Assembly: GCF_014218335.1 (NCBI RefSeq)
Contig: NZ_AP023367.1
Coordinates: 4,273,501 to 4,337,500 of the forward strand
Source of the DNA: Anaerocolumna cellulosilytica
Lineage (GTDB): Bacteria > Bacillota > Clostridia > Lachnospirales > Lachnospiraceae
Direction: 5' to 3'
DNA length: 64,000 nucleotides
Shown here: positions 1-64,000 of the stretch, one piece after another
Layout: each line of letters opens with the position of its first letter
How positions within the stretch are numbered: position 1 is the stretch's first letter
The notes under the pieces: generated by a model
What the model was told of the DNA's origin: nothing
The model's input: the letters and a program-made list of their open reading frames with translations, nothing else
Databases searched by the model: none
Position numbers and translations under genes: made by a program

Positions 1-33
1 AGAAAGGTAATTACGATATGCCTTGAAAATTAT

Positions 34-1386
<1,353 letters not shown>

Positions 1387-1472
1387 CTAACTTATGGATA
1401 AAGACCGTTAATAAAGTTATTTTCATTAACTTAGTTAAAGCATATCACACATTGTTAAATATTTCAATATTA

Positions 1473-1489
1473 ATATTGATAATCAATAT
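1473..1489. promoter_or_regulatory. Dyad between eno and the Crp/Fnr gene
   Basis: ATATTGAT and ATCAATAT form perfect 8-base arms around one A, in the AT-rich gap upstream of eno. It resembles a compact Fnr- or Fur-like operator, but AT richness makes chance dyads common. The rest of the 1330-1585 gap shows no ORF or clear RNA structure. Confidence 0.25.
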
Positions 1490-1585
1490 CATTAATGTGC
1501 GGTATTATAATACTATTGTCATTCAAATAGACTATCCACTAAACATATTTGTTTGCAATAGCTTACCAACGGCCATTCATTTATT

Positions 1586-2254
1586 TTATTTAACAATAAT
1601 TTTCTTAATGATAAAACTATTGCTGTAATAATCAATAATTTCTTCCTCTTTTAGTCGTTTTAGTTCACGTATCATTGCACTTCTATTGACGCATAAAAAT
1701 TCTGCCATCTCTTTCCGGTTTAAGGGAGAGCGGACTGTCGTCTTATTGCTTTTCTCCATTAAAAGAGCCAGATAGGTTAATATACGGTCTCTTAACGATT
1801 TTTTTGATATAATCTCTATCTTCTCCATAAACATCCTATTTTTACCTGCAAGCAGATTAATCAGATTATCAATGACTTGCTTATGACTGCTGCATTCCTT
1901 TCGACAGGACTTTAACAGCTTATCATAATGAATAAATAGTATACTGCTTTCGGTTGCAGCTTTATAATTTACAGTACAGTTTCCTGCCATAGGACGGATG
2001 AACACCTCTCCAAAAGTATTAGTTTCCTTGATTTCCGTGTAAAAGTACTTATTTCCATAGTAGTCTACCTTTTCCATAAATACCCGCCCCTCTAAGATAA
2101 GTCCAACAAAATCAATGGTGTTGCCGGCAAGTATAATGTACTCATCCTTTTTATAATACCTGCCATATGCCTCCATACATTTTAATAAAACCGGTATGTC
2201 GGATTCACTTACTTTTTCAAAGAGGGGATGTGCTGCTATATTTTCATAATACAC
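1586..2254 (-). CDS. Crp/Fnr family transcriptional regulator
   Basis: A 222-residue protein with an N-terminal cyclic-nucleotide-binding-like beta-roll (about residues 10-120, with GNTIDFVGLILEGRV and TFGEVF) and a C-terminal winged helix (about 150-220, NRKEMAEFLCVNRSAMIREL then LKEEEIIDY). Cysteines are not arranged as in the Fe-S Fnr proteins, so the ligand is unknown. The start is a GTG at 2254 preceded by GGAG at suitable spacing. The gene is divergent from a cation/proton antiporter 210 bp away and may control it or itself. The family is clear; the effector and targets are inferred only from position. Confidence 0.85.
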   Translation of the reverse strand: MYYENIAAHPLFEKVSESDIPVLLKCMEAYGRYYKKDEYIILAGNTIDFVGLILEGRVFMEKVDYYGNKYFYTEIKETNTFGEVFIRPMAGNCTVNYKAATESSILFIHYDKLLKSCRKECSSHKQVIDNLINLLAGKNRMFMEKIEIISKKSLRDRILTYLALLMEKSNKTTVRSPLNRKEMAEFLCVNRSAMIRELKRLKEEEIIDYYSNSFIIKKIIVK

Positions 2255-2344
2255 TCGTAAGCTCCATCCTTTCCTTATTCCTATTTGGAGTATAACATAC
2301 CATTAGATAAATATTAATAGACTATGAAAAATTTATGAATAAAA

Positions 2345-2358
2345 GTTGCTATAGCAAC
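2345..2358. promoter_or_regulatory. Perfect palindrome in the Crp/Fnr-antiporter gap
   Basis: GTTGCTATAGCAAC is a perfect 14-bp palindrome about 90 bp upstream of the antiporter start and 107 bp upstream of the divergent Crp/Fnr gene. It is a reasonable candidate operator for that regulator, by position only. Confidence 0.3.
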
Positions 2359-2464
2359 TCATTTTTAGCACACTTCTGATACAATCAATAATGTTGTCTA
2401 AAAAGCAGGTTCTATTTAGTACAACACGGACACTTATTATTAACATCTTTTAGGAGGTTTCTTT

Positions 2465-3649
2465 ATGGAAGCAATAAATATATTTAAGGATTTAGCAATC
2501 ATTATTATCTCAGCGAAATGCTTTGGGATTCTAGCTAGAAAATTAAAAGCTCCCCAAGTGGTCGGTGAAATTATTGCCGGGCTTATAATTGGCCCAAGTA
2601 TCCTTGGGATTGTGAACCAAAGCGATTTTTTAATACAAATGGCTGAAATAGGTGTTATCCTATTAATGTTTATGGCCGGTCTTGAAACAGATTTACAAGA
2701 CTTAATAAAAACTGGTCCAAAAGCTTTACTCATAGCCTGTATGGGTGTTTTCATCCCCCTTATCGGCGGCTATTTTTTATACAGCGGCTTTTACGGAGTC
2801 TCGCCTATTGGTTCAGAAGATTTTTATAAGGCCGTTTTTATAGGTGTTATTCTGACCGCTACTTCCGTTAGCATTACTGTTCAAACCTTAAGAGAGCTTG
2901 GCAAGTTAAAAGGTACAATAGGTACTACCATTCTAAGTGCAGCAATAATTGATGATGTAATTGGTATCATTGTACTTACCTTTGTTATCGGCTTTAAAAA
3001 TCCAAATGTAAATCCTATGAGTGTTATAATCAACACCGTTTTGTTCTTCCTCTTCTGTGGTGTAGTCGGATTTTTACTCTATCTTCTGTTCAGAGAACTG
3101 GATAAAAAGTATTCCAGAAAACGAAGAATTCCAATCTTTGGACTGGTATTGTGTCTTTCCTTGGCGTATATTGCTGAGAAATATTTTGGAATCGCAGATA
3201 TTACCGGTGCTTACATTGCCGGAATTATACTTTGCAGTATTCAGGACTCTACCTACATAGCTGAAAAAATGGATGTCAGTTCTTACATGATTTTCGGTCC
3301 CATATTTTTTGCTAGTATAGGCCTAAAAACTTCTTTTGAAGGAATTTCAACAGAGCTACTCTTCTTCTCCTTTGGATTTGTGGCAGTAGGATTGTTAACT
3401 AAGATTATTGGATGTGGTATTACCTCACGCTTATTAAAATTCAATAAGTTAGACTCCCTAAGAATTGGTATCGGGATGATGACCCGTGGAGAAGTTGCAC
3501 TGATAGTTGCTCAAAAAGGCTTGTCCGTTGGACTTTTAAGCCCTATTTATTTCACTTCGGTTATACTTCTTATAATTGTTTCTTCAATCATTACCCCTAT
3601 TACAATGAAATTATTATACCGACGAAATTCTCAGGCCACTGAAGTTTAA
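2465..3649 (+). CDS. CPA2-family cation:proton antiporter (KefB/NapA-like)
   Basis: A 394-residue polytopic membrane protein with about 11-13 hydrophobic segments. It starts as usual for CPA2 antiporters (IIISAKCFGILARKLKAP) and has the GEIIAGLIIGPS motif and the unwound-helix region AAIIDDVIGIIVL, whose Asp-Asp pair is the ion-binding signature of electrogenic exchangers. The C-terminal half has the GMMTRGEVALI motif. There is no TrkA-N regulatory domain, so it is the short form. AGGAGG precedes the ATG. It probably exchanges Na+ or K+ for H+; which ion cannot be read from sequence. Confidence 0.88.
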   Translation: MEAINIFKDLAIIIISAKCFGILARKLKAPQVVGEIIAGLIIGPSILGIVNQSDFLIQMAEIGVILLMFMAGLETDLQDLIKTGPKALLIACMGVFIPLIGGYFLYSGFYGVSPIGSEDFYKAVFIGVILTATSVSITVQTLRELGKLKGTIGTTILSAAIIDDVIGIIVLTFVIGFKNPNVNPMSVIINTVLFFLFCGVVGFLLYLLFRELDKKYSRKRRIPIFGLVLCLSLAYIAEKYFGIADITGAYIAGIILCSIQDSTYIAEKMDVSSYMIFGPIFFASIGLKTSFEGISTELLFFSFGFVAVGLLTKIIGCGITSRLLKFNKLDSLRIGIGMMTRGEVALIVAQKGLSVGLLSPIYFTSVILLIIVSSIITPITMKLLYRRNSQATEV

Positions 3650-3659
3650 CAATACATTA

Positions 3660-3696
3660 GACTGGTGCATGGGTGGAACTATCCATTACACCAGTC
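3660..3696 (+). terminator. Probable terminator after the antiporter
   Basis: GACTGGTG pairs with CACCAGTC across a partly paired loop. A T-run follows after about 10 bases, so termination is plausible but not ideal. It separates two convergent genes. Confidence 0.45.
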
Positions 3697-3709
3697 CTCG
3701 TGATATTTT

Positions 3710-4504
3710 TTATATTCTGGCACTCATAAGACTACTCGATGCGTATCTTTTTAGTCCTTTATAAAATATAAGTCCAGCCAGACTACATATGGCAGCCGTA
3801 AAACCCAGAACCCCAAGCAGTAAATCCAGCCTGAAGCGTACCATAAGCCTAACCGGCAGATACACTGCAAACCCGGTAGGAATTACCGTATATAACAATA
3901 ACCGCACAATTCCTTTAAATATTCCGTCTGGATACGTAGAGACAGAAACCATGACATTCATTAAATTATTGCTTAGAATATCTGCCCTAACAAGCCAAAA
4001 GGACAGGCTGCCAGTAATTACCGCAAAGGCAGTAAGTATAATGCCTCCGGTAATAGTAAATAAAGTAAAGAAGCATAAATTACGTATAGAGAAATTAAAA
4101 ACCACCAGAATAATATATCCATATATTACATCTCCAATAGCAGAGGTACTGGTTGCTGAGGTTATTACCCCTAATAAAACACTCTTTGGCTGCACTAAGA
4201 ATGCATCCAGTTTTCCATTTATTATCAAATCCGGCAGTTCAAAGGCTTTTCTAAAAAAAATGTGTGCTATACCAAAGGTACTTGCTCCAAAGCCCCACAG
4301 GGTCATTACTTCATCAAAAGCATAGCCCCCCACATTATTTTTCAGACGGAATAAAATAAGCCATTGTACAATAAAGGTGCTGTTATTTAATATCATAAAG
4401 AATATATTGGTTACAAATGTAGTTCGGTTGGTCATTTCCCGCATAATATTATATTTTACGGATAATAAAATAACTTTTAACTGATTTCTAGCCTCCATTA
4501 ACAT
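3710..4504 (-). CDS. ABC-2 type exporter permease, second subunit
   Basis: A 264-residue membrane protein with about six hydrophobic segments. It resembles the ABC-2 permeases (COG3694/COG4587 type) that occur in pairs with a long ATPase carrying DrrA-like features. It overlaps the preceding permease gene by 17 bp, so translation is probably coupled. With the two upstream genes it forms a three-gene exporter operon. The substrate is unknown; drug or peptide export is an inference from the attenuator upstream of the operon. Confidence 0.8.
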   Translation of the reverse strand: MLMEARNQLKVILLSVKYNIMREMTNRTTFVTNIFFMILNNSTFIVQWLILFRLKNNVGGYAFDEVMTLWGFGASTFGIAHIFFRKAFELPDLIINGKLDAFLVQPKSVLLGVITSATSTSAIGDVIYGYIILVVFNFSIRNLCFFTLFTITGGIILTAFAVITGSLSFWLVRADILSNNLMNVMVSVSTYPDGIFKGIVRLLLYTVIPTGFAVYLPVRLMVRFRLDLLLGVLGFTAAICSLAGLIFYKGLKRYASSSLMSARI

Positions 4505-5285
4505 TTACTTTCTTCACCCCTCTCTGATAAAAAAAAGCCAACAGACAGACCAAGCCAACCAAGTAGGCTGTCTGGGCAGTTAACACCTTAAAAAGTTTCT
4601 CTATAGAAAAGTCAATTACCAGCTTGGCAGGCCCATAGGTTACTACAAAAATTGGTGAAATTCGGATAATGGGCTGCAACCAGAAAGGAAATATTTCAAC
4701 CGGAAACAATGTTCCTACAACAATAATCAACTTATTATATATCCAATGAAAAGGACCGGAATCTTCTATCCAAAAGGAGAAGATACTGATAAGCAGCCTT
4801 ATCAGACTGTTGATTAGTATTCCTAAAAAGAAGACCGGGATATAGAAAGGTAAATACATCCAGTTAAACCCTGGTAAACCACCCAGAAATAAAACTCCAA
4901 CAACTGCGCCTGCTATTAAAAATAAAAAAAACTGAAAGGTTATTTCTCCAAAGTGTTTTGCAATAACAAAATACATATAGTTATAGGGTTTATTCATACC
5001 ATAGGCAATGGTTCCGCTCTTTATATCCTGGCTTACCTGGTTTGTCAAGGTAGAGGTTCTAGTACCAAACCATAACGTTTCGGTTATAATAACATACCAA
5101 ATCATTTGTGTTCTGCTATAACCGCTGATTAGCTGTGTGGAATCTGCATATATGTAATTCCACAAATTAACAAAAATAAAAAGCATTACAAAGAAACTAA
5201 TAAAACCTAATACTATATTCATAATGTATTGTAACTTTTCCAATAAGGTTGCTTTATAGATATACAAATATTTCCTCAAACCCAT
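4488..5285 (-). CDS. ABC-2 type exporter permease, first subunit
   Basis: A 265-residue membrane protein with about six predicted helices and a long N-terminal cytosolic/helix segment (KYLYIYKATLLEKLQYIMN), typical of paired ABC-2 permeases of this class. GGAGG lies just before the ATG. It sits 40 bp after the ATPase gene and overlaps the next permease gene. The pair of unequal permeases and one ATPase suggests a heterodimeric membrane pore. Confidence 0.8.
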   Translation of the reverse strand: MGLRKYLYIYKATLLEKLQYIMNIVLGFISFFVMLFIFVNLWNYIYADSTQLISGYSRTQMIWYVIITETLWFGTRTSTLTNQVSQDIKSGTIAYGMNKPYNYMYFVIAKHFGEITFQFFLFLIAGAVVGVLFLGGLPGFNWMYLPFYIPVFFLGILINSLIRLLISIFSFWIEDSGPFHWIYNKLIIVVGTLFPVEIFPFWLQPIIRISPIFVVTYGPAKLVIDFSIEKLFKVLTAQTAYLVGLVCLLAFFYQRGVKKVNVNGG

Positions 5286-5324
5286 CCTCCTTTACGTTTT
5301 AACATATCAGTGTGAAACTGCCTT

Positions 5325-6305
5325 TTACTTCACACTAGCTTTATAGATTTCCGTTATAATATTTTCAAGCGGTATATTCGAAATGGTAATATCTATCATG
5401 TTATCTGCATCAATACGTTTCAGCACTTCACTAATACTAATCTTGGTAGTATCAATCTCTAATCTTACATTACTTCCTTTGCTTTTTAACAAAGTAATCC
5501 CTGAAGCCGTCGGCAACTCCCCTGTCTCTTTTAGCTTTAGTTCAACTATCTTTTTATTCAGATAATGATATTTTATATTGTCCATACTATCATCCAGAAC
5601 AATATGACCGTGATTTACAATAACAATACGCTTGCAAAGCTTTTCAATATCTCCGATATCATGACTTGTCAAAAAAATGGTTGTGTTATACTCCTTATTC
5701 ATTTTCTTAATCAGTTCACGGATATTTTCCTTTACTACCGGATCTAAGCCAATCGTTGGTTCATCCAAAAATAGTACCTCCGGTCTGTGAATCAAGGAAG
5801 CTACGATTTCACAACGGATTCTTTGACCTAAGGACAGGTTTCTAACAGGCGTATTCATGATTTCATCCAGTTCAAAGCTCTCCTTTAATTCTTTAATTCT
5901 TGTTTCAATTTCTCCATCGGTTAAATCGTAAATAGCACCAAAAAATTTAAAATTATCATATGGCGTTAAATGCGTCCATAGCTGCTCCTTCTGGCCAAAT
6001 ACAGTACCAATTTTGTAAGCTAACCTTTTACGTTTCTTAGTTGGGCAAATATCCATAACGGATATGTATCCCTTATCTGGATAAAGGATACCTGTTAACA
6101 TCTTAATTGTAGTACTTTTACCAGCTCCATTAGGTCCAATAAAGGCCAGCAGTTCTCCTTTTTCAACCTGAAGGCTGATATCATCTACAGCCTTTACAGT
6201 TTTGTAAACCGGTTTAAAAATAGCTTTCACACTGCCTTTTAACCCTTTTTCTTTTACTTTTACCCGAAAAGTCTTTGATAAATTACTTACTTTAATTGCT
6301 CCCAA
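5325..6305 (-). CDS. ABC exporter ATP-binding protein
   Basis: A 326-residue ATPase. The Walker A is GPNGAGKST near residue 57, the signature is LSLGQRIRCE, Walker B is VLFLDEPTIGLD and the switch histidine is in LTSHD. The extra C-terminal segment of about 80 residues after the nucleotide-binding domain and the N-terminal extension (SKTFRVKVKEKG) match the COG4586-type ATPases that partner paired ABC-2 permeases. It is the first gene of the operon and lies behind a leader ORF, a nested RNA fold and an intrinsic terminator, so expression is probably set by transcription attenuation. Confidence 0.9.
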   Translation of the reverse strand: MGAIKVSNLSKTFRVKVKEKGLKGSVKAIFKPVYKTVKAVDDISLQVEKGELLAFIGPNGAGKSTTIKMLTGILYPDKGYISVMDICPTKKRKRLAYKIGTVFGQKEQLWTHLTPYDNFKFFGAIYDLTDGEIETRIKELKESFELDEIMNTPVRNLSLGQRIRCEIVASLIHRPEVLFLDEPTIGLDPVVKENIRELIKKMNKEYNTTIFLTSHDIGDIEKLCKRIVIVNHGHIVLDDSMDNIKYHYLNKKIVELKLKETGELPTASGITLLKSKGSNVRLEIDTTKISISEVLKRIDADNMIDITISNIPLENIITEIYKASVK

Positions 6306-6410
6306 CCTACTTTCCTCCTTTTCAATTTTGTATCATTTTTATAGCAATATAATACGTTTCATATGAGCCTATTATTTTTTATAACAGAAACGAAAAACCA
6401 GCTGTTTCAG

Positions 6411-6470
6411 AAAATAAAAAAACCGCTCGGATAATATTTTAGATTACTAAAAATATTATTCCATGCGGTT
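6411..6470 (-). terminator. Intrinsic terminator in the ABC-2 operon leader
   Basis: On the minus strand AACCGC pairs with GCGGTT and ATAATATTTT with AAAATATTAT, followed by a run of seven T and then ATTTT. It lies between the leader ORF and the ATPase gene, about 105 bases before the ATPase start. Its 5' arm (6461-6468) can instead pair with 6493-6500, which would prevent the terminator from forming. Confidence 0.85.
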
Positions 6471-6481
6471 GTATATAAGTT

Positions 6482-6603
6482 CAGATAATTCTCCGCATAG
6501 ACACAAATAGAATGTTCTACCTGCATCTACACTTCTTCCCTAGTTGCAAGTATCAACATTCTATAATGACGCTAAATAGTCTATGTGATTGGACCATTAT
6601 CTG
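6482..6603 (-). promoter_or_regulatory. Nested leader RNA fold with antiterminator
   Basis: Four nested stems, all perfect apart from one wobble: 6596-6603 with 6482-6489 (8 bp), 6579-6585 with 6496-6502 (7 bp), 6555-6564 with 6507-6516 (10 bp), and 6545-6551 with 6519-6525 (7 bp, one G-T). The 5' strands of the outer three lie inside the leader ORF. The 3' strand of the second stem continues into CTATGCGG (6493-6500), which can pair over 8 bp with the terminator 5' arm. This is the logic of a ribosome-controlled attenuator. I do not recognise a named riboswitch class. Confidence 0.75.
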
Positions 6604-6609
6604 TAACAT
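6553..6609 (-). CDS. 18-codon leader peptide of the ABC-2 operon
   Basis: The frame encodes MLQIMVQSHRLFSVIIEC. AAGGAG stands 8 bases before the ATG and a good promoter lies just upstream, so translation is likely. The codons overlap the 5' strands of three RNA stems and the stop codon lies within the third. No amino acid is repeated, which argues against an amino-acid-starvation sensor and for sensing of ribosome stalling, for example by an antibiotic. The peptide itself may have no other function. Confidence 0.65.
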   Translation of the reverse strand: MLQIMVQSHRLFSVIIEC

Positions 6610-6641
6610 ATTATTTTCTCCTTAAACTGTAATTTCGAATA

Positions 6642-6670
6642 AGTATAGCATACTATCTTGACCAGTGCAA
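6642..6670 (-). promoter_or_regulatory. Promoter of the ABC-2 operon leader
   Basis: TTGCAC (6665-6670) and TATACT (6642-6647) are separated by 17 bases on the minus strand. Transcription would begin about 20-25 bases before the leader-peptide ATG. Confidence 0.7.
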
Positions 6671-6691
6671 GCCTTTTTTTCCTATTCCTGC

Positions 6692-7261
6692 CTATCTCTC
6701 GTACAGACTTAACTTTTGATTTAACTTATCATAAATATCCCTCATCCATACTTCACTGGTAATGGCAATGCATTCATTCATCTTTACCCATTGCACTCCG
6801 CTATTTTCATCTGCTTTCACCTTAAGTTGCTCCATCTCGTCACCTTCTAGCAGATATGTAACATTCATATGAAGGTGGGAGGATACATAGCACCCCCTTT
6901 TCATATGGCCATTTACACAAAGAGTTTCTAAAGAAAATATCTCTTCCATGACTGGTGTTATGGATACAATGCCTGTTTCTTCTCTTGCCTCTTTTATAGC
7001 AACTTTAAGCAAATCACTTTCTCCATCGGCATGCCCGCCAGTCCAGGCCCAACTGTCATAAAGATTATGGTAGACCATTAAAACCTTCGTTCGTTCCTTA
7101 TTGACAATCCAGGCCGAGCTTGTTATATGCGCAATCTCATTATCCCGTAATAAGCAGTTGTCATACAGCCCGATAAAATTCAGTATACCGCGCTTATCCT
7201 TTTCTTCCTGCTCATTCCATGGCTTATAAGCATCGATTCTTTGATACAGGCTTTTCTCCAT
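6692..7261 (-). CDS. NUDIX hydrolase
   Basis: A 189-residue protein. The NUDIX box is visible at about residues 77-100 (GGHADGE followed by KEAREETGI), a variant one residue shorter in the first spacer, with Lys in place of the usual Arg. NUDIX enzymes hydrolyse nucleoside diphosphates linked to another group; the substrate cannot be read here. The gene is upstream of, and co-directional with, the ABC-2 operon, but that operon has its own promoter starting within 30 bp of this stop codon. Confidence 0.85.
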   Translation of the reverse strand: MEKSLYQRIDAYKPWNEQEEKDKRGILNFIGLYDNCLLRDNEIAHITSSAWIVNKERTKVLMVYHNLYDSWAWTGGHADGESDLLKVAIKEAREETGIVSITPVMEEIFSLETLCVNGHMKRGCYVSSHLHMNVTYLLEGDEMEQLKVKADENSGVQWVKMNECIAITSEVWMRDIYDKLNQKLSLYER

Positions 7262-7551
7262 CTTATCTCTTCACTTTCCAAGGCATATGATTAGTTGTTT
7301 TTACCCTATTTTTATGATATTATAAAAACAAAACCAACAGGTTTCCCGTGAAAAACCAACCTTTCACTTTCATTTACTATAAAGTACTATATCTTACTTT
7401 TTATGTCAAGTTATTTGTTTTTGGCACATCCTGTATTTAATTTGTAAGCAATTTATTTCTCTAAAGGCATATATTAGAGGTAATCATGTAAATAAAAAGC
7501 AATTTCACCATCCTGATTGTTACGTACACCCAAGCGTACAAAAGGGAGTTT

Positions 7552-7620
7552 ATGTTGGTATTACTTTTTATGTGTGTAAGTGCAACCAGAGTATGCACTA
7601 GGCACACAGATTGGAGTTAA
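7552..7620 (+). CDS. Possible 22-codon ORF coupled to the next gene
   Basis: An ATG preceded by AAGGGAG opens a 22-codon frame (MLVLLFMCVSATRVCTRHTD then WS) whose TAA ends one base before the start of the downstream small gene. It could act as a translational coupler or leader. The short ribosome-site spacing and small size keep this uncertain. Confidence 0.3.
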   Translation: MLVLLFMCVSATRVCTRHTDWS

Positions 7621-7621
7621 C

Positions 7622-7816
7622 ATGCAATCGTGTGAACTTGTTACATTTGTCACTGCTGTAGCCTGTACTATGTCCCAATGTTACAGCGAAGACGAATTGG
7701 CTGTAATTGCAGCCGTATTCACTCAACTAGGGGATACCCTTACGACTATTTTAGCTCAGGAACAACTATGTAGTGATGACAAAGCTTCCAATAAATCCAC
7801 AGCCCCCCTTACCTAA
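7622..7816 (+). CDS. Small conserved protein, DUF6774-like
   Basis: A 64-residue protein beginning MQSCELVTFVTAVACTMSQC. The CELV opening, the Cys-rich hydrophobic first half and the AVFTQLGDTLTTILAQE segment look like a small Lachnospiraceae family that I recall as DUF6774; the family name is from memory. GGAG stands 7 bases before this ATG. An in-frame start 14 codons upstream at 7580 has no ribosome site. No function is known to me. A strong bidirectional hairpin follows the gene. Confidence 0.6.
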   Translation: MQSCELVTFVTAVACTMSQCYSEDELAVIAAVFTQLGDTLTTILAQEQLCSDDKASNKSTAPLT

Positions 7817-7842
7817 CTATAAAAAACTGGCTATTGAACATA

Positions 7843-7894
7843 AAACGAACTCTATGACTTTCGTTTACTTCTTTGAAAGTTATAGAGTTCGTTT
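7843..7894. terminator. Bidirectional hairpin between convergent genes
   Basis: Positions 7843-7862 and 7875-7894 pair over 20 bases with one wobble, in the 86-bp gap between the small protein gene and the methionine aminopeptidase gene. Flanking T-runs are short, but the stem is long enough to stop transcription from either side. Confidence 0.65.
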
Positions 7895-7902
7895 ACTTAA
7901 CT

Positions 7903-8778
7903 TTAGTATGCTAAAACCTCGTACCCTTCTTCTGTTACCAGAACCATGATTTCCCACTGGGCGGAGGGAGAACCGTCTTGAGTAAACACGGTCCAGTCGT
8001 CTGTATCATCTATAAATATATCCGCACTTCCTATATTTACCATAGGCTCTATGGTAAATATCATTCCCGGTACCAGCAACATATCGGTTCCTCTTTTACC
8101 AGTATAGCCAACCCAGGGTTCTTCATGGAATTCAAGTCCGACACCATGACCGCCAATTTCTTTTACAACCGTATAACCATTTTTCTGTGCATGTTCATGT
8201 ACTGCCTGGCTCATATCACCTAGAAACCCCCATGGTCTTACCTGTTCCAAACCAAGTTCAATACATTCCTTTACTACTTCAACCAGTTTCTTTTTATCCT
8301 CATTCACTTCGCCAATACAAAACATCCTGGAAGAATCAGAAAAATACTCCTTATAGATAGTCGACACATCAACATTAACAATGTCTCCATCTTTTAGTAT
8401 AACCTCCTCGGAAGGGATTCCATGACAAACTTGATTATTTATAGATGTACATACACTTTTAGGGTAGCCGTTATATCCTAGCGTAGCCGGAATACCACCT
8501 AATTCGGTGGTTTTCTCATTAACCAAACGATTTATTTCTTCGGTAGACATACCAGCTCTTATGTTATCTGCCACATAGTCAAGCACAGCAATATTTATCT
8601 TACAGCTTTCTTTTATACCTTCTATCTGTTCTTGATTTTTTATTATCTTCCTGGGGGGGATTATATGCCCCTTTCTTTCGAACTCTGAAAGCTTATCATC
8701 AAAGGCTGCATGGCAGAATTTATATTTCTTACCACTGCCACACCAGCATGCATCATTTTTACCAATCTTCTTTTCCAT
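7903..8778 (-). CDS. map: Type I methionine aminopeptidase with SEC-C motif
   Basis: A 291-residue cytosolic enzyme that removes the initiator methionine from new proteins. The first 25 residues hold a SEC-C zinc motif (CWCGSGKKYKFCH), which in other proteins helps ribosome or SecB contact. The peptidase fold follows, with NQVCHGIP, the metal ligands in NVDVS and DSSRMF, the GHGVGLEFHEEP histidine/glutamate segment and TIEPM. This N-terminally extended form is common in clostridia. The hairpin at 7843-7894 should end the transcript. Confidence 0.93.
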   Translation of the reverse strand: MEKKIGKNDACWCGSGKKYKFCHAAFDDKLSEFERKGHIIPPRKIIKNQEQIEGIKESCKINIAVLDYVADNIRAGMSTEEINRLVNEKTTELGGIPATLGYNGYPKSVCTSINNQVCHGIPSEEVILKDGDIVNVDVSTIYKEYFSDSSRMFCIGEVNEDKKKLVEVVKECIELGLEQVRPWGFLGDMSQAVHEHAQKNGYTVVKEIGGHGVGLEFHEEPWVGYTGKRGTDMLLVPGMIFTIEPMVNIGSADIFIDDTDDWTVFTQDGSPSAQWEIMVLVTEEGYEVLAY

Positions 8779-8814
8779 TGCCTATCCACCCATTTCTTTC
8801 ATAATATTCTACTT

Positions 8815-9192
8815 CTACCTGCGTACCGGCAAATGTAACGGCTTTAAATAAAGCTTTATCACTGTCGGTCCTTTTCTGTATTGGAATGGTGTACAATTAT
8901 AGGCTTTTACAAATGCCCTGGTAAATGCCTCCTGTGAAGAAAATCCATACTTTAAAGCAATGTCCAGGAAACGATACTTGGTATTCTTTACTTCGATAGC
9001 AGCAAGACTAAGTTTTCTTTTTGCTATGTATTGTTTCATTGTAATACCCACTGTTTCATGGAATTTTGCAGAACAGTAATACGGTGAATATCCTATATAA
9101 CCGGATAATTCCGTAAGCGTAGGATTCTCTGTTATATTGTTTTCAATCCATTCCACCATAGATTCAATAACCTGAACTGACAAAGTAACCAC
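8815..9192 (-). CDS. AraC-family DNA-binding protein, HTH only
   Basis: A 125-residue protein that is almost only the double helix-turn-helix DNA-binding domain (LTELSGYIGYSPYYCSAKFH, then LDIALKYGFSSQEAFTRAFV and the CTPFQYRK end). It lacks the effector domain of larger AraC proteins, as in short MarA/SoxS-like members. Start is uncertain: a GTG at 9192 abuts AAGGA, while TTG at 9183 has AAGGAG at 8 bases. Target genes are unknown; the MBL hydrolase upstream is co-directional. Confidence 0.8.
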   Translation of the reverse strand: MVTLSVQVIESMVEWIENNITENPTLTELSGYIGYSPYYCSAKFHETVGITMKQYIAKRKLSLAAIEVKNTKYRFLDIALKYGFSSQEAFTRAFVKAYNCTPFQYRKGPTVIKLYLKPLHLPVRR

Positions 9193-9329
9193 TCCTTCCC
9201 TGGTATTATAACATCAATCATAAAATAATATTTGATATCACTTGCAATGTTTTTGACTTTTGCAAAAGGTTTACTTCTTACTTTTTAATTGTATTATGGC
9301 AGATTACCTTACAAATAGCAATACAGAGG

Positions 9330-10169
9330 TTAATAGATCTCTCGTTCCATACTTCCGATTCTTCCAAACCCTTCTCCTATACCAAAGCTACGAATAAAAA
9401 AGAGATCGTCCTCCGAGGGCTCTCGCTGGTAAGTATCTTTATACAAAGCCTTAGCTTCCTCCATATTTTTAGCCCTTCCTGCTATGTCTGCCCCCATTTT
9501 AAGACTATCATAATACTCCACCATTTCAGCTCTGGTACAAATGGATTCATGAGAACATACATAATAATCCGCCTCATACTCTAAAATTAGGTCAAACATA
9601 GGAAACATAGTTTCCTGATTGTAATAATTATATCCCTTACTCGTATGCCCATATGCACAGTCTCCTAAGAAGACCGTTTTTTCTTCCGGTACATATACAA
9701 TTGTAGAATCACAGGTGTGAGAACTTTGCACCTGTCTTACCTGACAGGTGATACCGCCTAAGTCAATTAACAATTCACCCGAATATATGAGGTCTAAACC
9801 AACGGGTTTGAAACTATCTCTGTTGTCAATCTCTGATTTTATACAGTCTATGCCGTGTTGTGTAAAATAGTGATTTGCTGCCTTTTCTAAAGACGTATTA
9901 TCGTAACTTAATTGCCTGTACGCTTTTAATTTTTCATTGCTTATGGCATTGCCAATAGCCGGCACCTGCCATTCTGTCAGACCAAACGAATGATCCCAGT
10001 GGTAATGAGTGATTACAATATAAGTTACCTCCGGTAAGTTGTATTTTATAAGCTCCTTCTTTAGCTCTCTGGCATGCTTCGGGGAATTACCGGCATCAAT
10101 TACTAAGCAGCCTTTGTCACCTACCACAACACCTAGTACCGGTCTTTCCTTTTGGTTATCGTTCCTCAT
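9330..10169 (-). CDS. MBL-fold metallo-hydrolase
   Basis: A 279-residue protein with the metallo-beta-lactamase signature THYHWDHS near residue 56 and a later SSHTCDSTIVY histidine plus FLGDCAYG aspartate, as needed for a two-metal site. The substrate is unknown. The ATG at 10169 has no clear ribosome site. The same frame upstream encodes KLEKVTERIYY, which looks like the usual start of this family, and AGGAG stands before it, but no ATG, GTG or TTG is in frame there. The true start may be non-standard or lost. Confidence 0.8.
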   Translation of the reverse strand: MRNDNQKERPVLGVVVGDKGCLVIDAGNSPKHARELKKELIKYNLPEVTYIVITHYHWDHSFGLTEWQVPAIGNAISNEKLKAYRQLSYDNTSLEKAANHYFTQHGIDCIKSEIDNRDSFKPVGLDLIYSGELLIDLGGITCQVRQVQSSHTCDSTIVYVPEEKTVFLGDCAYGHTSKGYNYYNQETMFPMFDLILEYEADYYVCSHESICTRAEMVEYYDSLKMGADIAGRAKNMEEAKALYKDTYQREPSEDDLFFIRSFGIGEGFGRIGSMEREIY

Positions 10170-10345
10170 ATAATATATACGTTCTGTGACTTTCTCTAAC
10201 TTAAATCTTCTCCTATCTAATATAAGCAGTTAAATTAAATGGTTATTAACAACTTAACCTAATTTATATCAGAATGCCACCTCATTGTTTGTAGAGAAAC
10301 AAGTATAGGGAATCCATTTCTTCCAGATATTTTATATCAGCAGAA

Positions 10346-10660
10346 TCAACCACACTTCTTTATGATTTCTACATGATTGGCATGAATAAATGCATATGAT
10401 GTCTTAAGAAAATCTTCCATATTCACTCTTCTTTGGTACAAATTCATGATATGCTCCATTAAGGGCTTATCTAATATATTTTCAGTATAAAATTGTGAAT
10501 ATGCTTTTTGGGGATAAGACAAAAGTTTTTTTATAATAGGTTCATTTTTTCACTACTTTATTTTCAATAATTGAGTAGTCATCAGATATTTTTATAACTT
10601 CTTTTAGTTCTAGTAGTAATCCAAATGTCGGAAACACAAATAGAAAAATGTTTCCATACA
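10346..10660 (-). pseudogene. Frameshifted C-terminal gene fragment, unknown family
   Basis: Two minus-strand frames join into one protein-like sequence: an upstream part ending KISDDYSIIENKVVKK at a TGA (10542-10544), and a downstream part from about 10552 (NEPIIKKLLSYPQKAYSQF to HVEIIKKCG, stop at 10346-10348). The break looks like a one-base frameshift. No start codon or ribosome site is visible. I do not recognise the family. It abuts an IS66-type remnant. Confidence 0.4.
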
Positions 10661-10877
10661 ATTAAGATTTCTGGTCTTATCACATTTTCTACAGGAAGTA
10701 TTGGAGTTGGTTCCAAAAATATTTCCGATATCATCACCTTGCTTTTCCTTGATTTCTTTCAAACTGCGGTACCAGTAATATACCGTCTCACTCGCACCAT
10801 TCATTCACATTCGGACAGCTGAGTTTTCTGTTTTGAATTTTGCTTCTCCATAATACCATGGAATCTGTTTTACTCAT
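10610..10877 (-). pseudogene. IS66-type accessory ORF remnant (TnpA-like)
   Basis: AGGGAGG and ATG at 10877 open a frame reading MSKTDSMVLW to NVNEWCE that stops at 10788-10790. A second frame continues as NGASETVYYWYRSLKEIKEKQ. Joined, they match the pattern of the short first protein of IS66 elements (EWCE, then YYYWLRK-like). The element is broken by a frameshift, and neither TnpB nor the large transposase is visible nearby, so it is a dead remnant. Confidence 0.55.
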
Positions 10878-11045
10878 AAGAATTTCCTCCCTGTTGTACC
10901 ATAGGGAAGAATACCATTTTTAGTGGGTTATGGAAAAACTCCTTCTTTTGATGCACTTACGGTACATAGAACAATATATAAAGAATCACTGCGTCAATAT
11001 GTAGTTGTAATGGTTCAATATAGGCTCAAACAGATGGGGGTATAC

Positions 11046-11117
11046 GTGAAAACATTACTAGTTGGAAATGGAGTAGATATTCAGATTTTGGGCACGAATA
11101 TTTACCATCTAATATAA
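11046..11117 (+). pseudogene. Possible N-terminal fragment of a nucleotide-binding protein
   Basis: A GTG opens a 23-codon frame reading KTLLVGNGVDIQILGTNIYH. The LLVGNGVDIQ start resembles the N-terminal nucleotide-binding strand of SIR2-like/AbiH-type proteins, but the frame stops at once and no continuation is recognisable downstream. The whole 10180-11440 stretch has no intact gene and looks decayed. Confidence 0.2.
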
Positions 11118-11442
11118 TGAGATTAGACGATTTAGTGCGTAATCTTTTTTGGAAAATGGTCGATTATTTAAATATTCTATTCTAACATGCAGAAATACTT
11201 ACTAAAAAATAGAATAATTGTAAATCCACCATTATTCCCCAGGTCGTTAAGAAACGCAAGTTGTATATATCAGGAATCGACTACATGTATGTAAAAGATA
11301 TGACTACTAGGCAGACTTCTTTTACCCTTATGAAAATATAATTTTCAGGTTTCACAGAGCTTCATTCTGATATTACGTATAAACTATTTTAATTTCAGTG
11401 GCTGAAACTTAAAGATGTAGATGACACCATTTGTGGATATAT

Positions 11443-11967
11443 CTAATATTTTTCAATTTCTGTCGAGTCTACAATTTTTTTATAGTAGTGTAATAATTTG
11501 TTACTGCGAAAAGTTAAAATATATTCCTTTTCAGGAATTATTGTAATATATATTTTTTTAGGACACCTAAATTTTGTACCATCAGAAGAATAAAGATAAT
11601 AATTTTCATTCACTTTTTGCTTTTGACTAATATAACTTTGTGTATAATATATTGTTTCATTTCTATTATAAGCAAAAACAAGTAAATTAATAACTAATAT
11701 GATTAGTATAGATTTTATTAATCTCGATTTTTTATTCGATTTTTCTTTAATAATAATAATGACACCAATAACAAATAAGATAATGGGTAGTATAAATGTA
11801 AATGCTAAAAATATGTCGTAAGATTTTGTATTTATAACTGTAGTAGGTATGTTTATATAATCATAATTATAGATAAATAGCCAAGATAGCAATAATAAAA
11901 TACCGCAAGGAACTATTACTATTTTTGCAATTATTAATATTTTTTTTATTATATCCCCCCCTCTCAA
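11443..11967 (-). CDS. Small integral membrane protein, unknown
   Basis: A 174-residue, very AT-rich product with three hydrophobic segments (about residues 8-30, 45-70 and 85-100), then a polar C-terminal part with tyrosine- and lysine-rich sequence. I do not recognise it. The only near start is TTG at 11967, which lacks a ribosome site; AGAGGGGGG follows it, so initiation may be at a weak codon further in. Base composition is more AT-rich than neighbours and it lies beside the decayed IS region, so recent acquisition is possible. Confidence 0.5.
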   Translation of the reverse strand: MRGGDIIKKILIIAKIVIVPCGILLLLSWLFIYNYDYINIPTTVINTKSYDIFLAFTFILPIILFVIGVIIIIKEKSNKKSRLIKSILIILVINLLVFAYNRNETIYYTQSYISQKQKVNENYYLYSSDGTKFRCPKKIYITIIPEKEYILTFRSNKLLHYYKKIVDSTEIEKY

Positions 11968-12255
11968 AATTTCTATAGTTTTAAAATAGCACTAATTACC
12001 TCCTAATCTTATGGTAGACCGGACCAATTGCTTAACATCTTTAGAAACTATTATTCTATATTAAATAAAATAATTGTGATAATTATTAATCTAGGATTTC
12101 TTTCTTTAATGTTATTATTTTTATGATATTAATAATACCATAAGCAAGCAGAAACTGCAAATAATGGAATTTTTTCTATCTCTTTTCTACTGAACACAAA
12201 AATAATACTTAACTGTTAATAAGTATAGCTTTAAGCAGTAACGCTTTTGCATAGC

Positions 12256-12291
12256 AAAGTCTCATATCTTATAACAATGATATGAGACTTT
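12256..12291 (-). terminator. Terminator after the secreted protein gene
   Basis: A perfect 13-bp stem (12256-12268 with 12279-12291) follows the stop of the secreted-protein gene on the minus strand. The T-run is short. The rest of the 11968-12255 gap is AT-rich and shows nothing recognisable. Confidence 0.6.
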
Positions 12292-12301
12292 TATGTAATC
12301 A

Positions 12302-13096
12302 TCAATTCCAAGTAGTCGAAAATGTTTTAGATATTGCTAATGTATCAACCGTAGCCGCTCCAGAAGCAGAGATGCCAAGTCCAGATGAATCAATTGTTAA
12401 AGATATGGTTGGTACTATAGTATTATGCCCATATTTTCCAAATGCTTGAGTGCTCGTAGGAGCTGTTACTCCATCTTTTACTCTAAGTTTTACATAAGCA
12501 TAACCTCTATTGTTATAAGGTACTGGAGACTCCATTTTTAAATCAATATCTCCAATTATGTTAGCTGCATTTAATTCACGTGCATCGTAATTATTATCTA
12601 CTACACGAGTCCATGTATTATATCCAGTAAAATTATACCAATTATTAACGAAACCATATGCTCCATCAACTACCTGGAATTTTGAACTATCCCATGTAAT
12701 TCCAATCTGGTCTGTTAAATACCACATGATATGTTTTTCCCAATCGTAGTTAAGAGTAACCCATAAAATTTTATACCCATTTTCTTTGTAAGTTGTGCCT
12801 GTAAAAGTTAAACGCAAATCTGCAGAAGGTATAGTACCATAAGGAATAATCTGATTCTTGGATATTGTTGATTCCATATCACCACTAACTGTAGTAGAAC
12901 CAGCATATCTAGAATCTGGATGGCTAATAATTTCATTTTTAACTTCATCACACATAGTACTAATTACATCGGCTGGATATCCTTTTCTTTCTAGTTGCTT
13001 ATCCACACTAAGTGTTGCTGATGCACTAACTGGCATAACAAATAGAGATGCCAGTACGATGCAAGTCATAATAATACTTATAACTTTTGTTTTCAT
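12302..13096 (-). CDS. Secreted protein of unknown function
   Basis: A 264-residue protein with a classic signal peptide (Lys at residues 2 and 4, hydrophobic core, cleavage after VSASA near residue 26). The mature part is rich in Thr, Tyr, Trp and Asn, with alternating hydrophobic residues typical of beta-sandwich secreted domains; only one cysteine is present. I do not recognise a family or any anchor motif. AAGGAG precedes the ATG. A good promoter with a tandem repeat directly upstream suggests controlled expression. Confidence 0.7.
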   Translation of the reverse strand: MKTKVISIIMTCIVLASLFVMPVSASATLSVDKQLERKGYPADVISTMCDEVKNEIISHPDSRYAGSTTVSGDMESTISKNQIIPYGTIPSADLRLTFTGTTYKENGYKILWVTLNYDWEKHIMWYLTDQIGITWDSSKFQVVDGAYGFVNNWYNFTGYNTWTRVVDNNYDARELNAANIIGDIDLKMESPVPYNNRGYAYVKLRVKDGVTAPTSTQAFGKYGHNTIVPTISLTIDSSGLGISASGAATVDTLAISKTFSTTWN

Positions 13097-13142
13097 TAAA
13101 ATTCTCCTTTTAAGTATTTATTTCACATATCATAATTATGAC

Positions 13143-13171
13143 ATTTTATACCATATTTTGGTAAATGTCAA
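13143..13171 (-). promoter_or_regulatory. Promoter of the secreted protein gene
   Basis: TTGACA (13166-13171) and TAAAAT (13143-13148) lie 17 bases apart on the minus strand, about 46 bases before the start codon. Confidence 0.7.
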
Positions 13172-13175
13172 CAGT

Positions 13176-13213
13176 TGTTTCCTCCGTTATTACATGTTTC
13201 CTCCGTTATTACA
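13176..13213. repeat. Two tandem 19-bp repeats abutting the -35 box
   Basis: TGTTTCCTCCGTTATTACA occurs twice without a gap, 13176-13194 and 13195-13213, starting four bases upstream of the -35 box of the secreted-protein promoter. Two identical sites nearly two helical turns apart in this position suggest an activator binding site. The remainder of 13214-13721 holds no convincing gene; two short plus-strand frames there look like decayed coding sequence. Confidence 0.6.
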
Positions 13214-13721
13214 TGATTATCCAAATAACACATTTTATAGTATGCGAGTATGCGAAATAATATTATACAACGTGGAATGAAAAGATTCTTATTTAATTTT
13301 ATTTACATTGCTCCTCCATTGCCTCCTACTATGCTACTTTCTATCAAAATCGGAATACACTTCCTTCTCACTCTATTTTCAAATTCCATTACCATCAGTC
13401 TTTAAATGGCTCTTATAAAAATAGTTTTCATTGATATAAAACATTTATTAAGTTCTGATAATGATAATCCCATCCGAACTGCATCATTTCTTGGAAACAA
13501 AGGCATCTTTGATTGTAAGAAATGAAAAAAAGGAGTATTACAGAAGAACTTCTATGGAACGTTCTAACAAGTGTGAGCAGATGATTATCTTTACAGATGT
13601 GGATAAGTACCACTACACTATGATGTAGTCTATCTCCCCTATAGTGTCATAATACTTCGATATCTTAACACATGAGAAATGCCCTCAGTTCTATGTATCA
13701 TTTAGCAACATGTCGGCTTAC

Positions 13722-14591
13722 TTATAACAGGTAACTATGATTTTCCTCATTTATTTTAAAACCTACTTTTTGATACAAGGTTATCGCTGATTTATTGTCA
13801 GCGGACACACACAGGGTTAAATCTTCAGCAGCGTTATCGTGTAGCATCTCCGCAATTGCGCGGGACAATAAGGAGGATGCGATACCTTGGTTACGGTAAT
13901 CCTTATCAACCCCTAAAAACTCAATGTAAGGATCAGCAACATTATAAAAAATATAACCTACCGTTTTATCGTCTTTAACCTCTAGGAGAATGCGATACTC
14001 TTCCTCTTCAGACATTTGTATTAAAGTACACCCATTATAATACGTACCTGGAAATACACTGTCATGAAGCTTGATGATAGCCTCCTTATAGCTATCTTCA
14101 TAAAATATCGGTTTGCCGTTAAGACTTGGCCTAAAATCCTCTGACAACAGCTCCATTACATAATCAGAGCCTCGGTACTCTGCACCCATATCCCGTAAAC
14201 ACTCTTCTGCTAACCGGTTACTGCTGCCCAGAAAAAAACAATAGCGAAAATACGGATATTCCGTAATTACGGTCTCCACTAAAGCTTTCATGCATGCTTT
14301 TACATCGCTTTCCTGGTCTTGAGTAAAATTTTTGTCTATAAATGGTCCTACCATTTCTATTGAGTTGTTATCAAGACAACAATCGGCACCCACTACTCCT
14401 ATCAGCTTGCCACCCTCTGACAAAACGAATATATTACTTTGTTCGTCTTCTTGCATCTCTATAAAATATTCTAAAACTGAATTATAATCAGTTCCAAGAT
14501 AAGCTATTCTATGTTCTTTCTCTTTGTTGATACTTGCTGCAAATTCTGCCAATATCGTTATATCTTCACTAATAACTTTTCTTACATCCAT
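13722..14591 (-). CDS. GNAT-family acetyltransferase, two-domain
   Basis: A 289-residue protein. The C-terminal half is a clear GNAT domain with the acetyl-CoA loop in VDKDYRNQGIASSLL and a typical ending LYQKVGFKI. The N-terminal half resembles a second, degenerate GNAT fold (VFVLSEGGKLIGVVGADCC). GGAG stands before the ATG. Substrate is unknown. It lies downstream of a damaged response-regulator gene, 165 bp away, and is not obviously related to it. Confidence 0.8.
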   Translation of the reverse strand: MDVRKVISEDITILAEFAASINKEKEHRIAYLGTDYNSVLEYFIEMQEDEQSNIFVLSEGGKLIGVVGADCCLDNNSIEMVGPFIDKNFTQDQESDVKACMKALVETVITEYPYFRYCFFLGSSNRLAEECLRDMGAEYRGSDYVMELLSEDFRPSLNGKPIFYEDSYKEAIIKLHDSVFPGTYYNGCTLIQMSEEEEYRILLEVKDDKTVGYIFYNVADPYIEFLGVDKDYRNQGIASSLLSRAIAEMLHDNAAEDLTLCVSADNKSAITLYQKVGFKINEENHSYLL

Positions 14592-14756
14592 ATTTAGCTC
14601 CTATCTGCGCCCTTGGGTCGCGTACAAATCAAGGGGTTGAATATTTTTTATTCAAACTTAATCCTCTGCATATCCCAGGTTTTCCTGTGATACTGCCACA
14701 AATAGAACAGTTGAAAACATATCTATGTGGCATACTTTCTTTTTTCTACCTGTCTA

Positions 14757-15458
14757 TTATAGTATTGAATAAATTACTTTTCTACCAATTTCCTCTAAAA
14801 AACCAGATGGCGACAAGTTGCCTTGACACGAATGATGCCAATAAAAATCAGAGATTACTCGGCCTCCCTTAGCCGTTCCACAATACTTTTTCTGGTACTC
14901 ATCTGGCGCTTCTTCCATCCAAAGTTTATCCATAAGCTGGTTTCTGGTCAGGGTACGTCCCTTATTAAAAACCAGTACTTTTAACAACTTTTGTTCTATA
15001 CGGCTTAAATTCAGCACTTCCCCCCTCTTAAAAAACTCCATGGTATCAAAATCAAACCGAAATTCATCCATCTGTATAAAGTTGTTGTCTTTGGGTACAG
15101 TTCCTCTCTTTAACTGCGTATTGACTCTTGCCCGGAGTATCATTAAACTAAAGGGCTTAGTTATGTAATCATCCGCCCCTAACTCAAGTCCTGTTACAAT
15201 GTCCGTCTCCATGTCACAGGCCGTAAGGATTATAATAGGCACCTGCATAAGACATCTGATTTCTTCCAGAAATATAAAGCCATTTCCATCGGGAAGGTTG
15301 ATGTCTAATAGAATTAAATCATACTGCGTGCGGTTTAACTCGTTCCGTGCTTCAAAAAGATTGTTCACTTGCATAAAATGCAAATCCTCTCTTTGCAGAG
15401 CAAGTCTGATTCCATTGCTTAGCGCTTTATCATCTTCAATTATTAATATTTCATACAT
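14757..15458 (-). CDS. OmpR-type response regulator with degraded C-terminus
   Basis: The receiver domain is intact (about residues 1-115: phosphoacceptor Asp in LILLDINLPDGNG, Thr in ILTA, Lys in YITKPFS). The winged-helix domain begins normally (NLSRIEQKLLKVLVFNKGRTLTRNQLMDKLW), but after about residue 180 the sequence (EYQKKYCGTAKGG onward) no longer matches the recognition helix and wing. Another frame there reads SIVERLREAE, closer to the expected helix, so a frameshift or internal deletion is likely. No sensor kinase follows. DNA binding is probably lost. Confidence 0.75.
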   Translation of the reverse strand: MYEILIIEDDKALSNGIRLALQREDLHFMQVNNLFEARNELNRTQYDLILLDINLPDGNGFIFLEEIRCLMQVPIIILTACDMETDIVTGLELGADDYITKPFSLMILRARVNTQLKRGTVPKDNNFIQMDEFRFDFDTMEFFKRGEVLNLSRIEQKLLKVLVFNKGRTLTRNQLMDKLWMEEAPDEYQKKYCGTAKGGRVISDFYWHHSCQGNLSPSGFLEEIGRKVIYSIL

Positions 15459-15542
15459 TTCTATGCTTCCTTGTTTTTTAATGATTGCTACTTATACTCT
15501 CGTGCATATTGCAGGCTTTTTTAGGGACATGCTAAATATGAA

Positions 15543-16946
15543 TTAGTCGGTATAGGTAAACAGTACATGATAAGGTTTGCTTGCTATAAACTGACTGCTT
15601 AAATAAGCCTCATAAATCTCATCCAAGGTTAAATCCTTCTTATTTGTCATTACCAGCACTTTAGGATTACCTTCATTAAATTGTTTGGATTCCTCTAACT
15701 TAAAAAGGTATGTGTATCTAAGATTCATTTCGTCCGGATTGTCCGAATAGAAGATAAAATAATTCTCGCCATCATAAAACACATCCATAAAGTAAGATTT
15801 CGTTTCCCCGTCTGTCAATAGCATCATCCGTAAAAACCCCTTTTTGCCTTTTTCTGTTCTCTGCATAAAGGTGTCTATGAATTCCTGTCCAGTCACCTTA
15901 TCTCCCTGAAACACAGGACATCCATCTGCCAGAGCCTCCTCCTTAGAATAGGATGCGTCTATCTCTTTTATAGGAGCCACTTTTTTTCTGGTACATTTGG
16001 TAAGGAGATACTGATAAAAACCATTGCTGTAATTCTGATTTTCAAAAAACCGCTCAAAATACAGGTATTTTTTTTGTTCTTCCTGAAATATCAGAATATT
16101 CATGTCTTGATTTCCCAAATACACTTCCTCACCAATACAGCTATCTGGTAATCCCACTGCCTCTAGATTCGTATCAGGCCATTTATTACGAACTATCGCC
16201 TCTACCGTTCCGACTGATTTAAAACCCAGCGGTATATCGTTTAACACATACGTATCATTTAACCAATAAGTATAATCCCCTACCGTAATTCCCGGACGAA
16301 ATTCTACCTTACTTTTTTGATATTGGCTGGTAATTGCAAATAGCAATGCGATTGCCAAAAGGCACATGGCGGATGCCAATATAGTAATGATTGGCTTTTT
16401 CTTTTCCTTTACTGTATTCTTAACGCGGTTTCTTACCTGCGTATCCTCAGATGAAAACGAATAAACACTAACAGATTCTACTCCCTTAGATACGTTTTTA
16501 AGATAATAAAAACCTGCTTTTCTAAAAAATCTGTTTAAGTATTCATTCTGTTCTGAACATTCTAAAAAGAATCTCAAACCTTCTTTTTTACTTAACTCCA
16601 TAACAAACCGACAGATAGCCTTACCAATGTTCTGTCCCTGATTCCCCGGAAGAACTGCCATACGATAAAGGCAACAGCTCTTTTTAACATTGATATCACC
16701 AATGCCATTTAATATATCTTTATTTAATGAACCTTGTTCTACGGGTTTTATTGAAAATACTGCTATGATTTTATCTGCCTCTTTAACAATATACTGGTAT
16801 CCTCTCTCTATTTCCTTCTCTATGTCAAAACAATACCAGGGATATGCCCATTGATTTATTTCCTTTTCTAACAAAGTAAGAGTTACTTCATCTAAAACAG
16901 CTACAATATCTGCTGCATCTGATTTCTTTGCAATTGTTATTTCCAT
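15543..16946 (-). CDS. GNAT domain fused to membrane-anchored outer domain
   Basis: A 467-residue protein in three parts. Residues 1-155 are a GNAT acetyltransferase (acetyl-CoA loop VLPGNQGQNIGKAI; FFRKAGFYYL). A basic linker and one hydrophobic helix follow at about 187-207 (ITILASAMCLLAIALLFAIT). The remaining about 260 residues would lie outside the cell; the part around GDKVTGQEFIDTFMQRTEKG and YDGENYFIFYSDN resembles DUF4362-like lipoprotein domains, from memory. There is no frame break between the parts. The acetyltransferase would face the cytosol. The function is unknown. Confidence 0.7.
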   Translation of the reverse strand: MEITIAKKSDAADIVAVLDEVTLTLLEKEINQWAYPWYCFDIEKEIERGYQYIVKEADKIIAVFSIKPVEQGSLNKDILNGIGDINVKKSCCLYRMAVLPGNQGQNIGKAICRFVMELSKKEGLRFFLECSEQNEYLNRFFRKAGFYYLKNVSKGVESVSVYSFSSEDTQVRNRVKNTVKEKKKPIITILASAMCLLAIALLFAITSQYQKSKVEFRPGITVGDYTYWLNDTYVLNDIPLGFKSVGTVEAIVRNKWPDTNLEAVGLPDSCIGEEVYLGNQDMNILIFQEEQKKYLYFERFFENQNYSNGFYQYLLTKCTRKKVAPIKEIDASYSKEEALADGCPVFQGDKVTGQEFIDTFMQRTEKGKKGFLRMMLLTDGETKSYFMDVFYDGENYFIFYSDNPDEMNLRYTYLFKLEESKQFNEGNPKVLVMTNKKDLTLDEIYEAYLSSQFIASKPYHVLFTYTD

Positions 16947-17097
16947 AATATTCCCAACAAGTGAAAGATATCTTGTTCCTTTCCTTCTCTAGTATTATAA
17001 GGATTAGGACTTTTGACATTCTAATCCTATCCATTGTTATTTATTCTTAGTATAGTGGATTCTTATTTCTGTGACAACTTAAGTTTCTCTTAAAAGA

Positions 17098-17148
17098 AAA
17101 TAATGCACCTGCCAAGTCAAGTTTCAGACATTGGTAAGTGCATTATTT
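17098..17148 (-). terminator. Terminator of the sugar operon
   Basis: Positions 17098-17108 and 17138-17148 pair over 11 bases with an inner CCAA/TTGG stem; a T-rich tract follows on the minus strand. It lies just after the FGGY kinase gene. Confidence 0.65.
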
Positions 17149-17175
17149 ATATTATTTTACTGTACCTTGTATCTA

Positions 17176-18660
17176 TTAATGAGTATTTGACCGGTTTCTT
17201 CCGACTGCCTCTAACCAGCCATTTATTTTTTGTTCTCGTGCACTTTCCGCAAGTTCCGGCTGGTATCCTTCATAGGTTATATTATCAGACAAACAACCAG
17301 AGCGAAAGACTCCAAGAGTTACGCCTGCCAGATAACTGCAACCGAGCACGGATAATTCCTCTACTTGGGGTATACGAATGGTTTTTCCAAGAATATCAGC
17401 TTGAAACTGCATTAAATATTTATTTCCTGTGGGACCTCCGTCCACTCTTACTTCCTGTACAGGAATGCCAGCATCCTCCTCCATAGCACGTACTACATCA
17501 TTAATCTGATATGCAATGCTGTCAAGAACTGCTTTAACCATCTCATTTCTCCCAGTTATACGGGTCATACCGCAAAAGCCGGCTTTTGCTTTGGAATCCC
17601 AATAAGGAGCTCCAAGTCCTGAAAAAGCAGGTACAAAGTAGGTAGAATCTTTGGGATTTGCCCCCCATGCCAGTTCTTCTGTCTCTTTCGGGGAAGCAAT
17701 TAATTTAACATCATCCTTTAGCCAGGTGATTACCGCTCCGGAATAATTTAAGTTACCTTCCAGTACATAATTTACCTTGCCGCTAATTCTCCATGCCACA
17801 GAAGAAGCCAGACCGTTTCTGCTAAATATAGGGGTATCACCAACGTTCATCATAATAGACGAACCGGTTCCATAGGTTGCCTTCACCATACCATGCTCAT
17901 AACAGCATTGGGCATATAAAGCGCCATGAGAATCCCCCATAATACTCCGAATCGGAACGGGATGATTCAAATACCCCTCAAAGTCTGTTACTCCGTAATC
18001 CCCGTCAGAATCCGTTATTTCCGGAAGCCTATCCTTATCTACCTGAAACAGGGAACAAATTTCTTCATCCCAGTTTAAAGTCTTTAAATTCATAAGTTGG
18101 GTACGGGAAGCATTGGAACAATCCGTTTTATACACTTTCCCGCCCGTGAGCCGATATACCAGATAACTGTCCATAGTGCCAATACAATAGTCTTTATAAA
18201 ACTGCTCCTTCTTTAATACGTTAGATATCAGCCAGGACATCTTTGCTGCCGGAAAATAAGGTGATAGGGGAAGCCCTGTTTTTCTTAGTATTCTACTGCC
18301 GTATCCTAACTCCTTAAGTCTTTCTGTAATTTCCTGTGCTCTTGCGCATTGCCATACTACAGCAGTAGAAAGCGGTTTTCCAGTAGGTTTATCCCAAAGA
18401 ATCGTCGTTTCCCGCTGATTACTGATACCAACCCCGGCAATCGCTTCTTTACTTACCTGCGCTTTTTCAAGTAACTTGGGAATTAATTGTATGACATTCT
18501 TATATATTTCATCTCCGTCATGGGATACCCAGCCTTTATCATTTATAATCTGCCGGTGCAAAAGGTCTGTACGGCATACAATGGCCCCTTTATGATTTAA
18601 GAGTACTGCCTTAGTACCCTGCGTACTTTGGTCAATTCCTAGAATATATTGTTCACTCAT
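17176..18660 (-). CDS. FGGY-family carbohydrate kinase
   Basis: A 494-residue kinase. The opening GIDQSTQGTKAVLL is the first phosphate loop, GISNQRETTILWD and the central GDSHGALYAQ/TYGTGSSIMMN segments are typical of the family, and GLGAPYWDSKAKAGFCG with VDGGPTGNKYLMQFQAD closes the C-terminal domain. It resembles glycerol/xylulose-type kinases but the operon points to a ketopentose or similar. It overlaps the transketolase C-subunit gene by 4 bp (ATGA), so translation is coupled. It probably phosphorylates the ketose made by the isomerase for cleavage by the transketolase. Confidence 0.88.
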   Translation of the reverse strand: MSEQYILGIDQSTQGTKAVLLNHKGAIVCRTDLLHRQIINDKGWVSHDGDEIYKNVIQLIPKLLEKAQVSKEAIAGVGISNQRETTILWDKPTGKPLSTAVVWQCARAQEITERLKELGYGSRILRKTGLPLSPYFPAAKMSWLISNVLKKEQFYKDYCIGTMDSYLVYRLTGGKVYKTDCSNASRTQLMNLKTLNWDEEICSLFQVDKDRLPEITDSDGDYGVTDFEGYLNHPVPIRSIMGDSHGALYAQCCYEHGMVKATYGTGSSIMMNVGDTPIFSRNGLASSVAWRISGKVNYVLEGNLNYSGAVITWLKDDVKLIASPKETEELAWGANPKDSTYFVPAFSGLGAPYWDSKAKAGFCGMTRITGRNEMVKAVLDSIAYQINDVVRAMEEDAGIPVQEVRVDGGPTGNKYLMQFQADILGKTIRIPQVEELSVLGCSYLAGVTLGVFRSGCLSDNITYEGYQPELAESAREQKINGWLEAVGRNRSNTH

Positions 18661-19589
18661 ACCAGTAACTCCATGACGGCTGTGACTATTCCCTGCGCAT
18701 TTAGATTATAATAGTCAAATACCTGCTTTGAATTACCTGTAATAACAGGTTCATCCGGTAAGGACAGATTCATTACCTTTTTGGGATTCTCCCTTGCTGT
18801 TATCTGGCTTACCAGACTGCCAAGCCCTCCCAGATATGTATGCTCTTCTACAGTTACTACCGCCTTTACTTCATTGAGATATTTTAAGAAAGTAACTTCA
18901 TCAAATGGTTTAATACAATACATGTCAAGAAGTGCTGCCTTCACTCCCTTTTCCTTTAGCAGGTTTACCCCGTCAAGAGCCGGTCTGACCATTTCTCCGC
19001 AGGCAACAACCAGTACATCACTGCCCTCTGCTAAAACGGTAGCCTTATTCATAACAAAAGAAGTATCTTCTGGTGAATATACATCCTCTACAGGATTACG
19101 TCCAACACGGATGTATGCCGGTTTTTCATCTGAAAGCAATGCTTTTATAAGACATTTAGTCTGATGTCTGTCACTTGGCAGATAAACGCGCATATTTGGA
19201 ATAGACCCCATAATAGCAATATCCTGAGCTGAATGGTGAGTCATTCCCAGTGCACCATAACTAACTCCACCACTAATACCAATCAGCTTTACATTGGTGT
19301 TTGAATAAGCTACATCAACCTTTGCCTGTTCCATGCTTCTGGTACTTAGAAAGCAGGCGGGGGATGCTGCATAGGCTTTTTTCCCACAGCTTGCCAAACC
19401 GGCTGCAATACTCACCAAACTTTGCTCTGCAATACCAACTTCTACAAACTGCTCCGGATGAGTATCTGCAAAAGGTGCTAAGGAAGCAGAGCCTCTGGAG
19501 TCACTGCATAAGACAACAATATCCTTATCCTTCTTCGCTTCCTCCACTAGTACATCACATATTACCTGGCGATTTGGTATTTTATTCAT
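18657..19589 (-). CDS. Transketolase, C-terminal subunit
   Basis: A 310-residue protein covering the pyrimidine-binding and C-terminal domains of transketolase: FVEVGIAEQSLVSIAAGLA holds the catalytic Glu for thiamine diphosphate, with GMTHHSAQDIAIM and YIRVGR. It works only with the N-terminal subunit encoded next to it. I start it at 19589 (MNKIPNRQ), where AAAAGGAGGG precedes and the gene overlaps the partner's stop by 8 bp; the frame extends to 19622 without a better site. The split form is common in Firmicutes. Confidence 0.9.
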   Translation of the reverse strand: MNKIPNRQVICDVLVEEAKKDKDIVVLCSDSRGSASLAPFADTHPEQFVEVGIAEQSLVSIAAGLASCGKKAYAASPACFLSTRSMEQAKVDVAYSNTNVKLIGISGGVSYGALGMTHHSAQDIAIMGSIPNMRVYLPSDRHQTKCLIKALLSDEKPAYIRVGRNPVEDVYSPEDTSFVMNKATVLAEGSDVLVVACGEMVRPALDGVNLLKEKGVKAALLDMYCIKPFDEVTFLKYLNEVKAVVTVEEHTYLGGLGSLVSQITARENPKKVMNLSLPDEPVITGNSKQVFDYYNLNAQGIVTAVMELLV

Positions 19590-20418
19590 TTGCAGCCCTC
19601 CTTTTCTCCTCAAGTTCCTCAAGCCCTGCTCTTAACTCCTGCTCTGTCGGCACCTTATGATGCCATCCTGCTTTATTCTCCATAAAGGATACTCCGTATC
19701 CCTTTGTGGTATCTGCTATAATGACTGTGGGCATTCCCCTAGTTTCCTTTGCTTTTATAAAAGCCTCATCCAAAGATTTTATAGAGTTACCCTCTGCATG
19801 GATTACATACCATCCAAAGCTTGCAAAACGTTTCTCCAGATTATCATGGGACATAACATCTTCCGTACTGCCTGATATTTGCAAGCGGTTCCTGTCTACA
19901 ACCGCACACAAATTATCCAACTTGTAATGACCTGCCGCCATGGCTCCTTCCCAAACGGAACCTTCTGCTAATTCCCCATCCCCCATTACAGTATATACAC
20001 GGTAAGTCCTCCCGTCTTTTTTCCCTGCAAGTGCCATACCAACCGATACCGATAACCCATGTCCAAGAGAGCCGGAATTCATCTCGATGCCATTTATCTT
20101 GTTATTAGGATGTCCAATATATTTTGACAGGTACGTAGAATATGTCAGAAGCTCCTCCTTTGGGAAAAAACCTTTGTCACAAAGAACTGCATATAAAGAT
20201 TCAACGGAATGGCCTTTGCTAAGAATAAACCTATCTCTGTCCGGGTCTTTTTCTCTGCCCGGTGCCACGTTCATATGTATATAGTATAAGGTAACCAGAA
20301 TATCCATAACGGAAAAGTCACCGCCAATGTGACCGGTCTTTGCCTGGTAAATCATGTGCAAAACAGTTTTGCGAAGCTCAAATGCCTTTGCTGTTAAGTT
20401 CTCCATTCTAATAACCAT
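19582..20418 (-). CDS. Transketolase, N-terminal subunit
   Basis: A 278-residue protein with the thiamine-diphosphate domain: GHIGGDFSVMDILVTLYY, KGHSVESLYAVL, GSLGHGLSVSVGMAL and the GDGELAEGSVWEGAMAAGHY to DRN metal-binding motif. Together with the adjacent subunit it transfers two-carbon units between sugar phosphates. The start is either 20418 or the ATG four codons on. A hairpin lies between it and the isomerase gene. The kinase and isomerase neighbours suggest a dedicated catabolic transketolase rather than the housekeeping one. Confidence 0.9.
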   Translation of the reverse strand: MVIRMENLTAKAFELRKTVLHMIYQAKTGHIGGDFSVMDILVTLYYIHMNVAPGREKDPDRDRFILSKGHSVESLYAVLCDKGFFPKEELLTYSTYLSKYIGHPNNKINGIEMNSGSLGHGLSVSVGMALAGKKDGRTYRVYTVMGDGELAEGSVWEGAMAAGHYKLDNLCAVVDRNRLQISGSTEDVMSHDNLEKRFASFGWYVIHAEGNSIKSLDEAFIKAKETRGMPTVIIADTTKGYGVSFMENKAGWHHKVPTEQELRAGLEELEEKRRAANE

Positions 20419-20431
20419 CCCTTTCTAAAAT

Positions 20432-20463
20432 CTGCAAACGTTGGGAACTGACCAACTTTGCAG
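20432..20463 (-). promoter_or_regulatory. Intercistronic hairpin in the sugar operon
   Basis: CTGCAAA/TTTGCAG and GTTGG/CCAAC pair around a short loop, between the isomerase and transketolase genes. No T-run follows, so it more likely marks processing or mRNA stability than termination. Confidence 0.45.
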
Positions 20464-20520
20464 GTGACATTGTTACATATCACGTTAGTTTCCCGTATAC
20501 CCTTCTATCCTTTATTCGCG

Positions 20521-21921
20521 CTATTCTCCTCGAATAAAGGCTCTTACCTCTTCCTCTATTGGATCATATAGATCCGGTGTTACTCCAATGTATTTACAGG
20601 CTTCATACAGAACCGGAACCACATTTTTATGGATGCCTACACAGTGATGGATATAAGGACCGCAGACCAGCTTATCCTCAAGACGTTTTAGATTAGCTAC
20701 CTCAACCCATACATAAGTTCCTTTTGTATAGGGTCCCTCCACACCTTTTGCATTGCCAAGCAATAAGGAGTACTCTCCGTTATCACCATCAAATCTGGCA
20801 AGGGTCATATTCCCGAATTTAGCTTGTGCTTCCACTGCTCCCGGATAATCAAACGCCAAAGGATACCCGATGGTAGGTTTTTCCTGAGCAACCGAAATAG
20901 GCCATGGACCACAGTGCTGTAAAAGTTCTCCATTTTCGTTATCCGGATGTCTTACAGTCCAATCTGCGAAGAAACTTCTGGCCTCGTCCATACCGGCAGC
21001 TTCTACCATAAGAGACGTTATCGCTCCGTGTATGTCTGTTTCACAGACTACAGGGATGCCTTCTTCATTTAATAAGGAGTTGGCAGCACAAGGCATAATG
21101 CCAATTTCTCCCTGCAAAGCATTCCAGCACTGGATAGCAATGGCTTTACAACCATATTTATCTGCCAGCCTTTTCATTGCTACTTTAAGGGCTGCAATGC
21201 TTTCAAGCTGCTCCTCACCTACTTTTATGTTCATGGCTTCCTTACAATACGCCACTACCTCAAGGATTTCTTTTCCTTCTGCTTTTACTTTCTTTACCTC
21301 TTGAATTAATTCCGGCATGGGTATAGGTGCTAACTGGATATTAAAGCGTTCTAGCAATTCCCCTTCATTACACATGGTTGACCAAAAATCAAAGGGTCTA
21401 GGAGCAATCTGAAGGATACGGATGCTTCGAAAGGTTTTAACCACACTACAGACTGCAAGGAAATTACGTATGCCTCTTTCGAATTCAGTATCCGTTAATC
21501 TGCAATTTGTCAGGTAAGTAAAGGGTACCTGAAATCTTCTTAGCACTTTACCAGTGGCAAATAATCCACACTGGCTGTCTCTAAGACGTATTCCGTCTTC
21601 ATCCGGTCTTTCATCCCTTGGGCCCCAAAGCAGCACCGGTAAGTTCATTTCTCTTGCAAGTCTTGCAACTACATACTCTGTACCAAAATTACAGTGAGGA
21701 AAAAATAGACCATCTACCCCTTCTTTTCTAAACTTATCCATAATTTTAATGCGGTCAGCCTCATCATAAAATAATCCTTCCTCATTAATATCAGTTATGT
21801 CTACAATCTCTACCCCCAATTCCTTAAGCCTCTTTCTGGTTAAATCGGCATATTTTACTGCATCAGGCGCACTGAAAATACTTCTTCTGGTTGGTGCAAA
21901 ACCTAACTTGATTTTTTTCAT
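20521..21921 (-). CDS. L-fucose/L-arabinose isomerase family protein
   Basis: A 466-residue cytosolic protein of the FucI/AraA-like superfamily that interconverts aldoses and ketoses. It starts KLGFAPTRRSIFSAPDAVKY, has the VDGLFFPHCNFGTEYVVARLA segment, a carboxylate-rich middle (CNEGELLERF, CETDIHGA) and a C-terminal GPYIHHCVGIHKN. GGAG precedes the ATG. It is the first gene of the operon and is divergent from a LacI regulator. With a sugar kinase and split transketolase downstream it would start a pathway aldose to ketose to ketose phosphate to central metabolism. The substrate is not readable. Confidence 0.82.
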   Translation of the reverse strand: MKKIKLGFAPTRRSIFSAPDAVKYADLTRKRLKELGVEIVDITDINEEGLFYDEADRIKIMDKFRKEGVDGLFFPHCNFGTEYVVARLAREMNLPVLLWGPRDERPDEDGIRLRDSQCGLFATGKVLRRFQVPFTYLTNCRLTDTEFERGIRNFLAVCSVVKTFRSIRILQIAPRPFDFWSTMCNEGELLERFNIQLAPIPMPELIQEVKKVKAEGKEILEVVAYCKEAMNIKVGEEQLESIAALKVAMKRLADKYGCKAIAIQCWNALQGEIGIMPCAANSLLNEEGIPVVCETDIHGAITSLMVEAAGMDEARSFFADWTVRHPDNENGELLQHCGPWPISVAQEKPTIGYPLAFDYPGAVEAQAKFGNMTLARFDGDNGEYSLLLGNAKGVEGPYTKGTYVWVEVANLKRLEDKLVCGPYIHHCVGIHKNVVPVLYEACKYIGVTPDLYDPIEEEVRAFIRGE

Positions 21922-22045
21922 ACCTCTATTTTCTCCTTTTATGTTACTAGATGGATTTCCTTTTGATTTGCTATTATTTCATCTCCAGCATTGAACAGCA
22001 GTATAAAATAATACATTTTAAATCTAGTTAAATATTTGTTTAATT

Positions 22046-22191
22046 AAATATTAATATTTATTAAATTATTCAATTATATAATATCATATTCTTAGAAAAA
22101 GTCAATATGGTTATGAGGGTTTCATTTATTACAGTTTAAATTAGTACTATTATTTGAAGTTAATTCATTAAAGATTATTTAACTATTAAAT
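22046..22191. promoter_or_regulatory. AT-rich divergent control region of the sugar operon
   Basis: The 380-bp gap between the isomerase and LacI genes holds two dyads that could be operators: a perfect 14-bp palindrome AAATATTAATATTT at 22046-22059 and ATTTAA-CTA-TTAAAT at 22177-22191. Both are plain AT sequence, so support is weak. No ORF or RNA is seen in the gap. Confidence 0.3.
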
Positions 22192-22301
22192 ATTTTTCAA
22201 TTGACTGAAGCTATTTTTTCATGTACTCTATAAGCAAATAATCCTATCCAGAGAATTGCAAAACAATCATTGAAATAATAGAAACAGAAAGGGGATTAAC
22301 T

Positions 22302-23321
22302 ATGGCTATATCAGCGAAAGATTTGGCTAATTTATTAAATATATCACCGGCAACCGTATCTATGGTATTAAATAACAGACCGGGTATCAGTAAGGAGACG
22401 AAAGATAAGGTTTTAGAAGGTGCCAAAAAATACGGTTTTGATTTATCAAAAAAGCACATGGTGGCAGTACAGGAGGGTATGCTCCACTTTATGATTTATA
22501 AAAATCATGGCAGTGTAGTTTCTGATACCCCCTTCTTCTCACAGGTTACAGAAGGAATTCAATCCCAGTGCCGCCAGAATGGTTATCATCTACAGATTAG
22601 TTATCTTTATAAGAATGAGGATTTGGACAAACAGTTAGAGAGCCTTATCCATCTTCCTTGCAAAGGAATTATATTATTAGGAACAGAAATGTCAGCAGAT
22701 GAATTTATTCTTTTTAAAAACTTAAGTGTCCCATTGGTGGTACTTGACAGCTATTTTGAAGCTGCTGCCTGCAATGCGGTTTGCATTAATAATGTACAGG
22801 GTGCTTATCTGGCGGTAAAACATCTGGTGGAAAATGGTCATACCCAGATTGGATATCTCCATTCCTCCCTTTCTATCAATAATTTTACAGAACGTCAGGA
22901 GGGCTACCTAAAAGCACTGGGGGAAGCCGGTATAACAGAAGCTTCCACGGTTATATGTCCGGTTCATCCAACGATGGAGGGCGCATATAAAGATTTATTA
23001 AATTATTTAACAAGTAATTCCTCACTGCCTACTGCTTTTTTTGCTGACAACGATATTATTGCCATGGCAGCTATCAGAGCCTTTAAGGAAACCGGTTATA
23101 ACGTACCAGAGGATATTTCTGTTATCGGTTTTGATGATATGCCTCTTTGTGAATATATGGATCCTCCGCTATCCACAGTACTTGTACAAAAAGACCGGCT
23201 AGGAGCCTTAGCGGTAGAACGTTTACTTTATTTAATTGATCATGAAGTGAATGATTATGTAAAAATAGAACTATCGACTGCACTGACAGTAAGAAAAAGT
23301 GTAAAAAACCAAAACTTGTAA
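22302..23321 (+). CDS. LacI-family transcriptional regulator
   Basis: A 339-residue repressor. The N-terminal helix-turn-helix reads ISAKDLANLLNISPATVSMV followed by the hinge helix; the ligand-binding domain of the periplasmic-binding type follows (GIQSQCRQNGYHLQI, ADNDIIAMAAIRAF, ISVIGFDDMPL). AAAGGGG precedes the ATG. It is divergent from the isomerase-transketolase-kinase operon and most likely represses it in the absence of the sugar or its phosphate. A short perfect hairpin (23358-23375) lies just after the gene. Confidence 0.88.
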   Translation: MAISAKDLANLLNISPATVSMVLNNRPGISKETKDKVLEGAKKYGFDLSKKHMVAVQEGMLHFMIYKNHGSVVSDTPFFSQVTEGIQSQCRQNGYHLQISYLYKNEDLDKQLESLIHLPCKGIILLGTEMSADEFILFKNLSVPLVVLDSYFEAAACNAVCINNVQGAYLAVKHLVENGHTQIGYLHSSLSINNFTERQEGYLKALGEAGITEASTVICPVHPTMEGAYKDLLNYLTSNSSLPTAFFADNDIIAMAAIRAFKETGYNVPEDISVIGFDDMPLCEYMDPPLSTVLVQKDRLGALAVERLLYLIDHEVNDYVKIELSTALTVRKSVKNQNL

Positions 23322-23493
23322 GGTATCTGATAAATTATATCATTACAATTCTTGTTATTGTTGCTTTTGCAACAAATAAAATTGAGACACTATGTTATAC
23401 TACAAATGTGCCGACCTATAGACACAAGCTAACAGCACACTATGATATCAACAAACCTTTACTTATGTTATAACTTTTGAAAGGATGCTTACT

Positions 23494-24747
23494 ATGTCTC
23501 AATATTTTGAAATTACAGATACTATATATGATATTACAGAAAAATATCCGGAAACCATTGAATTATTTATAGCGAATGGCTTTGATAATCTTAGCAATCC
23601 GGTAATGCGACAGACCCTTGGTAAAACCATCACCCTTGACATGGCTTTATCCATGCGTAAAATAAATCAAGAAATTTTCGTGCAAAAGCTTAAGGAGGCC
23701 ATTGAGCAGATCCTTCCTGATTTGTCCACCGGACTTTATGCCATGAAGGAGGAAAATGGCGGTGATATTCGTATTGAAGGGGTATTGCCCTGCCCCATAA
23801 GACTTCCTCTTTTGGAGAAATTTGAAGACTTTGCAGCCTCCCAAAAAGATAGTCTTGATTATAAGGTAGATTATAATTTAAAGTCTGCTAACCTGGGACT
23901 AGATGATGTGAAAGAAAGAGTAGTTGCCGCAGACGGTAATGGAGATGCCCTGTCAGACTTGTACTTATCAGCTGGTTTTGACTTATTTTTTGATAAAAGT
24001 TTAATGGGACGTTATAGGGATGCCGGAGTCTTTGAAGATATTTCAGGAATCGAACAGGTGAATACAGACTTTGATAATGACCACATTTCATTAAAGGACC
24101 CAAAAAAGCAATATGCTATTATCGGTGTTGTACCGGCAATTTTTATGGTAAATACTGCTGTCTTGGGCGATCGTCCTTTTCCTGAAAGCTGGGAAGATTT
24201 AATGAATCCTGCATTTGAAAACAGCATAAGTCTGCCGATGAAAGATTTGGATATGTTTAATGCATTTTTACTCCATATTCATCGCTATTATGGAAATGAA
24301 GGCATAGAAAAAATGGGGCGCTCTCTTTTACACAACATGCATCCTGCACAGATGGTCAAATCCCATATACAAAAAGGTGGTAACACAGTTCCCACTGTTA
24401 CCGTAACACCTTACTTCTTTGCAAGTATGGTTGATAAAAAAAGCCCTCTGCGTCCGGTATGGCCAAAAGACGGTGCAATTATCAGTCCTATTTTTCTTCT
24501 TGCCAAGAAACAAAATAAGGACAAAATAAAACCTTTTGTTGATTTTCTCTATTCAAAGGAAATAGGTGAAATTTTATCTTCTAACGGTAAATTCCCTTCT
24601 ACAAATCCTCTCGTAGACAATCATTTAAGTCCAGACCAAAAATTTATGTGGTTAGGGTGGGATTATATTTATAACAACGATATTGGTAAGCTGATTACGG
24701 ATACGGAACGCCTGTTTTATGGCGCATCGGGGAAGGAGTCTGTATGA
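23494..24747 (+). CDS. Cytosolic solute-binding-like protein with DUF1858-like N-domain
   Basis: A 417-residue protein. Residues 1-70 (ITDTIYDITEKYPETIELFI and on) look like a DUF1858/ScdA-type helical domain. From about residue 90 the sequence follows class II ABC solute-binding proteins of the ferric-ion type (LYLSAGFDLFFD, GVVPAIFMVNTAVLGDR, PFPESWEDLMNPAF, FVDFLYSKEIGEILSSNGKFP). It has no signal peptide or lipobox, so it should stay in the cytosol, which is abnormal for the family. I start at the second ATG (23494), 8 bases from AAAGG. It overlaps the GTPase gene by 4 bp. Role unknown. Confidence 0.75.
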   Translation: MSQYFEITDTIYDITEKYPETIELFIANGFDNLSNPVMRQTLGKTITLDMALSMRKINQEIFVQKLKEAIEQILPDLSTGLYAMKEENGGDIRIEGVLPCPIRLPLLEKFEDFAASQKDSLDYKVDYNLKSANLGLDDVKERVVAADGNGDALSDLYLSAGFDLFFDKSLMGRYRDAGVFEDISGIEQVNTDFDNDHISLKDPKKQYAIIGVVPAIFMVNTAVLGDRPFPESWEDLMNPAFENSISLPMKDLDMFNAFLLHIHRYYGNEGIEKMGRSLLHNMHPAQMVKSHIQKGGNTVPTVTVTPYFFASMVDKKSPLRPVWPKDGAIISPIFLLAKKQNKDKIKPFVDFLYSKEIGEILSSNGKFPSTNPLVDNHLSPDQKFMWLGWDYIYNNDIGKLITDTERLFYGASGKESV

Positions 24748-25445
24748 ATCTGATTATCTTTTCCGGACCTCCTTCCTCCGGCAAGACATCTGTAATTTTA
24801 AAAACGATTGCCGCTTTTAAGAACAGAAATATTAAAGTAGGTGTCGTTAAGTTTGACTGCCTGTATACGGATGACGATATAGCATATGAAAAAGCAGGTA
24901 TTCCGGTAAAAAAAGGCCTCTCGGGTGCTCTTTGCCCTGACCACTTCTTTGCTTCCAATATAGAAGAGGTTGTTAATTGGGGTAACCAGGAAAAACTGGA
25001 TTTATTAATAACGGAGTCAGCAGGACTTTGTAATCGTTGTTCACCCTATTTAAAAGAAATGAAAGGTGTTTGCGTTATTGATAACCTTTCCGGAATTAAT
25101 ACACCTAAAAAAATCGGCCCTATGTTAAAATCCGCAGACTATGTAGTTATCACCAAGGGTGATATAGTCTCCCAGGCAGAACGTGAGGTCTTTGCATCCT
25201 GTGTAAGCTCTGTAAATCCCAGAGCTGTCATTATGCATGTAAATGGACTGACGGGACAGGGTGCCTATGAATTGGGAAGCCTGTTGTATGATGAAAATCA
25301 GGATATACAGTCCGTACAGGGCATGCAGCTTCGTTTCCCCATGCCTTCCGCTCTTTGTTCCTATTGTCTTGGGGAGACAAGAATTGGCGAAGCCTATCAA
25401 ATGGGAAATATTAAGAAAATAGATTTAAAGGTGGATAAACCATGA
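24744..25445 (+). CDS. G3E-like P-loop GTPase (HypB/UreG-like)
   Basis: A 233-residue P-loop protein. Walker A is GPPSSGKTSV at residues 8-17; LLITESAGLCNRCSPY corresponds to the switch region of metallochaperone GTPases such as HypB and UreG; VVITKGDIVS stands for the base-recognition loop (TKGD instead of NKxD). Cys pairs CNRC and CSYC, the latter followed by GETRIG near the C-terminus, could bind a metal or cluster. It overlaps both neighbours by ATGA, so the three proteins are probably made together. Metal or cofactor delivery is an inference. Confidence 0.75.
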   Translation: MNLIIFSGPPSSGKTSVILKTIAAFKNRNIKVGVVKFDCLYTDDDIAYEKAGIPVKKGLSGALCPDHFFASNIEEVVNWGNQEKLDLLITESAGLCNRCSPYLKEMKGVCVIDNLSGINTPKKIGPMLKSADYVVITKGDIVSQAEREVFASCVSSVNPRAVIMHVNGLTGQGAYELGSLLYDENQDIQSVQGMQLRFPMPSALCSYCLGETRIGEAYQMGNIKKIDLKVDKP

Positions 25446-26449
25446 CAAACTGGAGTATAGAAAAACTATTGAAAGAATATCCCTTTACGGCAACCTACTT
25501 CGAGCAAAATAAACTGGATATTGCCGGATATGAGGAGAAAACCTTTGAGGCGTTTTTGGAACATTTTACCATAGAAGAACTGGAAGACCAGGCAATTGAC
25601 AAAGAAAAGCTGTTAGCAGACCTTCCACTCTTTATAAAGCAGATGCTCGCCTTTCTTGGGATTGAAAAGGATAATCAGGTCTATTCTCTGACCATTCTGC
25701 CGGGTCATGATAAATCCGGTAATACAGAAGGCTTTAAAGAATTTACAGTGAATACCTCAGAGATTGTTTCCATTGTAGGACCTACCGGTTCCGGCAAGAG
25801 CCGCCTGTTAGCTGATATTGAATGGACAGCTAAAGGAGATACTCCTACCGGCCGCAGTATTCTAATCAATGGAAACATACCGGATAATAAATGGCGTTTT
25901 TCCTCAAACAACAAGCTGGTTGCACAGCTGTCTCAGAACATGAATTTTGTAATGGATTTAAGTGTAGCGGAATTTTTGAAAATGCATGCAGTAAGCCGTC
26001 TCGTGGAAAATCCGGAAGCTGTTATTCAGCGGATTATTGAGGCCGCAAATAATCTTGCAGGCGAAAAGTTTAATCTAGATACTCCTGTAACCAGCTTAAG
26101 CGGCGGACAATCCCGTGCTTTGATGATTGCAGATACTGCCATATTAAGTTCTTCTCCTATAGTGCTGATTGATGAGATTGAAAATGCAGGAATTGACCGT
26201 AAAAAAGCCCTTGAGCTTTTGGTCTCAGAGGATAAAATCGTCTTAATGGCTACCCACGATCCGCTTTTAGCTCTTATGGCTAACAAACGAATTATAATCA
26301 AAAATGGCGGTATACACAAAGTGATTTTTACGAGTGACGAAGAAAAGACCTTGTTAGAAGAGCTTGAAAAAGTCGATGCATTGATTCAAAATACAAGGCA
26401 GGAGCTCCGTAAAGGAAATACGCTGTCATTAAAAAATCTGGAACAATAG
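25442..26449 (+). CDS. Soluble ABC ATPase with DUF1858-like N-domain
   Basis: A 335-residue protein. The first about 75 residues (WSIEKLLKEYPFTATYFEQN) resemble the helical domain at the start of the first gene of this unit. An ABC ATPase domain follows: Walker A GPTGSGKSRL near residue 113, Q-loop LSQNMNF, signature SLSGGQSRALMIAD, Walker B IVLIDEIENAGID, and the switch His in MATHD. There is no membrane domain, no permease nearby, and the solute-binding partner is cytosolic. Use of ATP in assembling or loading a protein is more likely than transport. Confidence 0.75.
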   Translation: MTNWSIEKLLKEYPFTATYFEQNKLDIAGYEEKTFEAFLEHFTIEELEDQAIDKEKLLADLPLFIKQMLAFLGIEKDNQVYSLTILPGHDKSGNTEGFKEFTVNTSEIVSIVGPTGSGKSRLLADIEWTAKGDTPTGRSILINGNIPDNKWRFSSNNKLVAQLSQNMNFVMDLSVAEFLKMHAVSRLVENPEAVIQRIIEAANNLAGEKFNLDTPVTSLSGGQSRALMIADTAILSSSPIVLIDEIENAGIDRKKALELLVSEDKIVLMATHDPLLALMANKRIIIKNGGIHKVIFTSDEEKTLLEELEKVDALIQNTRQELRKGNTLSLKNLEQ

Positions 26450-26558
26450 TATTCCTGATAGTTTCTAATAATCCATTTACAAATGAATGAATCTATTATA
26501 AATCAAGCTATATTTCAGAAAGACCCTAAGGGATTCTTTCCATACCGTTTAACAACAA

Positions 26559-26606
26559 GCCAGTTCTATATGCAATCATCCATGAGAAATTACATATAGA
26601 ACTGGC
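26559..26606 (+). terminator. Terminator of the GTPase/ABC unit
   Basis: GCCAGTTCTATATG pairs perfectly over 14 bases with 26593-26606, followed by a T-rich tract. It ends the three-gene transcript. Confidence 0.75.
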
Positions 26607-26648
26607 AGTGTTTTGTTTATCCAGGGCATTATAGGAAAAACGATTCAT

Positions 26649-27308
26649 TTACAGTTGAAAATACTCCCGCAAAACACCATAATGCACCACATCCTGGAAA
26701 ACCCCTTTGATTTTTACCTGTTTTGGCGATACTCCCTCTTTAATCATGCCACACTTTTCCATCACCTTACCAGAACCCTCATTACCGGAAAAATGAGTAG
26801 CTTCTACACGATTAAGCGCAAGAACTTTAAAACAATAGGTAAGCATCGCACCTAACGCTTCTGTCATATAACCCTGCCCCCAATAAGTTCGGTTTAAAAC
26901 ATATCCGAAACTAGCTTTATCATGAAGTACCTCCAAACGTATATCAATACAGCCTATGCAAAGGTCAGAATCCTTTAAAGCCAGGGCATAAACAAGTGGC
27001 TTAGAATAATACTGTGTGATTGCTCGTTTGGCTCCGTCAATATCCTTTATACCTTCCCAAATAAGATATTTTAAAGTCCTAGGGTCACTGCCATAAGCGA
27101 ATACAGCTTCTTCATCACCTAATGTAAATGTTCTTAGAAAAAGTCGTTTCGTTTCTAGGCGTTGTTTTTGCTCTATAATCTCTCTGTAATTATCTACCAT
27201 ATAATGACTCATACCCTTTCTAATACCTGCGAGTTTTAGACTACAGGTATACTTCCATGTGAAATCGCTCTTTCTATTGCATGGATACCTACTGTTGATT
27301 ATTTCCAT
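26649..27308 (-). CDS. GNAT-family acetyltransferase (RimJ/RimL-like)
   Basis: A protein of the RimJ/RimL acetyltransferase group: LETKRLFLRTFTLGDEEAVF opens the domain, YVLNRTYWGQGYMTEALGAML is the acetyl-CoA region, and NRVEATHFSGNEGSGKVMEKCGM closes it. The full frame is 219 residues, but the first about 32 (Lys/Cys-rich) do not look like part of the domain; starts at 27212 (MSHYMV) or 27200 are more likely, near GAAAGGG. Substrate unknown. Confidence 0.82.
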   Translation of the reverse strand: MEIINSRYPCNRKSDFTWKYTCSLKLAGIRKGMSHYMVDNYREIIEQKQRLETKRLFLRTFTLGDEEAVFAYGSDPRTLKYLIWEGIKDIDGAKRAITQYYSKPLVYALALKDSDLCIGCIDIRLEVLHDKASFGYVLNRTYWGQGYMTEALGAMLTYCFKVLALNRVEATHFSGNEGSGKVMEKCGMIKEGVSPKQVKIKGVFQDVVHYGVLREYFQL

Positions 27309-27383
27309 TTTACTACCATTGTCTGAGCTTTTGCAATTACTTTCTTCAATTTGATTTAAGAAAAACTAAACCATTAATATAAA

Positions 27384-27424
27384 AGCCTTATGACTTTAAT
27401 AATACACAGTTAAGTCATAAGGCT
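27384..27424 (-). terminator. Terminator of the ABC exporter operon
   Basis: On the minus strand a perfect 13-bp stem (AGCCTTATGACTT with its complement) is followed by TTTTATATT, just after the exporter stop codon. Confidence 0.75.
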
Positions 27425-27438
27425 ATTGGTTATAATCA

Positions 27439-29334
27439 TTATGATAATTCAAACATTCCAGTATATAGCTGATAATATTTTCCTTGCTGTTTTATTAGCT
27501 GGTTGTGATTACCGCGTTCGATAATTCGTCCATTTTCCAATACCATGATGGCATGGGAATTGCGGACGGTTGACAAACGGTGGGCAATAACAAAAACAGT
27601 TCTTCCTTCCATCAAACGGTCCATTCCTTTTTCAATTAAGGCTTCTGTTCTAGTATCGATAGAGGAAGTTGCCTCATCTAGTATCAGTACCGGTGGGTCT
27701 GCGACGGCTGCTCTGGCTATGGTAATTAACTGCCTTTGTCCCTGGGATAAATTAGCGCCATCCGCTGTAAGCAGTGTCTGATAGCCCTGTGGAAGATGTT
27801 TTATAAAGGAATGGGCATTGGCAAGCTTTGCTGCTGCTATCACCTCATCATCCGTTGCATCCAACTTTCCATAGCGGATGTTATCCATTACGGTTCCCGT
27901 AAATAAATGAGAATCTTGTAGTACCATAGAAAGAGAACGTCTCAAATCATCCTTCTTAATTTTATTAATATTAATTCCGTCATATCGTATCTTACCATCC
28001 GGCACATCATAAAAACGGTTGATCAGATTTGTAATGGTTGTTTTACCTGCACCAGTAGAGCCGACAAAAGCTATCTTTTGCCCTACTTTAGCATAAAGGC
28101 TTATACCATTTAAAACCGTCTTATTTTCTTCATAACCAAAGACCACATTATCAAATTCAACTTCACCTTTAACCTGGGTATAGGTGATGGTGTTATCGCT
28201 CTTATGTGGATGTTTCCACGCCCATATTCCGGTTCTTTCCTCTGTCTCCACAAGCTTCCCAGTAGCGTCAAATCGTGCATTCACCATAGTAACGTATCCT
28301 TCATCTACCTCCGGCTCTTCATCAATCATCTGAAAGATTCGCTCTGCACCGGCAAGAGCAGTCAAGACAGAATTTAATTGTTGGGATATCTGGGTAATTG
28401 GTTGTGAAAAACTTCTGGTATATTGCATAAATGCTACAACTGTACCAATAGAGAGTACCCCTGATACCGATAATATTCCTCCAAAAATGGCAGTTATGGC
28501 ATAGAGCAAGTGAGATAAATTACCCATAATCGGAAACAGAACACTTGCAAAAGTATTGGCATTGGTTGCCGCTTCGCATAACTGGCTGTTTAACTTATCA
28601 AACTCTTCTTTTGCTGCGTCTTCATGACAGAAAACTTTAACTACCTTCTGCCCTTCAAACATTTCTTCAATATAGCCATTTACTTTTCCTAAATGAATCT
28701 GCTGCTCTTTAAAATAAGCACCGCTTTTTCCACCAAGTTTTTTTATAATATTTAGCATAATAAACAGCATAATAACAACTAGAATGGTTAGCTGCCAGCT
28801 AAAAAGTATCATCATGATAAATACACTGGATACTGTAATGACAGAGGATATAAAATTGGCTACACTATTGCTTAACATTTCTCTGATAGTATCCGTATCA
28901 TTTGTATAGCGGCTCATTAAGTCACCGTGCGTATGGGTATCAAAATATTTTATAGGAAAGGACTCCATCTTACGAAATAAGTCCATTCGAATTTTATATA
29001 GAGTTCTAGTTGATACATTCAGCATTAGTCTGCTGTACAAATAGGTTGAACATGCCCCCATAACATAGATAGCGCCCATAAGAATGAGAACTTCTATAAA
29101 TCCCTTAAAAAGCATACTGTCGTACTCTTTTGCTAAAGGAGTCAGATATCCATCAACAACTTTTCTTAAAAAGGAGGTTCCGGCAACCTGTGCTCCGGCA
29201 CTTAACATAATAGTAAACAATATCAGAATTAACTGGACTTTATACTCCTGCATATAACTAAATATTCTACTTAAAGTTTTTTTTACATTCTGAGGTTTCG
29301 CCCCAGGTCGTTTTCCGCCCATTGGTCCTGCCAT
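27439..29334 (-). CDS. Heterodimeric ABC exporter subunit B
   Basis: A 631-residue half-transporter: six-helix exporter domain (about residues 35-330) then an ATPase domain with Walker A GSTGAGKTT, Q-loop VLQDSHLF, signature NLSQGQRQL, Walker B VLILDEATSSID with the catalytic Glu present, and switch His in IAHRLST. The Gly/Pro/Lys-rich first 20 residues are common in clostridial members. It follows its partner by 3 bp. The pair probably exports drugs or lipids. Confidence 0.9.
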   Translation of the reverse strand: MAGPMGGKRPGAKPQNVKKTLSRIFSYMQEYKVQLILILFTIMLSAGAQVAGTSFLRKVVDGYLTPLAKEYDSMLFKGFIEVLILMGAIYVMGACSTYLYSRLMLNVSTRTLYKIRMDLFRKMESFPIKYFDTHTHGDLMSRYTNDTDTIREMLSNSVANFISSVITVSSVFIMMILFSWQLTILVVIMLFIMLNIIKKLGGKSGAYFKEQQIHLGKVNGYIEEMFEGQKVVKVFCHEDAAKEEFDKLNSQLCEAATNANTFASVLFPIMGNLSHLLYAITAIFGGILSVSGVLSIGTVVAFMQYTRSFSQPITQISQQLNSVLTALAGAERIFQMIDEEPEVDEGYVTMVNARFDATGKLVETEERTGIWAWKHPHKSDNTITYTQVKGEVEFDNVVFGYEENKTVLNGISLYAKVGQKIAFVGSTGAGKTTITNLINRFYDVPDGKIRYDGININKIKKDDLRRSLSMVLQDSHLFTGTVMDNIRYGKLDATDDEVIAAAKLANAHSFIKHLPQGYQTLLTADGANLSQGQRQLITIARAAVADPPVLILDEATSSIDTRTEALIEKGMDRLMEGRTVFVIAHRLSTVRNSHAIMVLENGRIIERGNHNQLIKQQGKYYQLYTGMFELS

Positions 29335-29337
29335 GAC

Positions 29338-31065
29338 TTACGCCCCTTTCTGTTGGGATTCATATACTTCCCTATAAATATCATTGTTTTGCATTAATTC
29401 ATCCGGCGTTGCAAAGGCGTTAATCTTACCATCATCCAATACCAGTACTTTATCTGCATCACTAACAGAAGAAATCCTTTGTGCAATGATAATAGTCGTG
29501 GTATCCTTAAGCTTTTCACGAAAAGCCTGCCTGATTTTCTGGTCGGTGGCCGTATCTACTGCGCTGGTGGAATCATCCAGTATAATTATCTTTGGCTGTT
29601 TCAATAAAGCCCTGGCAATACATAGTCTTTGCTTTTGTCCACCGGACACATTGACACCCCCCTGACCTAAATCCGTATCATACCCATCCGGGAAGGACAT
29701 AATAAAATCATGTGCCTGCGCCGCCTTACAGGCTTCTATTACTTCCTCCTCTGTAGCGTCTTCCTTACCCCATTTTAAATTATCACGAATGGTTCCTGAG
29801 AACAGGACATTCTTTTGCAATACCATTGCAACTTCATTCCGAAGTGTTTCTAAAGAGTATTGCTTTACATTCTCTCCTCCTACAAGTACCTCTCCTTCCA
29901 GCACATCATAAAGTCTTGGAATGAGTTGAACAAGGGTTGTCTTTGAAGACCCGGTTCCTCCAATTATTCCTATGGTTTCCCCGGATTGAATCTTAAAGTT
30001 AACGTCTGCTAACGTCAAGTTCTCTTTATCCCTGGCATAACTAAAGCCTACCTGTCTAAATTCAATCGATCCGTCTTTTACTTGAAGGTTCTTTTCAGTT
30101 GCACTGTCTTTAATATCAATGTCTTCATCAAGTACTTCTATAATACGAAGCACAGAAGCACGGGAAACAATTATCATGATAAATATCATGGAAAGCATCA
30201 TAAGTGACATTAATATCTGACTGATATAGTTAATGAAGCTGGATAATTGACCGATTTCAAAACTTCCGTCCATTACCATATTGCCACCAAACCACAAAAT
30301 CGCAACCATACATATATACATACAAAACTGCATCACCGGACCGTTGAGGATGATAATCTTCTCTGCAAATAACTGTGCTTTACGTAGTGCATCCGCAGAC
30401 TCTTCAAACTTTTTGATTTCCTGCTTTTCCCTTACGAAAGCTTTCACAACACGGATTCCTACCAGGTTTTCCTGAACATCGGAGTTCAACTTATCATATA
30501 GACCGAGCATCGCCACCACCCTTGGATGCGCCTTGCTTATAATTAACCCCAGTGCAATTGCCAGAATCGGAATTACAACTAAAAACACAGAGGATAGCTT
30601 CACATTAATTGTTATCGCCATTACAGTTGCACCTATTAACATAATTGGTGCTCTTGCAGCCATACGAATAAGCATCATAAAAGCATTTTGGGTGTTTGTT
30701 ATGTCCGTAGTAAGTCTTGTAACAAGAGATGGTGTGGAAAATTTATCTACATTTGCAAAAGAAAAATCCTGCACTTTATCAAAAAGTTTTTTTCGAAGAT
30801 TCTTTGCAAATCCCATACCAGCCATTGATCCGAATTTAGCACCTAAAGCACCAAACATCATGGAAATCATGGCCATAACTACCATTAAGCCTCCCATTTT
30901 GGCAATGTAACTTACCCCGCCGTCCCCTAAGATACCTTTATCTATCATACTTGCCATAACAAAGGGGATAAGTATTTCCATAAGTACTTCACCAATCATA
31001 ACAAAAGGCGTAAGAATAGCGTATTTCTTATATTCTCCAATATTAGACACTAATTTTTTAATCAT
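29338..31065 (-). CDS. Heterodimeric ABC exporter subunit A, degenerate site
   Basis: A 575-residue half-transporter. Walker A is GGTGSSKTT, signature NVSGGQKQR and Walker B IIILDDSTSAVD, where the catalytic Glu is Asp. One altered ATP site is the hallmark of heterodimeric exporters such as LmrCD and BmrCD. I start at 31065 (MIKKLVSN); the frame extends to a GTG at 31110 without a ribosome site. The gene follows marR, and a dyad lies in the leader between them. Confidence 0.9.
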   Translation of the reverse strand: MIKKLVSNIGEYKKYAILTPFVMIGEVLMEILIPFVMASMIDKGILGDGGVSYIAKMGGLMVVMAMISMMFGALGAKFGSMAGMGFAKNLRKKLFDKVQDFSFANVDKFSTPSLVTRLTTDITNTQNAFMMLIRMAARAPIMLIGATVMAITINVKLSSVFLVVIPILAIALGLIISKAHPRVVAMLGLYDKLNSDVQENLVGIRVVKAFVREKQEIKKFEESADALRKAQLFAEKIIILNGPVMQFCMYICMVAILWFGGNMVMDGSFEIGQLSSFINYISQILMSLMMLSMIFIMIIVSRASVLRIIEVLDEDIDIKDSATEKNLQVKDGSIEFRQVGFSYARDKENLTLADVNFKIQSGETIGIIGGTGSSKTTLVQLIPRLYDVLEGEVLVGGENVKQYSLETLRNEVAMVLQKNVLFSGTIRDNLKWGKEDATEEEVIEACKAAQAHDFIMSFPDGYDTDLGQGGVNVSGGQKQRLCIARALLKQPKIIILDDSTSAVDTATDQKIRQAFREKLKDTTTIIIAQRISSVSDADKVLVLDDGKINAFATPDELMQNNDIYREVYESQQKGA

Positions 31066-31084
31066 TTTTATACCCGTTGCATAT

Positions 31085-31100
31085 TGCAGACTTGTCTGCA
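31085..31100. promoter_or_regulatory. Inverted repeat before the exporter genes
   Basis: TGCAGAC-TT-GTCTGCA, a perfect 7-bp dyad about 20 bp before the exporter start. Another hairpin (31215-31245, 9-bp stem) lies between it and marR. They may affect expression of the exporter relative to marR. Confidence 0.35.
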
Positions 31101-31288
31101 GTACTGCCACAATATAATTATATTTCTACAATCTAGTGACAGAATCTAATTGCGGCATCCTTTCTTTCGTTTATTTTCCTTTCATTTTTATACTATATAG
31201 GCCGTAACGAACCAGTCTTTGAATGGGATGAAAACGTTCAAAGACCAAAGCAGGCCAATCTATAGGATAATCAGAAGAAGCCTATGTA

Positions 31289-31747
31289 TTAACACATATA
31301 TTCTTCTACATTCTTAAGACTTCGTTTTAATAAATCCTTAAAAGTTCGTTTTTCATCCTCTGACATTCCCTGCACAATAATATTCTCAAGCTGTATAATA
31401 TAATCCACTAAACTGATTGAAAGTTCCTTTCCCTTTTCAGTCAGAAGCACTTTTTTAACTCTGGCATCTAAGGCATCACCAATTCTGGTAATCAATCCGT
31501 TTCTCTCCATATTTTGAAGAATATTCGTAACACTGGAACGCTTAATTTCAAAATGCTGCTCAATATCTTTTTGATAAGCAGGGCTTTCTGAATAATAAAG
31601 GGTCAGAAACCGTAATATCTTTACCTGTTCCAAAGTGATGCCATGCTTCACCAGATTTTCATCTGAAAGATATTTAATGTTCTTACCCAGTTTTTTGATA
31701 AAGATTCCATAATCATCGGGATGCTTCGGTTTTTCACATTCCTTCAT
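31289..31747 (-). CDS. MarR-family transcriptional regulator
   Basis: A 152-residue winged-helix repressor (YQKDIEQHFEIKRSSVTNIL recognition region, DARVKKVLLTEKGKEL wing). AGGAGAG precedes the ATG. It heads the operon with the two exporter genes. A long perfect palindrome covers its own -10 box and start point, so it almost certainly represses itself and the exporter, with release by a small ligand, as in many MarR/exporter operons. Confidence 0.9.
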   Translation of the reverse strand: MKECEKPKHPDDYGIFIKKLGKNIKYLSDENLVKHGITLEQVKILRFLTLYYSESPAYQKDIEQHFEIKRSSVTNILQNMERNGLITRIGDALDARVKKVLLTEKGKELSISLVDYIIQLENIIVQGMSEDEKRTFKDLLKRSLKNVEEYMC

Positions 31748-31761
31748 GCTCTCTCCTTTTG

Positions 31762-31795
31762 TAAAATAATTGTTAGATATCTAACAATTATTTTA
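31762..31795. promoter_or_regulatory. 34-bp perfect palindrome, MarR operator
   Basis: A perfect palindrome centred on GATATC between 31778 and 31779; the arm core is AATTGTTAGAT. It overlaps the -10 box of the marR promoter and ends 15 bp before the marR start. Confidence 0.8.
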
Positions 31796-31818
31796 TTAAA
31801 AAATTATATATTTGTCAA
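31790..31818 (-). promoter_or_regulatory. marR-exporter operon promoter
   Basis: TTGACA (31813-31818) and TAAAAT (31790-31795) are 17 bases apart on the minus strand; the -10 lies inside the palindrome. Confidence 0.75.
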
Positions 31819-31837
31819 TCGTAAAATCTACAGCCTT

Positions 31838-31908
31838 AAAAATGTAAAAAACTCTTGACATTTTAACGATTAAGTAGTATTCTAAAAATGTAAAAAACAT
31901 TTGACATT
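31838..31908 (+). promoter_or_regulatory. Promoter with two 25-bp direct repeats
   Basis: Two copies of a 25-bp element (31838-31862 and 31884-31908) differ at two bases; each has AATGTAAAAAAC followed by TTGACATT. The first supplies the -35 TTGACA (31855-31860), with TATTCT (31878-31883) 17 bases on; the second lies over the early transcript up to GGAGG. This fits an operator pair for the Xre regulator encoded downstream. Confidence 0.65.
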
Positions 31909-31922
31909 ACGGAGGTGCCTAT

Positions 31923-32219
31923 ATGAGAAAAATGGATGAAATGGAATTAATTATAAACCAGAAAGGAATTAAATGGAGTTGGTTCTTTATAGTATTCTCC
32001 CTCGTTTTATGGGGTGGATATAACTATGTTAAAAGCCAAGAAACATCGCTTCCTTTAATCCTGTTCGGTCTACAGTTTCTGGTTTACTTTTTTGTTACAA
32101 GCATTGAGAAGATAAAGGTTGACGATAACAGCGGAAAAAAACAGATACTACTTACATTAGGATTACTATTTTTATTCCTTGTATTTGGTGCAATCCTCTA
32201 CGTTACGAATGGTCATTGA
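31923..32219 (+). CDS. Small membrane protein of an Xre operon
   Basis: A 98-residue protein with about three hydrophobic segments (residues 17-36, 42-60, 77-95) separated by short polar loops. GGAGG stands 6 bases before the ATG. It overlaps the HTH gene region by position only; the HTH start is 6 bp after this stop. Pairs of a small DUF2178-like membrane protein with a small Xre regulator are frequent in Firmicutes and euryarchaea; the membrane partner may act as a sensor, an inference. Confidence 0.65.
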   Translation: MRKMDEMELIINQKGIKWSWFFIVFSLVLWGGYNYVKSQETSLPLILFGLQFLVYFFVTSIEKIKVDDNSGKKQILLTLGLLFLFLVFGAILYVTNGH

Positions 32220-32224
32220 GTATT

Positions 32225-32431
32225 ATGAAGAATTGCATAAGAAAACTACGTAAAGAAAAAAAATATAGGCAGGAAGATTTAGCTGCGGCGTTAGGTGTCA
32301 CACGACAAACAATAAATGCGATTGAAAATGACAAATATGATCCCACGCTGCTATTGGCCTTTAAGCTGGCAAGCATACTCGAAACAACGGTGGATGAGCT
32401 TTTTGAACCTGACCCAACAACACTAAAATAA
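32225..32431 (+). CDS. Small Xre-family HTH regulator
   Basis: A 68-residue protein that is one Cro/C1 helix-turn-helix (RKLRKEKKYRQEDLAAALGV, TRQTINAIENDKYDPTL, ETTVDELFEPD). I take ATG at 32225; the frame could begin at a TTG at 32216 overlapping the previous stop. It follows the membrane gene directly and probably binds the direct repeats at the operon promoter. Confidence 0.85.
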   Translation: MKNCIRKLRKEKKYRQEDLAAALGVTRQTINAIENDKYDPTLLLAFKLASILETTVDELFEPDPTTLK

Positions 32432-32500
32432 AATCTGCAAAGAATCATTGTCCCAAGCATACACTCCATTTTATTTAACAAAGTATACTATCGGTCAATA

Positions 32501-32559
32501 TATGAATAAAGTTCAGGATATAGGTTCAAAATGTAACCTTATCCTGAACTTTATTCATA
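32501..32559. terminator. Strong bidirectional terminator hairpin
   Basis: Positions 32501-32520 and 32540-32559 pair perfectly over 20 bases with a further AGGTT/AACCT inner stem, in the gap between two convergent genes. Confidence 0.75.
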
Positions 32560-32581
32560 AAATATCACCGCACAGAGACAA

Positions 32582-33136
32582 CTACTCTCCTTTAGCCCCT
32601 TTAAATATCCTGATAAATCGACTAACACTTCCAATTAGACAGAAGAGATAACCCATACCTAAATCAGACAGATAGGATCTCTTTACTTCGCTGTCTTCAA
32701 GGAATAAAGACAATGCCTTAAAGGAATCTAAAAAGCTTAAATCATATTCTTTATGAAAATATTTATATACTTCGATGGTGTAGGTAAGTCTGTTCGCTAC
32801 ATATATCATAACTACTACTATAATAAAACTAAGTATAACCCCTACTTTATCCAGTTTACCGCCAAACTTTTCATAACCCCAAAGAGCACAAATAGTCATT
32901 ACAATACCTGATATACTAGCAATATAACCCAGCTGATAAATAACTATCCAAATAGCTACCCCTGCCAGAGAACAAATTGCTGCTCCAAGCAGACCTAACA
33001 AGATATTGCCTTTTATTTTCTCTGCGGCTTGCCCCATACCCAGGGTGTTGTCCCAGCCTTCTGCATCCGATACTTTATAGCCGGATGTTTCTTCTAATCC
33101 ACTTTCTTCATAGGTTTCTTTTCCATCGAAACTCAT
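32582..33136 (-). CDS. Membrane protein of unknown function
   Basis: A 184-residue protein with an acidic, Gly/Glu-rich first 40 residues and four hydrophobic segments (about 45-65, 70-88, 97-117, 160-175). AGGAGG precedes the ATG. The pattern is common for Lachnospiraceae hypothetical proteins, but I recognise no family. It is monocistronic by position, with a strong hairpin after it. Confidence 0.65.
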   Translation of the reverse strand: MSFDGKETYEESGLEETSGYKVSDAEGWDNTLGMGQAAEKIKGNILLGLLGAAICSLAGVAIWIVIYQLGYIASISGIVMTICALWGYEKFGGKLDKVGVILSFIIVVVMIYVANRLTYTIEVYKYFHKEYDLSFLDSFKALSLFLEDSEVKRSYLSDLGMGYLFCLIGSVSRFIRIFKGAKGE

Positions 33137-33379
33137 AATTGTTCCTCCTTTGTATGTATACGCATGTTGTGGTTCTTCTTATTATTACACATGGATTCCC
33201 ATTGATGAATAGGTCTATATCCCTATTTTATAAGGTATTTACAGACATATCTTAAATAATATGGAAATAAGGAAGCCCCAGACTCTACCTGAAAGCTTCC
33301 TTTATATGCTTTAAATCTATTCTAGAGCATGTAACCTTGTTTTCGTAACATATCCAGGTTTGCCTGTAATATATGGTAA

Positions 33380-34114
33380 CTATCCCACTATCTTTTTACG
33401 CAATGCATGAATTTCTGTGTCCGTGAATCCAAGGGTTCTAAAATAATCTTCTGCTGATATATAATGTTCTTTTAAATAATTTAGTGCTTTTCTCATGTTT
33501 TCCGGAGGAGATTCCATTACATACCCCGGAACGGTAAGACCCATGGACTCTAATTGCGCTACCTGAAGAGGGAAGATATCCTTCATATACTCCTGGGTTA
33601 TAGCATAATCCTGTATTATGGTTTCCTCATCAACCCCCGCCAGCTTAAGTAAAAGCATGGCAGTCATTCCTGTACGGTCTTTTCCACCGGAACAATGAAA
33701 TAAAACACACGTATCAGGACAATCAAGCATTGCTTTAAAGACCTTATAAAAACTTTCCTTACTGTCATCTAACAACCAGCAGTATAGTTCCCACATACTT
33801 GGCGGAAATTCATCCGAATAACGATTTGCTCTAACATGGTCCTGTATAGGGACATGTATATATTTTATATCTGCATAAAGAAGCGGCAGTTTGTCCGGTT
33901 CTCTTTTACTTTCTACTTCGGAACGTAAATCAACAATACAGCGTACACCATGGTCATACAGCAGCCTGCTGTCCTCCTCCGTAAGATTATGGAGAGCATC
34001 TCCACGTAAGAAGGCATGATGTTTTGTGACAGCTCCTGTTTCCGTGGTATATCCTCCTAAGTCACGTATATTCTTTGCACCATTAAGGGGCAGTGGCCTG
34101 GCAATTATTTGCAT
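33380..34114 (-). CDS. Tyrosine/dual-specificity-type protein phosphatase
   Basis: A 244-residue enzyme with the P-loop HCSGGKDRTG (C-x5-R) near residue 140 and the N-terminal NIRDLGGYTTETG signature of the IphP/MptpB-type bacterial phosphatases, which can act on phosphotyrosine, phosphoserine or phosphoinositides. It is the last gene after the Phn-type transporter genes, 63 bp from the second permease. With the metallophosphoesterase at the other end it suggests that the imported compound is a phosphate ester, an inference. Confidence 0.85.
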   Translation of the reverse strand: MQIIARPLPLNGAKNIRDLGGYTTETGAVTKHHAFLRGDALHNLTEEDSRLLYDHGVRCIVDLRSEVESKREPDKLPLLYADIKYIHVPIQDHVRANRYSDEFPPSMWELYCWLLDDSKESFYKVFKAMLDCPDTCVLFHCSGGKDRTGMTAMLLLKLAGVDEETIIQDYAITQEYMKDIFPLQVAQLESMGLTVPGYVMESPPENMRKALNYLKEHYISAEDYFRTLGFTDTEIHALRKKIVG

Positions 34115-34177
34115 AGATAAACTCCTTTTTTATAAAATAGACCGTGGGAACTTAATATAATGTCCCCGAGCTTTAAG

Positions 34178-34987
34178 TTACCCTCTTGTCAGCTTCACAC
34201 GGATTTTTGTGGAAATAACTTCAATTATTAAAACCAATAGAATTAAACCGGTTAAAATCGCTCCTACTTCATTCCAGCGGTAAGAATTCATGGCAAAGAT
34301 AAGAGGGGCTCCGATACCACCTGCTGCAACTAAACCTAATACTGCCGCATCTCTAAGATTCATATCAAAACGATATAAGGCAATGGATAAGAAATTAGGA
34401 ATCAACTGAGGCAGTATACCATATCTGATTTTTTGAAACGTATTTAACCCTGCTGCATCTAAGGATTCTAGTATTCTCATATCCAAATCCTCCAGCGTCT
34501 CAATATACATCTTTGAGAGCATACCAATAGAGCACACCGAAATTGTCAGTAAGCCGGCAAAAGGCCCGGGCCCTGTAACCCTGATAAACATAAGCCCATA
34601 TACAAAAGCCGGTATGGTTCTCACAGCCATAATAATAAAACGGCCTATCAGGGCAATGGGTGCGGGTACAATATTAAAAGCTGACAGAAATGAAAAAGGA
34701 ATAGCCAATATTGCACCTACTATGGTTCCTAAAAATGCAATACATATTGTTTCAAATAAAAGGTATGCTACTCCTGCTTTGGTAAAATTAAAAAGTAGTT
34801 TTGTATCTGGATGCAGGATTCCTTTCAGGATATTTTTAGCAACCTGGATACCATTTTGTTTTACCCCGTTTAACTCAAGCATTGACCCTGACCAAACCAA
34901 CAGCATGATTACTATCAATACTGTTACCAGCTGTAACAGCCATTTTTTGGGTCTTTGCTCATATTGTTGTCGTATATATGATTCCAT
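34178..34987 (-). CDS. phnE: Phosphonate-type ABC permease (PhnE-like), second
   Basis: A 269-residue membrane protein with about six helices. The MetI-type inner-membrane signature is seen in ILESLDAAGLNTFQKIRYGILPQ (given in part) and AAVLGLVAAGGIGAPL. AAGGAGG stands before the ATG. It is one of two adjacent PhnE-type permeases, which together form the channel. The symbol reflects family, not proven substrate. Confidence 0.85.
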   Translation of the reverse strand: MESYIRQQYEQRPKKWLLQLVTVLIVIMLLVWSGSMLELNGVKQNGIQVAKNILKGILHPDTKLLFNFTKAGVAYLLFETICIAFLGTIVGAILAIPFSFLSAFNIVPAPIALIGRFIIMAVRTIPAFVYGLMFIRVTGPGPFAGLLTISVCSIGMLSKMYIETLEDLDMRILESLDAAGLNTFQKIRYGILPQLIPNFLSIALYRFDMNLRDAAVLGLVAAGGIGAPLIFAMNSYRWNEVGAILTGLILLVLIIEVISTKIRVKLTRG

Positions 34988-34998
34988 GCTATTCCTCC

Positions 34999-35793
34999 TT
35001 AAGAAAGCTTACTTCGGATAAAATGACTGATGCCTTCAATAAGTAGTACAGTAACAAAAAGCATGAGAAGTATCATTCCTACGTTGTCATACTCGCGCCA
35101 ACCTATCTTCTCTTGCAGTATCAGTCCAAGACCTCCTGCCCCTACATATCCAAGGATAGAAGCATATCTTACATTTCCTTCAAAGCAAAACAGGCAGTTC
35201 GACAGGTATCCCGGCATAATCTGGGGACAGATAGCACTTAAAAATGCTCTAAAACGTCCTGCTCCCATTGCCTCCATTGCTTCAAAAGCTCCCATATCCA
35301 CTGTTTCAATCTGTTCATATAATAATTTACCTACATAGGCAAACGTAAATACTGCGATTGCTATAGTACCTGCCAGAGTTCCAAACCCGAAAGCATAGGT
35401 TGCAATTAACGCTGTAACCAAAGTCGGTAAGGTTCTTACAATACTTATAAATAACCGGATAGCCGAAATAATAATCTTGTTTTTCACAATATTGGTAGAT
35501 GCTCCGATTGCAAAAGGTATGGCTAACATAGATCCAACTACAGAGCCTAATAAGGACATTTTTACCGTATCCAGCAAGGGTTTCCACACTCTTGGCATAT
35601 AGGTGAATTTTGGAGGAATCATCATCTTTAATATATCAAAAAACTTATTTCCATTTTCAGCCAGTGTATGAAAGTTAAAACCTGTTACCTTTACTGACAG
35701 CAATAAAAAGATGGAAAATAACAGAAAAGCAGGTACTGCATAGGAACGGGGCTTTACTATAGTCTTTCCATTGGAGAGTTTAAATTGCTTCAT
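34999..35793 (-). CDS. phnE: Phosphonate-type ABC permease (PhnE-like), first
   Basis: A 264-residue permease with the same MetI-type coupling region (EAMEAMGAGRFRAFLSAI and SILGYVGAGGLG). I start at 35793 (MKQFKLSN), where GGGAG precedes; longer frames to 35844 lack a good site. It lies 11 bp from the second permease and about 100 bp from the ATPase gene. It belongs to the unit binding protein, ATPase and two permeases. Confidence 0.85.
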   Translation of the reverse strand: MKQFKLSNGKTIVKPRSYAVPAFLLFSIFLLLSVKVTGFNFHTLAENGNKFFDILKMMIPPKFTYMPRVWKPLLDTVKMSLLGSVVGSMLAIPFAIGASTNIVKNKIIISAIRLFISIVRTLPTLVTALIATYAFGFGTLAGTIAIAVFTFAYVGKLLYEQIETVDMGAFEAMEAMGAGRFRAFLSAICPQIMPGYLSNCLFCFEGNVRYASILGYVGAGGLGLILQEKIGWREYDNVGMILLMLFVTVLLIEGISHFIRSKLS

Positions 35794-35893
35794 AGGTTCA
35801 CTCCCGTCTGTGTTCGTATTTGTTTGTTCCATAGGCAGAGACAAACGCTATTCAGTCTTATCAACTGATACACCTTCTTACTTTTTTTTACTT

Positions 35894-36646
35894 TCAAACT
35901 GCTTCCTCCAGCTTGCCGCCATATATTTCATCCAGTACATCCTTTGTTACACTTTCGGCACTGCCGTCATATACAATCTTACCGCCGGAGATTCCAATTA
36001 CACGGTCAGCATATTGGAGTGCTAAGTCTACGTGGTGTATGTTGATAAGCACTGATATTTTTAGTTCTTGATTTATTCTTTTAAAATCCTGCATAACCTG
36101 TTTGGCCGTTACGGGATCTAAGGATGCTACCGGTTCATCTGCCAGAATAATTCCAGGATTCTGTGCCAGGGTTCTTGCTAAGGCAACCCTTTGCTGCTGT
36201 CCTCCTGACAACTGGTCCACCCGGGTATAGGCCTTATCCAGTATGCCTACCTTGTCCAACGCCTCCAATGCCTCCAGACAGTCTTTTTCCGGAAATATCC
36301 CAAATATAACCCTCCACAACGGAAGTTCCGGCACTTTTGCTGCCAATACATTTTTTATGACGGTCGTACGGGTAACTAAATTAAAGGATTGGAATATCAT
36401 CCCGATGTTTCTTCTAAATTTTTGCAAGGCTTTCCCTCTTAGGGAATTCACCTCTACTCCGTCTACTGTCAATTTTCCTGCCGTAATATCATGCATTCGG
36501 TTAATGGTACGGATAAGTGTAGACTTTCCTGCACCGGAAAGCCCGATTATCGCAACGAATTCTCCCTGTTCGATCGAAAGGGATACATCTTTTAGTGCCT
36601 TATAACCATTGGCATAGGTTTTATCAACATGTTCAAATACTATCAT
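35894..36646 (-). CDS. phnC: Phosphonate-type ABC ATPase (PhnC-like)
   Basis: A 250-residue ATPase with Walker A GLSGAGKST, Q-loop IFQSFNLV, signature LSGGQQQRVALAR, Walker B IILADEPVASLD and the unusual switch segment NIHHVDLA typical of PhnC proteins. I start at 36646 (MIVFEHV) because CGGAGG precedes it; a 26-codon longer frame has no site. A stable hairpin separates it from the binding-protein gene. Confidence 0.9.
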   Translation of the reverse strand: MIVFEHVDKTYANGYKALKDVSLSIEQGEFVAIIGLSGAGKSTLIRTINRMHDITAGKLTVDGVEVNSLRGKALQKFRRNIGMIFQSFNLVTRTTVIKNVLAAKVPELPLWRVIFGIFPEKDCLEALEALDKVGILDKAYTRVDQLSGGQQQRVALARTLAQNPGIILADEPVASLDPVTAKQVMQDFKRINQELKISVLINIHHVDLALQYADRVIGISGGKIVYDGSAESVTKDVLDEIYGGKLEEAV

Positions 36647-36679
36647 TTTAAACCTCCGTTTATGAACAACATGAAACAG

Positions 36680-36725
36680 GGTGCTGCAAAGTATTTTCCG
36701 GTTATATTGGGGTATTTGCAGCACC
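36680..36725 (-). promoter_or_regulatory. Hairpin between binding-protein and ATPase genes
   Basis: GGTGCTGCAAA pairs perfectly over 11 bases with 36715-36725. No T-run follows. In solute-binding-protein operons such a hairpin commonly protects the upstream message and lowers downstream expression, which is my reading here. Confidence 0.55.
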
Positions 36726-36767
36726 AGGTTTATAAAAAAGCTTACATAGCCCTTGGGGCTTTGAACA

Positions 36768-37886
36768 TTAATTACCTGAATTTAATTCCTGAATTAACTT
36801 CTGGGCAGCACGTTCATTATCATAATCAGTTGGGCTGGCAACTTGATAACCTTCGTGACTGTAGATAGAGATTACTTGTTTTCCTTCTTCTGTATTCGCA
36901 ATGTTAATGAATGCATTTTGAATGGCTGCTTTTAAACTATCATCCATATTCTTGGAATTATTACTTACGCTTACAGTATCGTTATAGATAGGAGCAGTAA
37001 CACCGATAACTGCTGTTTCTTCCCAGATAGAACCAGTTCTTGCATATTCACTATTCCATTTTTCTACATAATCACGGCGTGCATCTGCATAAGTAAGAAG
37101 AACATCAATTTCTCCGGTAGCAAGACGTGCAAAGGCACTACCGTAGGAATCAGACTGAACCGCGCTTGGCAGGTCTGTAATATTTTTGCCGAAATGTTCC
37201 TGTAACCATAGAGAAGGATAGATATATCCGGCAGGGGAAGAAGAAGACATTACGCTAAAACTTGCGCCTGCTAAGTCCTCCCAAGTCAGTTCTTCACCGC
37301 TATTTACCTTAGCTGCTAATGCCTGTCCTTTTTCAGAAGGGCCTGCTATGATTAGGGAACGGTATGAATTAGCCTGTTTGTCAGTACCTTCGGTGGCTGT
37401 TTTGTCATTCCAGTCTTTTGCATTATCAAAGTCTTTGCTTAGTCCTGCACGGGTCGCTGTAAGTACAACTTCTGCACCATCATCATATAGTACGTATGTT
37501 CCCCCAGGAATCAGACCAATATCAGCAGTACCTGCAGAAAGTGCCTCTCCAACCGCTTCATAGCTGGTTCCGACCGTAATTACAACTTCTCCTACTTCAT
37601 AGCCTTCTTTTGCCAGTTCCTCTTTTAAAAGTCCCTTTAAAGGTTCTGTGGCAGTAACTATTTCATCCGGCTCTCTAGACGGTACGAAGTATACATTTAA
37701 TTTATCAATACTTACTTTTTCTGCCTCTTGTCCCTCAGCTTCTGTCTGGCTTGCTTTCGGTGTTCCGGTTGCTTCTGCATTAGTTTTGGTCTCTTTGGTG
37801 TTAGAAGAACATGCTGTCATCCCCACAACCATCATACCGGCTAAAAATATAGCTCCCAGCCTTTTTACGATACTACTTTTTTTCAT
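36768..37886 (-). CDS. phnD: PhnD-type solute-binding lipoprotein
   Basis: A 372-residue lipoprotein: signal peptide with lipobox VGMTAC (about residue 26), a Thr/Glu-rich linker, then a PhnD-type domain (LNVYFVPSREPDEI, GTADIGLIPGGTYVLY, SSSPAGYIYPSLWLQ, GEIDVLLTYADARRDYV). The PhnD fold binds phosphonates, phosphite or phosphate esters. I start at 37886, where GAGAGGA precedes. It overlaps nothing but sits 17 bp after the metallophosphoesterase gene. Confidence 0.88.
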   Translation of the reverse strand: MKKSSIVKRLGAIFLAGMMVVGMTACSSNTKETKTNAEATGTPKASQTEAEGQEAEKVSIDKLNVYFVPSREPDEIVTATEPLKGLLKEELAKEGYEVGEVVITVGTSYEAVGEALSAGTADIGLIPGGTYVLYDDGAEVVLTATRAGLSKDFDNAKDWNDKTATEGTDKQANSYRSLIIAGPSEKGQALAAKVNSGEELTWEDLAGASFSVMSSSSPAGYIYPSLWLQEHFGKNITDLPSAVQSDSYGSAFARLATGEIDVLLTYADARRDYVEKWNSEYARTGSIWEETAVIGVTAPIYNDTVSVSNNSKNMDDSLKAAIQNAFINIANTEEGKQVISIYSHEGYQVASPTDYDNERAAQKLIQELNSGN

Positions 37887-37903
37887 TTTTTGATTCCTCT
37901 CTT

Positions 37904-38746
37904 TCATTTACTGAATAATTGTGATAGTTTATCTGAAGTAAAGCTGGCAATCACATCAATTGCTGGTATTACCTGCCTGACTTGCGCGGATAGGATGCCG
38001 TCACTAAGCGTAACGAGATTATAAGCTGCTTGATTCTCAAATTGTAATACATCATCTATGGTTGTCATGGAAAAAGCAATAGAATCCGATGTGAAATAGG
38101 GTTTACCTGCAAACTGTGACAGGTAATTGTGATGGGTATGTCCACAAAAAATACCAAGAATATCACTGTTTTTAATAATTTCACACAATTCTTTATCGAA
38201 AGCTGCACATTCTAGTCCCTCCTGATTGGGTATCAGTGGATGGTGCAGCGCAAGAAGTGTACCTAATTTTGATGGCTTAGAAAGTATTTCTTTCAGCCAA
38301 TGAAGTTGTTGATTATGAATGATTCCGTTAATACAATAGCCGGAATCAAGGGTTATAATACGCAACCCCTTTATATTGTAAACGGCATCTATCGTAGATG
38401 TTTCAGCTAATGTATATGTTTCAGCTAGGGTAGATGCTTGTGTTGAAAATACTGCTTGATATGCTTTTCTTTTATCATGATTTCCGGGTAATAGAATGTA
38501 TGGAATATCACCTAATTGATCCTCTAACAGCCTTGCCAGAGCCTGATAATCAGAACGCTCTCCTTCATGGGTCAAATCACCGGTAATTAATACAAAATCA
38601 AGCCCCTGCTTCTTTTCTTCCTGAATACACTTGATAATATTTACTTCCGGATGTTGTTTAGCAGAGATTAGTGCTTCAAAACCGCTGTTCTTGTATTCTT
38701 TTCTATAATGTATATCAGACATATGTATAAAACGAATTGTATTCAT
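37904..38746 (-). CDS. Calcineurin-like metallophosphoesterase
   Basis: A 280-residue cytosolic enzyme with all family motifs: HMSDIHYRK (D-x-H), ITGDLTHEG, LPGNHDKR, ALHHPL and FCGHTHHN, giving a two-metal site. It resembles the CpdA/GpdQ group acting on cyclic nucleotides or glycerophosphodiesters. I start at 38746 (MNTIRF), with GGGAG upstream. It precedes the binding protein in a probable operon with the Phn-type transporter, so it may hydrolyse the imported diester. Confidence 0.88.
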   Translation of the reverse strand: MNTIRFIHMSDIHYRKEYKNSGFEALISAKQHPEVNIIKCIQEEKKQGLDFVLITGDLTHEGERSDYQALARLLEDQLGDIPYILLPGNHDKRKAYQAVFSTQASTLAETYTLAETSTIDAVYNIKGLRIITLDSGYCINGIIHNQQLHWLKEILSKPSKLGTLLALHHPLIPNQEGLECAAFDKELCEIIKNSDILGIFCGHTHHNYLSQFAGKPYFTSDSIAFSMTTIDDVLQFENQAAYNLVTLSDGILSAQVRQVIPAIDVIASFTSDKLSQLFSK

Positions 38747-38818
38747 AATAGCTCCCATCTGTGTACTTAGTTTACGAAATTAAGGGGGTTGAATCGCTTT
38801 TATCAACCTAGCTCCCAT

Positions 38819-38842
38819 GCCACATCTGTATGCAGATGCGGC
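38819..38842 (-). promoter_or_regulatory. Hairpin after the LacI gene
   Basis: GCCACATCTG and CAGATGCGGC pair over 10 bases with one wobble, between the LacI regulator and the metallophosphoesterase gene. No T-run; it could be a weak terminator or a processing site. Confidence 0.35.
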
Positions 38843-38872
38843 ACGGCCATAAATCAGGGTGTGAAATAGTTT

Positions 38873-39874
<1,002 letters not shown>

Positions 39875-39916
39875 TTACTATAACATAACTTTTTTTAAAG
39901 TTCCACAATTTTTAGT

Positions 39917-39935
39917 AAAGTTTTAGTAAAACTTT
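39917..39935. promoter_or_regulatory. Operator-like palindrome before the LacI gene
   Basis: AAAGTTTTA-G-TAAAACTTT has perfect 9-base arms around one G, 70 bp before the LacI start. A partial copy, CTAAAACTTTAC, is found near 40035. Confidence 0.55.
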
Positions 39936-39952
39936 TTAAATAAAAAAAATCC

Positions 39953-39986
39953 GTCCTGAAACTTAATATAACAATGATTTCAGGAC
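39953..39986 (-). terminator. Terminator of the flavoprotein gene
   Basis: GTCCTGAAA and TTTCAGGAC form a 9-bp stem followed on the minus strand by GGA and eight T. It ends the transcript from the flavoprotein reductase. Confidence 0.8.
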
Positions 39987-40063
39987 GAGACTTCTTAACT
40001 CTACGGTTTTTATCTTAATACGGTAATGATTTCTACTAAAACTTTACTTGTATTATCTAATTT

Positions 40064-41854
40064 TTATTTCACATATTCCAATGCTGAGGCTGCCGCAACA
40101 CGTCCAAATACTACAATATCTGCTACTGCATTACCTCCAATACGATTTGCTCCGTGAACACCTCCGGTTATTTCGCCAGCAGCAAATAAGCCTGCAATTG
40201 GAGTCCCGGTTGTAGCTATTACTTCTGCATTTGTGTTGATTTCAACCCCACCCATGGTATGATGTACACCAGGTGCCACTTTTATCGCATAAAATGGTCC
40301 TTGTGTAATATTATTATCCATTCCTGTATTTCTTCCAAATTCTTTGTCGTCTTTTGCCGCTACTGCATTATTCCAGGTATCTAATGTATTAGCTAGTGTT
40401 GTAGCATCAACACCAATCTGATTTGCTAATTCTTCGATAGTAGCACCCTGTACAGTAATATTATTTTCCACATATTTTTCAATTGCACTTAAATTATCGC
40501 GCAATAGTTGGTCAAAGATAATATAGGAATAGCTTCCTTCCTGTTTTACAATAGCATCCGAAACCACATCTCTGGTTAACAATTCATCTGTAAATCTTTT
40601 TCCTTCCTGATTTACTAATATTGCACCGCCGCCACGGACGGATTCTGTTATCATGATGCTTGTTGTCTGTTCTACCGTCGGATGTGTCTGAATCTGTTCA
40701 ATGTCCACCAAATTTGCCCCAATAGCTTCCGCCATTACGATACCGTCTCCGGTAGCACCTGGAGTATTCGTTGTAACATATCCCTTTAACTCTGGTTTAT
40801 ATTTTGTGTAAAGTTCTTCATTGGCTCCAAAGCCACCAGTGGCAAGTATTACAGCCTTTGCATGAATTGTATAATTTACTTCTTTACCTTCTGCTTTTAT
40901 TCCGGTAACTATATTATTTTCTGATGTAATTTCAGTTGCAGTTGTATTAAGCATCACCTGAATTCCTAAATCGTCCAGATTCTGATTAAACTTTTCTACT
41001 AAGTAAGCACCAACACCTGCGCCGCCTTCTGGTCTGTGAATACGTTTATTCGTTGCACCGCCGGAAAAAGAAACCTCAGGAAGCGGTGCTCCAATGGATG
41101 CTAACCAGTCAATTGCATCTGCTGAATTCTGAGCCATAACTGTAACTAATTCTTTATTGTTTACGTTATAGCCACCCGTCATGGTATCTTCAATAAATTG
41201 CTCTATCGTATCTTCTATTCCAAGCTCTGCCTGAACGGAAGTTTCGGCTGCATTCATACCACCGGTTGCTTTGATTGTATTTCCCCCAACCATTGGCATT
41301 TTTTCTACAATAATAACATTAACACCTGCTTTTTTGAGTTCAATTGCGGCAGTCATACCAGCTCCGCCGGCACCAATTACTACTACATCTACATCAAGAG
41401 TCTCTTCTTTTTTCTCAACTGCTTTCGTTTCTACAGCGGATAAAGTTGAAATATCAACTCCAGCACTTTCCAAAGCCTTAGTAACCGCTTCGATAACTGC
41501 ATTACTGGTCACTGTCGCACTTGATACAGTGTCAACTTCAACTGTTTGTTTCTCCACCATAAGAGATGGAAGCGTTTCAATTGCAACAGAACCAATTCCC
41601 TCTGTTTCACTGTCACCTACAACTGTTATTTCATCCATCTTATCGGCTGATAATACAACGGTAGCTACAACATCACCGCCGAAACCTTTTGCCGTTCCTT
41701 CATATGTACCCGGTTTAAATTTCCCTTCGGATGCCCCCGCTTCCTCATTTGTCGATTGACCTTGCTCTGTTCCGGTTGTTTGCTCTTTTTTCCCACATGC
41801 GGAAAGAGAGAATACAAGTATCAGCACCAGAACCAACGAAAATAGTTTTTTCAT
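40064..41854 (-). CDS. FMN/FAD lipoprotein reductase (urocanate/fumarate reductase type)
   Basis: A 596-residue surface lipoprotein: signal with lipobox FSLSAC, an FMN-binding domain (about 50-130) with the covalent-flavin motif DTVSSATVTS for ApbE-type attachment at Thr, then a FAD_binding_2/fumarate-reductase domain (VVIGAGGAGMTAAIEL near 158, IRVRRPEGG-like IHRPEGGAGVGAYL, HTMGGVEIN, GEITGGVHGANRIGGNAVAD). Such proteins reduce enoate substrates, such as urocanate or fumarate-like acceptors, outside the cell. Electrons would come from a membrane flavin chain. It follows a hybrid sensor kinase gene. Confidence 0.85.
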   Translation of the reverse strand: MKKLFSLVLVLILVFSLSACGKKEQTTGTEQGQSTNEEAGASEGKFKPGTYEGTAKGFGGDVVATVVLSADKMDEITVVGDSETEGIGSVAIETLPSLMVEKQTVEVDTVSSATVTSNAVIEAVTKALESAGVDISTLSAVETKAVEKKEETLDVDVVVIGAGGAGMTAAIELKKAGVNVIIVEKMPMVGGNTIKATGGMNAAETSVQAELGIEDTIEQFIEDTMTGGYNVNNKELVTVMAQNSADAIDWLASIGAPLPEVSFSGGATNKRIHRPEGGAGVGAYLVEKFNQNLDDLGIQVMLNTTATEITSENNIVTGIKAEGKEVNYTIHAKAVILATGGFGANEELYTKYKPELKGYVTTNTPGATGDGIVMAEAIGANLVDIEQIQTHPTVEQTTSIMITESVRGGGAILVNQEGKRFTDELLTRDVVSDAIVKQEGSYSYIIFDQLLRDNLSAIEKYVENNITVQGATIEELANQIGVDATTLANTLDTWNNAVAAKDDKEFGRNTGMDNNITQGPFYAIKVAPGVHHTMGGVEINTNAEVIATTGTPIAGLFAAGEITGGVHGANRIGGNAVADIVVFGRVAAASALEYVK

Positions 41855-41931
41855 AGTTAATGCTCTCCTTACTACTTTGATATTTTTTTATCACTCTAGT
41901 TTATACTACATGTCATATCTGCAAGTAGTTA

Positions 41932-41942
41932 TGACACTGTCA
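41932..41942. promoter_or_regulatory. TGACA dyad upstream of the flavoprotein gene
   Basis: TGACA-C-TGTCA, 78 bp before the flavoprotein start. The same half-sites recur in the longer dyad 44315-44331 before the response-regulator gene, so both may bind one regulator. Confidence 0.35.
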
Positions 41943-41981
41943 CATTATCTATTATAATAAAAAAATCTGGATAAAATCTGA

Positions 41982-44141
41982 CTAATTTCTTAATATTAAG
42001 TCATAATTATTGTCGCTGTAGAGTTTATTTGCCGTTTCAACAATCTCCTTTACTGATACCGGTTTTATTACATACGCATCAATAATTCCTTTTTCTATAT
42101 ATGTCTCTAAGTCTTTTTCTAAGTAACCGGTCATTACAATTATTCTAATGTTAGGATTCAGCTTCTTAATTACTGTGGACAACTCTAGTCCGTTGATAAT
42201 TGGCATGGAGTAATCTGTTAAAAGAATATCAATTTTCTCTGAGTTCTCCTTCAGATGTGCATATGCCTTAACTGGGTTGGTGTAACCTTCTGTTGTCCAA
42301 TTTATTTTTTCCAATCCCCTAGCGATGGACTTTACAATTTCTTTCTTGTCATCAAGAATCATGACTCTCCGATTCCTTGCTATAATATACTCTTGTTTTG
42401 TTCCTTTACTGTTTTCCTGACCCTCACTAACGGCTACAATCGGAAAGGTAATCGTAAAGGTTGTCCCTTGCCCTAATTCACTTTCTACCGTTATCACTCC
42501 TTTCATTTTACTCACCAGTCTATGCACCACTGGCAAACCAAGTCCCGTCCCCTCACCCGGCATTTTTGTTGTAAAAAAGGGCTCGAATATATTACTTAGT
42601 ACCTCTTCATCCATACCGCAGCCGGTATCCTTTATGATAAGAAGTGCTGTATCCTGTCTGTTTTCTAATACTATCTGTATTTCTCCTCCGGTATTTCTCA
42701 TCGCTTGATAGGCATTGGTACAAAGATTTATAATTATTTGATTTAAAGTTCCCTGATTACCCAAAATCCGTACCGGTTTTGTACTGATAAACGGTACCAG
42801 ACGAACCTCTTTGGGAATTAACTTCTCCGTCATTTTTAGGGTGCTTTTTATAGCCGCAGCCGCATCAAATACCAGCATTTTGGCTTCGATATTTTCAGTT
42901 CTCCCATAGTCTAGCAATTGTCTGGATAGTTCCGTACAACGTTTTGCAGCGGCGGCTATTTCCGAGACTGCCTCCTGCCTCTCACTTACGTTATTGATAC
43001 CTTGAAGTAATAGTTCGCAGTAAATCAGAATCGGCGTCATAAGATTATTAAATTCATGGGCAATGGTACCGGTTAAAATTCCCATAGTTTGCAGCCTGTC
43101 ATATTGCTGCACTTTTTCTTCCTGTTTTCTAAGTTGGTATACAGCTTCACTTAATTCCCGCTCATACATCCACTCTTTCTGCATATATCTGGAACTTTTC
43201 AATTCCTTCGTTACATAATATATTAAAGTACCAAAAAACAATACAAGAACTAAACCTACCAATAAAGTTATCCCAAGCGTACGATGCAGTATCCCAGCTA
43301 TCTGGGCATATTCCATGATAACACTGACTACCCAATAATTCTCCACTACAGAAACAGGGGTGTATCCAATAATTTTTTTAACCTTTCCGGCCTCAACATT
43401 ATCCCACCAATAAGAATTAACAATATCACTTCCCGATTTCCCGCCTATCTGATTTTCCACCAACTGATCCACCCCTTTCGGGTCCAGTTCAGGATGTAAT
43501 TTTTTTCGGTCTTCTTTGGAATTTATTCCAATCTGGCTTTTCGTTCCGTGCATGAGAATAATTCCGTTTTGGTCTTTTACTGTGCAATATCCCTTATCAC
43601 CTACTTGCACCGGATATAAAATCTTATCATATACTTTATTTAAATTGATACCTGCCTTAATAATACCTATAAATTCCTTTTCTATATACAGGGGTTTAAT
43701 CAGGTAAAGTACAAAAAAACCTTCTGGCTGATATTCATAGTTACTACAAAAGGTATTATTGGAATTTTGTGATAACGTATCTAACAGTTCCTTTCCCTTC
43801 TCCGCAGTTATAAAACTAAGGTTATGTATGTATTCCTTTTCTTTCTGATAATATTGCTCCAAAATATCCTTCATTTGTGTTTTTAAGATTTCGCTATTCT
43901 CAATATTGAATACTATACTGTTAAAATACAAATCCATCCCATGACATTTTTCTATAAAAAAAGTTTGAAGACTCCTGGAAGCCGTCTCGGCATTTGTTAT
44001 AATTTGCTCCTTTTGCTGGTTTATTATCTCGTTTTTATGGCTGTTAAAGGTCATAATAACAGATGCTGTTATTAATGTTACTCCAAGTATTGTTATGAAT
44101 AAAATCTTCCATAGTTTACTGCCAGGTAAATCTTTTAACAT
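41982..44141 (-). CDS. Hybrid sensor histidine kinase with extracellular Cache-like domain
   Basis: A 719-residue membrane sensor. A helix at about 12-32 and another near 288-310 bracket an outer domain of some 250 residues (IKPLYIEKEFIGIIKAGINL and GDKGYCTVKDQNGIIL fit a double Cache fold). The kinase core has the phosphoacceptor His in GTIAHEFNNLMTPI, N-box NLCTNAYQAM, DTGCGMDEE, and GTGLGLPVVH. A receiver domain ends the protein (Asp in ILLTDYSMP). NtrB-like FNNL kinases often sense metabolites. It likely controls the downstream flavoprotein reductase with the divergent regulator. Confidence 0.88.
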   Translation of the reverse strand: MLKDLPGSKLWKILFITILGVTLITASVIMTFNSHKNEIINQQKEQIITNAETASRSLQTFFIEKCHGMDLYFNSIVFNIENSEILKTQMKDILEQYYQKEKEYIHNLSFITAEKGKELLDTLSQNSNNTFCSNYEYQPEGFFVLYLIKPLYIEKEFIGIIKAGINLNKVYDKILYPVQVGDKGYCTVKDQNGIILMHGTKSQIGINSKEDRKKLHPELDPKGVDQLVENQIGGKSGSDIVNSYWWDNVEAGKVKKIIGYTPVSVVENYWVVSVIMEYAQIAGILHRTLGITLLVGLVLVLFFGTLIYYVTKELKSSRYMQKEWMYERELSEAVYQLRKQEEKVQQYDRLQTMGILTGTIAHEFNNLMTPILIYCELLLQGINNVSERQEAVSEIAAAAKRCTELSRQLLDYGRTENIEAKMLVFDAAAAIKSTLKMTEKLIPKEVRLVPFISTKPVRILGNQGTLNQIIINLCTNAYQAMRNTGGEIQIVLENRQDTALLIIKDTGCGMDEEVLSNIFEPFFTTKMPGEGTGLGLPVVHRLVSKMKGVITVESELGQGTTFTITFPIVAVSEGQENSKGTKQEYIIARNRRVMILDDKKEIVKSIARGLEKINWTTEGYTNPVKAYAHLKENSEKIDILLTDYSMPIINGLELSTVIKKLNPNIRIIVMTGYLEKDLETYIEKGIIDAYVIKPVSVKEIVETANKLYSDNNYDLILRN

Positions 44142-44314
44142 TATTTATTCCTGCTTTCTATATATCTAGGGTGTCTGATAACTGCTTGTTCTGTTGTATG
44201 CGCTTTCATTTGTTTAGACAAGGTATGCCTCAAGCAGAGTACTTAAAACGACACAATGCGTTTTCAGATACACCTTAGTATAACATATATGTAGAACTAT
44301 GTAAAAATAAGAGA

Positions 44315-44331
44315 TGACAAACAGTTTGTCA
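44315..44331. promoter_or_regulatory. Dyad upstream of the response regulator gene
   Basis: TGACAAAC-A-GTTTGTCA, perfect 8-base arms around one A, about 97 bp upstream of the response regulator ATG and in the divergent gap with the sensor kinase. Confidence 0.45.
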
Positions 44332-44427
44332 GTGGCTATAATAAAATTAAGTATAAAATAATGTTATTATTCTGTCAGGCTTTTGACACTTGAATTCTAT
44401 CAGATAGTATAAGGAGATTTTGATTTT

Positions 44428-45114
44428 ATGGCAGGTGAACGTATTTTAATTGTTGATGATGAAAAAATTGTACAAAACGCAATCAAAGCAGCCTATAGAA
44501 GTGAGAATATGGAGGTTTCCGTAGCTTCTGGAGGCTTTGAAGCGATATCTCTCGTACAAAAATATACATATGATTTGATTTTACTGGATATTTTGATGCC
44601 AGATATGGATGGTTTTGAGGTAATCCGAACGATTCGTACTTCACAGATACATACTCCTATCATTCTTTTAAGTGGCAAAACAGAGGAATACAATAAGATA
44701 CTTGGACTTGGACTTGGAGCAGATGATTATATAACGAAACCATTTAGCATCGCACTATTAATTTCAAAATCTAAGGCACTTATGCGAAGAAATAATACCT
44801 ACTGCAATAAAACCATCCATGACATAAGTCTTGGCCCCTTTTCCTTCTGTCACTCTACTTTCAAGGTGTATAAAAATGACGTCGCAATTCCTATGACTGC
44901 CAAAGAGCTGACCCTTTTCAAATTCTTTTTGGAGAATCCAAAACAAGTTTTTACGAAGGAACAGCTTTACCAGAAAATATGGAATCACCACGTAATTGAT
45001 GATAATACTATTATGGTTTACATAAAACGTATACGAAGCAAAATTGAGGATAACCCGAAACAACCCTATTATTTGAAAACAATCTGGGGAATCGGTTACC
45101 AGTTTGATTGTTAA
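44428..45114 (+). CDS. OmpR-family response regulator
   Basis: A 228-residue regulator: receiver domain with phosphoacceptor Asp in LILLDILMPDMDG, and ADDYITKPFS; intact winged-helix domain (AIPMTAKELTLFKFFLENPK, DNTIMVYIKRIRSKIEDNP, LKTIWGIGYQF). AAGGAG precedes the ATG. It is divergent from the hybrid kinase; because that kinase is NtrB-like with its own receiver, whether they form a phosphorelay is not certain. The terminator's 5' arm lies in the last codons. Confidence 0.88.
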   Translation: MAGERILIVDDEKIVQNAIKAAYRSENMEVSVASGGFEAISLVQKYTYDLILLDILMPDMDGFEVIRTIRTSQIHTPIILLSGKTEEYNKILGLGLGADDYITKPFSIALLISKSKALMRRNNTYCNKTIHDISLGPFSFCHSTFKVYKNDVAIPMTAKELTLFKFFLENPKQVFTKEQLYQKIWNHHVIDDNTIMVYIKRIRSKIEDNPKQPYYLKTIWGIGYQFDC

Positions 45115-45129
45115 CAGGTAACCGATTCC
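45088..45129 (+). terminator. Terminator overlapping the response regulator stop
   Basis: GGAATCGGTTACC pairs perfectly over 13 bases with 45117-45129, followed by TTTT. The 5' arm encodes the last residues of the protein. Confidence 0.75.
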
Positions 45130-45212
45130 TTTTAAAATTCATTCTTTAAACTTCTCGTAAATAATTAAATATTTTCTTCCTTAAAGAATTTTTGACTAAA
45201 ACATGAGATTTA

Positions 45213-45884
45213 CTAACATGGCCTCATGCAGCAGCAGTTGCAAAACATGAACAGCCAGCATAATTTTGAGCAGGAGTCCACTGAACCACCCGGTTCTCTT
45301 CCGTACCCCGTTCCCATAGTACTGTACCATTGCCCGCCGGAATTTAGCCTTGATAAGAACAACTGATATTCTGTATTTCTAGGCTCCATAGCAACAGCCT
45401 GTTTTGCATCATTTAAAGCATTGATATTATTACCAAGACCGGCATTGGCTATAGCACTATAGTAATACCATCTTGCTGACTTATCCGCCACATTTGATAG
45501 GGCATTTAAGGCCTCCCTATAATACCCGGATCTAATATAATTCATGGCAGCCTGCAATTCAAGAGGTTCACTGGAATGATTCTGACGATATCCCCCTCCA
45601 TAAGAACCATAACCAAAGGGACCATATCCAAAAGGGTTATCCCCTTTACTACCGGTACCATAAGTTCCCTGGGAACCATAACCTGAACCGCCATTTTCTC
45701 TTTCCCTTATAATTTGGTCATAGGCCTGCTGTATCTCTTTAAATTTTTCTTCCGCCTTATCTTTGCTTGGATTATTCACATTGGCATCCGGATGATACAT
45801 ACGGCTTAACTTTCGGTATGCTTTCTTAATCTCATCGTTTGATGCACTCTGCGATACACCTAAAACCTTATATGGGTCTAACAT
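45213..45884 (-). CDS. J-domain protein with Cys-rich tail
   Basis: A 223-residue protein. Residues 3-65 are a DnaJ domain with the HPD motif ([15 protein letters not shown]). A Gly/Tyr-rich linker (about 75-105) is followed by a TPR-like helical region ([33 protein letters not shown]) and a short Cys-rich end ([14 protein letters not shown]) that may be acylated, metal-binding or membrane-associated. GGAG precedes the ATG. It overlaps the preceding DUF5685-like gene by 17 bp, so the two are coupled. It would recruit DnaK to a specific client. Confidence 0.82.
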
Positions 45885-46752
45885 TATTTTTCTCCTGCTT
45901 TCCTCTTTTTGAATGAACTATATCGAACTTAGTCCATACCCCGGCATATAAAATATTGCGTAGAATTTCTGCATTATATAAAATAGGCAGCCTTTCAAAG
46001 GCTCCTGAGCATTCCGCCATCATAAGTTTTAAAATACGTTGCATATCTGACTCTAGTTCTTCCTCTGCATCCATCGTATAATTGTCTTTCTTTTTCTGAT
46101 TCAGATACAGTAGAAGTGGATTATAACTTTTCTTTTTATCATCCTTTTCCATATCTTCATAAGCATCCATTAAATAGATGAATTTACCTAAGAAAAATCC
46201 TATCTTTCTTAAGGTATCCGCCCACTCATCTTCTTTAAAGACAAAGAGCTCTCCCAGCATTTCACCCGTATAACCCGCTGCCATGTCAAGGTTACTCTCG
46301 ACCGTTGTTTCACATTGCTCTAATTTTTTCAGATAAGTTACAACTGCTTTTGTTTGCCTGGGATATTCCTTTTTTATCTTTTTTACCTGCCCTGCTAAAA
46401 GCCTGGCACCGGTCAGACTAACAAGCTTTTTTTCATCTTTCCAGTTGTCCAACAAATTAAAATAAGTAAGCAGAAGGTTCATATCCGCACAATATTTACC
46501 GAAAATATTTAATATCCGCTGTTCCTTCGTCCCCGGATGAGCCGGACAGCGAAAAGTTTCCGTAACTTCTTCCGGTTCATATAATCCGGTTAAAAGTATC
46601 ATTAAAAAAGTCATGTCATAGCTTAATGTAAATTGTCCTTTGAAACCATGCTGCATCTTCAACTGTCTGCATAAGCCACAATAATAAGCTCTGTATTTAT
46701 TATAATCCTTCATTTTTAGTTCCGGTTTGTGAATGGTAATATAACCAAACAT
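45868..46752 (-). CDS. DUF5685-like protein
   Basis: A 294-residue, mostly helical protein starting [20 protein letters not shown], with [18 protein letters not shown] and [22 protein letters not shown]. The CGLC and C-x-AHP Cys/His residues and the acidic AYEDMEKDD stretch are typical of a Firmicutes family I recall as DUF5685. It has no clear membrane helix. GGAGG precedes the ATG. It is between a zinc-ribbon membrane protein gene and the J-domain gene. The acidic helices recall isoprenoid-binding folds, but no function is claimed. Confidence 0.75.
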
Positions 46753-46768
46753 GAAAGCCTCCTAAGCC

Positions 46769-47164
46769 TTAGCTTTTCTTTATAAATTCTGCTTTACACT
46801 TAGGGCAGGTTATACATATTTTACCTTTTCCCTTTGGTATGCGAATCTTCTGTTTACAAGTAGGGCAGGAATAGATATGATAGGTCTTTCTTTGTTGGTT
46901 TCTTGCTTTCCAGTTTTTGAAATACCCAAAGAACCTGCCCTTTATAGTCAAAAACTTTTGATTCTCTGCATATCTTTTGCTAATATCCTTAGAAAGCATA
47001 CGAAAATAACTAAGTGTAAGCAAAAGTACTACCAAAATTTGCAGTACCGGTCCTCTGAAAATCAATGATAAAACCATGGTAGCTATAGAAACCCCTACAA
47101 TAAACTGGCCTAATTGGTCACTTCCATATCTGCCCATCATAAATCTTGCTAATTTCTCTCTCAT
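46769..47164 (-). CDS. Membrane protein with C-terminal zinc ribbon
   Basis: A 131-residue protein with two hydrophobic segments (about residues 20-55) and a C-terminal zinc ribbon of two Cys pairs (CPTCKQKIRIP and CITCPKCKAEF). It is the first gene of the three-gene set with the DUF5685-like and J-domain genes, 16 bp before the next. The ATG at 47164 has only a weak ribosome site. A role in protein quality control at the membrane is an inference from the neighbours. Confidence 0.75.
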   Translation of the reverse strand: MREKLARFMMGRYGSDQLGQFIVGVSIATMVLSLIFRGPVLQILVVLLLTLSYFRMLSKDISKRYAENQKFLTIKGRFFGYFKNWKARNQQRKTYHIYSCPTCKQKIRIPKGKGKICITCPKCKAEFIKKS

Positions 47165-47359
47165 TTAGAATACCATTAGTAACTACTGCTTGTAAATATA
47201 ATTTAAGCTTATAGTTACTGCCACCATAAACAGCAGAAAGCTATTTTGGTGGCTATCCTTTCTTCTTTATTTTTTTCAGTCAATTGCTCCATCGCATAAA
47301 ACTTACGTTTCACAATTTTGCAATTTTTAATAAAATACTTAGTTTCCTATTTTTACTGC

Positions 47360-48778
47360 CTAAATTAAAAACCGGAATAATTGAAACAGTATGGAGCTTA
47401 ATTTTAATAACAGTTTTTTGTAAAGGGGCATTACAGCCGGCTTTACCTGAGAATTCACCTCATACGTACCATTACTATCCACTGCTATCGAACTTTCATG
47501 AAGCTTGTTTATCTCCTCCTTAAGAAGCCTATTAAATGCCTCTCCATGGATAACCAGCGCTACTTCTGTATCAATATAAGCACTTCGCATATCCAGATTA
47601 AAGGAACCTATCACAGATAAATCATTGTCAATCAACATGGATTTACCATGGGAGGAATGATTCCCCTGAAACTCATACACCTTAACCCCTGTTTTATATA
47701 ATTTCTTTTTATTAAATAAGTAATCGGCAGAAGCCACAAAGTTATCTCCCGCTGCCGGAGCATTAATCTGCATGATTATATTACCCTGTGCCTTGACCGC
47801 CTGTTCCAAATCCCGGTACATAGCTTTACTGAACACTGCATAGGGTGTCTGTATATAGGCTCCCTGTTCAGCACCTTTTATAAGCTCCATCAGCTGGAAC
47901 CATACTACCGGCTCCTTAGACAATATGTGGGAGGGATTCGAAATTAAAGTTGCGTTTTGTATAGGTACTGTCCTTGCTGTAAAATCAGTCTCTGCTTCTG
48001 ATAATTCTTGTTGTTCTGCCTTTAGGTTTTGATAATGTATTGCCAGTTCTTCCTTGACAGGTGTGATATCCCCTTTCCAAAAAGGAGTGGAATTATATGC
48101 CGTTTTGCAGTATTTTGAATTCCATACTTCCTCAAAATATAGAAGCATTTCCTGCATTACACCAGCCTCCTGCCGTCTTGTTGATTCCTCTGTAACCAGT
48201 ACTTCCCTGTCATAGCTTCCGCCTTTTACCGTATCCCCCAAAAAGTAATCAAAGGTGTTCCTGCCGCCAAGTAACAGGAGGGAATCATCCACCAGAATGT
48301 ACTTGTCATGCAACCTTCCGTTCATTGTCCAGGGTTTTAAGACATTCGGTATATTATAAAAGCGAATTTCAATGTTAGGATGGCTGCCTGCTGCATAAAA
48401 TATGGAATTTGTTCCCATGTGTACTCCCCCGAAAAGGCCATCCACTAATATTTCTACCTTAACGCCTCTGTCTGCTGCAGCTAACAGTGCAGAAAATATA
48501 TCTGTAGTACTCTTGCCTGCACGTATATCAAAGGTGGAAAATATAATCCGTTCCCTAGCCTTATCAAACATTTGCAGCCTTATATCCAAAGCCTCTTTGT
48601 TGCTTTCTATTACTGCTGCCCTATAGTAGCCCTCCGCATTACTGCCATAATAATCTTCTCTGTTATATTCATCCTTTATCTCCTGACTAACTTCCGGATG
48701 AAAGGTAAATGGCAAAAGGGCCCCAACTAGGACATATAATAAAAAAAGTACTACTATTATCTTAATCTTCTTTTTCAT
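47360..48778 (-). CDS. Phospholipase D-family protein (cardiolipin-synthase-like)
   Basis: A 472-residue membrane-anchored protein: hydrophobic N-terminus (about residues 5-24), then two HKD motifs, LHDKYILVDDSLLLLGG near 173 and SHGKSMLIDNDLSVIGSFN near 385. Both are needed for one active site. The family includes cardiolipin synthases, but the single N-terminal anchor and phospholipid-side topology suggest an outward-facing catalytic domain. GGGGG precedes the ATG. The gap 47165-47359 shows nothing recognisable. Confidence 0.85.
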   Translation of the reverse strand: MKKKIKIIVVLFLLYVLVGALLPFTFHPEVSQEIKDEYNREDYYGSNAEGYYRAAVIESNKEALDIRLQMFDKARERIIFSTFDIRAGKSTTDIFSALLAAADRGVKVEILVDGLFGGVHMGTNSIFYAAGSHPNIEIRFYNIPNVLKPWTMNGRLHDKYILVDDSLLLLGGRNTFDYFLGDTVKGGSYDREVLVTEESTRRQEAGVMQEMLLYFEEVWNSKYCKTAYNSTPFWKGDITPVKEELAIHYQNLKAEQQELSEAETDFTARTVPIQNATLISNPSHILSKEPVVWFQLMELIKGAEQGAYIQTPYAVFSKAMYRDLEQAVKAQGNIIMQINAPAAGDNFVASADYLFNKKKLYKTGVKVYEFQGNHSSHGKSMLIDNDLSVIGSFNLDMRSAYIDTEVALVIHGEAFNRLLKEEINKLHESSIAVDSNGTYEVNSQVKPAVMPLYKKLLLKLSSILFQLFRFLI

Positions 48779-48980
48779 TTATCCCCCAAATTAAATCTCT
48801 ATTATGTTATAAAAATGGGTAACTTATCTTATTTCTTCATTTTATTGTACATAACAAAAATACCGCCTGAAATTCCTATTGTCAATGCTTAGGACTAATT
48901 GTTTATTTACTTTTAATATATGTAAGGTTTTGTTTTTAATAAGTTTATAATTATAAAAAGTAGATAGGCCATATATCAAA

Positions 48981-49028
48981 AAACAGGCTGAAAGCAGCAG
49001 TCTACCATTTCCTAATTTCAGCCTGTTT
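48981..49028 (-). terminator. Terminator of the ABC-F gene
   Basis: A perfect 13-bp stem (AAACAGGCTGAAA with 49016-49028) followed by a T-run on the minus strand. The rest of the 48779-49165 gap is AT-rich, with no gene seen. Confidence 0.8.
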
Positions 49029-49165
49029 CTTATTAAATATATCTTCTATCTCTCTAGCAAATCAAAATTTTTTAAATAACAGCATATTCTCAATAACACG
49101 TTGAGCCTTCCACCAGTTTTTAGAGACATAGCAACCTTGTCATTAACTCGGTTGCAGGAATACAC

Positions 49166-51097
49166 TTAAAATATCTCTTCCCACTGTTGATAAGCTTTTT
49201 CCAATTCCTGCTTAAATCGTTCCTTTTCAAAAAATAACTCTTTTAAGTACTCTGCCTCAGAGTTGTGCACTTCCATGACTTCCTCCAAATCTTTTAGTTT
49301 AACTTCTAAATCAACTATTGCCTGTTCTATTAATTCTAGCTTTTTTTCATTTCTTTTCTTTTTTTTACTATTTTCATCTTTGTGTTGTTCCTGTTTAATT
49401 ACTACGTTTTTATTTATACAATTCTTCTCTCCTTTTTGCGTTCCATTTACCCCTTCTTTTTTAGGATTCTCTCTTTCTTCCTTTAGACTTTCCTCCAGAT
49501 AATAGTTATAATCTCCTTGATATATTTTCATTGCCTGCTCTTTTATTTCAATCATCCTGTCCGCTACCTTATTGATAAAGTAACGGTCATGGGAAACAAA
49601 CAATAAGGTACCTTCATACTCTAAAAGCATTTCTTCAAGAACTTCTCTGGAATCAATGTCCAGATGATTCGTTGGCTCATCCAATATCATAAAATTAACT
49701 TTCTCAAAGGTTAGAGAACATAGCTTTAATCTGCTTTTTTCACCACCGGACAGATATTTTATTTTTTTATTAACATCATCTTTAAAAAACAATACTCTTG
49801 CTAGCTGCCCTCTGGCTGCTTCGTAAGTAATATTATGCAGCCCTGCAAAATATTCTAATATAGTCTGTTCCTCATCTAGATATTGTATTTGCTGAGGCAG
49901 ATATCCGATTTTAACCTGGGCACCTAACTTTATAACGCCTGTATCAGGGAGCAGTTCTCCCAAGGCAATCTTTAAAAAGGTGGTTTTCCCGCAACCATTG
50001 CTTCCCAGTATACAAGCACTGTCCTGATAAAACAGTGTAAAATTAATGTCATTAAAAAGTTTTTTCTCCTCAAAAGCTTTGCTTATATTCTCTGCTTTCA
50101 GAACAATCTTGCCGGAACGGTTCTTCATTTCTGCCGAGAATTTTACTTTTCTGGAATCTAAAACCGGTTTATCTAGTACATCCACCTTTTCAAGACGTCT
50201 TTCCAATTCCTTCGCCCTTTTAAACATCTTTTCACTGTCACGCATTTCCCCCCATATACGGTATCGTTTTATCTGGTTTTCCATCTGCTCAATCTTCTTT
50301 TGCTGATTCAGATAATTCCGGTACTCTTCTAATACTCTGCGTTCCTTTTCCATTACGTAATAGCTGTAATTCCCTGTATAAATACTTGCTTTAGAGAGAC
50401 TAAGCTCAACGATTTTATCCACTACACTGTCTAAAAAATACCTGTCATGAGATATGATGATTACAGAACCTTTATATTCCTTCAAAAATTCTTCCAGCCA
50501 TGCTATGGCCCCTAAGTCCAAATGATTCGTGGGTTCATCCAGTAATAATATCTGAGGCTCCTCTAATAATATTTTGGCAAGAATTACTCTTGTTTTTTCC
50601 CCGCCACTTAACTGGTTGAAATACATTTCCTTCATAGCTTCTATAATTTTAAGGCCTTCCGTAATCTTACCAATCTTTGTTTCCAGCTCATATCCACCTT
50701 CTAGTTCATATTGCTGCATGTAATTACTGTAGTCATTAAGCGCTTTAGTAAGAGCAGCTCCCTGTAAACTTTCTAATTGTTTTTCCAGTGTACTCATTTT
50801 ATACCTTAACTCATATACCTGATCAAAAGCCATACGGATTACGTCTATTACTTTAACATCGTTATCATAAACAGGTACCTGATTTAGATAACCCATTTTG
50901 GCTCCTTTTCGTATATTTATTTCCCCTTCCTGATAGTCTTCCGCACCCATAAGTACTTTCATCAGGGTGGTTTTACCGCAGCCATTCTGACCGATTAACC
51001 CAAGTCTCTCTCCTGTTTTTAACTCAAAACTGATATTTTCAAATATTTTGCTGGCTCCATAATACTTCTTTAAATTATTTATTCCTAGTTCTATCAT
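49166..51097 (-). CDS. ABC-F ATPase (ribosome-associated)
   Basis: A 643-residue soluble protein with two ATPase domains: GQNGCGKTT, LSGGEKTRV, LLLDEPTNHLD; and GSNGCGKTT, LSGGEKSRL, MILDEPTNHLD. The linker between them (about 240-320, charged helices) is the P-site tRNA interaction motif of ABC-F proteins, and a long Lys/Glu coiled coil ends it. No membrane domain is present. ABC-F proteins rescue or protect ribosomes, some giving resistance to lincosamides, streptogramins A and pleuromutilins. The leader ORF and terminator upstream favour such an inducible resistance type. Confidence 0.88.
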   Translation of the reverse strand: MIELGINNLKKYYGASKIFENISFELKTGERLGLIGQNGCGKTTLMKVLMGAEDYQEGEINIRKGAKMGYLNQVPVYDNDVKVIDVIRMAFDQVYELRYKMSTLEKQLESLQGAALTKALNDYSNYMQQYELEGGYELETKIGKITEGLKIIEAMKEMYFNQLSGGEKTRVILAKILLEEPQILLLDEPTNHLDLGAIAWLEEFLKEYKGSVIIISHDRYFLDSVVDKIVELSLSKASIYTGNYSYYVMEKERRVLEEYRNYLNQQKKIEQMENQIKRYRIWGEMRDSEKMFKRAKELERRLEKVDVLDKPVLDSRKVKFSAEMKNRSGKIVLKAENISKAFEEKKLFNDINFTLFYQDSACILGSNGCGKTTFLKIALGELLPDTGVIKLGAQVKIGYLPQQIQYLDEEQTILEYFAGLHNITYEAARGQLARVLFFKDDVNKKIKYLSGGEKSRLKLCSLTFEKVNFMILDEPTNHLDIDSREVLEEMLLEYEGTLLFVSHDRYFINKVADRMIEIKEQAMKIYQGDYNYYLEESLKEERENPKKEGVNGTQKGEKNCINKNVVIKQEQHKDENSKKKKRNEKKLELIEQAIVDLEVKLKDLEEVMEVHNSEAEYLKELFFEKERFKQELEKAYQQWEEIF

Positions 51098-51191
51098 AGT
51101 TATACCCTTGTATCCTTTCTACTAATTATTTTTAGTAATTGCGAAACTTTGCAATTAACATTTTGTAATTACCTCATATAGACGCAAAAAA

Positions 51192-51215
51192 CCCCAAAGC
51201 CATAAAGCTTTGGGG
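51192..51215 (-). terminator. Leader terminator of the ABC-F gene
   Basis: CCCCAAAGC and GCTTTGGGG form a 9-bp stem followed by six T on the minus strand, 95 bp before the ABC-F start and 69 bp after the leader ORF. Its position between promoter and gene marks it as an attenuator. Confidence 0.8.
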
Positions 51216-51283
51216 TAATATCATCTTATTATTTGTATATATGCTAAGTAAAAATGATTGTCCTCTTTTGTCCTGCGGCTCAC

Positions 51284-51445
51284 TTAATCACTGCAATATC
51301 TCTTCCACAAATCTCTACATGAATTATCCAAAACACCTATATGGTCTTGTTCAAATCTATTAAATTTGGACGCACTTATCCCTTTAACGAAAAATAATGC
51401 TATCATAATAGATTCAAATTTAGCCCATCTTAGTGTTGTGTTCAT
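51284..51445 (-). CDS. 53-codon leader ORF upstream of the ABC-F gene
   Basis: An ORF of 53 codons (starts MNTTLRWAKFESIMIALFFV, ends RDLWKRYCSD) with AAAGGA 9 bases upstream and a good promoter. The product is amphipathic and not obviously a membrane protein. It is longer than most antibiotic-sensing leader peptides, so it may be a true small protein, a leader, or both. The terminator follows it directly. I recognise no family. Confidence 0.6.
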   Translation of the reverse strand: MNTTLRWAKFESIMIALFFVKGISASKFNRFEQDHIGVLDNSCRDLWKRYCSD

Positions 51446-51477
51446 GGAAATTTATCCTTTCTTAGTCATATATATTT

Positions 51478-51506
51478 ATAATAATCCAAATTATTACTTT
51501 CGTCAA
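51478..51506 (-). promoter_or_regulatory. Promoter of the ABC-F leader
   Basis: TTGACG (51501-51506) and TATTAT (51478-51483) are separated by 17 bases on the minus strand, about 33 bases before the leader ORF ATG. Confidence 0.65.
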
Positions 51507-51637
51507 GTTTTATCTTCTCGCTAACCATATATGAAAAAATATAAGTCTGGTTATCTTTTTCATCCCTTTTGCATATATAAAAGATAAATAGACTGTATAA
51601 AAACCGTTTTAAATTAAGACAAAGATGGGAGCATGCT

Positions 51638-52909
51638 ATGGATATAAATAATAACTATGGATACCCACCTCAGGAAGAAACACAGGCGTATGGAAAATTG
51701 CAAATTAAGGTATTGTGTGAATTAGGCTCGCGCCCCATTGAAACCGCCACAGTACAAATTTATCACAAGGAAGATCCAAATACAATTCTCCATACCTTAG
51801 ACACGGACTCCTCTGGTATTGTTAATGAAGTTGTTTTGCCTGCACCTCCTGCCAAATACAGTATGGCTCCCTCCGAAAACCAGCCCTATTCAGAATATAT
51901 TCTTGTATTTTCTGCACCGGGACTACAAACAGTCTTAATAGATGGTGTTCAAATTCTTCCAGATGTAACTGCAATTCAAAAAATCAGCCTTCCCAGACTT
52001 GAAGACCGGAATTCCGATTCTAAAATCATTATAATTAAGCCTCATTTACTCTTTGGCAATTATCCAGCAAAGATTCCGGAAGCTGACGTAAAACCCGACG
52101 CTGAGACAGGTGTAGATAACCCCGTTGTTATTCCGAATTTTATAACCGTGCATGATGGAACTCCCGCTAATTCCTCTTCGAAAAACTATATAGTTGCATT
52201 CAAAGATTATATTAAAAATGTAGTTTCCAGCCAAATATATGCAACCTGGCCTTCTGAAAGCATTTATGCCAATGTACTGGCAACCTTGTCCTTTACCTTA
52301 AACCGCTATTATACAAACTGGTATAGAAACCAAGGCTATGATTTTGATATTACCTCTTCTACAGCCCATGACCAGCTATGGATATACGGACGTTCGGTAT
52401 ACTTAAACATAAGCCTTGCGGTTGATTATATATTTAATTATTTCCTTGCCAGGCCTGAAATACTGCAACCTATCCTTACTCAAATCTGCACCGGTATTTC
52501 AACCGACTGCCCCAATATGATGTCCCTATGGGGTTCTAAAGAGCTTGGTGCTGCTAGTTATCAGGCTTTAGGTATTTTACAGCGATATTATGGCAGTGAT
52601 ATTTACATTAGTTCATCCGACGATGTACGCGGCATTCCCTATCCATGGCCAGGATATGCCATAAAGCTGAATTCTTCTGGTGATGAGGTAAAACAGATTC
52701 AAGAAGAACTTGAAATTTTATCAAGAATTTATATCAGAATTCCCGTTACAGTTACTGATGGATACTTTGGTCCAATCACAGAGGATGCCGTGAAAGGCTT
52801 TCAGGAAATATTTAATTATCCTGTAACCGGAATTATTGATGCTGCAACCTGGTATGGTATCTCGCAGCAATATGGAAGTATTTTAAGCGGAAGGGATATT
52901 TGTTTATAG
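51638..52909 (+). CDS. SleC-like spore cortex protein, catalytic Glu replaced
   Basis: A 423-residue protein in three parts: an N-terminal beta domain (IETATVQIYHKEDPNTILHT) as in SleC, a SpoIID/SleC-type lytic transglycosylase domain (about 160-335: FITVHDGTP, YIKNVVSSQIYATWPSESIY, FTLNRYYTNWYRNQGYDFDI, CTGISTDC, WGSKELGA) and a C-terminal peptidoglycan-binding domain (SGDEVKQIQEELEIL, YFGPITEDAVKGFQ). No signal peptide is seen, as for mother-cell-made spore proteins. In the SpoIID fold the catalytic Glu sits where this protein has Gln (SSQIY, against SSEIY), so it may be inactive. Confidence 0.8.
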   Translation: MDINNNYGYPPQEETQAYGKLQIKVLCELGSRPIETATVQIYHKEDPNTILHTLDTDSSGIVNEVVLPAPPAKYSMAPSENQPYSEYILVFSAPGLQTVLIDGVQILPDVTAIQKISLPRLEDRNSDSKIIIIKPHLLFGNYPAKIPEADVKPDAETGVDNPVVIPNFITVHDGTPANSSSKNYIVAFKDYIKNVVSSQIYATWPSESIYANVLATLSFTLNRYYTNWYRNQGYDFDITSSTAHDQLWIYGRSVYLNISLAVDYIFNYFLARPEILQPILTQICTGISTDCPNMMSLWGSKELGAASYQALGILQRYYGSDIYISSSDDVRGIPYPWPGYAIKLNSSGDEVKQIQEELEILSRIYIRIPVTVTDGYFGPITEDAVKGFQEIFNYPVTGIIDAATWYGISQQYGSILSGRDICL

Positions 52910-53132
52910 TAAAAACACTTTCATGAATTGATTGAACAGGAAGAAAATTCTTTTGCTGCCATTAATAATTCCAATAAGAGCAATCCTTATCAGAGCTTTA
53001 TTCGTTGATTCAAAAGGAGCCGGTGTGAGGGAGCTTATACTCGCAAACACCGCTCCATTCTCCATTGTTCTTTCTGAAAGTACAAAGAAAATGCTCTTTA
53101 GTTACGGAGAATCCCTTAATTAAACTTGCTTT

Positions 53133-55388
53133 TTACCTAAGCAGCTTTGCAAGATTTCCTCTATATACGATATGGAGTTCGTGTAATGCTCTTGTAATAG
53201 CAACATATAAAAGCTTAGCATCACCGTCGCTGGCTTCGTAGTTGTTATCATCTGGATTCCATAGAATTACACTATCGAATTCCAAACCTTTTGTCATATG
53301 GATAGGAAGTACCATGATACCATTTGAAAAGTTCATTTCCTCCATATCTTCTTTCAGGGGCTCTAAAGTTACCTTATCCTTTAACTGTTCATACACCTTT
53401 CTGGTCTCTTCAATTGTTCTGCATATAATTGCAAGTGTTGTATAACCATCTCTTTGATTTTCATCAATGACACGCACTGTTTCATGTAACATCTGTTCTT
53501 CTCTGTCGGTTCTTATAATATCCACTTCTTTACCATGCCGGATAATTGGTTCAATATCATAGGTTTTAAAGGAACAATGTTTTAAAACCCGGCTGGCATA
53601 ATTTGAGATTTCTACTGTATTACGATAACTCTTGGCTAATACATAGAATTTATCCTTTATCGGAGAAAAAACCTCATTTTTCAGGGCTTCCCAATCATTC
53701 ATACCCGTATCGTAATGAATATTCTGAGTAATATCTCCCATTATAGTATAAGTACAATCCTTAAACAATTGCTTCATTACATAAAAAACCGATACACCAA
53801 AATCCTGCGCTTCATCTACGATGATATGGCTGACATACTCAAAATCCATTGACATCTTCAATCTCTTTTTTATATAGGTAAGCATCGCCAGGTCATAGAT
53901 ATCAATATTTTTCTGCTGCAGCCCTCCTATTAACAGCCTGATAACTTCTGCATCAGGTATATGTTCTGCGAGTTCTCCGTATTCTGCTTTTGTAAGCAGG
54001 CTATTTAAAAACTCATGGTATAGCTCCATCAAATTTATCTTCATAGCCTTTTTACCAAAATATTCCTTGAATTTCTTTGCTTCAATACTTATAATCTCTT
54101 TTTCCTGCTGTTCTCTTTCATTGACAAGACGAACTTTACTAACTAATCTTTTATTTAATAGGTCTATTTTTTCTTGTAAAGGCTTATCATAAAAAATTTT
54201 TAAAAATTCCAAAATTTCTGTTTTTGTGTATATTTCTTTTTCATGATATAAAACCGTCTCTGGTGTCAGACGCATGTGTTCATATTTATCAAAATAAGAC
54301 TCCAGTGCTTTGGTAAAATAGATTGAGCCTTTGAAACGCTTTAGTGCCGTCTCTTTCCCATCGGGTTTGGTACTGCTGATTTTGGTATATGTGTTGGTTA
54401 AGGTGTATTTGCCTTTCTTTAAGTTAAAATCCTTATCCAGCAAAGACAGTAAAAATTCCTCTAAAGTCATCTGATTGATATTATAGACATCCAGATTAGG
54501 AAGTACACCGGTAATATAATTTAACAGCATCTTATTGCTGCCGATAATATAGAATTCATCGGAGCGCAATCTATCTTTGTAATTATAAAGAATATAAGAG
54601 ATACGGTGCATAGCTACCGTTGTTTTACCACTTCCTGCTACCCCCTGTACAATGACTGAATGCCAGGGTGTATCTCTTATAATATCATTTTGCTCCTTTT
54701 GAATCGTGGCTATAATTTCTCCCAACACCACCTCTTTATTCTTACCCAGATACTTTGTAAGAAATTCATCATTGGCAATCACATCGGTATCATAATAATC
54801 CAGCAGCGTACTATTTGATATCTCAAAGGTACGTTTTAAATTAAGCGATATATAAATAGGGTCTTTATAAGGAGATAGGTAGGAGCTTTCTCCAATGTCA
54901 CTGTCATAATAAACGCTGGCTACAGGTGCTCTCCAATCTATAACAATAATTTCGGTACTGCTTTTACTAACACCATTTTTCCCTATATAAAGCGAAAAAA
55001 AACTTTCTTCTTTTTGTTCTTCCTCAACTCCTCCCCCTTTCCCATGATTCTCACTTAAATGCATACTGCTCTTTTCCTGATAGTCAATTCTTCCAAAGTA
55101 TGGCTTTTTTAAGGCTGCCAGGTTTTTACTTAGAGATCTTTCAATATCCGTCTGCATACTAAGACCGATTACCAAGTCATTATGAAGCTCTGGGTTGCTG
55201 GAACGATAGTTGTCATACAGTTCTTTCGTTTCCGCCCGTACGGTCTTTAATTCTTCCGTATACTTATCAACGTTAAATTGAATTACTTCTACGGTTTGCT
55301 TCAACCTGTTCTCTTCTCTTTCCCACTCACTTCTTAGTTCTTCATGTTTCTTCTGCAAATGGCTATCTTCCATTTTTGTATTTTCCAT
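53133..55388 (-). CDS. helD: HelD-type UvrD-like helicase (RNA polymerase recycling)
   Basis: A 751-residue protein with an N-terminal coiled coil (about 1-90, Lys/Glu-rich), the IDWRAPVASVYYDS segment, Walker A GVAGSGKTTVAMHR, motif II VDEAQDF, and C-terminal motifs KSYRNTVEISNYA, MTKGLEFDSVILWN and YVAITRALHEL. This order is that of HelD, which removes stalled RNA polymerase from DNA. I start at 55388 (MENTKMED), with GGAGG upstream; the frame runs to 55454. HelD relatives may also confer rifamycin tolerance in other bacteria. Confidence 0.85.
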   Translation of the reverse strand: MENTKMEDSHLQKKHEELRSEWEREENRLKQTVEVIQFNVDKYTEELKTVRAETKELYDNYRSSNPELHNDLVIGLSMQTDIERSLSKNLAALKKPYFGRIDYQEKSSMHLSENHGKGGGVEEEQKEESFFSLYIGKNGVSKSSTEIIVIDWRAPVASVYYDSDIGESSYLSPYKDPIYISLNLKRTFEISNSTLLDYYDTDVIANDEFLTKYLGKNKEVVLGEIIATIQKEQNDIIRDTPWHSVIVQGVAGSGKTTVAMHRISYILYNYKDRLRSDEFYIIGSNKMLLNYITGVLPNLDVYNINQMTLEEFLLSLLDKDFNLKKGKYTLTNTYTKISSTKPDGKETALKRFKGSIYFTKALESYFDKYEHMRLTPETVLYHEKEIYTKTEILEFLKIFYDKPLQEKIDLLNKRLVSKVRLVNEREQQEKEIISIEAKKFKEYFGKKAMKINLMELYHEFLNSLLTKAEYGELAEHIPDAEVIRLLIGGLQQKNIDIYDLAMLTYIKKRLKMSMDFEYVSHIIVDEAQDFGVSVFYVMKQLFKDCTYTIMGDITQNIHYDTGMNDWEALKNEVFSPIKDKFYVLAKSYRNTVEISNYASRVLKHCSFKTYDIEPIIRHGKEVDIIRTDREEQMLHETVRVIDENQRDGYTTLAIICRTIEETRKVYEQLKDKVTLEPLKEDMEEMNFSNGIMVLPIHMTKGLEFDSVILWNPDDNNYEASDGDAKLLYVAITRALHELHIVYRGNLAKLLR

Positions 55389-55479
55389 GATACCCTCCAT
55401 AAGGCAATTGCGAACTAATGGTTTAAGTCCGATTAATAGTGACACGTTAATCATGATAATGGATATTTTAAAAAAATAC

Positions 55480-55566
55480 TAGACTTTTATTTTAAAATAT
55501 GTTATGATGCATAATGAAGTTTGCCTAAAAATGCAAAATCTCGGTTTCGTACCGGGATTTTTTTTT
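55480..55566 (+). ncRNA. Possible short transcript: promoter and terminator 40 bp apart
   Basis: TAGACT (55480-55485), 17 bases, TATGAT (55503-55508), then a hairpin AAATCTCGG/CCGGGATTT (55536-55560) with nine T. The transcript would be about 50 bases. No ORF of size is inside. It may instead be just a terminator; its orientation is opposite to helD and toward the Fe-ADH gene. Confidence 0.4.
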
Positions 55567-55834
55567 ACAAGTCTATGGCTGGTATCTTCATGAATCTGAC
55601 TTTCTACTTTCACACTGCAGTTTTTGTACAAGTATCTTCTCAATTCTTAATTGAATCTTGTGACATTATCACCTATGTTTAGTACCTATGATTTATCTAC
55701 TTTAAATGAAGAATATATAAAAAAAACGAAAAAACTGTGAGATACAAGATATAGATGCCAGTTTTCCATAAGTCAAGCAGCATAATATATAGTTTAATCA
55801 GTTATTATGTCACTTTCCTTGTAAAAAATGTCGA

Positions 55835-55863
55835 TTGTGTTAATTTATTAACAATGCTATAAT
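55835..55863 (+). promoter_or_regulatory. Fe-ADH promoter with Rex-type operator
   Basis: TTGTGT (55835-55840), 17 bases, TATAAT (55858-55863). The operator GTGTTAATTTATTAACAA (55837-55854) matches the Rex consensus TTGTTAA-N4-TTAACAA at all but the first base and covers the -35 and spacer. The rest of 55567-55834 shows nothing recognisable. Confidence 0.7.
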
Positions 55864-55913
55864 GGTAATGTAGATGATTAAATCATAAATTAAATGTTTA
55901 GGAGGATTTAAGT

Positions 55914-57086
55914 ATGATGAGGTATACATTACCTAGAGATATGTATTACGGAAAAGGGGCTTTAGAGCAGTTAAAAAATATTCAAGGTAAGAAAGCCATC
56001 CTTGTTTTAGGCGGCGGTTCCATGAGGAAATTTGGTTTTGTCGATAAAGTGGTTAATTATTTAACAGAAGCGGGTATTGAAACAAAGCTATTTGAAAATG
56101 TTGAACCAGACCCATCTGTTGAAACTGTTATGGAAGGCGCAAGAATTATGAGAGAATATAATCCGGACTGGATTATTGCCATGGGCGGTGGTTCTCCTAT
56201 TGATGCAGCAAAAGCTATGTGGGTATTTTATGAATATCCGGATACTACTTTTGAATCCATTATCAAACCTTTCTCCTTCCCTACCTTAAGACAAAAAGCT
56301 AAATTCATTGCAATACCTTCCACTTCCGGTACTGCAACTGAGGTTACTGCATTCTCCGTTATTACGGATTATGCAAAAGGTGTGAAATATCCTCTTGCTG
56401 ATTTTAATATTACACCGGATATTGCTATCGTTGACCCTAACCTTGCTGAAACTATGCCTAAGACTTTAACAGCACACACCGGTATGGATGCTTTGACGCA
56501 TGCTGTTGAGGCTTATGTTTCAACCTTAAACAGCCCTTTTACCGATCCTCTTGCCTTAAAAGCAATTCAAATGGTATTCGAATATCTTCCTGCTTCCTAT
56601 GACGGCGACATGTCAGCCAGAGAACAGATGCATTATGCACAATGTCTAGCAGGACAGGCATTCTCTAATGCTTTATTAGGTATTGTTCACTCCATGGCTC
56701 ATAAAACCGGAGCTGCATTCTCCACCGGTCATATCCCACATGGTTGTGCAAATGCTATTTATCTTCCTTACGTTATTAAATATAATTCCAAAAATGCTTT
56801 GGGCCGCTATGCTGAAATTGCAAGAGGCGTAGGCATAACAGGCACAGACGCAGAATGTGTAGACGCTCTTTGCAAAAAAATCGATGACTACAATGTACAG
56901 TTAAGTATTCCAAAGACTTTAAAAGAATTCGGCGTTAAAGAAGAAGAATTCTTAGAAAAAGTTGCTGCTATTGCGGAATTGGCAGTAGGCGATGCTTGTA
57001 CCGGTTCTAATCCAAGACCGATTACTCCACAGGAGATGGAAAAATTATTAACCTGTACTTATTACGGAACCGAAGTTAATTTCTAG
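55914..57086 (+). CDS. Iron-containing alcohol dehydrogenase
   Basis: A 390-residue NAD(P)-dependent enzyme of the Fe-ADH family: GGGSMRKFGFVDKV, the nucleotide motif AMGGGSPIDAAKAM, PSTSGTATEVTAFSVI, and iron ligands in DALTHAVEAY and HSMAHKTGAAF to HGCANAIYL. It reduces aldehydes such as acetaldehyde, butyraldehyde or 1,3-propanediol precursors in fermentation. AGGAGG precedes the ATG (or the next ATG). The Rex-type site over its promoter predicts repression at low NADH/NAD ratio. Confidence 0.93.
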   Translation: MMRYTLPRDMYYGKGALEQLKNIQGKKAILVLGGGSMRKFGFVDKVVNYLTEAGIETKLFENVEPDPSVETVMEGARIMREYNPDWIIAMGGGSPIDAAKAMWVFYEYPDTTFESIIKPFSFPTLRQKAKFIAIPSTSGTATEVTAFSVITDYAKGVKYPLADFNITPDIAIVDPNLAETMPKTLTAHTGMDALTHAVEAYVSTLNSPFTDPLALKAIQMVFEYLPASYDGDMSAREQMHYAQCLAGQAFSNALLGIVHSMAHKTGAAFSTGHIPHGCANAIYLPYVIKYNSKNALGRYAEIARGVGITGTDAECVDALCKKIDDYNVQLSIPKTLKEFGVKEEEFLEKVAAIAELAVGDACTGSNPRPITPQEMEKLLTCTYYGTEVNF

Positions 57087-57113
57087 TTTAATAGTTAAAT
57101 ATTAGCATAATTT

Positions 57114-57155
57114 AAAGGCACGCTTCTTTCTATTAGGGAAGAGTGCCTTTTTTGT
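57114..57155 (+). terminator. Terminator of the Fe-ADH gene
   Basis: AAAGGCAC pairs with GTGCCTTT (57143-57150) around an inner CTTCTTTC/GGGAAGA stem, followed by a T-run. Confidence 0.85.
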
Positions 57156-57356
57156 ATCCTAACCTAACAACTTAAGGCTCGACTCCCATTCTATCAGTCT
57201 TAGTACCATAGAATCTAATTGACATTGCATAATTAGGTAATTACTTGCAATAATATTATAACAGAAATCTGAATACAAGATAGCTCAGAAATATGTATTC
57301 AATAATGCAAAGAAGACGTTGCTTTTTTCATTTTTAAGAAATGTTGCTCAAAACAC

Positions 57357-57387
57357 TTGACCTAGAGTTAACTCTAAGTTTTATAAT
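57357..57387 (+). promoter_or_regulatory. MerR-type promoter of the aldo/keto reductase
   Basis: TTGACC (57357-57362) and TATAAT (57382-57387) are 19 bases apart, the long spacer of MerR-activated promoters. The spacer holds CCTAGAGTTAACTCTAAG (57361-57378), a near-perfect dyad, close to the AdhR/NmlR-type aldehyde-stress operator as I recall it. No MerR gene lies in the window. Confidence 0.7.
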
Positions 57388-57426
57388 GTTATATGATATC
57401 TATTTCATTACCAAGGAGGTTAACCT

Positions 57427-58278
57427 ATGAAATCATTAAAAGATACGTATGAACTATACAATGGTGTCAATATTCCCTGTATAGGCTTTGGTACCTGGCA
57501 GACACCGGATGGTGAAGTTGCTGTAAGCTCTGTAAAAGAAGCCATTGCCGCAGGTTATAGACATATCGATACAGCCGCAGGCTATAATAACGAAGAAAGT
57601 GTTGGTCTTGCCGTAAAAGAAAGCTATGTTCCCAGAGAGGAATTATTTATTACCAGTAAGCTTCATAATAACGACCACGGATATGAAGCTACCCTTGCGG
57701 CTTTTGAACTGACTATGAAAAAGTTGGAACTGGACTATTTGGATTTATACTTAATACATTGGCCTAATCCAATCAAATTCAGAGATACTTGGAAAGAAGC
57801 CAATGCCGGAAGCTGGAAGGCATTCGAAGAACTTTATAAAGCAGGAAAGATTCGTGCCATTGGTGTTAGCAATTTTATGCCTCATCATATGGATGCCTTG
57901 TTAGAAACAGCTAAAATCAAACCTATGGTTAACCAGATTCGTCTATGCCCAGGTGAAACACAGGAAGCTGCCGTAAGCTACTGCAAATCAAATCAAATTC
58001 AATTAGAAGCTTACAGTCCCTTGGGTACAGGACGTGTATTTGAAGTAAAAGAAATGCAGGAATTATCCAAAAAATACAATAAGTCCATTGCTCAAATCTG
58101 TGTTCGCTGGAGCTTACAAATGGGATACCTTCCTCTTCCCAAATCAGTTACCCCTGAAAGAATCCGTGAGAACGGTGATGTCTTTGATTTCGAAATATCT
58201 TTGGACGATGTGGCTCTCATTGCAGGTCTTACAGAGTGCTGCGGCCCTACCAGAGATCCTGATACAACTAACTTCTAA
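57427..58278 (+). CDS. Aldo/keto reductase
   Basis: A 283-residue NADPH-dependent reductase of the AKR family: IDTAAGYNNEESVG (catalytic Asp/Tyr), the LHNNDH and LDYLDLYLIHWPNP (catalytic Lys/His region), IGVSNFMPHHM, and LPLPKSVTPERIREN at the cofactor end. It reduces aldehydes such as methylglyoxal, with the MerR-type promoter suggesting aldehyde stress. AAGGAGG precedes the ATG. Confidence 0.92.
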   Translation: MKSLKDTYELYNGVNIPCIGFGTWQTPDGEVAVSSVKEAIAAGYRHIDTAAGYNNEESVGLAVKESYVPREELFITSKLHNNDHGYEATLAAFELTMKKLELDYLDLYLIHWPNPIKFRDTWKEANAGSWKAFEELYKAGKIRAIGVSNFMPHHMDALLETAKIKPMVNQIRLCPGETQEAAVSYCKSNQIQLEAYSPLGTGRVFEVKEMQELSKKYNKSIAQICVRWSLQMGYLPLPKSVTPERIRENGDVFDFEISLDDVALIAGLTECCGPTRDPDTTNF

Positions 58279-58297
58279 TCCTCTAAGCAAGATATAA

Positions 58298-58345
58298 AGA
58301 AACAGCAGAGCAGCTAAACAATTCCTACACTTCTCTGTTGTTTCT
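58298..58345. terminator. Bidirectional terminator between convergent genes
   Basis: AGAAACAGCAGAG pairs with CTCTGTTGTTTCT over 13 bases with one wobble, followed by TTTA on the plus strand. It separates the reductase from the ABC operon. Confidence 0.7.
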
Positions 58346-58374
58346 TTATTCTCGTTGTTTCATAAAGCCCTATG

Positions 58375-59055
58375 TTAAACGGATAACTCAAATTTCTTTT
58401 CATATAATTTGCAGCAAGAATAAAATAGAATACTAAAAACTAAAATATTTACGATATAACCGACATTATCATGTTGAAGCATTAAATATTGTCTTATAGG
58501 ATTACCAAACCCGGTAATATACACTACCCACATCAGTATCCCCAAAACAATAAACATACTTATTAGTGGAAACTGTTTGGTTAGCGAAAAACTCATAAGG
58601 ATTAAATATAGTAACAAAACAGCACATGGCAAAATAAAGGAAAACTGATATGCAAAGGAATCAAAGGGAACCCCAATAACCAAATACCTTACATTCTCTG
58701 TATTATAAAAGCTTAAACCACGCTCAAGGAATTTAAGCCCGAAATACATAAAAAAGTAGAAAATACCATTATTAATTAACTTAGCACCTAAGACCTTATA
58801 AATACTCAAATAGGATAAATGCTCCACCGTGTGAACGGGTTTTCTCACACCATAAATTAAGTATAAAATGCTAAATATATTTATTAAGACATATAAAAAG
58901 CCACCATAGAGCGAACCCATTGCAGGTAGAAAATCCTTTGTCCTGTCAACATCTTTTAATATATACAAACTTCCACTTATTATTACCAGCACAACATAAA
59001 AGATACCCTGTTCTCGTAATCTCCGTATAAATTCCCATTTTAATATTCTAAGCAT
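58375..59055 (-). CDS. ABC exporter membrane subunit of a GntR operon
   Basis: A 226-residue protein with about six hydrophobic segments, opening with RILKWEFIRRLREQGIFYVV typical of ABC-2 type membrane subunits. It overlaps the ATPase gene by 8 bp and is the last of three coupled genes (GntR, ATPase, permease). Such YtrA-type operons respond to cell-wall antibiotics or peptides; which one is not readable. Confidence 0.75.
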   Translation of the reverse strand: MLRILKWEFIRRLREQGIFYVVLVIISGSLYILKDVDRTKDFLPAMGSLYGGFLYVLINIFSILYLIYGVRKPVHTVEHLSYLSIYKVLGAKLINNGIFYFFMYFGLKFLERGLSFYNTENVRYLVIGVPFDSFAYQFSFILPCAVLLLYLILMSFSLTKQFPLISMFIVLGILMWVVYITGFGNPIRQYLMLQHDNVGYIVNILVFSILFYSCCKLYEKKFELSV

Positions 59056-59746
59056 TCTTTGTTACCTCCAGATAAAATTCTTCTATGGATTGCTGCTTCT
59101 GTTCTCTGATATCGTCTGCATTGGCAGCAATTAATTGGTTATTATGCAAAACCATAACCTCATCAAAGATTTCTTCCATTTCTCGTACCATATGAGTAGA
59201 AATTAATATGGAGGCATCTTCTTTAATGTTACTAATAAGTATTTCAATCATACTTTTTTTCATTCGGATATCAAGGCCTTCTAAGGGTTCATCCAATATA
59301 TACAAATATGCCTCTCTTGAAATAGTCAATAAAAGCATTACCCGCTCCTGATTCCCTTTCGATAACCGTTTAACCTTATCCTTAGGACTTAATTGAAAGA
59401 TGTCACATAAAAGGAAAGCTTTCTTTGTATCAAAATCAGGGAACAAATCTTTAAAATAATAAATCGCCTGTTGTATTGTCATCCAGTCACTTAGTTGCTC
59501 CGTATGAATCATATATGATATATATTTATGGGTTTTGATTGACGATTCCTCTTCTATAATCCATATGTGTCCTTTATCGGGTTTATATAAATCCGCCAGG
59601 ACTTTTAATAGTGTGGTTTTGCCAACACCATTCTCGCCCAGTAAACCGATAATACGTCCCGCTTCAATTGAAAATGATATGTTAGTAAGTACCTTTTTTC
59701 TTCCAAATGCCTTATATAAATTCTCAACTTCTATAATTTTTTTCAT
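59048..59746 (-). CDS. ABC ATPase of a GntR operon
   Basis: A 232-residue ATPase with Walker A GENGVGKTT, signature RLSKGNQERVML, Walker B LYILDEPLEGLD, and switch His in ISTHM. The Lys in the signature (SKGNQ) is common in YtrB-type ATPases. I start at 59746 (MKKIIEVE), 9 bases from AGGAGG; the longer frame to 59764 has no advantage. It overlaps the GntR gene by 23 bp. Confidence 0.87.
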   Translation of the reverse strand: MKKIIEVENLYKAFGRKKVLTNISFSIEAGRIIGLLGENGVGKTTLLKVLADLYKPDKGHIWIIEEESSIKTHKYISYMIHTEQLSDWMTIQQAIYYFKDLFPDFDTKKAFLLCDIFQLSPKDKVKRLSKGNQERVMLLLTISREAYLYILDEPLEGLDIRMKKSMIEILISNIKEDASILISTHMVREMEEIFDEVMVLHNNQLIAANADDIREQKQQSIEEFYLEVTKNA

Positions 59747-60092
59747 CCTCAATAGCCTCCTCAACCATTTGCATTATTCTATCATCTGTCATTCCCATAT
59801 GTTTCATTCGACGCACAAATTCCCGCACCTGCCGCCCTACCATACTAACTTGCAAAGCCTGATTACTTCCCTCTTGTATGAAGCTTCCTACACCTTTCTT
59901 AGTATAGATTATTCCCTCCGCTTCCATGTGCATAATCGCTCTTTGTACGGTCAACGGCGTAACCTGATACAAACTGCTATATTCTCTGACAGACAGTAGT
60001 TTATCTCCTTCCTTAAGCTGACCGCTAATCATCTTTTCCTTAATATCATTAGCGATTTGTACATATATCGGAACTGTATCATTAAATTTCAT
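59724..60092 (-). CDS. GntR-family regulator, YtrA type
   Basis: A 122-residue protein with an N-terminal GntR winged helix (FNDTVPIYVQIANDIKEKMI, LLSVREYSSLYQVTPLTVQR, EAEGIIYTKKGVGSF) and a short C-terminal helical tail, the YtrA layout. It heads the ABC operon. A 26-bp dyad just after its promoter -10 is a probable autorepression site. Confidence 0.87.
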   Translation of the reverse strand: MKFNDTVPIYVQIANDIKEKMISGQLKEGDKLLSVREYSSLYQVTPLTVQRAIMHMEAEGIIYTKKGVGSFIQEGSNQALQVSMVGRQVREFVRRMKHMGMTDDRIMQMVEEAIEDEKNYRS

Positions 60093-60212
60093 ATATCCCT
60101 TACCTTTCTAGCTATTTATAAAACACGCTCCTGCTCCACTGGATGCCGCACCTGCTTGCGACACTGCCGAATAGACATTTAACAATCCTGGTAAATAAGC
60201 CTTAACGCTTTA

Positions 60213-60270
60213 TACTGTTATACTTATGTATTACAGTAATGATTATACTTCTCTGAATCTCAATTGTCAA
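60213..60270 (-). promoter_or_regulatory. Consensus promoter and GntR operator
   Basis: On the minus strand TTGACA (60265-60270), 17 bases, TATAAT (60242-60247), a perfect consensus. Immediately downstream lies a dyad TACTGTTATAC-TTAT-GTATTACAGTA (60213-60238, one mismatch) over the start point, a likely GntR site. Confidence 0.72.
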
Positions 60271-60330
60271 TTGGTAAAATTAGCAAATTACTACTGGATG
60301 GATTTTATCAGCATGAGATATTTCCAAGGG

Positions 60331-60422
60331 TTGACATGTTCAAAATGCAAGAATATAATAATTATGACAGCCGTCAGCTTGTTCTGTAAAACCGTGGGCT
60401 TTCTTGTGTTCACGGTCTTTTT
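60331..60422 (+). promoter_or_regulatory. TldD promoter and leader terminator-like hairpin
   Basis: TTGACA (60331-60336), 17 bases, TATAAT (60354-60359), a perfect consensus. The leader holds ACCGTG/CACGGT (60391-60416) followed by CTTTTTT, a terminator-like hairpin 60 bases before tldD. A CAGGA/TCCTG dyad follows it. The leader could attenuate tldDE. Confidence 0.6.
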
Positions 60423-60483
60423 GGAAACAGGATTGTCCTGAATTCAATGACAGGATTAGAATATAGAAAGGAAACATTTTAAA

Positions 60484-61914
60484 ATGAAAGTAAATTCCAG
60501 CGATTATTTAAAACAGGTAAAACCCTTGTTAAAGACTTTACTAAATGACCTGTTAAAGGAATACAGTTACGTATCTATTCTGGCATCGGATTCCAAAGCA
60601 ATGGTATATAGTGTATCCAAACAAGGAACCAGCATAAATGAAGATACTATCTTAAATGGCCGTGGCTTCGTAGTAAAGGTATATGATAATAAAAGCTATG
60701 GGGAATACTCCTTTAATGAAATCACAAAAGATTCCATACCTAGCATTATTAGAAAAATAAAAGAAGAACTTGCTTTTCTAAAAACTCTTCTGCCAGACGG
60801 TATAACAGAAGGTGTTTATGCCAGACTTCCTGAAGAAGAAGCTTCTTTTTCTGAAAGCACCGATTACATAGAAAATCCTGACACTTTAGGAAGTGAGCTT
60901 ATTGTCGCTCACCTGACAACCTTAAGCGAAAAAGCCCGTGCTTTTGATAACAGGATATTGGATTGCTCTGCGGCTTGCAGATATCAGCAGTTACATAAGT
61001 TATTTTTATCAGAGAAAAAAGATTTGGAACAAAATATTCTTTGGACGACGGGAAGTATTATGGTAATGGCATCTAGAGGAGAAGAAATTAAGTATTATTT
61101 TAATGGATATTCCAATCTTGGAGGCACCGAAATCTTAAAAGAAATGGAACAAGATGTTGAGAATGTGGCAAAGTATACCTTAGAACTTCTTGACAGTGAG
61201 CCCATCACCCCAGGTGAATATGACTGCATCTGCACACCTGAAGTTACCGGAATGATCGTTCATGAAGCTTTTGGTCACGGAGTGGAAATGGATATGTTTG
61301 TGAAAAAACGTGCCCTTGCAGAACAGTATATCGGAAAACAGGTAGCCTCTCCTTTGGTTACCATGCACGACGGTGCTTCTGCTGCTGGCGAAACAGCAAC
61401 TTACTTTTTTGACGATGAGGGTGTACCTGCCCAGGATACCGTTATAATTGAAAAGGGAATTCTAAAACGCGGTATCAGTGACAGCCAGACAGCCATGTAT
61501 CTTAAGACACCTCCTACCGGTAATGGCAGAAGACAAAATTATGAAAGAAAAGCCTATACCCGTATGACCAATACATTTTTTGAAGCCGGAACCGATACCT
61601 ACGCGGATATGATTGCCTCAATTAAATATGGATTTCTCTTAGAAAATGCCAGCAGTGGTATGGAAGACCCTAAAAACTGGGGGATTCAACTTATGGTTAA
61701 TGTAGCCCGTGAAATAAAAGACGGAAAATTAACCGGTAAAATCTTCTCCCCTATAGTCCTTACAGGATATGTACCCGATTTATTAAAGTCCATCTCTATG
61801 ATTTCTGATACAGTTAAATTAGGCGGAGGCGGTTTCTGTGGAAAAGGCTATAAGGAATGGGTAAAAGTCTCCGACGGAGGCCCTTATATAAAGGCAAAAA
61901 TTCGCCTTGGCTAA
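60484..61914 (+). CDS. tldD: TldD-type metalloprotease subunit
   Basis: A 476-residue protein of the TldD/PmbA family with the zinc motif HEAFGHG near residue 260, then ALAEQYIGKQVASPLV, GVPAQDTVIIEKGIL and a C-terminal ENASSGMEDPKNWGIQ to GGGGFCGKGYKEW segment. TldD and TldE form a heterodimeric peptidase that trims leader peptides of modified peptides such as microcins; in genomes without such genes the substrate is unknown. GAAAGGA precedes the ATG. It is followed by its TldE partner 33 bp on. Confidence 0.9.
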   Translation: MKVNSSDYLKQVKPLLKTLLNDLLKEYSYVSILASDSKAMVYSVSKQGTSINEDTILNGRGFVVKVYDNKSYGEYSFNEITKDSIPSIIRKIKEELAFLKTLLPDGITEGVYARLPEEEASFSESTDYIENPDTLGSELIVAHLTTLSEKARAFDNRILDCSAACRYQQLHKLFLSEKKDLEQNILWTTGSIMVMASRGEEIKYYFNGYSNLGGTEILKEMEQDVENVAKYTLELLDSEPITPGEYDCICTPEVTGMIVHEAFGHGVEMDMFVKKRALAEQYIGKQVASPLVTMHDGASAAGETATYFFDDEGVPAQDTVIIEKGILKRGISDSQTAMYLKTPPTGNGRRQNYERKAYTRMTNTFFEAGTDTYADMIASIKYGFLLENASSGMEDPKNWGIQLMVNVAREIKDGKLTGKIFSPIVLTGYVPDLLKSISMISDTVKLGGGGFCGKGYKEWVKVSDGGPYIKAKIRLG

Positions 61915-61947
61915 GCTTCTCCAAAGACACACAGGGCGTTAATAATA

Positions 61948-63249
61948 ATGAAAAAGAAAGGTTGGGTGAAACCCTTGTTCGATAAAATACTATCTGCCTT
62001 AGCGGAAAATAAAATTTCAGAGTATTTGATTAATGATACCCTGAAAGAATCCGTTGAGTTATTCTTTATAAAAAAATCCTTAGATATGCGCAGACAAAAG
62101 GATGTCCATCATTATTCTGTCACTGTTTACCATGATTTTTCCAAAGATAACATAAAAATGCGTGGTTCTTCCACCATTAGCCTTTTTAGCGGTATGACGG
62201 AAGCTGAAATAAGTAACTCCATCAAAAACGCCTACTATGCAGCTTCTTTTGTTTGTAATCCTTACTATGACCTTCCTTCCGGACAGAAAGAAGCTTTACT
62301 TAAAATTAAAAATGCCTTAACAGACTTATCATTGTCTGAGAGTGCCAAAAAGATGACGACCGCTCTCTTTGAAATGGATACTGAAAAGGATACCTTTTTA
62401 AATTCCGCAGAGATTTTTTTAGAAAAGGTAACAAACCGTATAGTTAATTCCCGCGGGATTGATGTCAGTTACGAAAAGACTACTGTGAAAGGGGAATTCG
62501 TTGCTCAGTGTGTCACCCCGCAGGATGTAGAAACCTATCAGAGTTTTTCCTATGACAATCTGGACACCGAAGCCCTAAAAACCAAGGTAAAACAGACCCT
62601 TGCTATGACAAAAGCCAGAGCAAATGCTAATACTGCACCCGCTGCCGGCGAATACACCGTTCTTCTATCCGGTCAATATGTCAGAGAACTGTTTCATTAT
62701 TATCTGAACCGCTCCTCAGCAGGGATGATATATCCTAAATACTCCAATTATCAAATAGGCTCTAATGTACAGGGTGAGGACGTACAGGGTGAAGCACTTA
62801 ATATAACTTTAATTGCCAATGAGCCTTATAGCAGTGAAGGAATTCCCATGAAGGATCTGCCTCTTGTTGCTGAAAGTAAATTAGAGACAATTCATGGTAA
62901 TTCCAGGTTTTGTCATTATCTTGGAATAACCCCAACCGGGCAGTACCAAAGTATAAAAGTTCCTTCTGGTAGCCTGTCCTTTGATGATATGAAAAAGGAG
63001 AAATATCTCCATGTCGTTAATTTCTCTGATTTTCAAATGGATGATTTCTCCGGCCACTTTGGAGGCGAGATACGCTTAGCCTTTCTCTATGACGGCAAAA
63101 CAGTAACTCCGGTTACCGGCGGTTCTATCAACGGGAGTATTTTAGATGTACAAAGAAACTTTAGTTTCTCAAAAGAGTTACAGGTAGAAGAACATTTTGA
63201 AGGCCCCTTTGCCGTAAAATTGGAACACATCCGTGTAGCAGGTATATAA
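61948..63249 (+). CDS. tldE: TldE/PmbA-type subunit
   Basis: A 433-residue protein of the TldD/PmbA family lacking the HExxxH zinc motif, as expected for the non-catalytic partner. Recognisable segments are VEETLNSAEIFLEKVTNR-like SAEIFLEKVTNRIVNSRGID, AGEYTVLLSGQYVRELFHYY and the final FSGHFGGEIRLAFLYDGKTV. It is shorter in sequence identity to E. coli PmbA than TldD usually is. The two genes are in one operon and end at a strong terminator. Confidence 0.85.
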   Translation: MKKKGWVKPLFDKILSALAENKISEYLINDTLKESVELFFIKKSLDMRRQKDVHHYSVTVYHDFSKDNIKMRGSSTISLFSGMTEAEISNSIKNAYYAASFVCNPYYDLPSGQKEALLKIKNALTDLSLSESAKKMTTALFEMDTEKDTFLNSAEIFLEKVTNRIVNSRGIDVSYEKTTVKGEFVAQCVTPQDVETYQSFSYDNLDTEALKTKVKQTLAMTKARANANTAPAAGEYTVLLSGQYVRELFHYYLNRSSAGMIYPKYSNYQIGSNVQGEDVQGEALNITLIANEPYSSEGIPMKDLPLVAESKLETIHGNSRFCHYLGITPTGQYQSIKVPSGSLSFDDMKKEKYLHVVNFSDFQMDDFSGHFGGEIRLAFLYDGKTVTPVTGGSINGSILDVQRNFSFSKELQVEEHFEGPFAVKLEHIRVAGI

Positions 63250-63267
63250 TTTTATATTTAAGTTCCC

Positions 63268-63306
63268 AAAGCAGTGCCGTATTATTTTAAAATACGGCAC
63301 TGCTTT
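63268..63306. terminator. Bidirectional terminator after tldE
   Basis: AAAGCAGTGCCGTATT pairs perfectly over 16 bases with 63291-63306, with a six-base loop. It ends tldE and the convergent GH2 gene. Confidence 0.85.
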
Positions 63307-63334
63307 CCGGCTTTAGATTAAACCCACTATCCTG

Positions 63335-64000
63335 CTATTTTTCTGGTGTCTTATTATAATTTATCATTTCTATAGGTGAAATCTTACATATCTTCCGGTC
63401 ATAGGTTAGTAAACCGTTGACCTCACCTTCTACATCAGATAACTGGGTAAAAACTGCTGCTGCTAACCCCTTTTCCATTAGCCTTTTTATTTCCACATCA
63501 AATAATCGATGTACTGCCCGGTTAAGACTGTAGGTATCTTTATATATCTGGTAACCATAAATATATTCAGAAAAAGCATGATTCTTTATATAACAGGCAT
63601 AGCCGGCAAACTCTGACAAAACAACCGCTCTTTTTTCAGGTACAATACGTACCTTACGAAAATAATTATGAATACTTCTAAAGTCTCCTCCTTTCTGGTC
63701 AAACCAACCGCTGGCTTGGTCAATTAAGCGTCCTTTATCAAGACTGTGTATCAGTGAAACTGCTGCTTCTGCATCAAATTGTCCCCAGCCCTCATTAAAA
63801 GGCACCCAGACGGCAATCGAGGGACAATTATACAGATGCTCTACCGTTCTTCTACAATCTGCAATCCAGCCGTTCCTGCCTTTTTCATTCATTCTTGAGA
63901 ACAGATAATACCAGCTATCCTTAATACGGTTATAAAATCCAGGGAATAAAATCGGCAGATAACCTAGGAAAAACATATTGTATTTCTCTCCTCCATTTAC
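63335..64000 (-). CDS. Glycoside hydrolase family 2 C-terminal part (partial)
   Basis: The open frame continues past the right window edge; 222 residues are visible. The acid/base motif WVPFNEGWGQFD and the nucleophile region VLSEFAGYACY are those of the GH2 TIM barrel, with QLSDVEGEVNGLLTYDR at the end. The sequence at the edge (VNGGEKYN) fits the family's core, so about two thirds of the protein lies outside. An internal ATG at 63976 is not the start. It should hydrolyse a beta-glycoside (galactoside, glucuronide or mannoside type). Confidence 0.88.
   Translation of the reverse strand, partial: VNGGEKYNMFFLGYLPILFPGFYNRIKDSWYYLFSRMNEKGRNGWIADCRRTVEHLYNCPSIAVWVPFNEGWGQFDAEAAVSLIHSLDKGRLIDQASGWFDQKGGDFRSIHNYFRKVRIVPEKRAVVLSEFAGYACYIKNHAFSEYIYGYQIYKDTYSLNRAVHRLFDVEIKRLMEKGLAAAVFTQLSDVEGEVNGLLTYDRKICKISPIEMINYNKTPEK

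Follow-up and report, generated by a model that had tools for sequence, protein, structure and literature searches.

A conserved three-gene unit of anaerobic bacteria as a possible nitric oxide-induced, cytosolic machine for metal centres

What could parts of a nutrient importer do inside the cell, where they have no membrane partner? The question is raised by three joined genes in the window (the whole stretch of Anaerocolumna cellulosilytica DNA analysed here, 64,000 nucleotides), coding for a solute-binding-protein-like (SBP-like) protein, a GTPase and an ABC ATPase, hereafter the trio (Table 1). The ATGA overlaps described at both joints by the first-pass annotation are borne out by the open reading frames (24744–24747 and 25442–25445). 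The SBP-like gene has an alternative in-frame ATG at 23485; the AAAGGA motif is better placed for 23494. The region of the likely terminator (26440–26630) folds as RNA with −43.9 kcal/mol (z −3.38).

Table 1. Features of the trio locus (positions in the window)
Feature	Position	Strand	Remarks
CRP/FNR (HcpR)-type operator, perfect palindrome TGTTGC-TTTT-GCAACA	23359..23374	.	ends 119 bp before ATG
−10 element TATACT	23396..23401	+	starts 29.5 bp from operator centre
SBP-like gene, cytosolic (predicted)	23494..24747	+	417 aa; DUF1858 + SBP_bac_6; no signal peptide
DUF1858 domain of SBP-like protein, residues 8–62	23515..23679	+	profile match
G3E (cobW/HypB/UreG) GTPase gene	24744..25445	+	233 aa; invariant CPDH, CNRC, CSYC
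ABC ATPase gene, permease-less	25442..26449	+	335 aa; core nucleotide motifs invariant
N-terminal domain of ABC protein, weakly DUF1858-like	25442..25681	+	profile comparison
Hairpin, then T-rich stretch (likely terminator of the trio)	26559..26606	+	sequence and folding energy

The co-occurrence of the three genes was checked in 79 related loci, drawn from the best 80 of 493 relatives and therefore biased to close kin, some of them of a single species. The SBP-like and GTPase genes are together in all 79, and the full trio is found in 77, the other two lying at a contig edge; in the loci examined, the trio is thus inseparable and retains one fixed order (77 of 77 full loci). The GTPase gene is also present in loci L062, L081 and L094. 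Among the best 80 relatives, carriers span Firmicutes, Bacteroidota, Leptotrichia, Halanaerobium and others. A set of 91 loci served for the neighbours and was also the basis of the hydropathy and operator counts given below; it counts one locus twice (L024 = L073), leaves out L033 (the same locus as L023) and includes three sister-clade loci, L029–L031. Since the genomes are related to one another, the counts in this study lack independence. Searches of the open-access literature, the part of the record covered, yielded no account of the trio. The trio is a widespread conserved unit of anaerobic bacteria, apparently undescribed as yet.

The binding protein and the question of transport

In domain searches, the SBP-like protein matches SBP_bac_6 (8e-79) and DUF1858 (1e-17). 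The absence of a signal peptide, initially read from the window alone, holds in its homologues: their N-terminal hydropathy peak has a median of 0.61 and a maximum of 1.56 (87 homologues), vs. 2.39–3.05 in four lipoprotein controls. Neither a signal peptide nor a lipobox, the mark of exported binding proteins, was found in the 87 homologues by this comparison, and the sequences support a predicted location of the protein in the cytosol.

No importer permease recurs beside the trio in the 91 loci, where other membrane neighbours were assessed by eye. A FecCD-type permease adjoins it in a single locus, L029, of a sister clade, together with an importer ATPase and a lipoprotein; such permeases occur also in the fetched stretch of L021, L038 and L078, all of the window's clade, but do not adjoin the trio there. 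Fused exporters are its direct neighbours in five of the 91 loci, the member scanned combining ABC_membrane with ABC_tran. The view of the ABC ATPase as lacking a membrane partner hence stands in that no importer permease belongs to the trio in these loci; it does not extend to the surroundings of the unit, since a sister clade has complete importers, with an ATPase of their own, adjoining it. More broadly, sister clades lie beside FecCD-type (metal-chelate-type) importers and DUF364 genes and occur with an Fe-S protein.

The trio shares the fold and the family of its binding protein with the ferric and phosphosugar ABC importers of the SBP_bac_6 type (FbpA, FutA, AfuA, P5PA). Unlike these, it lacks a signal peptide and a permease, carries an added DUF1858 domain and has an ATPase with an N-terminal domain of its own. 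It might still belong to a transporter with an unlinked permease gene, or be an importer that has lost its permease, given that importer families supply two of its three parts, that importers adjoin some sister-clade loci and that the three window-clade loci hold FecCD-type genes nearby. This reading is very improbable in view of the missing signal peptides, the confinement of the adjoining permease to L029 with its own importer components, the ATPase domain built into the scanned exporter, the extra N-terminal domain and the inseparable GTPase. That the trio is not a transporter is well supported.

The cargo of the binding protein is less plain. Of the 50 structural neighbours listed for its predicted fold, 35 are titled as ferric- or iron-binding proteins or as their relatives FutA, HitA, KfuA, SfuA and YfuA. 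Among solved structures, the top neighbour of the binding domain, both by fold and by sequence, is a pyridoxal-5-phosphate binding protein, the next sequence match being AfuA; because of this nearest match, the ligand may be organic. The ferric site of FbpA carries a double tyrosine, which is not retained here, the conserved stretch reading P-Y-F-F. Cys100, His283, Met287 and Tyr307 are invariant; such conserved residues apart, no metal site was seen. The trio might, accordingly, carry an organic cofactor (pyridoxal phosphate or a thiamine- or flavin-like compound) for its protection or repair under nitric oxide (NO), with the two NTPases driving delivery. We regard this as unlikely, since the GTPase model and the CPDH and CNRC motifs (see below) indicate a metal, as do the prevalence of iron-binding proteins among the structural neighbours and the metal-chelate-type systems beside the sister clades.

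An N-terminal DUF1858-like domain had been proposed for both outer proteins. It is confirmed for the SBP-like protein (30 of 31 members match DUF1858). In the ABC protein, the resemblance is weak: 10 of 33 members match (best E 6e-4), and the domain of the window's protein reaches 13 bits (E 0.11), the cut-off being 32.2. A profile comparison of the two N-termini returned E 8e-5 at a probability of 33% (reversed control, E 0.53). Kinship of DUF1858 with ScdA_N, the N-terminal domain of the RIC repair protein, was considered but found no support (1 of 18 members match, E 0.19). DUF1858/DUF2249 proteins of nitrate respiration include DrpB, linked to nitrogen oxides as the trio seems to be; the portion of that paper available names neither an NTPase nor a binding protein with it (PMC6282519). 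The occurrence of DUF1858 in such proteins, e.g., Thermus DrpB and the product of a Bradyrhizobium NnrR-regulon gene, would suit a signalling complex in which the SBP-like protein and the two NTPases act as a sensor of NO or a metabolite and as a regulator of further proteins. Domain searches found no DNA-binding, kinase or receiver domain in the three proteins, and CRP/FNR-type regulators already adjoin many trio units, so such a role is improbable.

The two nucleotide-driven partners

The GTPase belongs to the G3E superfamily (PF02492, cobW/HypB/UreG; 2e-11, 44 bits, gathering cut-off 20.7) but scores 59.3 bits with the HypB family profile, under its cut-off of 121.2. In the tree, it falls outside the HypB clade, whose five rows are set apart from the 51 others with a support of 100/100. 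Its predicted fold is closest to HypB and UreG, with SRP-type GTPases close behind in the fold list. The P-loop residues are invariant in 33 homologues, and GTP hydrolysis is predicted. So are CPDH (64–67), CNRC (96–99) and CSYC (205–208) invariant in the same homologues; the likeness to HypB/UreG and the Cys pairs, of a metal-ligand type, pointed out by the first-pass annotation are both retained. The CPH motif of UreG and the metal site of HypB represent a Cys-His region of metal binding. The trio GTPase has in common with these proteins the predicted fold, the P-loop signature and a Cys-His motif in the metal-site region; it differs in the extra CxxC pairs and in its partners, a binding protein and an ABC ATPase.

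A further difference from HypB is that some carriers possess neither HypB nor CO dehydrogenase. Three of 14 carriers surveyed, namely Leptotrichia hongkongensis, Peptostreptococcus russellii and Peptoniphilus asaccharolyticus, have no HypB-family match at E 0.001 other than the trio GTPase; they lack CO dehydrogenase as well, as do 11 of the 14 overall. Nickel delivery, first suggested by the HypB-like fold, was hence rejected as a candidate function, and nickel is unlikely as the metal of the trio, as judged from separate searches for HypB-family proteins and CO dehydrogenase. An 81-aa zinc-ribbon protein adjoining the trio, a tentative candidate for a HypA-like role, gave a weak match to HypA (E 0.063); its best solved match had E 0.13.

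The ABC protein matches ABC_tran (1e-15). Across 33 sequences, Walker A, the Q-loop, LSGGQ, Walker B and the H-loop all keep their core residues unchanged, so its nucleotide motifs are intact, a trait it has in common with the ATPases of ABC importers. SufC is a soluble, permease-less ABC ATPase of Fe-S assembly. The trio ATPase would resemble the SufC type in lacking a permease, albeit with different partners. In L036 and L045, which belong to one group of close relatives, Suf Fe-S assembly genes begin directly 3' of the ABC gene.

Operators and the link to hcp

Since the −10 element starts 29.5 bp from the operator centre, the operator is predicted to lie near −41.5. A CRP/FNR-type palindrome precedes the first trio gene in 56 of 87 loci, the window included; no recognised operator was seen before the other 31. 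A −10 element at the fixed offset of +29.5 (at least five of six bases of TATAAT) accompanies 43 of 55 trio sites and 13 of 18 hcp sites. Within 250 bp upstream, GTAACnnnnGTTAC occurs before 24 of 87 first trio genes, 18 of 31 hcp genes and 10 of 1284 other genes; for GTTGn6CAAC, the corresponding counts are 30 of 87, 0 of 31 and 15 of 1284. Altered spacers between GTAAC or TGTTG arms, used as a control, gave no upstream matches; other even palindrome spacers, 2 and 6, were raised too, as expected from nested arms. The motif GTAACnnnnGTTAC corresponds to the published HcpR2 consensus, as given in the consulted part of PMC1274295, and some trio operators are identical to the published HcpR consensus; HcpR-type sites are thus found upstream of trio homologues.

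Of five genomes scanned, only G323 has a higher total of GTAACnnnnGTTAC sites than the reversed control. Out of three such sites in G270, one lies just before the trio and one just before hcp; in G000 and G012, the motif precedes hcp but not the trio, and in G323 neither. In the window's genome, the trio operator has TGTTGC arms vs. TGTAAC before its own hcp, and the sole other perfect TGTTGC...GCAACA site precedes a cupin gene; L105 and L107 have a homologue of this cupin gene directly beside the trio, and in L100 one lies two genes off. A CRP/FNR-type gene directly adjoins the trio in 17 of 91 loci. Across the loci surveyed, the trio resembles the HcpR regulon (hcp, frdX and others) in its operator consensus, in the geometry of its promoter and in the genes around it, and its predicted membership in an HcpR/FNR-type NO regulon is well supported. 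This regulatory context, operators and hcp neighbours alike, had been overlooked in the first-pass annotation. The words "ABC" and "GTPase" are absent from the main text of the 2005 HcpR regulon paper, as far as that text was available (PMC1274295); the accessible part of PMC12915319 has no mention of GTP and a single ABC transporter entry, which is not tied to the trio.

The survey of neighbourhoods for a metalloenzyme, suggested at the outset, brought up hcp: 29 of the 79 loci (taken from the best 80 of 493 relatives) have it no more than 3 kb from the trio, and in a phylum sample drawn evenly, six of eight carriers have it within a distance of about 5 kb. From 12 trio genomes initially taken, G005, G013 and G079 proved to be of a sister clade; hcp is present in nine of nine window-clade carriers vs. 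42 of the 89 remaining relatives (p 0.002), with four of the nine coming from one genus. A link to RIC was set aside: 5 of 9 class I relatives scored above the cut-off, as did 10 of the 89 others, but 11 of these 15 are of one genus.

Together with the common operator type and promoter geometry, these counts would agree with a dedicated maturase of Hcp, assembling or repairing its hybrid iron-sulfur-oxygen cluster only. Still, hcp does not occur wherever the trio does: it was present in 27 of 34 carriers tested, which form part of the 50 loci without a nearby hcp in the 79-locus set, and missing altogether from seven, namely six MAGs, maybe incomplete, and the complete chromosome of Leptotrichia hongkongensis. 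Conversely, 169 of 177 hcp-bearing genomes in the phylum sample lack a window-clade trio, and the Hcp scanned beside the trio is of the ordinary type, highly similar to solved Hcps. The absence of hcp from the seven carriers lowers the standing of the Hcp-only reading, which we consider quite unlikely, and indicates that Hcp is not the sole client; probably, it is one client among others.

A proposed mode of action

The reading we prefer, to which we give about an even chance, is that the trio constitutes an NO-induced, cytosolic, nucleotide-driven machine loading or repairing a metal or metallocofactor; that its chemistry concerns a metal at all we infer from the features described above. An HcpR/FNR-type activator would switch the trio on during NO stress. 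Inside the cell, the SBP-like protein may then capture its cargo, either a metal (most likely iron) or a small metallocofactor, and the GTPase could receive or gate this cargo through its Cys/His motifs. By analogy with SufC, the ABC ATPase might power the loading or repair of metal or Fe-S centres damaged by NO, the DUF1858 domains presumably serving as docking parts.

More tentatively, and with less than even confidence, the trio may represent one clade of a superfamily of soluble machines for metallocofactor loading or repair, each made of a cytosolic binding or Fe-S protein, a G3E GTPase and a permease-less ABC ATPase. The window's clade would then form a core component of the anaerobic NO response, and the other clades would act for metal-chelate importers, for proteins of the DUF364 or nitrogenase-like kind, and for an Fe-S protein.

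To our knowledge, the repair of metal centres after NO exposure in strict anaerobes is poorly understood beyond Hcp, RIC and flavodiiron proteins. If the proposal is true, the trio would be an unrecognised arm of the anaerobic NO response, sharing its operator type with hcp, in which importer parts have become a soluble machine with two nucleotide-driven components.

Makeup and conservation of the trio

The trio in the window comprises the genes of a binding protein, a G3E GTPase and a permease-less ABC ATPase. The ATGA overlaps initially read at both joints are evident from the gene coordinates; exact −4 bp joints, with starts picked by script, recur at the first joint in 34 and at the second in 22 of 82 full loci. 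The trio is preceded by a LacI-type regulator gene and followed, on the opposite strand, by an acetyltransferase-like gene (assigned by eye) and two ABC exporter cluster genes; none of these flanking genes looks tied to it. Elsewhere in the window (17176-21921, minus strand), genes assigned by eye as FGGY-kinase-like and as split halves of a transketolase lie beside an isomerase weakly similar to sulfoquinovose isomerase SftI (107 bits vs. a cut-off of 700), possibly representing an unusual sugar or sulfosugar pathway.

Features of the trio and its flanks in the window
Feature	Position	Strand	Basis
Palindrome TGTTGCTTTTGCAACA	23359-23374		
TATACT hexamer	23396-23401		
Binding protein gene (DUF1858 + SBP_bac_6)	23494-24747	+	domain matches
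GTPase gene (cobW/HypB/UreG)	24744-25445	+	domain matches
ABC ATPase gene	25442-26449	+	domain matches
Hairpin with T-rich tail, 3' of the trio	26559-26606		

The scan of named genomes returned at least 493 GTPase relatives, the best 80 of which were kept; they come from Firmicutes, Bacteroidota, Leptotrichia, Spirochaeta, Halanaerobium, Desulfobulbus and Aminicenantes. Co-occurrence of the three genes, presupposed by the first-pass annotation, holds in the 79 loci drawn from these best 80: the binding protein and the GTPase are present in all 79 and the ABC protein in 77, the other two loci being cut by contig ends, and in all 77 full loci the binding-protein gene comes first, then the GTPase and ABC genes, all on one strand within 4 kb. 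In three loci (L034, L059, L079), a short ORF (76 aa in L079) separate from the ABC ORF carries the ABC N-terminal domain only, reflecting a frameshift, a contig end or a separable domain.

The supposed HypB/UreG likeness of the GTPase is upheld by its predicted structure (mean pLDDT 75), the six nearest solved chains being HypB and UreG, with SRP-type GTPases ranking close behind. In sequence alignment, Cys64 and His67 of its CPDH motif match the Cys-His pair of HypB; model confidence is low around the CPDH and C-terminal CSYC motifs. For the binding protein, the model (mean pLDDT 84.5) is closest in fold to P5PA, and 35 of the 50 chains listed for it are ferric/iron-binding proteins, with TM-scores of ~0.5 on the query. 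Cys100, His283, Met287 and Tyr307 are invariant among 31 binding-protein sequences, as are the core residues of the ABC protein among 33. The DUF1858-like N-terminus ascribed to both outer proteins stands for the binding protein, which matches DUF1858; the ABC N-terminus bears a weak resemblance to it.

Export signals and membrane partners

The lack of a signal peptide, first noticed in the window's binding protein, extends to its homologs: judged by hydropathy, none of 87 N-termini looks exported, their median peak being 0.61 vs. 2.39-3.05 in four lipoproteins of the same loci, and the top value (1.56, in the sister-clade locus L029) is due to an over-long start. Same-strand proteins with at least three predicted membrane segments occur within a few genes at 32 loci and are of many kinds. 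The commonest adjoining one, a fused exporter whose scanned member carries an ATPase domain of its own, is found at 5 of 91 loci (L025, L051, L070, L072, L074). As for the ABC ATPase, described as lacking a membrane partner, among the 91 loci an FecCD-type permease adjoins the trio only in L029, placed in a sister clade by the GTPase tree. The non-transport nature of the trio is well supported.

Operators and linkage with hcp

Among the 87 first genes, 45 are preceded by perfect 6+6 palindromes with a spacer of 4, against a shuffled mean of 12.6; those with spacers of 2 and 6 are also raised (42 and 39). Two types are prominent. The pattern GTAACnnnnGTTAC, reported as the HcpR2 consensus (PMC1274295), lies upstream of 24 of 87 first genes, 18 of 31 hcp (hybrid cluster protein) genes and 10 of 1284 other locus genes; for GTTGn6CAAC the respective counts are 30/87, 0/31 and 15/1284. 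Control patterns with GTAAC and TGTTG arms and altered spacers gave no upstream hits.

A TATAAT-like hexamer starts at +29.5 from the palindrome centre in 43 of 55 trio sites, the second-best offset scoring 7 of 55; hcp sites show the same spacing in 13 of 18 cases. The activator site is thus positioned near −41.5. This location corresponds to the class II CRP/FNR arrangement.

G270 and G230 harbor three GTAACnnnnGTTAC sites each: in G270, one lies ~1.3 kb before the GTPase gene, at the expected first-gene start, and one just before hcp; in G230, one precedes the GTPase at the matching place. In the window's genome and G012, a single site precedes hcp and the trio has none; in G323, the sites are near neither. 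Total counts per genome do not exceed the reversed-pattern control save in G323 (3 vs. 0), so the evidence is the placement of the sites, not their number. TGTTGn6CAACA has six sites in the window's genome (reversed control, five), including an imperfect palindrome at 40397-40412 of the window. Besides the one before the trio, the single perfect TGTTGC...GCAACA of this genome lies between two divergent genes, one encoding a cupin; at L105 and L107, a homolog of this cupin with 40% identity stands next to the trio. At the hcp locus of the same genome (L131, G000:C1:4182000-4194000), hcp has an HcpR2 site and is accompanied by a CRP/FNR gene, lying two genes upstream, and a hemerythrin gene, lying two genes downstream; the arms of its operator differ from those of the trio operator.

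Among the 79 loci from the best 80 of at least 493 relatives, hcp lies within 2.8 kb of the trio in 29 (Firmicutes, Halanaerobiales, Bacteroidales). In the 91-locus set, a CRP/FNR-type gene adjoins the trio in 17 (two clusters, one member of each Pfam-checked). In an evenly drawn phylum sample, GTPases of class I, the clade of the window's GTPase (>440 bits), occur in 8 of 249 genomes; hcp is present in all eight vs. 169 of the 241 others (p 0.06), and within ~5 kb in six of the eight. Overall, the place of the trio in an HcpR/FNR-type regulon, HcpR being a CRP/FNR-type regulator of the NO response, is well supported across its homologs. Of 50 loci without nearby hcp, the genomes of 34 were searched, and seven (six of them MAGs) lack hcp altogether, which counts against an Hcp-only role.

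Other neighbors include an 81-aa zinc-ribbon protein with the N-terminus MH(E/D)GC or close (23 of the same 79 loci, including L026, L027, L048 and L103), for which family searches gave no good match. More rarely, the fetched stretches contain flavodiiron-like genes (at 5 loci, in three of them next to the trio; the one scanned scores below the NorV cut-off), NrfA, Rrf2 and DUF2249 (4 loci each) and DUF438-hemerythrin (3). At seven loci of Lacrimispora and its close relatives, Suf assembly genes lie downstream: immediately behind the ABC gene in L036 and L045 (SUFBD_core, cysteine-desulfurase-like and NifU_N by scanned cluster members) and 5-11 genes away in the other five; this linkage could be explained by shared descent.

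Sister lineages and the putative role of the trio

In a tree of 56 GTPases, five HypB rows are set apart (100/100), 30 class I rows form one group (92/97, short of the tool's star threshold) and eight rows form an ABC-GTPase-FeS (PF04060) clade (96/95). At the latter loci (L178, L182-L188), an ABC ATPase, a GTPase and a PF04060 Fe-S protein (one member scanned) stand in fixed order, and no linked permease was seen. In the subset of loci scanned, further lineages adjoin FecCD-type importers, a BPD_transp_1 permease, methyltransferases, DUF364 or nitrogenase component-1-like proteins, and several encode an SBP_bac_6 protein of their own that looks cytosolic, in one case carrying DUF1858 (L173). 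Sister GTPase+ABC units, many by FecCD-type importers, methyltransferases, DUF364 or nitrogenase component-1-like genes, were recorded at L171-L177, L179-L180 and L029-L031; L171 has two, their GTPases starting 7.3 kb apart.

When tested for membership, the trio fell outside both the ABC importers and HypB, and searches of an open-access library returned no description of the system. Nickel is disfavored as its metal. Folds, motifs, neighbors and sister contexts suggest that the trio acts on a metal, iron being the likeliest, and may load or repair centres damaged by NO.
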